Origin: Prevotella sp.
GTDB lineage: Bacteria; Bacteroidota; Bacteroidia; Bacteroidales; Bacteroidaceae
NCBI GenBank assembly: GCA_017561825.1
Contig: JAFZBK010000050.1
Location: 1 to 34,783, forward strand
Direction of reading: 5' to 3'
Length of the DNA: 34,783 nt
The notes below the pieces were generated by a model that made no database searches, had not been told where the DNA came from, and saw nothing but the letters and a program-made list of their open reading frames with translations. Positions within the stretch are counted from its first letter, which is position 1. Every line of letters starts with the position of its first letter. The position numbers and the translations under genes were made by a program. Below are positions 1 through 34,783 of the stretch, in pieces.

Positions 1-2
1 TG

Positions 3-23
3 TTTAATGTTTAATCTTTAATG
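3..23. repeat. Heptamer array TTTAATG, 3 units
   Basis: Three tandem 7-bp units (TTTAATG, TTTAATC, TTTAATG) lie at the window edge and may continue outside it. The same heptamer recurs at 478-505. No coding function is visible. See the heptamer finding for the other arrays. Confidence 0.7.
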
Positions 24-477
24 TAAAATACTTCTGGGATAATTATGATAATTATGATAATTTCTTTCAGAACTAAAACGAACACGGATCACTCGGATTT
101 AGCGGATGATTTTTACACCATAATTAACTTTCAAAAGTAAAAAATCCGATAATTATTTGATATTCCAAAGTAAAGTTGTATCCTCTTTGGCTTTTCGGTA
201 TGCTGTATTAGTTATACACGTTGATAAGTTGGGTTATAACGGAAGAATCGGGAAATTGCGCAAAAGGATACAAGAAAGAGGGAGCCACCCCTAGCCGCTC
301 CCTTATGGAGGGGGATAGTCGGAGGAGCGGTGGCGCGGTGGTGCGGTGGCGCGAGATTACCACAGAGATTAAGTATTCATATACCAATCCACTTGTACTC
401 GAATCACATCTCGTACCCCCGCGCCACCACGCCACCGTACCCCCGAAATAAAACCGGCGTTGACAAAAGTCAACGAA
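24..477. other. Intergenic region with GC-rich structured repeats
   Basis: I see no credible gene here. The short ORFs on both strands have repeat-derived composition and resemble nothing known to me. Positions 24-250 are AT-rich and featureless. Positions 280-440 hold a palindromic block (CTCCCTTATGGAG-type hairpin near 298-312) and a long inverted repeat. Its left arm at 336-353 and right arm at 420-437 match at 16 of 18 positions and enclose a loop of about 66 nt. The left arm is also internally repetitive, with GCGGTGG repeated three times. This is typical of dispersed intergenic repeat elements rather than genes. Confidence 0.6.
336..437. repeat. Long inverted repeat, 18-bp arms and 66-nt loop
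   Basis: The arms at 336-353 and 420-437 are complementary at 16 of 18 positions and are GC-rich, in contrast to the AT-rich flanks. The left arm extends a run of GCGGTGG-like units from 327. A folded transcript or an extruded cruciform is possible. No known RNA family is recognised. Confidence 0.6.
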
Positions 478-505
478 GTTAATGTTTAATATTTAATGTT
501 TAATG
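465..505 (+). repeat. Dispersed repeat core plus TTTAATG heptamers
   Basis: A 22-nt core at 465-486 recurs exactly, in inverse orientation, at 2144-2165. In both places the core runs straight into a heptamer array: here GTTAATG, TTTAATA, TTTAATG, TTTAATG at 478-505, and TCAATGT-type units at 2117-2150. The stop codon of the minus-strand remnant ORF (500-502) lies inside the last heptamer. Confidence 0.75.
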
Positions 506-787
506 TACAACCGCCTTTTTCCCGTTTTGAATATAAACTCCCTTCTTCGCGGGCTTACCGTTGAGCTTCCTACCATCAATTGTGTACCACTCTTCACTTT
601 GAACTTGTGACTTATCACTTGAAACTTGATTTAGGCCGGTGGTCACGCCCATGTCGTCATCGAAGAGGAGGTGGATGGCGCGGGCGCTGGCTGCGCCACT
701 CTCCTGGTTGGGCTGCACCCAGAAGTGGGCACGGAAGTTCTTCAGGATGCGAGGCAGCGTGGCAGTTGTGGTATAACTTAAATCCAT
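500..787 (-). pseudogene. C-terminal remnant of a secreted/surface protein
   Basis: A 95-residue ORF from an ATG at 787. The N-terminal part (PRILKNFRAHF, then ARAIHLLFDDDMG) looks like the last beta-rich segment found before the C-terminal tail of large Prevotella surface proteins. The end (WYTIDGRKLNG, KKGVYIQNGKK) matches the tails of the GH5 protein at 20946-22673 and of the partial gene at 34644. There is no signal peptide and no functional domain upstream, so I read it as the 3' remnant of a decayed or recombined gene. An in-frame TTG start at 829 would fall within the -7 promoter box and is unlikely. The linker before the tail is encoded by a heptamer array at 596-630. Expression as a tiny protein cannot be excluded. 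Confidence 0.55.
596..630. repeat. Heptamer array ACTTGTG, 5 units, within coding sequence
   Basis: Five consecutive 7-bp units begin with ACTT at 596, 603, 610, 617 and 624. On the minus strand they are translated in frame as the Gln/Ser/Lys-rich linker just before the WYT...KKGVYIQNGKK tail. An almost identical array sits at 34734-34768 in the same position relative to another tail. Confidence 0.8.
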
Positions 788-826
788 ACTTGAGTATCTT
801 TCTTCCAAAAAAGACTTATTCGGGTG

Positions 827-834
827 CAAAGATA
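827..834 (-). promoter_or_regulatory. Bacteroidota -7 box (TATCTTTG)
   Basis: The minus strand reads TATCTTTG followed by CACC, a perfect TAnnTTTG -7 element about 40 nt upstream of the remnant ORF start at 787. I see no TTTG at the expected 19-20 nt distance; the nearest one (846-849) is only 11 nt away. It may be a weak or decayed promoter. Confidence 0.4.
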
Positions 835-941
835 AACAAAAAAAGCAAAGTTCTGTTATTTTTTTAGATAATAGTGTTCATGTTGAACTATTTCTATCTT
901 ATGTGGGGTGACAACATCTGTGCCTTGCCATCATTAAAAAA

Positions 942-966
942 CAAAAAGGGTGACATGTCACCCCTT
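942..966 (-). terminator. Rho-independent terminator of the Smr gene
   Basis: The palindrome GGGTGACATGTCACCC at 948-963 is followed on the minus strand by TTTTTGTTTTTT. It lies about 20 nt after the stop codon of the Smr-domain gene, so it is its likely transcription terminator. Confidence 0.8.
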
Positions 967-985
967 AATTGCTACAAACACCCCA

Positions 986-2116
986 CTACCTAATAGTAAC
1001 CTGCGTGGCACCATAGCCGTACTCCTGGAAGGAGGCGTCTTGGTAGGTGTAGGACTTGTATTTGTAGTTGAGTTCGTGGATGATGGCACGGCGGAGCACT
1101 CCTTCGCCCTTACCATGGATGAACACGATCTTCTTGCCTTTATGTTCCTTGTGCTCTGCCAATGTGCGATGAACGATGTCGAGTTGGTAGCTGAGGATGT
1201 CGGAGGCACTCATGCCCGAGGTGGTTTCAAGAATCTCGTGGGCATGCAGATCGACAACGATTGGATCATCGCCTTTTACGTGCTTGGGCTGGAAGGGATT
1301 CTGGGATTTGCCATTATCGTAACGACGAACATACGAGTTGTCCACGCGTGTCTTGTCTGCGGGCTCCTTGTGGTACATCTCCTTCTTCAGTTCCTCGGCA
1401 TTGATCATCAACGGACGGTTTACTTTGTCGTTCTCCACCACGGTGTAGAGTAAGGCTTTTTGCTCAAAGAAATCATTCTCCTGGAAGGTATGCAACTTGT
1501 AGAACTTCACACCATCAATACGGAACTTAGTGATAATTGGATCTTTTAACAAGAATGATTTATCACGTTTATATGCAATGAGTTGTACGGCTACTTGCGA
1601 CAACTCGTTTAAGTCCTCTTTTCCAAACTCCTCAATAAACTCCTTGGTGTTTGGCTCCACCTCGCCCATGGCACGAAGTGTCCAAGAATTTCCTTCTGCC
1701 ACGAGGTACGAATAGTAAATGTAGTAGTTACTGTCGTTGACGATATACGACTCGAACCGCGTACTGGTAATGGCATGGATATCGATAGGAACGAAGCCTA
1801 AATAGACCGACAGCTTATCACCGCCTTTGCGTTCTTCGATGACAGGACGGAGCACGGGTTTCTCCACCTTCTGCGAAGGTCGTTCCTGAGGGGCTGCCAT
1901 TGGTTGAGCGGTTGAAGGAGCACTGCCCCCTACCCTTTTCTGTGCCACCTTCTCTAAGTTGTAGTCATCGGTATCAATCACCACTACGTCGTTGATGCGT
2001 GTAGGAATCTGGAAGCCATCCTCATCCTCCACCAACACAATATCTTTACCTTGGAAGCCGGCTACGATGCCGCCTCCGCTATCACTGAGAAATCTTACTT
2101 TATCGCCGATCTTCAT
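986..2116 (-). CDS. DUF2027 / Smr-domain protein
   Basis: A 376-residue protein from the ATG at 2116 (MKIGDKVRFLS). The reading frame stays open 18 codons further upstream, but those codons are only the translation of the ACATTGA heptamer array, so the later start is much more plausible. The N-terminus (residues 1-60, KIGDKVRFL ... GIVAGFQGKDIVLVED) resembles the small beta-barrel at the start of Bacteroidota DUF2027 proteins. A low-complexity Pro/Gln/Lys linker follows at about 62-100. A beta-rich middle domain spans about 100-270. A C-terminal Smr (MutS2-related) domain begins near 288 with VDLHAHEIL and has the signature HGKGEGVLR from about 334. Smr domains are nucleic-acid-binding, often nuclease modules; the function of this family is not settled. 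There is no MutS ATPase part, so it is not MutS2 itself. The gene stands alone between repeats and a strong terminator. Confidence 0.85.
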   Translation of the reverse strand: MKIGDKVRFLSDSGGGIVAGFQGKDIVLVEDEDGFQIPTRINDVVVIDTDDYNLEKVAQKRVGGSAPSTAQPMAAPQERPSQKVEKPVLRPVIEERKGGDKLSVYLGFVPIDIHAITSTRFESYIVNDSNYYIYYSYLVAEGNSWTLRAMGEVEPNTKEFIEEFGKEDLNELSQVAVQLIAYKRDKSFLLKDPIITKFRIDGVKFYKLHTFQENDFFEQKALLYTVVENDKVNRPLMINAEELKKEMYHKEPADKTRVDNSYVRRYDNGKSQNPFQPKHVKGDDPIVVDLHAHEILETTSGMSASDILSYQLDIVHRTLAEHKEHKGKKIVFIHGKGEGVLRRAIIHELNYKYKSYTYQDASFQEYGYGATQVTIR

Positions 2117-2165
2117 ACATTGACCATTGAACATTGAACATTGAACATTAACTTCGTTGACTTTT
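2117..2165 (-). repeat. Heptamer array plus 22-nt core next to a start codon
   Basis: ACATTGA, CCATTGA, ACATTGA, ACATTGA and a partial unit run from 2117 to 2150, directly against the ATG of the Smr gene at 2116. The 22-nt core at 2144-2165 is the exact inverse copy of 465-486. Because the array occupies the ribosome-binding region, its copy number sets the leader length. Confidence 0.75.
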
Positions 2166-2176
2166 ATCACGACACG

Positions 2177-2199
2177 GCCAAACGTGCCTGCACGATGGC
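2177..2199 (-). repeat. Hairpin repeat, copy 1
   Basis: On the minus strand: GCCAT, CGTGC, loop AG, GCACG, a bulged T, TTGGC. The copies at 18780-18802 and 34513-34535 share this layout of 5 + 5 bp stem, 2-nt loop and 1-nt bulge. The flank is also shared: GCAGCGAGAGCCATCGTGC is identical to the copy at 34513. Confidence 0.65.
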
Positions 2200-2221
2200 T
2201 CTCGCTGCTTCAAAAGTTAAC

Positions 2222-2235
2222 CTTTGACCTTTGAC
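2222..2235. repeat. Short heptamer repeat CTTTGAC x2
   Basis: Two adjacent CTTTGAC units lie just beyond the end of queA. They are the same class of short 7-bp array as elsewhere in the window, but too short to stand alone. Confidence 0.45.
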
Positions 2236-2252
2236 CGAGTCCCTTAGACCAT

Positions 2253-3491
2253 TTATGGTATTAACAGACTGCTATCCCCATAACTGAGGAAGCGGAAGTT
2301 GTGCGAGAGGGCATAATCGTAGATGGTGCGCCAATCGCCTTTGACAAACGCGCTGACCAACAGCAGAAGGGTGCTCTGCGGCTGGTGGAAGTTGGTGACC
2401 AGCATCTTCACGATCTTATACTCGTAGCCCGGAGCGATGATGATCTGCGTACTGCTATGCAGACTCCCCTTTCCTTGGCGGTCAAGCCACTGGAGGATGT
2501 TCTGCAAGGCACGCAGCGGCTCTATCGCCTGCTGATTCTGTTGATACGGTTCCCACTGCATCACATGCAGCTCCTCCTCGTTGGCATCAGGGTTCTGCTC
2601 GAGTTTCAAGCCCACATAGTACAGACTCTCTAAGGTGCGCACGCTGGTGGTTCCCACGGCAATAGCCCTTGCCTGATGAGAGATGAGCTTCTCGATGGTC
2701 TGCCGTTTCACGCAGTAATACTCAGTATGCATGCTGTGCCCCTCTATCTCCTCGCTCTTCACGGGCTTGAACGTGCCAGCCCCCACATGCAGCGTGAGCT
2801 CTTCGCGCTCGATACCCCGCGCATCGATGGCCTTCAGTACAGTATCCGTGAAATGGAGTCCTGCGGTGGGTGCCGCCACACTCCCCTTGATCTTGCTATA
2901 GACCGTCTGGTAGGTGGTTTTGTCACTCTCCTGTGTCTCACGGTTCAGGTAAGGAGGAATCGGCAACTCGCCTGCTGCATCGATGAGCTCGGCAAACGAA
3001 GGCGCAGCACCAGCTTGCGGTGCGGTGTAACGCCAGGCAAAGCGGATGCGATGACCAGTACCTTGCTCACCCAGACGGGTGGCAGCGATCTCCACTTCCT
3101 GACCGTGTATCATCACGGTTTGCTTAAGCTCACCCTCCTTCCATTTCTTCAGGTTACCGATCAGACAGATCCACTCGCACTCGGAAGTGGTTTGGAACAT
3201 TTGCTCGTAGTCGGCAGGCAGACAGGGTTCGAGCAGGAACACCTCGATGAGCGCTCCTGTAGTCTTACGGAAATGCATGCGAGCCTGGATCACCTTGGTG
3301 TTGTTGAACACCATCAGCGCCCCTTCGGGAAGGTAGTTGGGCAGTTGGTAGAAGACATCCTCCTCCACCTTTCCTTGTCGATAGACAAGCAGCTTACTGT
3401 GATCACGCTGCGCAATGGGGAACTTAGCGATGCGCTCATCGGGCAGCGGATAGTTATAATCGCTGATGCGTATATGTTTCGTATCAATCAT
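2253..3491 (-). CDS. queA: tRNA preQ1(34) S-adenosylmethionine ribosyltransferase-isomerase QueA
   Basis: QueA transfers and isomerises the ribosyl group of AdoMet onto preQ1 at the wobble position of tRNAs with a GUN anticodon, giving epoxyqueuosine. The 412-residue protein shows the family signatures: ISDYNYPLPDERIAKFP at the start, VFNNTKVIQAR, KGSVAAPTAGLHF, LHVGAGTFKPV, and TNFHQPQSTLLLLVSAF near the end. It is somewhat longer than the usual 340-360 residues, with extra sequence around residues 80-170 and a Gln/Glu-rich stretch near 315-335. It is the last gene of the Bat gene run, 5 nt after the PAP2 gene, so it is probably cotranscribed with it. No terminator is seen directly after it. 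Confidence 0.95.
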   Translation of the reverse strand: MIDTKHIRISDYNYPLPDERIAKFPIAQRDHSKLLVYRQGKVEEDVFYQLPNYLPEGALMVFNNTKVIQARMHFRKTTGALIEVFLLEPCLPADYEQMFQTTSECEWICLIGNLKKWKEGELKQTVMIHGQEVEIAATRLGEQGTGHRIRFAWRYTAPQAGAAPSFAELIDAAGELPIPPYLNRETQESDKTTYQTVYSKIKGSVAAPTAGLHFTDTVLKAIDARGIEREELTLHVGAGTFKPVKSEEIEGHSMHTEYYCVKRQTIEKLISHQARAIAVGTTSVRTLESLYYVGLKLEQNPDANEEELHVMQWEPYQQNQQAIEPLRALQNILQWLDRQGKGSLHSSTQIIIAPGYEYKIVKMLVTNFHQPQSTLLLLVSAFVKGDWRTIYDYALSHNFRFLSYGDSSLLIP

Positions 3492-3496
3492 GGGTG

Positions 3497-4183
3497 TTAC
3501 ATCAATAATGAACGTATGATGGCATAGAGAATAGTGAGCACCATCACACAGACAACAACGTCGATATCATCCAGCGCATAGCCCGTGCTGGAATAATGCG
3601 ACGACACATAATGGAACTGCGGAGAGATCTTCAGGTAGATCTTCAGATAGACCACATAGGCGATGAAGCCCATGAGGGAGCCGAAGAGGAGTCCGCAGAG
3701 AATATCCGAGGGATAATGTACGCCTAAGTACAGACGCGTGTAGCAGTTCAGCAGCGACCAGATGATCATGGCCACAATGAACAGTCTGTTACGGATGAGC
3801 AAAGCCAGGAACATGACCAACGCGCTGGTGTTGGCCGCATGGGCGGAGAAGAAGCTGTAGTTACCCGCAGAGATGCCACTCACCACATCCACCGTATATT
3901 TGATGAGGGGATCGTCGCAAGGGCGCGGACGGGCCACCAGGGGCTTGATGATCAGATTGGTGATGCCTGCCGTGACGAGCACGCAGACGGCGGCACAGCC
4001 CACGGTGAGCAGCACCTGCGCCATGGTTTCGTTATTCTTCAGCACGAGATAGAACAAGGCGATATACAGCGGTATCCACGTGGTACCTGCCGTCAGCGTA
4101 CTGATCACGCCGTCGGTGAACAGGGAGTCACTGCCGTTCAGCCAGAACAGGATCTGCTGGTCTATCGCTGTGAATATACTCAT
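3497..4183 (-). CDS. Membrane PAP2-family phosphatase
   Basis: A 228-residue polytopic membrane protein with the three PAP2 phosphatase motifs: KPLVARPRP (K-x6-RP), SFFSAHAANTSA (a PSGH-like motif with Ser-Ala-His), and RLYLGVHYPSD (R-x5-H-x3-D). The conserved Lys/Arg, His and Arg/His/Asp residues are all present, so it should be active. The family removes phosphate from lipid phosphates such as undecaprenyl pyrophosphate, phosphatidate or PGP, or from lipid A; the substrate cannot be told from sequence. About five hydrophobic segments are visible. It lies between batD-batE and queA with gaps of 4-5 nt, which suggests cotranscription with the Bat genes. Confidence 0.9.
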   Translation of the reverse strand: MSIFTAIDQQILFWLNGSDSLFTDGVISTLTAGTTWIPLYIALFYLVLKNNETMAQVLLTVGCAAVCVLVTAGITNLIIKPLVARPRPCDDPLIKYTVDVVSGISAGNYSFFSAHAANTSALVMFLALLIRNRLFIVAMIIWSLLNCYTRLYLGVHYPSDILCGLLFGSLMGFIAYVVYLKIYLKISPQFHYVSSHYSSTGYALDDIDVVVCVMVLTILYAIIRSLLM

Positions 4184-4187
4184 TGTA

Positions 4188-6755
4188 TTAAATCTTTTCT
4201 ATCTGCGTAGCAGGAACCCATCCTTCTCTGCCATCAGCCAAGCGTATGCCCTTCCAGTCGCGCATCGTATCATCAGTGATATCCACCCGTGTTCCTTCAT
4301 GGATCACGCCTTGATCCGTACTGCTGGCCTCGGGTGTTTTCTTGATGGTGACGGAAGGAGCAGTGACGATGGCACCGTTACGTTTCATCAGCATCTGCTT
4401 CTGCTGGAACGCAAAGAGGTTGCTCAGCAGGAAGATGATGAGGAACAAGGCACCGCCGTAGAAGCCGATCTTACGCAGGATGAGCGGACTGGCGAAGAGA
4501 TACACCAAGGCGAGGATGAGCGTAAGGATGATGCTGGCAATGGCCAGTCGTGCCCAGTTGTCGATGGTCATCAGGTTCACCAACGAACGGTACCAGGTGA
4601 AGAAGAACATCTCACTCTCGGGGGTGATCTTATCGATGGTCTTTGAGCGTGCCATCTGCAGGTTGAAGCGAATATCCTCGTCTGCAGGATTCAGCAACAG
4701 CGCCCGCTCGTAGTTCAACACGGCACGCGTGATATTCTCGGTACGGTAATACGCATTACCGAGGTTATAGTATATCTCGGCGCTCTCGCCAGCCTTGAGA
4801 AGTTCCTCATAGTCCTTGATGGCCTGCTGATAGTTACCCTTACTATACTCCGCGTCTGCATCCTGCTTGGTGATAGCATGGATGGTCATTGGGAACATTA
4901 TTAGGGTGAGCAACAGCAACATGGCCATGTTACGTGCCTTAGTATTCCTTTTCTTCATGACATCTTCAATCTTTTCGATGGCCGTCATGGCCGACTCGTA
5001 CGTCTTGTTCATGTTTCCAGCGGCATCGCCAGGAGCATAACGCTCGAACTCACACTCGTCGAGTGCCTCGATGAACGTATTCACCGTCTGCTCATCCACA
5101 TGATGCTCAGCGAGCTTATCCGCGATATTGTCGTGTGACAGCTCAGAAACGGGGATATTCAGCTTATCGCCCATGTAACCCCACAGGGCACGCAGCACCT
5201 CATCGTAGAACTCACCCTGCTTACCAGCCGCCATGAGTTTCTGAGCCGTACGGAGTCGTTTGTTGGCCACCTTATTGGCTTTCTTGCCGCGCATCTTCAC
5301 GATATCGGCATTCTCGATGGCGCGACGACGGAAGATGATCATCAGGGCAATGAACGTTGCCAGCAACAAGCCCAGCAGAATCCAGTAGGCTGCACTGCCG
5401 AAGAAGAGAGATGCTGCATCTTTGCGGACAATCTTACCAGTTTTGATGGCATGGATATCCTGGTTCTTCTCGTCTGTGAAGTCCATGGAGTTACCGCCTG
5501 TGCCGTCGCCCTTGGCGACATCCAGCTCGAACGACTGTGTCTTGATGGTCTTGTAGGCATTAGCACTGACATCATAATAGGTGAACTCCACAGGAGGAAT
5601 GGTGTATTTACCCTGGTTGCGCGGCACGGCGAGGAAGTCGTATATCATGTTCCCCTCCACCCCATTGGCCGTGAGCTTGGTCTTATCCGTTACCTTCGGA
5701 TCATATTTGTCGAAGTCCTTGGGGAAGTTCACCACGGGCTGCTTGATCAGTTTCAGGTTACCCACACCGCCCACGACAACACGCACGGTAATGGGATCAT
5801 TGGCTTTCACCTCGGTCTTGTTCAGTTGGGCAGAGATATTGAACTTACCCACTCCGCCCGAGAAGTTATCAGGACGCTTGGGCAGGGGATCCACATGGAT
5901 CTTCAAACCCGGGGCCTTGATGCTCCGCTTCACCTCCACATAACCGCTACCACCATTGAGGAAGGCCTCGAAGGGATCGACGTTGCGGTTCTGCTGGATG
6001 ACCGTTCCGTTGAAGGTGATGCTCGGGATCTCCAGATCGCCTGTCATCTGCGGGTACATCACATACTGACTCCAGGTGACACAGCGGTAGTTACGACCGT
6101 TCACGTTCTCAACATGGAACGTCTTCTGCTGCGGCATCTTCACCTCCTGAGAGTGGAAGCCGGTCAGGTCGGGCATCTTTCCTTCCAGCTGCGTCAGGTC
6201 AACCAACGTATATACCTTATAGGTAAGCAGGATAGGCTCCTGCTCGTGAACACGCTGCTTGTTGGCACTCACCTTGATGAAGAGATCGCTACCGGAGATA
6301 GGCGATCCTGCCGAGCGCATCTGAGGACGGTCGTCGTTGTCATCATGCATCTTCGGTGCAGCACCCGTACTGGCTGCATGACCAGACACGGTTACCTTCA
6401 ACGGGTTAGATGTGATGGTCTTACCGTTGGCATGAACATGTGCGGCGGGAATGGTATAGGAACCGTTCTTGTTCGCACAGAGGATGAAGGTATAGGTGAT
6501 GGAAGATGAACTGCTGGTATGACCGTTCACCATCTGGAAGTTCGACTGCTGTGAGGTGTAGGGACCCGTGATGATCTCCAATGCCTCAGGGATCTCGCCG
6601 ATGCGGAAATCACTGGCATTGGAGGTGTTCACCGTGTAGGTAAGACGGAAGTTCTCACCGTTCTGCACCTGCGACGGCGCATTGGCGGTCAGCGTCTGTG
6701 CGTTGACCATCCATGTGATGAACAGTAGAGGTAAAACAAGTAAATATCTCTTCAT
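4188..6755 (-). CDS. batD: Fused BatD-BatE protein (oxygen-tolerance family, TPR, SH3)
   Basis: This 855-residue ORF combines two proteins that are usually separate. Residues 1-20 are a signal peptide ending VNAQ. Residues 21-415 are the BatD periplasmic beta-rich repeats (tandem Ig-like segments with GGVGNLKL). A TM helix lies at 457-476 and a cytoplasmic helical region at about 480-598. At Met600 a second signal-peptide-like stretch begins (MKKRNTKARN, then a hydrophobic run at 610-626). TPR repeats follow at about 630-700 (YYNLGNAYYRTEN), then two TM helices at 735-757 and 764-784, and an SH3-like domain at 790-855. The second half is a complete BatE. No stop codon or frame change separates the halves; the internal ATG is at 4956-4958. 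Bat proteins were linked to aerotolerance in Bacteroides fragilis; their biochemical role is unknown. The gene starts 12 nt after batC. Translation could also initiate at the internal ATG. Confidence 0.88.
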   Translation of the reverse strand: MKRYLLVLPLLFITWMVNAQTLTANAPSQVQNGENFRLTYTVNTSNASDFRIGEIPEALEIITGPYTSQQSNFQMVNGHTSSSSSITYTFILCANKNGSYTIPAAHVHANGKTITSNPLKVTVSGHAASTGAAPKMHDDNDDRPQMRSAGSPISGSDLFIKVSANKQRVHEQEPILLTYKVYTLVDLTQLEGKMPDLTGFHSQEVKMPQQKTFHVENVNGRNYRCVTWSQYVMYPQMTGDLEIPSITFNGTVIQQNRNVDPFEAFLNGGSGYVEVKRSIKAPGLKIHVDPLPKRPDNFSGGVGKFNISAQLNKTEVKANDPITVRVVVGGVGNLKLIKQPVVNFPKDFDKYDPKVTDKTKLTANGVEGNMIYDFLAVPRNQGKYTIPPVEFTYYDVSANAYKTIKTQSFELDVAKGDGTGGNSMDFTDEKNQDIHAIKTGKIVRKDAASLFFGSAAYWILLGLLLATFIALMIIFRRRAIENADIVKMRGKKANKVANKRLRTAQKLMAAGKQGEFYDEVLRALWGYMGDKLNIPVSELSHDNIADKLAEHHVDEQTVNTFIEALDECEFERYAPGDAAGNMNKTYESAMTAIEKIEDVMKKRNTKARNMAMLLLLTLIMFPMTIHAITKQDADAEYSKGNYQQAIKDYEELLKAGESAEIYYNLGNAYYRTENITRAVLNYERALLLNPADEDIRFNLQMARSKTIDKITPESEMFFFTWYRSLVNLMTIDNWARLAIASIILTLILALVYLFASPLILRKIGFYGGALFLIIFLLSNLFAFQQKQMLMKRNGAIVTAPSVTIKKTPEASSTDQGVIHEGTRVDITDDTMRDWKGIRLADGREGWVPATQIEKI

Positions 6756-6767
6756 AAGCGGATCTCC

Positions 6768-7433
6768 TTACCAATTCTTTTGTAACTGTTTCTTACGAGG
6801 CTGCTGCAGCGCTTTGTTCAGTCGTTGCTGCGTTGCCTTCTCGTTCTGCACGGCAGCATCGAGGAGTCGTTCGGCATTCTCCTTGCTCATCTGCTCCTTA
6901 GGCTGTTCCTCCTTCTGCTGGTCTTTCTTGTCCTTTTTCTGTTGTTGGCCCTTATCATCTTGCTGGTCCTCGTTCTTCTTATCCTGCTGGTTCTGGTTCT
7001 GCTGCGGATTGTTCTTGTTCATCTGCTTGCAGAGTGCCAGGTTGTAGCGCGTCTCATCATCGGTGGGGTTACAGCGCAGCGCCTGCTCGTAGGCCTTGAT
7101 GGCCTCGCCGTACATCTGATGACTCTGGCACATCACGCCCACGTTGTGCCACGACTTCGACTGGCGCAACTTGTTCTTCTCGAGCTTGGCGGCATTCTGA
7201 TACTGTATCACCGCGGCGGAGTCTTTCTGCTGCATCATCAAGGCACACCCGAGGTTATACTGCGCTTGCGGGTTCTCAGCATTCTTGGCAATAGCCTTCC
7301 GATAGAGCACCTCGGCCTGCGCATACTGCTTCTGGCGGTACAGGCGGTTGCCCTCGCGGATGAGCTGTCTGTCGTTCTGTGCATAGACAGCGGCACAGAC
7401 AGTCAACATGATGACCAATATATAGTGTCTCAT
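6768..7433 (-). CDS. batC: BatC, TPR-repeat protein
   Basis: A 221-residue secreted or periplasmic protein. It has a signal peptide at residues 1-19 (MRHYILVIMLTVCAAVYAQ), three or so TPR motifs at about 20-135 (REGNRLYRQKQYAQAEVLYRKAI, QAQYNLGCALMMQQ, EAIKAYEQALRCNP) and a long, highly charged Gln/Lys/Asp/Glu tail at about 140-195. TPRs mediate protein-protein contacts, and the tail looks disordered. The order batB-batC-batD and the TPR plus charged tail fit BatC of the Bacteroides aerotolerance cluster. Its ATG overlaps the batB stop by 4 nt, indicating translational coupling. Confidence 0.88.
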   Translation of the reverse strand: MRHYILVIMLTVCAAVYAQNDRQLIREGNRLYRQKQYAQAEVLYRKAIAKNAENPQAQYNLGCALMMQQKDSAAVIQYQNAAKLEKNKLRQSKSWHNVGVMCQSHQMYGEAIKAYEQALRCNPTDDETRYNLALCKQMNKNNPQQNQNQQDKKNEDQQDDKGQQQKKDKKDQQKEEQPKEQMSKENAERLLDAAVQNEKATQQRLNKALQQPRKKQLQKNW

Positions 7434-8452
7434 TTCTTTTTGAATATGCTTACGTTCTTCAACAACGGGTTCTTGCTTTCGAAGATGCAGACCTCGATGA
7501 TCAGCAGCAGCAAGGCCAGGATACCGAAAGCCTGGAACTGCTCGTCGTACTCACTGTAGATGGTGCTGGTGATCTGACCCGTCTGAAGCTTGATGAGTTC
7601 GTTGTTCAACTTGTTCTGTGCCACATTGGTGTTGTCAACATGGATATAGGCACCACCACCGGCCTCGGCCACCTGCTGGCACATCTGCTCGTTCAGTACC
7701 GACATCACCTCATCGCCTGTATTGTCCTTCATGTAGCCACCCTCTCCATCAGGAATCGGTGATCCCTTGGTGGAGCCGATACCTAATACGAATACACGCA
7801 TGCCCTTCTTCCTGGCCGCCTTCGCCATCTCGATGGCCCCGCCCTCATGGTCCTCACCGTCGGTAATCACAATGATGGCACGACCTATCTTCTCCTGCTG
7901 GGTGAACGCGTTCATGGCCAAGCGGATGGCCTCTGCGATATTGGTACCCTGCGTAGCTATCAGATGGGGATCGATGCTCTGGAGGAACATCTTCGCCGAG
8001 ACATAGTCGCTGGTGATAGGCAGCTGGATGAACGCATCACCGGCAAAGACAATCAGTCCTACCTTATCGTTCGTAAAGTTCTCCACCATGTTCTCGATGA
8101 GCATCTTACTCTTGTCGAGACGCGACGGCACCACATCCTCTGCCTTCATCGAGTTACTGATGTCAAGGGCGATGATCGTCTCGATGCCGTTGCGCTTCTC
8201 ATGACTGATCTTGGTGCCCATCTGCGGACGAGCCAGCATGATGATAAGCAAGGCCAGGGCAGCCATGAGAAGCCAGAACTTCACGCCCCGACGATATTTC
8301 GAGACATCCGGCATGAGCTGCTTCAGCAGGTTGATATCGCCGAAGCGTTTCAGCTTACTCTTCCGCTGGCGCATCAGAACGAGTCTGACGAGTGCCAATA
8401 TCGGTATCAGCACCAGCAGGTAGAGGTATATGGGGTTTTCAAATCTGAACAT
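7430..8452 (-). CDS. batB: BatB, membrane-anchored VWA-domain protein
   Basis: A 340-residue protein with two N-terminal TM helices (about 8-27 and 57-75), a von Willebrand factor A domain from about 90 to 290, and a C-terminal TM helix (about 310-326). The metal-ion-dependent adhesion site is intact: DISNS at 97-101, the threonine in ATQGTNI, and ITDGED near 196-201. The segment GSPIPDGEGGYMKD is characteristic of Bat VWA proteins. It probably works with BatA and the MoxR ATPase at the inner membrane. It overlaps batC by 4 nt and follows batA by 15 nt. Confidence 0.92.
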   Translation of the reverse strand: MFRFENPIYLYLLVLIPILALVRLVLMRQRKSKLKRFGDINLLKQLMPDVSKYRRGVKFWLLMAALALLIIMLARPQMGTKISHEKRNGIETIIALDISNSMKAEDVVPSRLDKSKMLIENMVENFTNDKVGLIVFAGDAFIQLPITSDYVSAKMFLQSIDPHLIATQGTNIAEAIRLAMNAFTQQEKIGRAIIVITDGEDHEGGAIEMAKAARKKGMRVFVLGIGSTKGSPIPDGEGGYMKDNTGDEVMSVLNEQMCQQVAEAGGGAYIHVDNTNVAQNKLNNELIKLQTGQITSTIYSEYDEQFQAFGILALLLLIIEVCIFESKNPLLKNVSIFKKK

Positions 8453-8467
8453 AACGAACTTTCCTTT

Positions 8468-9466
8468 TTAAGGTATGCGACGGAACCAGGTGATGCGGAG
8501 GATGATCTCGAGCAGCAGACAGAGGATTGCAGCAATGGCAAACGGCTGGTAGGCCTCGTAGTGCTTGGAGAACTTCTTCACTTCCATCTTGGTCTTCTCC
8601 AGCTTGTCAATATCCTGGTAGATCTTTTTCAGCTCTGCCGTATTGGTGGCTCGGTAGAAATGACCTTCGGCTGTGGCGGCAATATCACTCAGCGTCTTCG
8701 TATCCACATCCACGCGTACATTGACATACTGTATGGTGCCTCCTACCTGCATGGGGTATGGAGCCACCTTCTTGGAACCCACGGCAATGGTATAGACACG
8801 GATGCCTAAGCTCTTGGCAATCTGTGCAGCCGTGAGCGGAGAGATATCACCCATGTTGTTACTACCGTCGGTGAGCAGGATCACCACCTTGCTCTTGGTC
8901 TTACTGTCCTTCAATCTGCTCACTGCGTTGGCCAATCCCATACCAATAGCGGTACCGTCTTCAATCAGTCCTCTCTCCGCAATATCCGTACGCACATCCT
9001 TCAGGAGGGTGAGCAAGGAGGTATGATCGGTGGTCATGGGGCACTGCGTGAACGCCTCGCCTGCAAAGATGGTCAGACCGATATTGTCGTCCGGACGACC
9101 AGAGATGAACTCAGCCGCTACCGACTTAGCCGCTTCGATACGGTTGGGCTTCAGGTCCTGTGCCAGCATACTCGTTGACACGTCCATGGCCAGCATGATG
9201 TCAATACCTTCCGAGGTGCGCTTGCCCCAGCTGTCGTGCGTCTGCGGACGGGCCAACACGAGCACAATCAGCACGAAGGTGATCATACGCAGCAAGGCAG
9301 GCAGCCATACCAGTCGCTGACGCAGACTCTTCGGCGCATAACGATAAGCGAACGTGTCGCTCATCTGTATCGTCGGCTCGCTCTTCTTGCGGTATAGCAG
9401 ATACCAGATGATATACGGTATCAGCAACAGCAGCAGCAACAGGTATTCTTGGTTGACAAACTTCAT
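8468..9466 (-). CDS. batA: BatA, membrane-anchored VWA-domain protein
   Basis: A 332-residue protein built like BatB: TM helices at about 8-24 and 56-73, a VWA domain from about 85 to 290, and a C-terminal TM helix (FAIAAILCLLLEIIL). The MIDAS motif DVSTS is at 95-99 and LTDGSNN follows later in the domain. MoxR-type ATPases usually act with VWA partners, and both VWA proteins here sit in the moxR gene run. The gene begins 3 nt after the upstream BatD-like membrane protein gene. BatA and BatB are paralogues, assigned by order (A upstream of B). Confidence 0.92.
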   Translation of the reverse strand: MKFVNQEYLLLLLLLIPYIIWYLLYRKKSEPTIQMSDTFAYRYAPKSLRQRLVWLPALLRMITFVLIVLVLARPQTHDSWGKRTSEGIDIMLAMDVSTSMLAQDLKPNRIEAAKSVAAEFISGRPDDNIGLTIFAGEAFTQCPMTTDHTSLLTLLKDVRTDIAERGLIEDGTAIGMGLANAVSRLKDSKTKSKVVILLTDGSNNMGDISPLTAAQIAKSLGIRVYTIAVGSKKVAPYPMQVGGTIQYVNVRVDVDTKTLSDIAATAEGHFYRATNTAELKKIYQDIDKLEKTKMEVKKFSKHYEAYQPFAIAAILCLLLEIILRITWFRRIP

Positions 9467-9469
9467 ATT

Positions 9470-10591
9470 CTAAAACAGCAGATAGATCCTATATAGTACA
9501 TATATGAGCAGGATGACCATGACAACGAACAGTGCGGCGATGGCAACCTTGAGTACGATGCGCGACCGCATGGAACGTTTGTCTTTCTCCGTGAGCACAG
9601 GTTCGATGCGCTCGGTGGTGGGCTGGTTCTCCTGTTTGGTGGTATTGATGAACGCGATGGCATTCACCAGGTTGGCGTCGTTCTCGTTGATGAGCGACTT
9701 ATATTTCGCAAACTTCACGAGGTCGGCAGTGGTGAACAACTCGCGCAGCTCGTCAATCATCTTCTTGTCCTCTGCTTCCTGCAGACGGGCGATGATCTCG
9801 CTGGACGTCATCTCCATGGCACTGAAGCCGAAGCGTTCCTCGATATACTTACGCAGGGTGTCCGTAAGACGGGTGTAGTATTCTTTCTGATCCTCGGATG
9901 CCACCATCTTGTCGGCCTTGATCTTCTCGATCTCATCCATGGCTCGCTGATGTGGCAGCACCTTCTTGATGATGCGGACACGGGCAATGACGGGCTTGTT
10001 GCCTTTCAGACAAACACAGAGGTAGAAGGTAAGACATATCAGGAGTACCAACAGTACGCTGAGCCAGAACACATCACTCCACTCACTCCACAGGAAGGGG
10101 TTGTTCTGCACATCCTTCGGGGGATAGAAATTCTCGGGATGAAGGGTGTCAACAGGGATGGTTAACACCTTCAGTGCCAAATTCTTACTGCTGTATTCCT
10201 TACCATCTACTTTAATGGTTATGGGTGGCAGATAATACAGCTGCTCATCGAAGGAAGTAAGGGTATAGACCTTGCTGACACGGATCATGTCATTGTCCAA
10301 CTGTGCCGTATCAGCATCCGACATCTCCAGCACTTCCACACCCGGGGTGATATACTCAGAGGGTTTGAACTGAGGCAGGAGCAACGAATGACCCTTCTTA
10401 TAAGATACCTGTAAGGTGAGGTGTGCCTGTTCGCCGATAAGGATCTGGATGGAGTCGATAGATGATTCCACCTGTACCTGAGCAAACGCAGATACGGCGG
10501 TGATGACAGCTCCGCAGAACACGAGGAGCCATCTCAGCCATACGTTGTCACTATTTCTTGTTCCCAGTTTCATTGTTTCATCCATGTACAT
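9470..10591 (-). CDS. BatD-like/DUF4381-like membrane protein of the Bat cluster
   Basis: A 373-residue protein. It has a late signal peptide or anchor (hydrophobic at about 19-37, ending AFAQ) and a periplasmic beta-rich domain at about 40-165 that resembles the N-terminal repeat of BatD (DSIQILIGEQAHLTLQV). A TM helix follows at about 172-195. The charged cytoplasmic helical region at about 200-300 (TDTLRKYIEERFGFSAMEMTSSEII) resembles the corresponding part of BatD and DUF4381 proteins. A C-terminal TM helix lies at about 346-373. It sits between DUF58 and batA, the usual place of this Bacteroidota protein. The start is uncertain; Met3 and Met7 are alternatives. Its role is unknown beyond belonging to the Bat cluster. 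Confidence 0.8.
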   Translation of the reverse strand: MYMDETMKLGTRNSDNVWLRWLLVFCGAVITAVSAFAQVQVESSIDSIQILIGEQAHLTLQVSYKKGHSLLLPQFKPSEYITPGVEVLEMSDADTAQLDNDMIRVSKVYTLTSFDEQLYYLPPITIKVDGKEYSSKNLALKVLTIPVDTLHPENFYPPKDVQNNPFLWSEWSDVFWLSVLLVLLICLTFYLCVCLKGNKPVIARVRIIKKVLPHQRAMDEIEKIKADKMVASEDQKEYYTRLTDTLRKYIEERFGFSAMEMTSSEIIARLQEAEDKKMIDELRELFTTADLVKFAKYKSLINENDANLVNAIAFINTTKQENQPTTERIEPVLTEKDKRSMRSRIVLKVAIAALFVVMVILLIYVLYRIYLLF

Positions 10592-10607
10592 GGCAGATTC
10601 ATGATCC

Positions 10608-11477
10608 CTACCCTCGCATCTTGAACAGGAGGAGCAGCTGTTTCACGAAATCCTCGTTGGTGGCCATGCTCACATGATCTACATTACTCTTGTTAAACGT
10701 GTTGATTAGCGCTTGCTGACGACTCATCCAGTACTGGGTATGAGCGCGTCGTAGTTTCTTACTGCTGGTGTCGATGATCATCTCATGACCCGTCTCGGCG
10801 TCGCGCACCTTCATCAAGCCCACATCCGGCAGGGTTTTTGCCCGTTGGTCGTACACCTGAATAGCCACCACGTCGTGCTTGCGATTACAGATGGTGAGCG
10901 CCTGCTCGAAATCATCACGGGTGTAGAAGTCACTCAACAAGAAGGCGGTACAACGGCGTTTCATCACGCCTGTCAGGAACTCCACGCCCTGTTTCACATC
11001 TGTCTTACGACTCTCAGGGTGGAAGTCGAGCATCTCGCGGATGATATAGAGGATGTGCTTACGACCCTTCTTGGGTGGGATGTATTTCTCGATCTTGTCA
11101 GAGAAGAACACAACACCGATCTTGTCGTTGTTCTGAATGGCACTGAAGGCCAAGGTGGCGGCAATCTCCGTAACCATCTCCTTCTTCATCTGATGCTGGG
11201 TTCCGAACTCCAGCGAACCACTGACATCAATCAGCAGCATCACCGTCAGCTCGCGCTCTTCTTCGAACACCTTGACATACGGACGGTGGAAACGTGCCGT
11301 GACGTTCCAGTCGATGTCGCGCACATCATCACCATACTGATATTCACGTACTTCACTGAAGGCCATACCCCTACCCTTGAAGGCAGAATGGTACTCACCG
11401 GCAAAGATGTTGTTACTCAGTCGGCGGGTCTTGATCTCAATCTTACGAACCTTCTTCAGTATCTCAGTCGTTTCCAT
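10608..11477 (-). CDS. DUF58-domain protein
   Basis: A 289-residue cytoplasmic protein of the DUF58 family, which almost always follows a MoxR ATPase gene. Signatures are GEYHSAFKGRGMAFSEVREYQYGDDVRDIDWNVTAR near residues 27-62 and a VWA-like segment with LLIDVSGS. The D-x-S-x-S pattern is kept, so metal binding is possible. No TM segment or signal peptide is present. It is separated from moxR by 32 nt and from the next gene by 16 nt. The biochemical function is unknown; an adaptor or substrate role for MoxR is the usual inference. Confidence 0.9.
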   Translation of the reverse strand: METTEILKKVRKIEIKTRRLSNNIFAGEYHSAFKGRGMAFSEVREYQYGDDVRDIDWNVTARFHRPYVKVFEEERELTVMLLIDVSGSLEFGTQHQMKKEMVTEIAATLAFSAIQNNDKIGVVFFSDKIEKYIPPKKGRKHILYIIREMLDFHPESRKTDVKQGVEFLTGVMKRRCTAFLLSDFYTRDDFEQALTICNRKHDVVAIQVYDQRAKTLPDVGLMKVRDAETGHEMIIDTSSKKLRRAHTQYWMSRQQALINTFNKSNVDHVSMATNEDFVKQLLLLFKMRG

Positions 11478-11509
11478 CAGTCACAATCCTCTCTCGTTCT
11501 GTTCGATGA

Positions 11510-12505
11510 TCAGGGTACTTCAACCTTGTTGATGATCTTGCTGACGATTTCCTCACTCGTTACATTGGTGGCCTCGGCCTCGTATGACAAGCCGATACGG
11601 TGACGAAGAACATCGTGAGCCACAGCACGCACATCCTCAGGCACCACATAACCGCGGCGCTTGATGAATGCATAGGCACGGGCTGCCTTGGCCAGGTTGA
11701 TGGAGGCACGGGGTGAGCCACCAAAGGTGATGAGCTCTTTCAGCTCGCCCAACTGATAGCGTTCGGGATAACGGGTGGCGAAGACGATATCGGCAATATA
11801 CTGCTCGATCTTCTCGTCGATATATACCTGCTGCACCACCTGACGGGCATTCATGATCTCCTGGGCTGTGGTAACGGGTTTCACTTCCGGCAGACCGCCC
11901 TGGATGTTCTCACGGATGATCATCTTCTCTTCCTCAATGGTGGGATAGTCAATCACTACCTTGAGCATGAAACGGTCAACCTGTGCTTCAGGCAACGGGT
12001 AGGTACCTTCCTGCTCGATGGGGTTCTGGGTAGCCATCACTAAGAACGGGTTGGGCAACGGGAAGGTGTCACTGCCAATCGTCACCTGATGCTCCTGCAT
12101 AGCCTCCAACAAGGCACTCTGTACCTTTGCCGGGGCACGGTTGATTTCATCAGCCAATACGAAGTTGGCGAATACAGGCCCCTTCTTTACCTGGAACTTC
12201 TCATCTTTCTGCGAGTAGATCATCGTACCAATCACGTCAGCCGGCAAGAGGTCGGGGGTGAACTGTATACGACTGTAACCTGCATCTATCAGTTGTGCCA
12301 GTGTCTTGATGGCCAATGTCTTGGCAAGACCAGGAACACCTTCAAGCAGAATGTGTCCATCGCTGAGCAGACCGATGAGGAGGGAGTCAACGAGGTGTTT
12401 CTGACCCACGATGACCTGATCCATACCGTGGATCAGATTCGTTACAAATGCACTTTGTTGTTCTATCCGGATATTCAATTCACGGATATCAATTGCTTCT
12501 GCCAT
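11510..12505 (-). CDS. MoxR-family AAA+ ATPase
   Basis: A 331-residue AAA+ ATPase, first gene of the Bat gene run. Walker A is GVPGLAKT at 56-63, Walker B is FVLADE with D119-E120 followed by INRAPAKVQSALLEAMQE, sensor 1 is ATQNP near 160, and the C-terminal lid contains GGSPRASINLAKAARAYAF. This set is specific for the MoxR subfamily, whose members act as chaperone-like ATPases with VWA proteins. In Bacteroidota this gene heads the aerotolerance (bat) operon. A promoter-like element lies about 45 nt upstream of the start. Confidence 0.93.
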   Translation of the reverse strand: MAEAIDIRELNIRIEQQSAFVTNLIHGMDQVIVGQKHLVDSLLIGLLSDGHILLEGVPGLAKTLAIKTLAQLIDAGYSRIQFTPDLLPADVIGTMIYSQKDEKFQVKKGPVFANFVLADEINRAPAKVQSALLEAMQEHQVTIGSDTFPLPNPFLVMATQNPIEQEGTYPLPEAQVDRFMLKVVIDYPTIEEEKMIIRENIQGGLPEVKPVTTAQEIMNARQVVQQVYIDEKIEQYIADIVFATRYPERYQLGELKELITFGGSPRASINLAKAARAYAFIKRRGYVVPEDVRAVAHDVLRHRIGLSYEAEATNVTSEEIVSKIINKVEVP

Positions 12506-12550
12506 ATTCCTTTATCTATTAATTCTTGTCTCTCTTTGCTAAATCCAGCG

Positions 12551-12584
12551 CAAAAGTAATACATTCAAGAATGATAGTCGAAAA
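12551..12584 (-). promoter_or_regulatory. Promoter of the moxR-bat gene run
   Basis: The minus strand carries TACTTTTG at 12551-12558 (matches TAnnTTTG), a 20-nt spacer and TTCG at 12579-12582 (one mismatch to TTTG). It lies about 45 nt upstream of moxR. No other comparable element precedes the nine-gene run, so it probably drives all of it. Confidence 0.65.
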
Positions 12585-12599
12585 TTAGTGACTAAATAA

Positions 12600-12639
12600 T
12601 ATTAAAAAAGTTTCTTAAAACTTACATTTAAGAAACTTT
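12600..12639 (-). terminator. Terminator after the HU-LysM gene
   Basis: A perfect 13-bp stem (12607-12619 with 12627-12639, loop ACTTACA) starts just after the stop codon of the HU-LysM gene. On the minus strand it is followed by TTTTTTAAT. The stem is AT-rich with only two G-C pairs, so efficiency may be modest. It separates this gene from the moxR promoter. Confidence 0.7.
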
Positions 12640-12647
12640 ATTATTAT

Positions 12648-13925
12648 CTAATTCTTTTTCTTTATTTGGAGCTTGGGGATTTTGAGTTTCATCCCTTCTG
12701 TAACCTCGCTGATACCGTTGTAGGCCTGGATGTAGCACTCCATACCATCGCCCAAGTAGAACTTGGAAATCTTCTTTATGGTCTGACCAGGTTTTACAGT
12801 GATGGTTTCCTGGGTTCCAACGATGTTATAGGCACCTTTGCTCACCATCGACTTGGCGTTGTTCACTGTCTGGGAGTTGTCACCCGCAGGCAGTGCAACG
12901 GCAGGGGCAGTTGCCTCAGTAGCTTTCGCTGCTGGTTTCTGCTGTTCCTGTGCAGCCTGCTTGGCAGCAATGGCGGCATCCAGCTTAGCTGTACTTTCGT
13001 TGGCTTTCTTCAACTTGGCCACGCGGATCGACTCATTACGTGCTTCGTGGGCACGGGTAATGGAATCCACTCTTGCCTTGATCTTCGCATCACGTGCTTT
13101 CTCCAGAGAATCCTCTGCATAGACGGAATCAATCATGGCACTGTCAACAAACTCTCCTTGAATCATTTCCGTCTTCTCCATAGGAATGAATTTCATCGGC
13201 GCGAACTTCTTACCGACATAGTAACCTCCCGCGAAACCAACAGCAGTACAGATGATTAATGCTGCCAGCCATTTCCATACGTTTGATTTTTCTTCTTCCA
13301 TAGTTGTATCTTCAGTTGTTTCGTTAATATCTGTATCTAATAATCCGTTTATTACTCCTTCTGTTGGTTGTTCTTCATCAACAGGCTCTTCCGCAATGGG
13401 CTCCTCATTGATGGGCTCTTCAATTGTTGGTTCTTCGATGATGGGTTCCTCTGCTACCGGTTCTTCGATAACAGGCTCTTCAACGATGGGCTCCCCGATA
13501 ACAGGTTCCTCAACGATAGGCTCCTCGATAACGGGTTCCTCAACGATAGGCTCATCCGCTATAACCTCTTCAATAGCTGGTTCTTCGGGGATATCGCTAA
13601 AGTCAACTCCATCATTGAGCACCACGGTCTCGAACTGTGAGAACGGACGGTTCACCAGCTCTTTCATGGCGGCATCCGGCGTGAAGGTAATCTTGTTCCT
13701 ACCCTCAATCACGAAGCGGTCGCCCGTCTGCACATTCACGCTCTCACGGTCCTTGGTGTCAATGATCTTGAAGGTACCCAAACCACTGATCTTCACGAGC
13801 TTCTCGGTCTGAAGTGCGTCATTGACAATATCCACCAGTTCATTGACGAACTGGGTGTTCTTCCTTCGCGACAAACCATTCTTCTGGGCGAGAAGGTTTA
13901 CCAAGTCTTGTTTTGTCTTAACCAT
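12648..13925 (-). CDS. HU-like DNA-binding domain fused to TM helix and LysM
   Basis: A 425-residue protein of unusual layout. Residues 1-95 form an HU/IHF-type domain (MVKTKQDLVNLLAQ, ISGLGTFKI, then an arm region and INKITFTP-like GRNKITFTPDAAM). Residues 112-186 are a Glu/Pro-rich repeat with about 13 EEP[IV]-type units. A single TM helix spans about 217-238 (WLAALIICTAVGFAGGYYVG). A charged, probably coiled segment follows at about 268-330, then an Ala/Pro linker, and a LysM domain closes the protein at about 372-418 (ITVKPGQTIKKISKFYLG). Known domain roles suggest DNA binding on one side of the inner membrane and peptidoglycan binding on the other. Flanking charges do not fix the topology, since lysines follow the TM helix. 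It overlaps the small HU gene by 8 nt, so the two HU-type proteins are coexpressed and might heterodimerise (inference). Confidence 0.88.
   Translation of the reverse strand: MVKTKQDLVNLLAQKNGLSRRKNTQFVNELVDIVNDALQTEKLVKISGLGTFKIIDTKDRESVNVQTGDRFVIEGRNKITFTPDAAMKELVNRPFSQFETVVLNDGVDFSDIPEEPAIEEVIADEPIVEEPVIEEPIVEEPVIGEPIVEEPVIEEPVAEEPIIEEPTIEEPINEEPIAEEPVDEEQPTEGVINGLLDTDINETTEDTTMEEEKSNVWKWLAALIICTAVGFAGGYYVGKKFAPMKFIPMEKTEMIQGEFVDSAMIDSVYAEDSLEKARDAKIKARVDSITRAHEARNESIRVAKLKKANESTAKLDAAIAAKQAAQEQQKPAAKATEATAPAVALPAGDNSQTVNNAKSMVSKGAYNIVGTQETITVKPGQTIKKISKFYLGDGMECYIQAYNGISEVTEGMKLKIPKLQIKKKN
13384..13590 (-). repeat. Coding repeat for the Glu/Pro-rich linker
   Basis: Degenerate 15-bp units (GAGGAGCCT-type codons) encode repeated EEP[IV][IVA] pentapeptides between the HU domain and the TM helix. 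Unit number could change by slippage without a frameshift. The linker is strongly acidic, unlike the DNA-binding domain beside it. Confidence 0.7.
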
Positions 13926-14211
13926 TCTCCTCCCCTCCGTTCTTTAGTTTCTCCTTGATAGAAGGAATAAGTTTAAAGCCAAGTACCAGTTTGGGCGGTA
14001 CGAGCATCCGCTTGTGTGTTGACGGATTCACGATAATGCGTTCCATCCGCTTCTTCACCTCGAAGGTACCAAACCCAGGAATCGTGAACGGCTCACCTGA
14101 CTGAAACTCCTCGTTCATGACATCAATCAGGGATTTCACCATTCGTTGTGCTTCACCGTTGGTGCATTCCAAGCGTTGTGACAGTTCTTTGATGAAATTC
14201 TTGTTCGTCAT
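13918..14211 (-). CDS. HU/IHF-family DNA-binding protein
   Basis: A 97-residue protein of normal HU size. Visible features are the helical N-terminus (NKNFIKELSQRLECTNGEAQRMVKSLIDV), the turn FTIPGFGTFEVKKR, and the arm and basic C-terminus (NPSTHKRMLVPPKLVLGFKLIPSIKEKLKN). HU proteins bend and compact DNA as dimers. The arm lacks the usual R-x-x-R-NP-QTG sequence and instead has IVNPSTHKRMLVPP, so it is a divergent member. It overlaps rimO upstream by 4 nt and the HU-TM-LysM gene downstream by 8 nt, placing all three in one transcription unit. Confidence 0.9.
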   Translation of the reverse strand: MTNKNFIKELSQRLECTNGEAQRMVKSLIDVMNEEFQSGEPFTIPGFGTFEVKKRMERIIVNPSTHKRMLVPPKLVLGFKLIPSIKEKLKNGGEENG

Positions 14212-15518
14212 CTCCTATTGTTTTTGACCGATGCATAGAGATCAAACTCTTCTGCACCAGTGATCGTTGTATCGTAAAACGTTCCTACACGCAGGGTGCG
14301 TTCGGCAGCAGGAATCAACACCTCGGGATCCACTTCTGGTGACGAGAACTCCGTACGACCGATGTAGTAGTCGCCTTCCTTCCTGTCGATGATCACGCGC
14401 ATGGTGGTTCCTACCTTGGCTGCCTGAATCTCAGCACTGATCTCCTGCTGAAGGGCCATCAGTTGGTCAAGACGTTCCTGCTTCACTTCTTCGGGCACAT
14501 CATCCGTATAGTGCTCAGCGCTGTAGGTTCCTTCTTCTTCAGAATAGGCAAAGGCACCCATACACTCGAAGCGCGACTCGCGGACGAAATCCATCAGCTC
14601 TTCAAAATCCTCTTCTGTCTCACCGGGGAAGCCCACCATCAGCGTGGTTCTCAGATGAATACCCGGTACACGTTTGCGAATCTGCTGAATCAGACGAAGG
14701 GTTTCTTCCTTGCTTGTCTGACGTCTCATCGCGGTCAGCATGTGGTCGGAGATATGTTGCAAGGCGATGTCGAGATACTTGCAAACATTGTCTTTCTCCC
14801 TGATCACATCGAGCAGTTCCATGGGGAAACGTGCGGGATAGGCATAATGAAGACGGATCCATTGCACACCGGGAATATCCGCCATGGCGGAAATCAGTTC
14901 AGCGATGTGCTGCTTACCATCGAGGTCGAGTCCGTAGAAGGTGAGCTCCTGGGCAATCACCTGGAACTCCTTCACACCCTGAGCCACCAGATCGCGCACT
15001 TCCTGGAGGATCTCCTCCTGGGGTCTGCTCACATGTTTACCCGTAATAATAGGTATCGCGCAATACGCGCAATGACGGTCACAACCCTCACTGATCTTCA
15101 GATAGGCATAATGACGAGGTGTAGTGAGATGACGCTGACAGGCATTCTCTGCCACCTTCTCATGACAGAGGTCGTTGATCAGTTCTCTATAATTGAACTT
15201 CCCGTAGATCTTATCCACTTCGGGCAGTTCCTCCTCCAGCTCCTTGGGATAGCGTTGTGACAGGCAACCCATCACGAATAGTTTCTTCAGTTTACCTTCC
15301 TTTTTCCGTTCAATGAATTCCAGAATGGTGTTGATGCTCTCTTCCTTGGCGTCGCCGATGAATCCGCAGGTGTTGACAACGGCAATCTCTCCTTGCGGAT
15401 TCTTGCTGTCGTGCACGCAACGGTAACCGTTCTCCTCGTACAGTTTCATCAGGATCTCGCTATCCACCAGGTTCTTCGAGCATCCCATCGTGATGATATC
15501 CACCTGATTCTTAATCAT
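14208..15518 (-). CDS. rimO: Ribosomal protein uS12 methylthiotransferase RimO
   Basis: A radical SAM enzyme that adds a methylthio group to the conserved Asp of ribosomal protein uS12. The 436-residue protein has the N-terminal cluster-binding cysteines C13, C51 and C85 and the radical SAM motif C146-x3-C150-x2-C153 (GCDRHCAYC), followed by AIPIITGKHVSRP. The core runs to about 365, and a C-terminal TRAM domain closes the protein (YYIGRTEFSSPEVDPEVLIP). The text MGCSKNLVDSE and the length separate RimO from MiaB. It overlaps ftsY by 8 nt and the small HU gene by 4 nt, so it is translationally coupled. Confidence 0.95.
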   Translation of the reverse strand: MIKNQVDIITMGCSKNLVDSEILMKLYEENGYRCVHDSKNPQGEIAVVNTCGFIGDAKEESINTILEFIERKKEGKLKKLFVMGCLSQRYPKELEEELPEVDKIYGKFNYRELINDLCHEKVAENACQRHLTTPRHYAYLKISEGCDRHCAYCAIPIITGKHVSRPQEEILQEVRDLVAQGVKEFQVIAQELTFYGLDLDGKQHIAELISAMADIPGVQWIRLHYAYPARFPMELLDVIREKDNVCKYLDIALQHISDHMLTAMRRQTSKEETLRLIQQIRKRVPGIHLRTTLMVGFPGETEEDFEELMDFVRESRFECMGAFAYSEEEGTYSAEHYTDDVPEEVKQERLDQLMALQQEISAEIQAAKVGTTMRVIIDRKEGDYYIGRTEFSSPEVDPEVLIPAAERTLRVGTFYDTTITGAEEFDLYASVKNNRR

Positions 15519-16464
15519 TGAACAAGGAATTCACAAACTGTTTCTTGTTAAACAACTGTAGATCCTCCATACCCTCACCGAGTCCTATGTACTTGACAGG
15601 AACTTTCAACTGATCAGAGATACCAATCACCACGCCACCTTTGGCCGTTCCGTCGAGTTTGGTAATCGCCAGTGAGGTTATCTGGGTAACGGCTGAGAAC
15701 TGCTTGGCTTGCTCAAAGGCGTTCTGTCCGGTACTGCCATCAAGAACGAGCATCACCTCATCAGGTGCCTCGGGCAGCACTTTCTTCATCACATCCTTGA
15801 TCTTCTTCAGCTCGTTCATCAAGCCGACCTTGTTATGTAATCGTCCTGCTGTATCAATCAATACGACATCTGCATCGTTGGCCTTTGCCGAACTGAGCGT
15901 ATCGAAGGCCACACTGGCGGGATCAGCACCCATCTGCTGCTTGACAACGGGTACTCCCACACGCTCACCCCATATACAAAGCTGTTCAACGGCAGCGGCA
16001 CGGAAGGTGTCAGCGGCACCGAGGTACACTTTCTTTCCAGCCTTCTTGAACTGATAAGCCAACTTACCGATGGTAGTGGTCTTACCCACTCCATTCACAC
16101 CCACGATGAGGATGACATAGGGTTTATGGTCGGATGGCAGATCCCAGTTATCGTTGTCATCAGAGTGGTTCTCTGACAACAGGGCTGCAATCTCATCACG
16201 CAGAATACCGTTGAGTTCGGATGTGGAGACATACTTATCGCGTGACACACGTTCTTCGATACGACGGATGATTTTCAAGGTCGTATCTACACCCACATCA
16301 CTGGTAATCAGGATTTCCTCGAGGTCATCAAGAACATCATCATCCACCTTCGATTTACCTGCCACAGCACGGGTAAGCTTGGAGAATACGCTCTGCTTGG
16401 TTTTTTCAAGTCCTTTGTCTAGCGTTTCCTTCTTCTCTTTATTGAATAATCCAAATAATCCCAT
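15511..16464 (-). CDS. ftsY: Signal recognition particle receptor FtsY
   Basis: The SRP receptor GTPase that docks ribosome-SRP complexes at the inner membrane for cotranslational insertion. The 317-residue protein has a short N-terminal helix region (MGLFGLFNKEKKE) in place of the long acidic A domain of E. coli, then the N domain to about 110. The G domain has G1 GVNGVGKT at 122-129, DTFRAAA at 152-158, DTAGR at 204-208 and TKLDGTAKGG at 268-277, with closing GLGEGMEDL. It starts from its own promoter just beyond the terminator of the rpmB-rpmG-DUF4295 unit and leads the ftsY-rimO-HU-HU/LysM unit. Confidence 0.96.
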   Translation of the reverse strand: MGLFGLFNKEKKETLDKGLEKTKQSVFSKLTRAVAGKSKVDDDVLDDLEEILITSDVGVDTTLKIIRRIEERVSRDKYVSTSELNGILRDEIAALLSENHSDDNDNWDLPSDHKPYVILIVGVNGVGKTTTIGKLAYQFKKAGKKVYLGAADTFRAAAVEQLCIWGERVGVPVVKQQMGADPASVAFDTLSSAKANDADVVLIDTAGRLHNKVGLMNELKKIKDVMKKVLPEAPDEVMLVLDGSTGQNAFEQAKQFSAVTQITSLAITKLDGTAKGGVVIGISDQLKVPVKYIGLGEGMEDLQLFNKKQFVNSLFND

Positions 16465-16481
16465 ATTACTATATTTGTCGG

Positions 16482-16512
16482 CAAAGATACGAAAAGTCGA
16501 GTGCAGAACAAA
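16482..16512 (-). promoter_or_regulatory. ftsY promoter
   Basis: A textbook Bacteroidota promoter on the minus strand: TTTG (16509-16512), a 19-nt spacer and TATCTTTG (16482-16489), ending about 18 nt before the ftsY start codon. The leader is therefore very short. Confidence 0.85.
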
Positions 16513-16611
16513 AAGAATTCATTCTTTTTTTATGCCGAGACGGAGTATCTTCGCGAATTTATTCGCAAAATTAATAAAAAAAACACAAACGGCCATCACT
16601 TGCAGAGATTA

Positions 16612-16649
16612 ATTCAAAAAAAAGAGCCGCAACATATGTTACGGCTCTT
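16612..16649 (-). terminator. Terminator of the rpmB-rpmG-DUF4295 unit
   Basis: AAGAGCCG (16622-16629) pairs with CGGCTCTT (16642-16649) around a partly palindromic loop. On the minus strand it is followed by eight T residues. It lies 20 nt after the DUF4295 stop codon. Confidence 0.9.
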
Positions 16650-16669
16650 GATATATAGATTAAAACGTA

Positions 16670-16828
16670 TTAGTTCTTGAAGAAATCTTTCACTTCCTCG
16701 TTGGGAACCATCTGCTCATTGAAGATGTAAGCACCAGTCTTGGGGCTCTTCACCATCTTGATAACTTTTGTATAGGCACGACCATCCTTTGAACCTTCGT
16801 GGAGGGTTGCCACTGTTTTCTTTGCCAT
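16670..16828 (-). CDS. DUF4295 small basic protein
   Basis: A 52-residue ORF, read directly from the sequence: MAKKTVATLHEGSKDGRAYT, then KVIKMVKSPKTGAYIFNEQM and VPNEEVKDFFKN. This is the Bacteroidota-specific DUF4295 family, which sits almost invariably after rpmG. It is small and basic and always next to ribosomal protein genes, so a ribosome-associated role is likely, but I know of no proven function. It begins 12 nt after rpmG and ends just before a strong terminator. Confidence 0.92.
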   Translation of the reverse strand: MAKKTVATLHEGSKDGRAYTKVIKMVKSPKTGAYIFNEQMVPNEEVKDFFKN

Positions 16829-16840
16829 AGTCCGATGTTA

Positions 16841-17032
16841 TTATTTGATTTCCTTATGAACAGTCATTCTCTTCAGAATGGGGTTGTACTTCTTCATCTC
16901 CAGTCTCTCCGGAGTATTCTTACGGTTCTTGGTCGTTACATAACGACTTGTTCCTGGCAGACCACTGCTCTTCATCTCAGTGCACTCCAGAATAACCTGT
17001 ACTCTATTACCTTTAGCTTTCTTTGATGCCAT
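16841..17032 (-). CDS. rpmG: 50S ribosomal protein bL33
   Basis: A 63-residue protein of the large subunit. Family sequence is clear: [39 protein letters not shown] and a KYNP-x-L-x-RMTVHKE ending. It lacks the paired CxxC zinc motifs (one Cys only), so it is the zinc-independent form. It starts 3 nt after the rpmB stop codon and is cotranscribed with rpmB and DUF4295. Confidence 0.96.
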
Positions 17033-17035
17033 GGT

Positions 17036-17299
17036 TTACTCTCCTATCACTTTAATATCCTTCCAGTCAACATAGCCTTTGCTTACAGCCTGCTTCAGGG
17101 CTGCATCCAGACCTAATTTATTAATAATGCGCAAACCGGCAGCACTGATCTTAAGTCTGATCCAGCACTGTTCCTCTACATAGTAGAACTTCTTGCTGAA
17201 CAGGTTTACGTCAAAGCTGCGCTTTGTGCGATGCTTCGAGTGGGAAACATTGTTGCCGATCATGGCTTTCTTCCCTGTAATCTGACAAATCTTCGACAT
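17036..17299 (-). CDS. rpmB: 50S ribosomal protein bL28
   Basis: An 87-residue large-subunit protein with the signature start [23 protein letters not shown], then [10 protein letters not shown] and a C-terminal segment [16 protein letters not shown]. First gene of a three-gene unit with a strong promoter about 50 nt upstream. The divergently transcribed sigma factor gene begins about 230 nt away. Confidence 0.96.
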
Positions 17300-17351
17300 T
17301 GCTATCTACGTTTTTTACGTTCCTTTTTTGATACTTATTCCAAACAGGGTG

Positions 17352-17382
17352 CAAAATTACGAACTTTTTACGAAATAACAAA
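17352..17382 (-). promoter_or_regulatory. rpmB promoter
   Basis: TTTG (17379-17382), a 19-nt spacer and TAATTTTG (17352-17359) on the minus strand match the Bacteroidota consensus. The leader to rpmB is about 45 nt and includes no obvious structured RNA. Confidence 0.85.
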
Positions 17383-17449
17383 ACATTTCTTTAAATAATC
17401 TTTCATATTAAGGTTTTTTTTCGTTTATCATCCTCTAAAGGGATATTTT

Positions 17450-17481
17450 TTTGAAGATTCGTGTAGTTTTTTGTATCTTTG
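17450..17481 (+). promoter_or_regulatory. Promoter of the ECF sigma factor operon
   Basis: TTTG (17450-17453), a 20-nt spacer and TATCTTTG (17474-17481) on the plus strand lie about 50 nt upstream of the sigma factor gene. The element looks like a housekeeping promoter, so basal transcription need not depend on the ECF sigma itself. Confidence 0.8.
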
Positions 17482-17532
17482 TATCGTCTAATGGGCAAAT
17501 AATCAAATCATTGAGAAAAGAACAGTACGACA

Positions 17533-18012
17533 ATGACAACATTAGAAAGACAGTTTGCAAAAACCGTTACAGAACACAAGGGCACCATCTATACTGTGTG
17601 CTACATGTTCTCGCAAGATGCCGACGAGGTAAACGATCTATTCCAGGAAGTACTAGTGAATCTTTGGAAAGGTTTCGAGAGCTTCGAGCATCGCAGTGAC
17701 ATCAGAACGTGGATCTATCGCGTGGCACTGAACACCTGTATTTCGATCGACAGGAAGAAGAAACGCATGGATACTGTTCGGCTGACCATGGACATCAACC
17801 TGTTTGAAGACCGTGACGAGGATACCAAGCAAGTGGACATGCTCCACAAGCGCATCTCCAAGCTCCAGCCGTTCGACAGAGCCATCGTCCTACTCTGGCT
17901 CGAGAACCTATCGTACGAGGAAATCGGACAGATCGTCGGTATCACTGCTAAGAATGTCAGCGTACGACTGTTCAGAATCAGAGAACAATTAAAACAAATG
18001 TCTAACGATTAA
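17533..18012 (+). CDS. ECF-type RNA polymerase sigma factor
   Basis: A 159-residue sigma-70 family protein with only regions 2 and 4. Region 2 spans about 8-80: ADEVNDLFQEVLVNLWKGFESF (2.2) and RTWIYRVALNTCISIDRKKK (2.3-2.4). Region 4 spans about 100-155: LQPFDRAIVLLWLENLSYEEIGQIVG, then ITAKNVSVRLFRIREQLKQ with the recognition helix. There is no C-terminal extension. It is followed after 12 nt by a membrane protein gene on the same strand. This pairing is typical of an ECF sigma with its membrane-bound regulator, although the partner shows no recognised anti-sigma domain. Target genes are not visible in this window. Confidence 0.93.
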   Translation: MTTLERQFAKTVTEHKGTIYTVCYMFSQDADEVNDLFQEVLVNLWKGFESFEHRSDIRTWIYRVALNTCISIDRKKKRMDTVRLTMDINLFEDRDEDTKQVDMLHKRISKLQPFDRAIVLLWLENLSYEEIGQIVGITAKNVSVRLFRIREQLKQMSND

Positions 18013-18024
18013 AAATTGACCATT

Positions 18025-18636
18025 ATGAACAACGAATTTGGAAACAACATGAACGAGACTCAGTACGAGGATATGCGCCAGCAGTTGAACACCCTGAAGA
18101 AGAAACTGGGTGCGCAGGAAATTATAAACGACCATCTGATTCGCCGTACCATGAGAAATCAGGTTAACAGCATCTCCCGTCGTTACTACTTGGTGATGGC
18201 CCTTTGCATCCTGATGATCCCCTATACCTACTGGTGCTTTATCAAACTCTGCAACCTTACCATCCCCTTCTGGATTGGTACCAGCATCTTCATGCTGATC
18301 TGTGGAATAGCCACCTATATTAATAATCGTAAGATCAGCGATCCAGGAATGATGAACCACAACCTGGTGGAGGCTCGTAGGAAAGTGGCAAGCGCCAAGA
18401 AGTTTGAAGTTGACTGGCTGAAGTTCGGTATCCCTGCTGTTATCGTATGGTTAGGCTGGTTCGTCTATGAACTCTATCAGCATAATAGTAGTGAAATGAC
18501 TGAAGGTATTTTATGGGGCGGTTGTATTGGTGCTATCATTGGAACTATTCTCGGTATTAAGGTCCACATGAGGACCCAGCAAAAGTATCAGGACATCATC
18601 GATCAAATCGAAGATCTCACAGATGACGATAAGTAA
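18025..18636 (+). CDS. Four-TM membrane protein downstream of ECF sigma, possible regulator
   Basis: A 203-residue protein from the ATG at 18025; an in-frame TTG 9 nt earlier is less likely. Residues 1-50 are cytoplasmic, with a helical, coiled-coil-like stretch (YEDMRQQLNTLKKKLGAQ). Two TM helices follow at about 53-75 and 80-100, a charged loop, then two more at about 135-153 and 160-180 (the last with GGCIGAIIGTILG), and a charged tail. I do not recognise the family. The gene is 12 nt behind an ECF sigma gene and shares its terminator. The N-terminal helical stretch would be available to bind the sigma factor. An anti-sigma function is inferred from context only. Confidence 0.75.
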   Translation: MNNEFGNNMNETQYEDMRQQLNTLKKKLGAQEIINDHLIRRTMRNQVNSISRRYYLVMALCILMIPYTYWCFIKLCNLTIPFWIGTSIFMLICGIATYINNRKISDPGMMNHNLVEARRKVASAKKFEVDWLKFGIPAVIVWLGWFVYELYQHNSSEMTEGILWGGCIGAIIGTILGIKVHMRTQQKYQDIIDQIEDLTDDDK

Positions 18637-18643
18637 TAAAACA

Positions 18644-18674
18644 GAAACAGGGAGCCATAAAGGTTCCCTGTTTC
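18644..18674. terminator. Shared terminator of the sigma operon and tRNA-Ser
   Basis: A 13-bp stem (GAAACAGGGAGCC with GGTTCCCTGTTTC, one G-T pair, loop ATAAA) lies between two convergent units. On the minus strand it is followed by TGTTTTATTA, which gives a good terminator 6 nt after the tRNA. On the plus strand the trailing T run is weak. Confidence 0.75.
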
Positions 18675-18679
18675 GTTTG

Positions 18680-18767
18680 CGGAAGATGAGGGATTCAAAC
18701 CCCCGATACCCGGAAAGGGTATACCGGATTTCGAGTCCAGCGCATTCGGTCACTCTGCCAATCTTCC
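18680..18767 (-). tRNA. tRNA-Ser (anticodon CGA)
   Basis: An 88-nt tRNA on the minus strand. Acceptor GGAAGAT pairs with ATCTTCC, with discriminator G at 18680. The anticodon stem CTGGA/TCCGG holds loop CTCGAAA, with anticodon CGA at 18731-18733, reading UCG serine codons. The long variable arm (TACCCTTTCCGGGTA-type) is characteristic of tRNA-Ser, and the T-loop GTTTGAATC is canonical. CCA is not encoded. It has its own promoter and terminator. Confidence 0.95.
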
Positions 18768-18866
18768 GATTAAGTGAGCGCCAACGAGTTTACTCGGTTG
18801 GCCAAACGTGAGGAAGAAAAAACTTGTTTAATCTTCCGATTAATCTTCCTAACTTGTTAATCTTCC
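18760..18866 (-). repeat. Direct repeats of the tRNA 5' end in its leader
   Basis: The 14-nt sequence AATCTTCCGATTAA occurs at 18760-18773, where it includes the first 8 nt of the tRNA, and again 70 nt upstream at 18830-18843. Shorter copies of AATCTTCC follow at 18842-18849 and 18859-18866, two of them preceded by AACTTGTT. A hairpin repeat copy lies between the two 14-nt copies. Confidence 0.75.
18780..18802 (+). repeat. Hairpin repeat, copy 2
   Basis: GCCAA, CGAGT, loop TT, ACTCG, a bulged G, TTGGC. All ten stem pairs are perfect. It has the same layout as the copies at 2177-2199 and 34513-34535, but the second stem half has different bases on both sides. It lies in the tRNA-Ser leader between two direct repeats. 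Confidence 0.65.
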
Positions 18867-18877
18867 TTTCGACGGTG

Positions 18878-18909
18878 CAAAAGTAACACATTTTTCCGTC
18901 ACCACCAAA
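18878..18909 (-). promoter_or_regulatory. tRNA-Ser promoter
   Basis: TTTG (18906-18909), a 20-nt spacer and TACTTTTG (18878-18885) on the minus strand. The tRNA begins about 110 nt downstream, so the primary transcript carries a long repeat-rich 5' leader that RNase P must remove. Confidence 0.8.
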
Positions 18910-18951
18910 TAAATCCCACAAAAGATTACGGGAATCCCCTACTCGATTCAC

Positions 18952-19530
18952 TTACAGAAGTTTTGCCAGTTTCGACCTGAGTTCGTCGGCCAACGACTTA
19001 CGAATAGCAAGTTTGATGGAACAGGTATTGTCGAACTGCTGCTCAACCACACGCGGATTCATCTCCTTGACAATACGCATCACCTGATTCATCAGCGGAT
19101 AAGAGAAATGGTATTCCACCATCTCCTCTACCTGTCGTGTGACAATCTCTGCATGGTCGATGGCATCAGCGGCAGCAGCCTTATAGGCAACAATCAAACC
19201 ACTGGTTCCTAAGTTCACACCGCCATAGTAGCGCACCACGACAATCAAAATATCAGTAAGCTCATTCGAATTGATCTGTCCTAAAATCGGTTTCCCAGCT
19301 GTACTACTAGGCTCCCCGTCATCATTTGCACGAAACTCTAACCGCTCAGCACCCAACATGTAAGCATAGCAAACATGTCGCGCATCATAGTATTTCTTCC
19401 TGTACCCGGCAATGATCTCCTTGATCTGATCAATATCGGTTACAGGATGCGCAAAAGCGAGGAACTTACTACGTTTTTCCGTGTAGTAGCCCTCGCTGAT
19501 GGTTTTGATGGTTTTGTATTCGTCTGACAT
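18952..19530 (-). CDS. YigZ/IMPACT family protein
   Basis: A 192-residue protein of the UPF0029/YigZ (IMPACT) family. Signatures are YYTEKRSKFLAFAHPV at the start, YDARHVCYAYMLG, then NDDGEPSSTAGKPILGQI and VVVRYYGGVNLGTSGLIVAYKAAA, with a smaller C-terminal ferredoxin-like domain from about 125. The eukaryotic homologue IMPACT regulates GCN2; the bacterial role is not established. The start codon at 19530 is followed upstream by a 9-bp repeat array that joins it to the end of the DUF1015 gene, so the two genes are probably cotranscribed. Confidence 0.92.
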   Translation of the reverse strand: MSDEYKTIKTISEGYYTEKRSKFLAFAHPVTDIDQIKEIIAGYRKKYYDARHVCYAYMLGAERLEFRANDDGEPSSTAGKPILGQINSNELTDILIVVVRYYGGVNLGTSGLIVAYKAAAADAIDHAEIVTRQVEEMVEYHFSYPLMNQVMRIVKEMNPRVVEQQFDNTCSIKLAIRKSLADELRSKLAKLL

Positions 19531-19539
19531 AGAGCTAAG

Positions 19540-19602
19540 CTAGTAATACTAGTAACACTAGTTGTACTAGTAGTGCTAGGAATACTAGTTATACTAGTTT
19601 GT
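19540..19602. repeat. Seven tandem 9-bp units (CTAGTAATA type)
   Basis: Units begin with CTAG at 19540, 19549, 19558, 19567, 19576, 19585 and 19594. The sixth unit (CTAGTTATA) supplies the stop codon of the DUF1015 gene (19589-19591), and the array ends about 10 nt before the start codon of the YigZ gene. Each unit contains CTAG, a tetranucleotide that is usually rare in bacterial genomes. Confidence 0.85.
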
Positions 19603-20836
19603 GGATAACCAATCCTGAGCGAAGCTTCGGCTCGAACCAAGTGGCCTTCGGCGGCATGATCTTACCACTATCGGCAATATCCATGATCTGCTGCATGCTG
19701 ACAGGATAAAGAGCCAATGCTGTACGCATCTCTCCGCTGTCAACACGGCGCTTCAACTCGCCCAAGCCACGAAGACCGCCTACGAAATCAATACGGTTGC
19801 TGGAACGGAGATCCTTGATATCCAGGATTTCATCGAGGATAAGACGACTGGAGATATCTACGTCGAGCACACCAATGGGATCCTGATCATCGTAGGTTCC
19901 TTCCTTTGCTTTCAATGAGTACCATTCGCCATCGAGATACAAAGAGAACTCGTGCAGTTGTGCGGGCTTATAGATGTCAGCACCTTTCTTCTCCACCACG
20001 AAGTTCTTCTTCAATGCCTCGATGAATTCGGCAGAACTCATTCCGTTCAGGTCCTTGATGACACGGTTGTAGTCAAGGATGGTCAGCTGACTGGCCTGGA
20101 AGCATACTGCCATGAAGAAGTTATACTCCTCATCACCTTTGTGGTTGGGGTTCTGTTTCTGCTTCTCAGCACCCACAAGAGCGGCTGCTGCAGAACGATG
20201 ATGACCGTCAGCGATATACATGGAAGGCATCTTGGCGAACTCTGCAGTGATGGTATCCATGTCCTTTTCATCACTGATCACCCAGAACTGATGACGGAAA
20301 CCATCAATGGGTGCAATGAAATCATACTCGGGTTTGGTTGCGGCATAACGCATGATCAGCGCGTTGAGCACCTCGTTGTCGGGATAAGCAAAGAATACCG
20401 GTTCGATATTAGCGTTGTTCACACGAACATGCTTCATACGGTCTTCCTCCTTGTCACGACGGGTAAGCTCATGCTTCTTGATGCGACCAGCCATATAGTC
20501 ATCTGTATGGGCACAAACAACCAGTCCGTACTGCGTCTTACCATTCATGGTCTGCGCGTAGATATAATAATGCTCGCGCTCATCCTGTACCAACCAACCC
20601 TTGTCCTGGAACTTCTGGAAGTTCTCAGCAGCCTTCTCGTACACACGAGGATCGTACTCGGATGTTCCTACCGGGAAATCGATCTCGGGCTTGATGATAT
20701 GATACAGACTCTTCTCGTTGTCACCTGCTTCTGCACGGGCTTCTTCTGAATCAAGCACGTCGTACGGGCGACTCTCCACCTGCTCCACCAACTCTTTCGG
20801 TGGACGTATTCCTTTGAATGGTTTTACTATTGCCAT
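19589..20836 (-). CDS. DUF1015 family protein
   Basis: A 415-residue cytoplasmic protein of the DUF1015 (COG4198) family. Conserved text includes MAIVKPFKGIRPPKELVEQVESRPYDVL at the start, YHIIKPEIDFP, and the central YIADGHHRSAAAALV, whose GHHR is the family hallmark. No catalytic mechanism is established as far as I know. The protein lies next to serA and serC, separated from them only by a glucanase gene on the other strand. I recall DUF1015 genes beside serA/serC in other Bacteroidota, which would fit a role in serine metabolism; that is an inference from neighbourhood. Its last codons run into the 9-bp repeat array. It has a clear promoter that overlaps the divergent glucanase promoter. 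Confidence 0.88.
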   Translation of the reverse strand: MAIVKPFKGIRPPKELVEQVESRPYDVLDSEEARAEAGDNEKSLYHIIKPEIDFPVGTSEYDPRVYEKAAENFQKFQDKGWLVQDEREHYYIYAQTMNGKTQYGLVVCAHTDDYMAGRIKKHELTRRDKEEDRMKHVRVNNANIEPVFFAYPDNEVLNALIMRYAATKPEYDFIAPIDGFRHQFWVISDEKDMDTITAEFAKMPSMYIADGHHRSAAAALVGAEKQKQNPNHKGDEEYNFFMAVCFQASQLTILDYNRVIKDLNGMSSAEFIEALKKNFVVEKKGADIYKPAQLHEFSLYLDGEWYSLKAKEGTYDDQDPIGVLDVDISSRLILDEILDIKDLRSSNRIDFVGGLRGLGELKRRVDSGEMRTALALYPVSMQQIMDIADSGKIMPPKATWFEPKLRSGLVIHKLV

Positions 20837-20870
20837 AATAATTCTTTATAAGATATTTTAATTAGCGGTG

Positions 20871-20901
20871 CAAAATTACGCAAAAGTTCTGAATCTTCAA
20901 A
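20871..20901 (-). promoter_or_regulatory. DUF1015 promoter
   Basis: TTTG (20898-20901), a 19-nt spacer and TAATTTTG (20871-20878) on the minus strand, with a leader of about 30 nt. Its -33 box lies inside the spacer of the divergent glucanase promoter, so the two cannot easily be occupied together. Confidence 0.8.
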
Positions 20902-20918
20902 ATAATTATGTATATTTG
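20888..20918 (+). promoter_or_regulatory. Endoglucanase promoter
   Basis: TCTG (20888-20891, one mismatch to TTTG), a 19-nt spacer and a perfect TATATTTG (20911-20918). The start codon follows about 28 nt later. The weaker -33 box may mean it needs an activator. Confidence 0.65.
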
Positions 20919-20945
20919 CAACGTGAATCAAAACCAAAACAAAAG

Positions 20946-22673
20946 ATGAAGAAACAATTACTACTAATAACTGGCATGATGTTGATGATGGGGCTATCGA
21001 TACATGCACAGGATTTTGAGTCGGCTACCAATGCCGTCAAAAACATGGGCGTTGGCTGGAACCTAGGAAACACCCTTGATGCCAATAACGGTTCGAAACA
21101 AGGACTGGAATCCGAAACTTATTGGGGACAGCCAAATACGAAGCCTGAACTGATGAAGATGATGAAGGATGCGGGATTTGGCGCTATCCGTGTACCTGTC
21201 ACCTGGTATAACCACATGGACAGCAACAATAAGGTTGATGAGGCATGGATGCGACGAGTTCGGGAAGTGGTTGATTATGTCATCGACCAAGGACTGTATT
21301 GTATACTCAATGTGCATCATGACACAGGAAGTGGTGACACCCATTGGCTACACGCCAGTATGTCTGTGTATAACAGTCAGAAAGACCGCTACGAATCACT
21401 CTGGAGACAGATTGCTGAGGAGTTTAAAGATTATGGCGAGAAGTTGCTGTTTGAGAGTTATAACGAGATGCTCGACAAGTATAACTCGTGGTGCTTTGCC
21501 ACCTTCAACACTTCGTCGCGTTATATCGCAAGTGATGCTGCTGATGCCTACGACGCCATCAATAACTTTGCTCAGAGCTTTGTGAATGTTGTACGTGCCA
21601 CGGGTGGTAACAATGCCAAACGCAACTTGATTGTCAACACCTATGGTGCCTGCAATGGCTACGGAACTTGGAACAATCACCTGAAGGACCCGCTGAAGGA
21701 GATGAAGTACCCTGAGGATACTGCCACTGGACACATTGCTTTCCAGGTGCATGCCTACCCATCGATTGTCAACACAAACAGTAACGGTCAGATTACAGGT
21801 GACCGTTCCATGAACGAGATCAAGAACGAGATCAAGAACGAGATTGATGATATGGTGAGCGCCCTTAAATCTTACCTAGTTGCCAAAGGCGGTCCTGTAA
21901 TCATCGGCGAATGGGGCACCAGTAATGTGGATAATGCCGAAACCGACTACGATGCACGTCGTGAGCTGATGTTCCAGTTCTGTACTTATTTTGTACAGAA
22001 GTGCAAGGAAAACGATATGGCCACTTTCTACTGGATGGGACTTTCCGATGGTATGGCACGTTCCTTCCCTGCATTCACCCAACCAGATTTGGCAAAGACC
22101 ATCCTCCAGGCTTATCACGGAAGTAGTTACAACCCCTCACTGCCTGATGCCTCCAATTACGGAATCTCGTGTACTGTTACCTTTACCAAACAGTGGGGAG
22201 AGTTATATCTTTATAATGGTAGTAGTTTTACATCAGCCGATTACAAGAACATCATTCTTGAACTTGAGAATGATCCTGCTGCTGATTTGTTACAGTGGAA
22301 AGTGTATAGTTCAAAATATCCAGATGGCTTCACCAGTAATATCACTTCAGCCGTAAGTACATTAACCTTTGCTGCCAGTATGGGTACGATATCAAAGATT
22401 ACCTTGCAGTGCAAGCAAAGCAGTGGTACTGTGAGAGTAAACAGCGTGAAACTGACGAGAAGGAGTGATGGTAAGGAGATAACAAGTAATCCAAGTGTAG
22501 CATGGAACTGTACCATCAGTGATATCAATGTCTATTCTACAGGTATCAATAGTGTTATCATGGATCCAACTAAGACGAATGGTTACATCTACGATCTGAA
22601 TGGCCGACGCCTTATGCAAAGACCGCAGAAAGGTATCTACATCCAGAACGGAAAGAAATATATAACCAAATAA
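20946..22673 (+). CDS. Secreted GH5 endoglucanase with C-terminal tail
   Basis: A 575-residue secreted glycoside hydrolase from the ATG at 20946. The frame is open further upstream but runs through the promoter. A signal peptide covers residues 1-22 (MKKQLLLITGMMLMMGLSIHAQ). The GH5 catalytic domain spans about 25-395: GVGWNLGNTLDA, RVPVTWYNH, LNVHHD (122-126), acid/base Glu174 in SYNE, HAYPS and nucleophile Glu322 in IGEWG. This pattern fits endo-beta-1,4-glucanases; mannanase or xyloglucanase activity is possible. A beta-rich module of about 406-530 looks carbohydrate-binding but I cannot name it. The C-terminal tail (YDLNGRRL, KGIYIQNGKK) resembles Prevotella sorting tails, suggesting type IX-like export or surface attachment. 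It is the only plus-strand gene in a minus-strand serine-metabolism neighbourhood. Confidence 0.92.
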   Translation: MKKQLLLITGMMLMMGLSIHAQDFESATNAVKNMGVGWNLGNTLDANNGSKQGLESETYWGQPNTKPELMKMMKDAGFGAIRVPVTWYNHMDSNNKVDEAWMRRVREVVDYVIDQGLYCILNVHHDTGSGDTHWLHASMSVYNSQKDRYESLWRQIAEEFKDYGEKLLFESYNEMLDKYNSWCFATFNTSSRYIASDAADAYDAINNFAQSFVNVVRATGGNNAKRNLIVNTYGACNGYGTWNNHLKDPLKEMKYPEDTATGHIAFQVHAYPSIVNTNSNGQITGDRSMNEIKNEIKNEIDDMVSALKSYLVAKGGPVIIGEWGTSNVDNAETDYDARRELMFQFCTYFVQKCKENDMATFYWMGLSDGMARSFPAFTQPDLAKTILQAYHGSSYNPSLPDASNYGISCTVTFTKQWGELYLYNGSSFTSADYKNIILELENDPAADLLQWKVYSSKYPDGFTSNITSAVSTLTFAASMGTISKITLQCKQSSGTVRVNSVKLTRRSDGKEITSNPSVAWNCTISDINVYSTGINSVIMDPTKTNGYIYDLNGRRLMQRPQKGIYIQNGKKYITK

Positions 22674-22697
22674 AAGAAGTTTCTATCAAATAAATGA

Positions 22698-22727
22698 AGA
22701 GCCTGACACTTTTACATGTCAGGCTCT
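22698..22727. terminator. Bidirectional terminator between glucanase and serA
   Basis: An 11-bp perfect stem (AGAGCCTGACA with TGTCAGGCTCT, 8-nt loop) lies between the convergent glucanase and serA genes. The plus strand continues with CTACTTTCTTTTT, giving a good terminator for the glucanase. The minus strand continues with a moderately T-rich run. Confidence 0.85.
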
Positions 22728-22756
22728 CTACTTTCTTTTTACCTTATTATAATATA

Positions 22757-23674
22757 TTACTTGTTCACTTGGAACTTCGTATCTCCATCCTTGAAGAATG
22801 CATTGATCTGCTTGGCAGCAGCAATACCTGCATTGATGTTAGCCTCTGCAGTCTGAGCACCCATCTTCTTCGGTGTTGAGAAATAACGACCTTCGAACTT
22901 GGCGAACTCATCGTTAGCATCCGGCATGATGTCGGTGACGAACTTCAGGTCATCACGCTCTGCCATCAGCTTAATCAGACCTGCCTCGTCGATGACTTCT
23001 TTACGGGCTGTGTTCACCAGGATACCACCCTTCTTCATCTTACCAACCAATGCATAGTTGATGCTCTGCTTGGTCTCAGGTGTAGCAGGGATATGCAGTG
23101 AAACAACATCACAGGTCTCGAAGAGAGCATCCTGATTGGCCACGGCATGTACGCCAGCCTTCTCAATTACCTCAGCAGGACAATAAGCATCGTAGGCATA
23201 TACATCCATGCCAAAGCCTTTGGCGATGCGGGCAACATTACGACCTACATTACCGAAAGCGAGGATACCCAACTTCTTACCCAGCAGTTCCGAGCCGCTC
23301 TTACCGTTGTAGAATCCGCGAACGGCCATAACGAGCAGACCAAATACCAACTCTGCTACGGCGTTGGCATTCTGACCAGGAGTGTTCTCAGCTACTACAT
23401 TGTGAGCAGTGGCAGCGGCGAGGTCGATGTTGTCGTAACCAGCACCTGCACGAACCACAATCTTCAACTGCTTGGCAGCGTCCAATACTTCTGCATCCAC
23501 TTTATCCGAACGGATAATCATGGCATCAGCATCCTTTACTGCATCCAGCAGCTGAGCCTTCTCAGTATATTTCTCCAGCAGTACCAACTCGTTACCTGCT
23601 GCTTCTACTTCTGCTTTGATTCCATTTACAGCAGCTGCTGCAAATGGTTTTTCTGTTGCAACTAATACTTTCAT
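22757..23674 (-). CDS. serA: D-3-phosphoglycerate dehydrogenase, short type III form
   Basis: Oxidises 3-phosphoglycerate to 3-phosphohydroxypyruvate, the first step of serine synthesis. The 305-residue protein starts at the ATG at 23674 (MKVLVATEKPF); a TTG 9 nt upstream lies in a repeat. The substrate-binding part is at 1-95 and 280-305, with RAGAGYDNID at 75-84. The NAD domain is at about 96-270, with AFGNVGR at 139-145, where the first Gly of the usual GxGxxG is Ala, and NTARKEVIDE at 221-230. There is no ACT or ASB domain, so feedback inhibition by serine through those domains is not expected. The usual catalytic His in TPHIG is replaced by Lys (STPKKMGAQTAEA, K269/K270), as in type III enzymes that use lysine. 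It is 33 nt behind serC. Confidence 0.92.
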   Translation of the reverse strand: MKVLVATEKPFAAAAVNGIKAEVEAAGNELVLLEKYTEKAQLLDAVKDADAMIIRSDKVDAEVLDAAKQLKIVVRAGAGYDNIDLAAATAHNVVAENTPGQNANAVAELVFGLLVMAVRGFYNGKSGSELLGKKLGILAFGNVGRNVARIAKGFGMDVYAYDAYCPAEVIEKAGVHAVANQDALFETCDVVSLHIPATPETKQSINYALVGKMKKGGILVNTARKEVIDEAGLIKLMAERDDLKFVTDIMPDANDEFAKFEGRYFSTPKKMGAQTAEANINAGIAAAKQINAFFKDGDTKFQVNK

Positions 23675-23707
23675 AACTGTCAACTTTCAACTGTCAACTT
23701 TCAACTA
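23675..23707. repeat. Heptamer array CAACTTT filling the serC-serA gap
   Basis: Alternating CAACTTT and CAACTGT heptamers, about 4.5 units, occupy the whole space between the serA start codon (23672-23674) and the serC stop codon (23708-23710). The array sits where the serA ribosome-binding region must be. Confidence 0.8.
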
Positions 23708-24775
23708 TTAATGATTAGCCTCGAATTCTTTCATGCAAGCCACGAGTGCATTAACACCCTCGATAGTCTGGGCATTGTAGCAAGAAGCACGGAAGCCACC
23801 TACTGAACGATGACCCTTCACACCAACCATACCTTTAGATACGGCGAAGTCGAGGAAGTCCTTCTCCAACTCCTTGTACTCAGGAGCCATCACGAAGCAG
23901 AGGTTCATCAGTGAACGGTCCTCTTCGTTGGCTGTACCCACAAAGCACTTGTTGCGGTCGATCTCACCATAAACAATCTCTGCACGCTGCTTAGCCAGCT
24001 TGTCCATAGCCTCTACACCACCGTTCTTCTTGATCCAACGGAGAGTCTCGAGTGCGCTGTAGATAGGAACGACAGGAGGAGTATTGAACATAGAGCCTTT
24101 CTCAACGTGTGTACGATAGTCGAGCATCGTAGGAATCTCACGAGGAGCCTTACCCAGTTTCTCGTCCTTCAAAATGATGATGGTCACACCAGCCATAGCA
24201 AGGTTCTTCTGAGCACCTGCATAGATGGCGTCATATTTAGCCACGTCAATAGGACGACTGAAAATATCAGATGACATATCGGCAATCAGAGGTACATTCA
24301 CATCGAGGTCCTTGCGGATTTCAGTACCGTAGATTGTATTGTTTGTTGTGATATGCAGATAATCAGCATCTGCAGGAACACTCCAGTCCTTCGGAATGAA
24401 CGTGTAGTTTGCATCAGCTGAAGAAGCAACCTCAACAACCTCACCAAACAACTTAGCTTCCTTCATAGCCTTCTTAGCCCAAACACCTGTGTTCAGGTAA
24501 GCAGCCTTTTTGATCAGGAAGTTATAAGGAATCATACAGAACTCAAGACTAGCACCGCCACCGAGGAAGATAACGGAGTAACCCTCGGGTACGCTAAGCA
24601 GTTCCTTCACAAGAGCCACGGCCTCGTCAACCACCGGCTGGAAATCCTTTGCACGATGGCTAATCTCCATCAGTGACAATCCACTACCATTGAAATCCAA
24701 ACACTGTTTTGCTGTGTTCTCAATCACTTCCCTCGGAAGCATTGAGGGACCAGCATTAAAGTTGTACTTCTTCAT
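23708..24775 (-). CDS. serC: Phosphoserine aminotransferase
   Basis: A PLP enzyme that converts 3-phosphohydroxypyruvate and glutamate to phosphoserine; it can also serve in pyridoxal phosphate synthesis. The 355-residue protein has the family start [30 protein letters not shown], the phosphate-binding [10 protein letters not shown] at 70-79, and the PLP lysine K190 in [12 protein letters not shown]. The C-terminal end contains [15 protein letters not shown], with the conserved Arg residues that bind substrate phosphate. The length is normal. It is followed by serA and has its own promoter upstream. The third enzyme, phosphoserine phosphatase SerB, is not adjacent; the HAD protein at 28725 is not an obvious SerB. 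Confidence 0.95.
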
Positions 24776-24800
24776 TTGATTGCTTCTAATTTGATTGCTT
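24774..24800. repeat. Two 12-bp copies at the serC start
   Basis: ATTTGATTGCTT at 24774-24785 is repeated at 24789-24800 with a 15-bp period, starting inside the serC start codon. It is the same situation as at the Smr, serA and YigZ genes, where short tandem repeats abut start codons. Confidence 0.6.
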
Positions 24801-24825
24801 GATTAAATGTTTTATTATTTGGCCG

Positions 24826-24857
24826 CGAAATTACACATTTTGAATGAAATAGCCAAA
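24826..24857 (-). promoter_or_regulatory. serC-serA promoter
   Basis: TTTG (24854-24857), a 20-nt spacer and TAATTTCG (24826-24833, one mismatch to TAnnTTTG) on the minus strand. The leader of about 45 nt contains the 15-bp repeat. Confidence 0.65.
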
Positions 24858-24937
24858 TTATTTGACTTAAATTACATAAAATCTTTATTCAGGGTTACAA
24901 ATTGTCAACTTGACATGTCAAAACGTGATATTAGTTG

Positions 24938-26251
24938 CTATTTGACTTCCTCAACTACTGTTTTAACACCTTTAATCTTCTCCCCTCGTGTTAATACTAA
25001 CACTTCGTTCAGTTTCTCTCGAACTATCGCCACATAACAATATCGTTCCTTAACATCAATACGCCCGATTTCGTTCATGCTCATGCCGCCTTTCTTGCAA
25101 AGGAAGCCAACAATATCGCCCTTTGAGATCTTATCTTTCTTACCCTTACCTATATATACTGTGGCCATTTTAGGCTTCGCTGGATTAGGTAGTTGTTGGG
25201 GTAATGAATAATCCTCTTGTTGGCCATCTACATACGAAGGTACGGTTTCACCGGGACCTAAGATGAAGAAAGTACGACCTTCCCTATCCCATCGAGCCGT
25301 TCGTCCTACCCGATGGATATAGTTGTCTGATGTTTCAGGAAGATGATAATGGATGATATTCTCGATGTCTGGAATATCCAAGCCACGTGAAGCCAGATCG
25401 GTGCATACAAGCACATTGGCAGATCCGTTACTGAACTTATACAAAGCATCTTCGCGCATCTTCTGGTCGAGTCCTCCATGGAACATACTGATGGCAAAGC
25501 CTTGTTGACGCAAATATGCTGCGACACGCTCCACGCTTTCCCGGTAATTTAAGAAAACAACACTGCTGTTCTCGCCGATATGTCTGAGCAGTTTACTAAC
25601 GGTCTCGAGCTTATCCTTATCCGGACTCTTTACCTTATATATATTTACGCGCGAGGAAATCTGTTCGGTTTCATCGATATAATTGATGCGTTTGGTCCTG
25701 CCGAGATTCACGAATTGTGGTATCTCTTCCGCATCGGTTGCAGACAACAGGATATGACGAATCTTCTGAGGAAGCTTTGATACCACTTCACTCATCTCAT
25801 CACGAAATCCCATAGCTAAGCACTTATCGAATTCATCGATGACTAACCATTGTACATCATCTACTGGAAAGTTCTCTTTTGTCAGATGATCGTTCAAACG
25901 ACCAGGAGTTGCAAACAAGATCTGAGGTTTCACCTCTCGCAGTCGTCTATGCTCATCCATTGTAGGACGACCGCCATATAGAGCCATCGCCCGTATGCCA
26001 CTACCCATGTCCTTCAAGACACCAGCTGACTGCAATGCAAGCTCTCTACCAGGAACGAGGACAATGGCTTGAACAACATCCTGCGTGGAATCGATGCACT
26101 CGACAAGCGGGAGCAGATATGCCAATGTTTTTCCACTACCTGTTGGTGAGAGAACAACGACATCCAGATCAGTATGCATAATGGCTTCGGAAGCATCTAT
26201 CTGCATCTGACTCAAAGACTCAACACCAAGCTTTCCAAGTACTCTATCCAT
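24938..26251 (-). CDS. DEAD-box RNA helicase with DbpA-type C-terminal domain
   Basis: A 437-residue ATP-dependent RNA helicase. Motif I is SPTGSGKT (35-42), motif Ia is VPGRELA, motif Ib is TPGR (115-118), motif II is DEFD (139-142) in place of DEAD, motif III is SAT (170-172), and motif VI is HRVGRTAR. The C-terminal 75 residues (VYIGKGKKDKISKGDIVGFLCKK, then GEIGRIDVKERYCYVAI-like text) match the RNA-recognition domain of DbpA, which in E. coli targets helix 92 of 23S rRNA. A ribosome-assembly role is therefore likely. It closes the metY gene run, 16 nt after pncC. I see no clear terminator after it; a short palindrome TTGACATGTCAA is at 24910-24921. Confidence 0.9.
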   Translation of the reverse strand: MDRVLGKLGVESLSQMQIDASEAIMHTDLDVVVLSPTGSGKTLAYLLPLVECIDSTQDVVQAIVLVPGRELALQSAGVLKDMGSGIRAMALYGGRPTMDEHRRLREVKPQILFATPGRLNDHLTKENFPVDDVQWLVIDEFDKCLAMGFRDEMSEVVSKLPQKIRHILLSATDAEEIPQFVNLGRTKRINYIDETEQISSRVNIYKVKSPDKDKLETVSKLLRHIGENSSVVFLNYRESVERVAAYLRQQGFAISMFHGGLDQKMREDALYKFSNGSANVLVCTDLASRGLDIPDIENIIHYHLPETSDNYIHRVGRTARWDREGRTFFILGPGETVPSYVDGQQEDYSLPQQLPNPAKPKMATVYIGKGKKDKISKGDIVGFLCKKGGMSMNEIGRIDVKERYCYVAIVREKLNEVLVLTRGEKIKGVKTVVEEVK

Positions 26252-26267
26252 GATGATTACATAATGA

Positions 26268-26780
26268 TTATCCTTCTTCCTCTACTACAGGCATGTGTTC
26301 CTGCAGGAATTCGTGGAACATCTGCAACGCAGTATGGGTAGCACGTTCCAGATTCTTATCCCTGCCATCATCCTCCTCCAACTTAGAAGTAACGATTTCA
26401 TCGGCTGTTCCACAGGCAAGCCAAATAGTACCAACGGGAATATCCTTTGTTCCTCCACCAGGACCTGCAAAGCCAGTAGCAGAAATAGCAAAGTCAACAT
26501 TCAAGGCATGACAGGCACCTTGTACCATTTGGCGAGCCACTTCTTCGCATACAGCCGTTTGATCCTCTATCACTTGATGATCTACATTCAGCAAGTTTTC
26601 CTTGATTTCATCGGCATACGACACGATGCTACCCTTGAAATAATTGGATGCGCCAGGGGTTGCAATGATTGCTTCGGCTATTCTTCCACCAGTACAACTC
26701 TCTGCCGTACCTAAGCTTTTACCTCTCTCATAGAGTAACCTGCTAATCTCTCTACTAAGGATTTTGTTTTCAAACTCCAT
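26268..26780 (-). CDS. pncC: Nicotinamide-nucleotide amidase (CinA C-terminal domain)
   Basis: A 170-residue stand-alone CinA C-terminal domain. This family (PncC) deamidates nicotinamide mononucleotide to nicotinate mononucleotide in NAD salvage and repair. Signatures are TAESCTGGRIAEAI at 25-38, with the catalytic Ser28, FKGSIVSYADEIKENLL, TAVCEEVARQM, and SATGFAGPGGGTKDIPVGTIW. The N-terminal molybdopterin-binding-like half of full CinA is absent, as in E. coli PncC. The gene lies 32 nt behind tsaD in the same run. Confidence 0.93.
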   Translation of the reverse strand: MEFENKILSREISRLLYERGKSLGTAESCTGGRIAEAIIATPGASNYFKGSIVSYADEIKENLLNVDHQVIEDQTAVCEEVARQMVQGACHALNVDFAISATGFAGPGGGTKDIPVGTIWLACGTADEIVTSKLEEDDGRDKNLERATHTALQMFHEFLQEHMPVVEEEG

Positions 26781-26812
26781 ATATATTCTTTGATTAGTTA
26801 CGAGATTGATGA

Positions 26813-27853
26813 TTATTTAAACGTCACCTTACTGAAGGCGGGCTTGTCGATAGAACAAAAGTCCTTGTCGCCATACTTAAAGAACGCCGTTATACCAATC
26901 ATGGCGGCATTGTCTGTCGTATAACTGAACTTAGGAATGTATATCTTCCAGCCATAGCGTTTGGCATGATCATGGAAAGCGTTGCGAAGACCGTTATTTG
27001 CAGACACTCCCCCTGCTACTGCCACATGCTTGATACCCGTCTGCTTGACAGCCAATCTTAACTTCTTCATCAAGATGTCAACGATGGTGAACTCTAGACT
27101 GGCAGCCAAATCCTCACGATGGTGCTCGATGAAATCAGGATCTTCCTGTATCCATTCACGAAGATGATACAAGAAACTGGTCTTCAAACCACTGAAACTA
27201 TAATCCAATCCTGGGATATGGGGCTCAGAGAACTGATAGGCATGGGGATTACCCTTCCTGGCCAGCTTGTCAATAATCGGTCCGCCGGGATATCCCAATC
27301 CCATCACTTTCGAACATTTATCAATGGCTTCGCCGGCTGCATCATCGATGGTCTGCCCCAGCACTTCCATGTCATTATAGGCATTAACCTTCACGATCTG
27401 CGAGTTCCCCCCACTCACCAACAAACAAAGGAATGGCCATGGCGGAGATGTTGTGTCATCTTCATGCTCTTTGATGAAATGTGCCAACACATGTCCTTGC
27501 AGGTGGTTTACGTCAATCATGGGAATACCCAGACTACGTGCCAATCCTTTTGCAAAGCTTACCCCCACCAACAATGAGCCCATCAGACCAGGTCCGCGGG
27601 TAAAGGCAATAGCCGACAGCATTTCTTTCGTGATACCAGCCTTTTTGATGGCCTGATCTACTACGGGTACCACATTCTGCTGATGAGCACGTGAAGCCAA
27701 CTCAGGAACAACACCACCATATGCCTCATGTACTGCCTGTGATGCAGTTACATTGCTTAATAATACATCGTTCCGAAGAACAGCAGCGGATGTATCATCG
27801 CAACTGCTCTCAATGGCTAATATGTATATGTCCTTATTCACTTCGTTTATCAC
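26813..27853 (-). CDS. tsaD: tRNA threonylcarbamoyladenosine transferase TsaD
   Basis: The catalytic subunit for t6A37 formation on ANN-decoding tRNAs, working with TsaB, TsaE and TsaC, none of which is in this window. The 346-residue protein has the ASKHA fold. Features are AIESSCDDTSAAV near 13-25, GGVVPELASRAH, FTRGPGLMGSLLVG, the metal-binding HLQGH with H117 and H121, LLVSGGNSQ, GGPIIDKLA, and VAGGVSANNGLR. Length and motifs are normal. Its start codon directly follows the map stop codon, so the two are translationally coupled. Confidence 0.96.
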   Translation of the reverse strand: MINEVNKDIYILAIESSCDDTSAAVLRNDVLLSNVTASQAVHEAYGGVVPELASRAHQQNVVPVVDQAIKKAGITKEMLSAIAFTRGPGLMGSLLVGVSFAKGLARSLGIPMIDVNHLQGHVLAHFIKEHEDDTTSPPWPFLCLLVSGGNSQIVKVNAYNDMEVLGQTIDDAAGEAIDKCSKVMGLGYPGGPIIDKLARKGNPHAYQFSEPHIPGLDYSFSGLKTSFLYHLREWIQEDPDFIEHHREDLAASLEFTIVDILMKKLRLAVKQTGIKHVAVAGGVSANNGLRNAFHDHAKRYGWKIYIPKFSYTTDNAAMIGITAFFKYGDKDFCSIDKPAFSKVTFK

Positions 27854-28708
27854 TTAATACGTCAACACTTCTAATCCATGCTCTGTCATGAGGAACGTAT
27901 GTTCCCATTGTGCACTCGGTTTCTCATCCTCGCTGATCACTTCCCATCCAAACGGATCGTCAGCGTCGATAAAGACACGCCATGTTCCCATATTCACCAT
28001 CGGCTCTATGGTGAACACCATGCCAGGTACTAACAGCATACCTGTACCCTTCTTTCCGTAATGAACGATATCCGGCTCTTCATGGAACTTGTTGCCCACA
28101 CCATGACCGCAAAGATCACGAACAATACCATAATGGTATTTCTTGGCGTGTTTCTCGATGGCATGACCAATATCACCTACGAAACAATAAGGTTTGGCTG
28201 CTTCAGCTCCTATCTCCAGACACTCCTTGGCAACACGTACCAGTTGTTCTTTCTCTGGTGTAGTCTTACCGATGATGAACATGCGCGATGCATCAGCATA
28301 ATAACCATCCAGACAAGTGGTACAATCTACGTTAATGATGTCACCTTCTTCAAGAATATCATCGGCTTTAGGAATACCGTGACAGACAACCTCGTTGATA
28401 CTCGTACACACACTCTTGGGGAATCCTTCATAGTTCAACGGTGCAGGAGTAGCACCATGACCGATGGTATAATTATATACGATTTCATCGATCTCCAATG
28501 TACTCATCCCTGCATGTATCTTACTCGCCACTTCGTCCAATACGCCCGTATTGACGACGCCGGCCTTACGAATGCCTTCTATCTGTTCTGCTGTCTTGAT
28601 CAGCTCGCGGGTAGGAACCACTTTTCCTTTCCCTTCCCAATACATCACCTTCTTGTCAAGCTCTGTCAGGGGCTGACCGGGAATCATATGCCATCTCCTC
28701 TTTTTCAT
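27854..28708 (-). CDS. map: Methionine aminopeptidase, type I
   Basis: Removes the initiator methionine from nascent proteins. The start is taken at 28708 (MKKRRWHMIPGQPL); an ATG at 28717 is equally possible, and starts further upstream would overlap the HAD gene. The N-terminal extension (YWEGKGKVVPTRELIKT) is followed by the pita-bread fold. The five metal ligands can be seen: Asp in VDCTT, Asp in YADASRMF, His in GHGVGNKFHE, Glu in FTIEPMVN, and Glu in WEHTFLMTE. The substrate His is in CHGIP. It lies between the HAD and tsaD genes in the metY gene run. Confidence 0.94.
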   Translation of the reverse strand: MKKRRWHMIPGQPLTELDKKVMYWEGKGKVVPTRELIKTAEQIEGIRKAGVVNTGVLDEVASKIHAGMSTLEIDEIVYNYTIGHGATPAPLNYEGFPKSVCTSINEVVCHGIPKADDILEEGDIINVDCTTCLDGYYADASRMFIIGKTTPEKEQLVRVAKECLEIGAEAAKPYCFVGDIGHAIEKHAKKYHYGIVRDLCGHGVGNKFHEEPDIVHYGKKGTGMLLVPGMVFTIEPMVNMGTWRVFIDADDPFGWEVISEDEKPSAQWEHTFLMTEHGLEVLTY

Positions 28709-28724
28709 TCGAATCATTTTATAA

Positions 28725-29342
28725 TTATAAGTATTTATAAATCTCATCGGTCCAATCACTCCCGTTCTCAGGACAGAACGTGTGGATACCCATATCGGCA
28801 GCCATGGCTACATTCCGCGGACCGTCATCTACAAACAAGGTTTCTTCGGGTTTAATTCCTTCCTTCTCCAATACATAGCGGAAGAAATACTCCGATGGTT
28901 TCATGGCTTTTACACGATAGCTCATATAAAGCGCATCGAAATAGTGGTGAATGGAATTCCCTTCCCCATCGAACTCACCACTTTCCGCCCAGTCCATCAT
29001 AAAAGGATTTGTATTGGAAAGAAGAATAAGGCGATAGCCTTCACGTCTCAACTTCTTCAACACATCGAGATTTCTTTGTGGAAGATCGGCACGATAACCT
29101 AGCCAGCAGTATTTGCACTCCTCGAAGGTCACCTCACGACCAACCATTTTGCTTAGTGCCAATCGGAATTCCTCAGCAGTAATCCTTCCACCTTCCAAGT
29201 CACCGAAGATTCCTGTCTGTGTATAGGGATCCAGCTGTTTCTCTGCATCAGCGACGCCCAATTCCTTGAAGCGCTTCACGCCACCAGGATGAGAGAGCGT
29301 CATGATCACTCCGCCTAAGTCAAATATGATGTTCTTGATCAT
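28725..29342 (-). CDS. HAD-superfamily phosphatase
   Basis: A 205-residue haloacid dehalogenase-type hydrolase, subfamily IA. Motif I is FDLGGVI with nucleophile Asp8 (Gly replaces the second Asp, common in this branch). Motif II is LLSNTNP, the motif III lysine is in AMKPSEYFF, and motif IV is FVDDGPRN. A helical cap is inserted after motif I. Similar proteins dephosphorylate sugar phosphates (YihX-like); the substrate cannot be deduced. It overlaps the metH stop codon by 4 nt and is therefore coupled to metH. Confidence 0.88.
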   Translation of the reverse strand: MIKNIIFDLGGVIMTLSHPGGVKRFKELGVADAEKQLDPYTQTGIFGDLEGGRITAEEFRLALSKMVGREVTFEECKYCWLGYRADLPQRNLDVLKKLRREGYRLILLSNTNPFMMDWAESGEFDGEGNSIHHYFDALYMSYRVKAMKPSEYFFRYVLEKEGIKPEETLFVDDGPRNVAMAADMGIHTFCPENGSDWTDEIYKYL

Positions 29343-32122
29343 TTTTCTTCAAACAGATTCAATTTGTTCTTGCGAGCCTCTTCAATAGAGAGCAGTTCCT
29401 CCTGATCCTTCTGGTATTCCTCGCGTAGTTGTTCATACCGTTTGTTCAGTTCATTTTGCAGTAACTGTCCCTCCTTCTTGTTCATAAACCGTGCGGCAAG
29501 CAAGGCATTCTGAGAGGCATCTTTCAGCCATGCTACAGGACCGCCATAGACGGGTGCAATCTTCAAGGCAACATGTAACTGACTGGTAGTAGCACCGCCG
29601 ATCATGATTGGGATGTCCAGACCAGCCTTTGTCAGCTCATTGGCCACATTCACCATCTCTTCCAGACTTGGAGTAATCAATCCGCTGAGTCCGATGAGAT
29701 CGACGTTTTCTTCTTTCGCCTTCTTCACAATCTGCTCTGCCGGCACCATCACACCCATATCAATCACTTCGTAGTTGTTGCACGACATCACCACTGCAAC
29801 GATATTCTTTCCGATGTCATGAACATCCCCTTTCACTGTAGCCAGCAACACCTTTCCTGCTTTGCGGGAAGAACCACCTTTGTTTTCTGCCTCAATGGCA
29901 GGTTGAAGGACCGAAACTGCCCGTTTCATCGTTCTTGCGGTCTTTACCACTTGTGGTAGGAACATCTTGCCGGCACCGAACAATTCACCTACGGTGTTCA
30001 TGCCTTTCATCAAAGGACCTTCAATAATATCTACCGGACGAGGATATTTTTGTAAAGCTTCAGCCAGGTCTTCTTCCAGATAATCAGGAATACCCTTGAT
30101 CAATGCATGCGAAAGACGGTCTTCTACAGACAACAAACGCCACGACGCTATTTCAGTTTTCTGTGTCAGGTCCTTACCTTCTGATGTTGCTTTCGTTTTT
30201 TTTTCTTCCGCCTCTGCCATCAAACGGTTCGCAAGATCCACCAATTCATCGGAAGCACCATGTCGTCTGTTCAATACGACATCCTCCATAATGGAAAGAT
30301 AATCCTTGGGGATATCACTATAGATAACCTTCGTGGCAGGATTCACGATAGCGAAGTCCATTCCTTGCTGTATAGCATGGTACAGGAACACCGCATGTAA
30401 GGCTTCACGAATATAATTGTTTCCTCGGAAAGAGAAGCTGAGGTTACTAACACCTCCACTGACATGAGCACTTGGCAAGTTCTTACGGATCCATCCAGTA
30501 GCCTTGATGAAGTCGGCTGCATAGCTGTAATGCTCTTCCATTCCAGTAGCAATGGCAAGCACATTGGGGTCGAAGATAATGTCAAGCGGGTTCATGCCCA
30601 CCTTTTCCGTCAATATCCGATAGGCACGCTCGGCAATCTCAATGCGTCGTTCATAGCTAGTAGCCTGTCCTTTTTCATCAAAGCACATCACTACGACAGC
30701 AGCACCATATCTCATCACATCCTTCGCATGTTGGATAAAGACCTCCTCCCCTTCTTTTAAGGAGATGCTGTTCACGATGCACTTGCCTTGAACACACTTC
30801 AGACCAGCAGTGATCACATCCCATTTACTGGAATCAATCATGATGGGCACCTTCGCGATTTCCGGTTCTGCGGCAATCAGATTCAGGAAATTCACCATCT
30901 CTGTCTTCGCATCAAGCAGTCCGTCGTCCATGTTGATATCCAACACAAGGGCTCCGTCTTCCACTTGTTTACGAGCAATCGACATAGCTTCCTCGTATTG
31001 CTTCTCCTTGATCAGTCGAAGGAACTTCCTACTTCCTGCAACATTACAGCGCTCGCCCACATTGGTAAAAGTAGAAACAGTTAGTCGTTCAAGACCAGAG
31101 AGCCACATTTCATGCGACTTCTCAACTGGCACATGTACTTTCTTTCCTTCTGCCAAGGAAGCATATCGTCTGATGAAAGCATCATCAGTACCACAACAAC
31201 CACCGACGATATTGACGAGTCCTTCATCCATGAACTCTTCAATCTGTGGCGACATGGTATCAACAGTCTCATCATACAAGCCCATTGAATTGGGTAGACC
31301 TGCATTAGGATAGGCACTGATATAATAGGGTGCTATACGCGCTAATTCCTTCAGATAGGGTTTCATCTGCCTTGCACCAAAGGAGCAGTTCAAGCCAACA
31401 GAGAAAATCGGATAGGATGAGATGCTGGCAAGGAATGCTTCCAGCGTTTGACCACTTAACGTACGACCAGCCAAGTCGCTGACTGTTACAGAAAGCATGA
31501 TGGGCAGTTGTTTGTGGAGCTTCTCCATGATCTGGATTGAAGCATCTATTGCCACCTTCGCATTTAAGGAGTCGAAGATTGTCTCGATAAGAATAATATC
31601 TATTCCGCCCTCGATCATGGCTTCAATCTGCTCTTGATATGCGGCAAACAATACGTCATAGGTCAGTTCACGGGCAGCAGGGTTACTAACATCTGCGCTC
31701 ATTGAACAAGTCTTGGTGGTAGGACCTATGCTACCGCAAACAAATCGCGGTTTTATCGGGGTTGAGAAAGCATCTGCGATTCCACGTGCTATACGTGCAC
31801 CTTCATATGCCATCTTACGTGAGAAGTCCTCCATATGGTAGTCGGTCTGACTAATCCGCTGACTACTGAAGGTGTTTGTCGTGATCAGGTCTGCACCAGC
31901 CTGCAGGTACTTTCTGTGAATGTCTTCTACAATCTCCGGACGTGTCAGATTCAAGACATCATTGTTTCCTTTCATCTGGAAAGGCGCATGAGAAGATACA
32001 GACGTACGAAGATCTTCATTCCAGAAGTCATCTTCCTGAAGACCATATGTCTGAATCATGGTACCCATCGCACCGTCGAGGATCAAAATCCGTTCCTTGA
32101 TAATATCTTGTATCGACAACAT
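29339..32122 (-). CDS. metH: Cobalamin-dependent methionine synthase without reactivation domain
   Basis: Transfers a methyl group from methyltetrahydrofolate through cobalamin to homocysteine. The 927-residue protein shows the homocysteine domain at 1-325 with zinc ligands C245, C309 and C310 (GLNCSFG, GGCCG). The folate domain is at about 345-620 (TNVGERCNVAGSRKF). The B12 cap is at about 655-745. The B12 domain is at about 755-880, with D-x-H-x-x-G at 766-771 (His768 is the cobalt ligand), SGLITPS and IGGATTS. It ends in a charged helix of about 50 residues instead of the 330-residue AdoMet-binding reactivation domain of E. coli MetH (1227 residues). Reactivation must then rely on a separate protein, which is not seen here. 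It starts 1 nt after smpB. Confidence 0.95.
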   Translation of the reverse strand: MLSIQDIIKERILILDGAMGTMIQTYGLQEDDFWNEDLRTSVSSHAPFQMKGNNDVLNLTRPEIVEDIHRKYLQAGADLITTNTFSSQRISQTDYHMEDFSRKMAYEGARIARGIADAFSTPIKPRFVCGSIGPTTKTCSMSADVSNPAARELTYDVLFAAYQEQIEAMIEGGIDIILIETIFDSLNAKVAIDASIQIMEKLHKQLPIMLSVTVSDLAGRTLSGQTLEAFLASISSYPIFSVGLNCSFGARQMKPYLKELARIAPYYISAYPNAGLPNSMGLYDETVDTMSPQIEEFMDEGLVNIVGGCCGTDDAFIRRYASLAEGKKVHVPVEKSHEMWLSGLERLTVSTFTNVGERCNVAGSRKFLRLIKEKQYEEAMSIARKQVEDGALVLDINMDDGLLDAKTEMVNFLNLIAAEPEIAKVPIMIDSSKWDVITAGLKCVQGKCIVNSISLKEGEEVFIQHAKDVMRYGAAVVVMCFDEKGQATSYERRIEIAERAYRILTEKVGMNPLDIIFDPNVLAIATGMEEHYSYAADFIKATGWIRKNLPSAHVSGGVSNLSFSFRGNNYIREALHAVFLYHAIQQGMDFAIVNPATKVIYSDIPKDYLSIMEDVVLNRRHGASDELVDLANRLMAEAEEKKTKATSEGKDLTQKTEIASWRLLSVEDRLSHALIKGIPDYLEEDLAEALQKYPRPVDIIEGPLMKGMNTVGELFGAGKMFLPQVVKTARTMKRAVSVLQPAIEAENKGGSSRKAGKVLLATVKGDVHDIGKNIVAVVMSCNNYEVIDMGVMVPAEQIVKKAKEENVDLIGLSGLITPSLEEMVNVANELTKAGLDIPIMIGGATTSQLHVALKIAPVYGGPVAWLKDASQNALLAARFMNKKEGQLLQNELNKRYEQLREEYQKDQEELLSIEEARKNKLNLFEEK

Positions 32123-32123
32123 G

Positions 32124-32612
32124 TTATTTCACATTCACCGTTTTCATCGCGCGATCCATCTCACGTCTGTCCTCCTTCTCCTTCATGGTGGCGCGCTTAT
32201 CGTATTGTTTCTTACCACGACAAAGAGCAATATCCATCTTTGCCCTACCTTTCGCATCTATGAACACCAATGTCGGAACAATGGTGTAGCCAGGTTGCTT
32301 GGTAGCATTCTCCAGATGTCTGATCTCACGCTTTGTCAGCAACAGCTTCCTGTCGCGCTTACTCTCGTGGTTATTGTATGAGCCATAGAAATACGGACTG
32401 ATGTTCATGCCTTTCACCCACATCTCTCCGTTGATGATATGACAATAGGTATCCACAAGGGATGCTTTTCCCATGCGGATACTCTTTATTTCCGTGCCAG
32501 TAAGGACGATGCCGGCGGTATAGGTCTCCACAAAAAAGTATTCAAACGAAGCCTTCTTGTTTTTGATACTCACCGGACTTTTCTTCCTGAGCAATTCTTC
32601 TTCCTTATTCAT
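32124..32612 (-). CDS. smpB: SsrA-binding protein SmpB
   Basis: The tmRNA-binding partner needed for trans-translation of stalled ribosomes. The 162-residue protein has the family signatures [44 protein letters not shown], and the basic C-terminal tail ([29 protein letters not shown]). The N-terminal lead of about 15 residues ([12 protein letters not shown]) is slightly longer than in E. coli. It lies between the DMP19-like gene (6-nt gap) and metH (1-nt gap). The tmRNA gene itself is not in the window. Confidence 0.96.
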
Positions 32613-32618
32613 ATCATC

Positions 32619-33122
32619 CTATTCAATTCTTGCAAACTGTTCGATATGCTCATCGATATAATGGGCAATCTCACTGGTCCATTGTTCTTCATTTTCCACG
32701 AATTCATCATCGTAATCATCATATTCAGGGAACTGTTCAAACAATGCCATGAATTCTTCATCCGTACAGTCTTTCTCGATGGCTTCATGCGTCTTGCCAT
32801 AATGCGAACCAACGTTGTAAACCAGTTTAGAAAGATCCTTCAGTCCCCACAACTTAATCATTTTAGCAAAGGGGTTCCTGAAGAAGAACGGACCATATCC
32901 ATTATGAATCAATTGTACAAAGCCGCCGTCCATGACCTCATCGCGCAAGATACCATAGGCAAGCAGGGTTATCTGGTCTGCATTCAGCTCAGCCATCGTT
33001 TCGGAAGTCAACTCCCCCTCAATGGTATGATAGATAGCATCCGTGAACACCTTGATGAACGCATCCATTCCCTCCTCTGCCGCACGTTGTAAATCGGCAT
33101 CTTGTACTACGACTTCTTTCAT
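32619..33122 (-). CDS. DMP19/DUF4375-like acidic protein
   Basis: A 167-residue acidic, all-helical-looking cytoplasmic protein. The segment DEVMDGGFVQLIHNGYGPFFF resembles the core of the DMP19/DUF4375 family, and the C-terminus is very acidic (FPEYDDYDDEFVENEEQW). The Neisseria member DMP19 is described as a DNA-mimic protein that binds a repressor; whether that holds here is unknown. The gene is packed between metY (2-nt gap) and smpB (6-nt gap). Its place in a methionine/translation gene run gives no clear functional hint. Confidence 0.75.
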   Translation of the reverse strand: MKEVVVQDADLQRAAEEGMDAFIKVFTDAIYHTIEGELTSETMAELNADQITLLAYGILRDEVMDGGFVQLIHNGYGPFFFRNPFAKMIKLWGLKDLSKLVYNVGSHYGKTHEAIEKDCTDEEFMALFEQFPEYDDYDDEFVENEEQWTSEIAHYIDEHIEQFARIE

Positions 33123-33124
33123 CT

Positions 33125-34408
33125 CTAAATCTTATCCAATGCTTGTTTGATATCATCCAGAATATCCTCCACATCCTCAATACCTACAGAAAGGCGGATC
33201 AGATCGGGAGCCACACCCGCTTCGCGCAACTGTTCGTCGCTCAACTGACGGTGTGTATGACTGGCGGGATGGAGCACACAGGTACGGGCATCAGCCACAT
33301 GGGTAACGATATTAACCATCTGTAATGAATCCATCCATTTGATGGCCGTTTCACGATCACCTTTCAGTCCGAAGGCAATCACGCCACACGACCCATTGGG
33401 AAGATATTTCTGACCAAGTTCATAGAACTCATCATCTTTCAGTCCGCAATAATGAACCCAAGCAACTTTGGGATTATCATTCAGGAATTCAGCCACCTTC
33501 TGTGCGTTACGACAATGCTGTGCCATGCGCAGGTGCAAAGTTTGCAATCCCATATTCAACAGGAACGAGTTCTGGGGTGCAGGGATGGATCCGAGATCGC
33601 GCATCAGTTGAGCCACCAGTTTCGTGGTATATCCCATTTTACCAAATGCCTTCACATAGGTCAACCCGTGATAAGAATCATCAGGGGTGCATAATCCTGG
33701 GAATTTATCTGCATGAGCAAGCCAATCGAAGTTTCCACTATCGATCACAGCACCACCTACCTGTGTGGCCAGACCATCCATGTATTTCGTAGTTGAATGA
33801 GTGACAATGTCAGCACCCCATTCAAACGGACGACAGTTAACTGGTGTTGCAAAGGTGTTGTCAACCACAAGGGGAACACCATTACGATGAGCAATACGTG
33901 CAAACTTCTCAATATCAAGTACAGCACAACCCGGGTTAGAGATCGTTTCTCCAAACAGCAGTTTCGTATTCGGTTGGAAGGCTGCCTGTATTTCCTCTTC
34001 TGATGCATTGGGTGAAACGAAGGTACAATCGATACCCAGTTTCTTCAGGGTTACACCGAAAAGGTTGAATGTACCTCCATAGATCTCATTGGATGTAACG
34101 ATATGGTCACCTGCCTCACAGATATTGAATACAGCATAGAAGTTAGCAGCCTGTCCACTACTGGTCAGCACACAGCCTACTCCACCTTCCAACGTCGCAA
34201 TCTTTGCTGCCACAGCATCGTTGGTGGGGTTCTGCAGACGGGTATAGAAATAGCCTTCCTTTTTCAGGTCGAAAAGCTGCGCCATCTCATCGGAGTCGTC
34301 ATATTTGAATGTTGTACTCTGAATGATGGGTACCTCAATAGGTTCTCCGTTTTTCGCCTTGTATCCTGCCTGCACACAAAGTGAGGCCATTCTCAGTTTC
34401 TTGTCCAT
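33125..34408 (-). CDS. metY: O-acetylhomoserine sulfhydrylase
   Basis: A PLP enzyme that makes homocysteine from O-acetylhomoserine and sulfide. The start is taken at the ATG at 34408 (MDKKLRMASLCVQAGYK), giving 427 residues, normal for MetY. The open frame upstream runs through the promoter and a repeat. Signatures are STTFKYDDSDEMAQLFDL, YTRLQNPTNDAVAAKIATLEGG, SSGQAANF, VVDNTFATP, and THSTTKYMDG with the PLP lysine K208. The insertion around DWLAHADKFPGL is typical of the MetY branch rather than MetB or MetC, which are about 380-400 residues. First gene of a nine-gene run that also contains metH, the next step of the pathway. The leader is too short for a riboswitch. Confidence 0.93.
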   Translation of the reverse strand: MDKKLRMASLCVQAGYKAKNGEPIEVPIIQSTTFKYDDSDEMAQLFDLKKEGYFYTRLQNPTNDAVAAKIATLEGGVGCVLTSSGQAANFYAVFNICEAGDHIVTSNEIYGGTFNLFGVTLKKLGIDCTFVSPNASEEEIQAAFQPNTKLLFGETISNPGCAVLDIEKFARIAHRNGVPLVVDNTFATPVNCRPFEWGADIVTHSTTKYMDGLATQVGGAVIDSGNFDWLAHADKFPGLCTPDDSYHGLTYVKAFGKMGYTTKLVAQLMRDLGSIPAPQNSFLLNMGLQTLHLRMAQHCRNAQKVAEFLNDNPKVAWVHYCGLKDDEFYELGQKYLPNGSCGVIAFGLKGDRETAIKWMDSLQMVNIVTHVADARTCVLHPASHTHRQLSDEQLREAGVAPDLIRLSVGIEDVEDILDDIKQALDKI

Positions 34409-34433
34409 ATCGAATATTCTTATAAATTCCCGG

Positions 34434-34464
34434 CAAAGGTACAAAGAAACGAGCACAAAGCAAA
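34434..34464 (-). promoter_or_regulatory. metY gene-run promoter
   Basis: TTTG (34461-34464), a 19-nt spacer and TACCTTTG (34434-34441) on the minus strand. Transcription should begin about 20 nt before the metY start codon, which leaves no room for a SAM or cobalamin riboswitch. Confidence 0.85.
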
Positions 34465-34485
34465 GAAAATTACTATTTTTATTTG

Positions 34486-34584
34486 CTTTGTCGAACCGAT
34501 TGAGCAGCGAGAGCCATCGTGCTTGTACGAATGGCCGAGTCGAGACAGAGGAAAACGTAGTTAGTGCAAGTACCTTCGACAAAG
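34486..34584. repeat. About 100-bp element bounded by 10-bp inverted repeats
   Basis: CTTTGTCGAA at 34486-34495 and TTCGACAAAG at 34575-34584 are perfect inverted repeats around hairpin repeat copy 3. No ORF of its own is visible. The TTCGACAAAGTCAG end resembles widespread palindromic intergenic repeats that I recall from many bacterial genomes. Confidence 0.6.
34513..34535 (+). repeat. Hairpin repeat, copy 3
   Basis: GCCAT, CGTGC, loop TT, GTACG, a bulged A, ATGGC. Ten stem pairs including one G-T. It shares the preceding 9 nt (GCAGCGAGA) and the first 10 nt with copy 1, and the layout with copies 1 and 2. Confidence 0.65.
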
Positions 34585-34643
34585 TCAGAGGAACGAAAAA
34601 ACTGAATAGGTGAAATAATTACTAGGTTGAGCAAGAAGGAGTA

Positions 34644-34783
34644 TCACTTTATCACGATCACTTTGCCGTTGTGAATATACACGCCCTTTCCCGGTTGCGC
34701 CACGCGGATACCTTCAAGGGTGTACCACTCCTCACTTGTCACTTGTGACTTATCACTTGTCACTTGTTCTACTCCTGTTTCAA
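34644..34783 (-). CDS. Partial: C-terminal tail of a secreted/surface protein
   Basis: The last 45 complete codons of a minus-strand gene whose 5' part lies beyond the window. The translation ends with SEEWYTLEGIRVAQPGKGVY and then IHNGKVIVIK before a TGA stop. The tail matches those of the GH5 enzyme and of the remnant at 500-787. The residues before it (EQVTSDKSQVTSEEW) come from a heptamer array. The function of the upstream protein is unknown from this window. Confidence 0.75.
   Translation of the reverse strand, partial: ETGVEQVTSDKSQVTSEEWYTLEGIRVAQPGKGVYIHNGKVIVIK
34734..34768. repeat. Heptamer array ACTTGTC, 5 units, within coding sequence
   Basis: Units start with ACTT at 34734, 34741, 34748, 34755 and 34762. 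On the minus strand they encode the linker QVTSDKSQVTSE before the C-terminal tail. Order and sequence are nearly the same as at 596-630, including the central GTGACTTATCACTTG. Confidence 0.85.

Follow-up and report, generated by a model that had tools for sequence, protein, structure and literature searches.

In a 34,783-nucleotide stretch of Prevotella sp. DNA (contig JAFZBK010000050.1; hereafter the window), two overlapping minus-strand genes encode a small HU protein (HU1) and a 425-residue protein (HU2), in which an HU domain is followed by an acidic linker, a transmembrane (TM) helix, a long charged helix, and a LysM-like C-terminal domain. The best explanation of this arrangement, adopted here with moderate confidence, is a heterodimer in which HU1 would grip DNA and HU2 would anchor the pair through the inner membrane to peptidoglycan. 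What was observed is a set of domains in one chain, a close and widely conserved gene pair, natural fusions of its two members, and opposite fates of their DNA-binding arms.

In the proposed scheme, HU1 and HU2 would form an obligate asymmetric heterodimer of the HU/IHF type. The basic, proline-tipped arm of HU1 would grip and bend DNA, while the second half of the HU body would come from HU2. The acidic disordered spacer and the inner-membrane helix of HU2, oriented with the N-terminus inside and the C-terminus outside, would lead to a periplasmic coil and a LysM domain that would hold peptidoglycan. The pair would thus tie a bit of the nucleoid to the cell wall, and could so help to place or segregate the chromosome, or to hold it close to the envelope. 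A broader claim is advanced tentatively: Bacteroidales, along with one distant family of their phylum, might use a specialised asymmetric heterodimer of HU proteins, one subunit gripping DNA and the other spanning the inner membrane to hold the wall, as a direct nucleoid-wall tether that works beside a second tether of the HU-SPOR kind in positioning or segregating the chromosome.

To our knowledge, little has been worked out about how Bacteroidota position their chromosome with respect to the envelope. Many Prevotella/Bacteroides gut bacteria carry the HU1-HU2 gene pair, and the course of HU2 through the inner membrane to a wall-binding domain suggests that chromosome and wall may be physically connected in these organisms. 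If the scheme is true, major gut bacteria would possess a direct and genetically simple nucleoid-wall link, as well as an HU dimer whose DNA grip and anchoring are split between two subunits, and the general question of whether nucleoids attach to the wall would become a two-gene test.

Architecture and gene context of HU2

The relevant features of the window are as follows.

12648..13925, minus strand: HU2 (HU-LysM) gene, 425 aa (open reading frame, Pfam, AlphaFold2)
13641..13925, minus strand: HU domain of HU2, residues 1-95 (PF00216, arm alignment)
within 13641..13925, minus strand: HU2 arm, residues 60-73, RESVNVQTGDRFVI, without a proline wedge (arm alignment)
13356..13592, minus strand: acidic EEP-repeat linker, residues ~112-190 (sequence and low pLDDT)
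13203..13280, minus strand: TM helix, residues 216-241 (hydropathy and AlphaFold2)
12948..13142, minus strand: long charged helix, residues 262-326, presumably periplasmic (AlphaFold2)
12666..12830, minus strand: LysM-like C-terminal domain, residues 366-420 (Pfam, AlphaFold2, Foldseek)
13918..14211, minus strand: HU1, small HU of 97 aa with a proline-tipped basic arm, overlapping HU2 by 8 nt (PF00216, 80.2 bits against a cut-off of 22.4)
14208..15518, minus strand: rimO-like gene upstream of HU1, overlapping it by 4 nt (sequence)
15511..16464, minus strand: ftsY-like gene, first of the putative unit (sequence)
12604..12639, minus strand: terminator-like hairpin with a T run, after HU2 (-14.6 kcal/mol, z -4.19)

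An earlier note on this DNA had described an HU domain, a linker, a TM helix, a coil, and a LysM domain in one 425-residue open reading frame. This layout was confirmed with its coordinates, the strand being minus (the plus-strand reading of 12648-13925 is interrupted by stops), and Pfam and AlphaFold2 agree on it, with the LysM match below the Pfam cut-off. Residues 4-92 match PF00216 at 74.4 bits (cut-off 22.4), and the HU part is closest to IHF and HU chains among solved structures (Foldseek, best E 2e-7). The AlphaFold2 model, built with 28 sequences, contains an HU fold, a helix at residues 216-241 (hydropathy 1.72 at residues 220-238), a second helix at residues 262-326, and a beta-alpha-alpha-beta end. 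Invariant positions fall within the HU and LysM parts, with almost none between them. Membership in the CCDC81 type of HU proteins was ruled out, as PF18175 scores 23.3 bits, below its cut-off of 35, and the Pfam scan of HU2 gave no match to a SPOR domain or to the C-terminal FimV/TPR domain.

LysM (PF01476) is matched at residues 375-417 with 17.1-19.9 bits, under the Pfam cut-off of 20.9. In a scan of 110 C-termini, 47, the window protein's among them, matched the Pfam profile at E <= 0.01, and 63 did not. The LysM-like end has a pLDDT of 92-96; when it was modelled alone, its nearest solved structures were LysM/Kbp and phage baseplate proteins, all of them weak (best E 0.07, none at E <= 0.001). 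LysM-like ends were otherwise judged by eye in the fetched loci. One split member (L103) is omitted from the 110-member counts of LysM, TM, and linker and included in the 111-member counts of neighbours and arms.

With regard to topology, a TM-like stretch is present in 110/110 fetched proteins (19-residue hydropathy >= 1.5), and a hydrophobic N-terminal stretch was found in 2/110; hydropathy gives no hint of a signal peptide in the others. Lysine and arginine around the TM helix are richer on the N-terminal side in 63/110, on the C-terminal side in 27/110, and equal in 20/110. This bias across relatives favours N-in/C-out as the likely topology of HU2; the window protein itself, with two positive residues before the helix and four after it, leans against N-in. 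The linker, most of whose length has a pLDDT below 50 in the disordered part of the model, contains more than twice as many acidic (D+E) as basic (K+R) residues in 91/110 proteins and varies from 36 to 520 residues. Such a spread of lengths fits the electrostatic spacer that the earlier note had proposed, whereas its alternative of a DNA mimic is simply possible.

The 8-nt overlap of HU2 with a normal-size HU gene was found as the same note had described it. It had also placed the pair in a unit with ftsY and rimO (names that we presume for the two upstream genes), and a transcription unit of ftsY, rimO, HU1, and HU2 is plausible: the genes share one direction, and terminator-like hairpins lie after HU2 and upstream of ftsY (16649-16622), with eight such sites in the scan against 4.4 expected. 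A promoter scan of the region stayed at the level of shuffled sequence and was uninformative. Both ftsY and rimO are nearby in 29/29 loci from other genera of the window's family, in 4/20 loci from the rest of Bacteroidales (a further one has only rimO), and in 0/10 loci of the distant family (f135). The idea that ftsY and rimO form part of the mechanism is weakened, since this proximity is mostly absent outside the window's family. On the other side of the HU pair, the window carries minus-strand genes at 4188-12505 that are presumably moxR-like, DUF58-like, VWA-domain, and BatD-like; a moxR-like gene is likewise downstream in 6/15 listed loci of other families.

HU1 as probable partner of HU2 and distribution of the pair

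In a profile search, an HU1-type gene adjoins 110 of the 111 HU2 genes. Among these 110 pairs, 83 overlap or abut, 24 are separated by 1-30 nt, and three are farther apart. Because the HU1 profile had been built from such neighbours, the adjacency test was repeated with the window's HU1 as the sole query, and 110/111 was again obtained. The 111th HU2 (L091, 754 aa) carries an HU1-type domain inside its own chain, at residues 2-83. Single chains of the form HU1-HU2-TM-LysM occur in seven genomes of five genera (G070, G066, G086, G194, G200, G213, and G019), the last of which belongs to the window's own genus; the HU2 half is weak in G086 (E 0.0016 and 0.00017). Since the fusion is absent from most genomes of the same genera (e.g., 12/14 in g37), several independent fusions are likely. 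The adjacency and the natural fusions argue strongly, if indirectly, for HU1 and HU2 acting as one dimer. The interpretation in the earlier note is thus supported in part: the small HU had been suggested there as a partner in a wall tether, and that partnership is now much strengthened; a direct DNA grip by the anchored HU domain has become doubtful. The roles that the note had put forward, in chromosome positioning, segregation, or envelope sensing, are candidates.

In the window's family, the HU2 domain is found in a frame of at least 178 aa in at least 133 of 151 genomes, a count that refers to the HU2 domain in a long frame and includes one split gene (G201) and one LysM-less gene (G139); TM and LysM were inspected in the fetched loci. 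The 30 named relatives comprise 29 labelled Prevotella or Prevotellaceae and one labelled Clostridiales, whose contig (L045) carries a Prevotella-type HU2 gene and is probably mislabelled or from a mixed bin. HU2 is also present in other Bacteroidales families: in a sample of the order, 24/148 genomes gave a match at E <= 1e-10 in a frame of more than 300 aa, three of them in the window's family. In a sample of the phylum (198 genomes), at least 22 genomes beyond the window's own gave a match, and among the matches listed all belong to f135, outside the class. The search across Bacteroidota that had been proposed earlier thus finds the same layout recurring in the family, the order, and f135, and this recurrence in many genomes excludes a chance fusion or an assembly artefact.

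The earlier note had also considered that homologues might normally carry the domains as two genes, which is rejected as a rule. The sole split gene seen is L103 (3959-5022), where HU2 falls into two frames at an A run owing to assembly error, slippage, or switching. Another exception is a Prevotella metagenome-assembled genome with the HU2 domain alone (L058:1581-1913, 110 aa), followed by a moxR-like gene.

Among the family genomes beyond the 133 listed, 16 of 18 were checked at the rimO site. HU1 and an arm-less HU2 are separate genes in one of them (G151), and both HU domains are in a single chain in five. In four (G098, G080, G113, and G079; three belong to g45 and one to g44), the rimO-moxR site holds a TM-LysM protein devoid of an HU domain, and these loci (L136, L139, L147, and L145) give the impression that the HU half has been discarded. 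No HU2-type or TM-LysM gene was seen at the rimO site of G065, G085, G102, G117, G128, and G064, and no rimO was found in G073 and G167 at the set E-value. In addition, L149 (2224-2829) encodes an HU2 of 201 aa with a TM helix and no LysM, with HU1 upstream. The HU-less form in four genomes, together with the six in which nothing was seen, indicates that the tether is not essential to the window's family, and a series of decay in which the arm, the HU domain, LysM, or all of them are lost suggests that some lineages can do without its role.

A proposed division of labour between the two arms

In HU and IHF, a proline at the arm tip is wedged into DNA, and the basic arms hold the DNA. In the Bacteroidales HU2 proteins (n = 101), the profile count gives valine or isoleucine at the tip in 92, proline in two, and another or a missing residue in seven. 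The f135 proteins have proline in 10/10, within NPQT or NPRT, which suggests that the proline loss in Bacteroidales HU2 is derived. The median arm charge of HU2 is -1 over all 111 members. HU1, by comparison, has proline at the tip in 108/110 (52/52 in the first set, i.e., L001-L060 without five exact duplicates and without L045, L051, and L058, which are short or cut off by a contig end) and a median arm charge of +5 (n = 110). A basic RNPxTG proline-wedge arm is thus found in HU1 and not in Bacteroidales HU2, which keeps the first canonical arm arginine in 52/52 of the first set. Proline loss alone is no mark of HU2, as one of the two generic HU proteins of the window's genome (L167, G000:C17, 93 aa) also has no tip proline, the other having NPATK.

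With its wedge proline and basic arm lost in Bacteroidales, HU2 itself is a doubtful candidate for gripping DNA, and HU1 would have to supply the grip. The loss of DNA-contact residues, which the earlier note had named as evidence against its proposal, is therefore found in part: both features are gone from HU2 in Bacteroidales, and in some genera its arm is deleted or rebuilt. The anchored HU2 is probably not the DNA-gripping half, and the simplest reading of the arms would assign the DNA grip to HU1 and the anchoring to HU2.

The same loss can be read in another way, namely that the HU1-HU2 dimer has become a protein-protein module that attaches a cytoplasmic protein to the membrane and wall, without DNA contact, much as the helix-turn-helix domain of RodZ binds MreB. 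Beyond the proline and basic arm lost from Bacteroidales HU2, this reading draws on five loci (L120, L121, L123, L124, and L125) where the arm of HU2 has been removed or remodelled. HU1 carries a net negative charge in three of them (L121, -5; L123, -6; L125, -8), so that DNA binding may be lost there. The four genomes with an HU-less TM-LysM protein at the same site point in the same direction. However, HU1 retains its proline in all but two of 110 cases and its positively charged arm, the first arm arginine of HU2 is invariant in the first set, and f135 HU2 proteins still have NPQT or NPRT. Docking without DNA contact is hence considered rather unlikely.

A structural role in division or envelope assembly, in which LysM-TM would be the main part of a wall-membrane protein and the HU pair would only sense the nucleoid or localise the protein, appears quite improbable. 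It would agree with the four HU-less TM-LysM genes at the rimO-moxR site and with the moxR-like gene downstream in the six loci of other families, but the invariant positions lie in HU as well as LysM with hardly any between, most genomes keep HU1-HU2, and an HU-TM form without LysM exists (L149).

A second putative HU-envelope protein and other known systems

For the proposed heterodimeric tether of HU1 and HU2, a possible companion is encoded in the window's own genome. This is an HU-CCDC81-TM-SPOR protein of 354 residues (L132:1706-2770, G000:C58), in which PF18174, PF18175, and SPOR are over their cut-offs and the TM helix was judged by eye. For such Bacteroidetes proteins, a role in chromosome partition was reportedly predicted by Burroughs et al. 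2017. Like HU2, they combine HU-type domains, a TM helix, and a C-terminal peptidoglycan-binding domain; they differ in having the CCDC81 type of HU and SPOR, whereas HU2 has a classical PF00216 HU domain and a LysM-like end. No HU1-like open reading frame was detected by BLAST in the 5-kb stretch of the HU-CCDC81-SPOR gene.

Of the 14 g37 genomes (all those of this genus among the family matches listed), nine have the HU-CCDC81-SPOR gene on the same strand as the HU-LysM gene and downstream of it, at a distance of 54-352 nt in eight and ~1.3 kb in one; in the other five, it was not found in the fetched stretch. In the window's genus, two genomes, picked for matches lying close on one contig, have the two genes as neighbours in convergent orientation. 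These neighbourhoods support a process shared by the two proteins. That HU1-HU2 is a redundant DNA-envelope linker, important only jointly with HU-CCDC81-TM-SPOR, accords with the presence of both in one genome, with PF18175 above cut-off in 51/60 relatives, and with the g37 neighbourhoods, but is highly improbable given that the HU class and the wall domain differ and different sites may be served.

HU2-type proteins have very likely been noted before as the HU_bacL clade, whose description they match: Bacteroidetes HU proteins extended at the C-terminus by a long (mean 238 aa), charged, Glu-rich stretch (PMC5683647). In the main text of that paper, the words membrane, transmembrane, LysM, and peptidoglycan are absent, and the accessible passages name no partner gene. 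An HU protein and a LysM protein are named separately in the accessible text of PMC10434189, and either might correspond to HU2. A literature search, with most subscription papers outside its reach, found no report of an HU-TM-LysM protein.

It was reported that LysM of FimV, a LysM-TM-acidic protein, binds sacculi (PMC12918733) and that HubP is needed, together with ParA1, for polar anchoring of the chromosome 1 origin of V. cholerae (PMC9140986). As far as these sources describe them, the polar landmark proteins HubP/FimV have a periplasmic LysM, a single TM helix, and a long acidic cytoplasmic part of variable length; HU2 has such parts, with their placement on the two sides of the membrane predicted. 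HubP/FimV differ in that the order along the chain is reversed, the DNA link is indirect, and the phylum is another, and the likeness is one of build; HU2 has no FimV domain and is thus not a member of HubP/FimV. By this analogy, HU2 may work like HubP/FimV turned round.

IHF, whose chains are the best solved relatives of HU2, offers a parallel for the proposed dimer. IHF alpha/beta has two proline-tipped arms and, in a further difference from HU1-HU2, no membrane or wall part, while the natural HU1-HU2 fusions resemble single-chain IHF (2iie).
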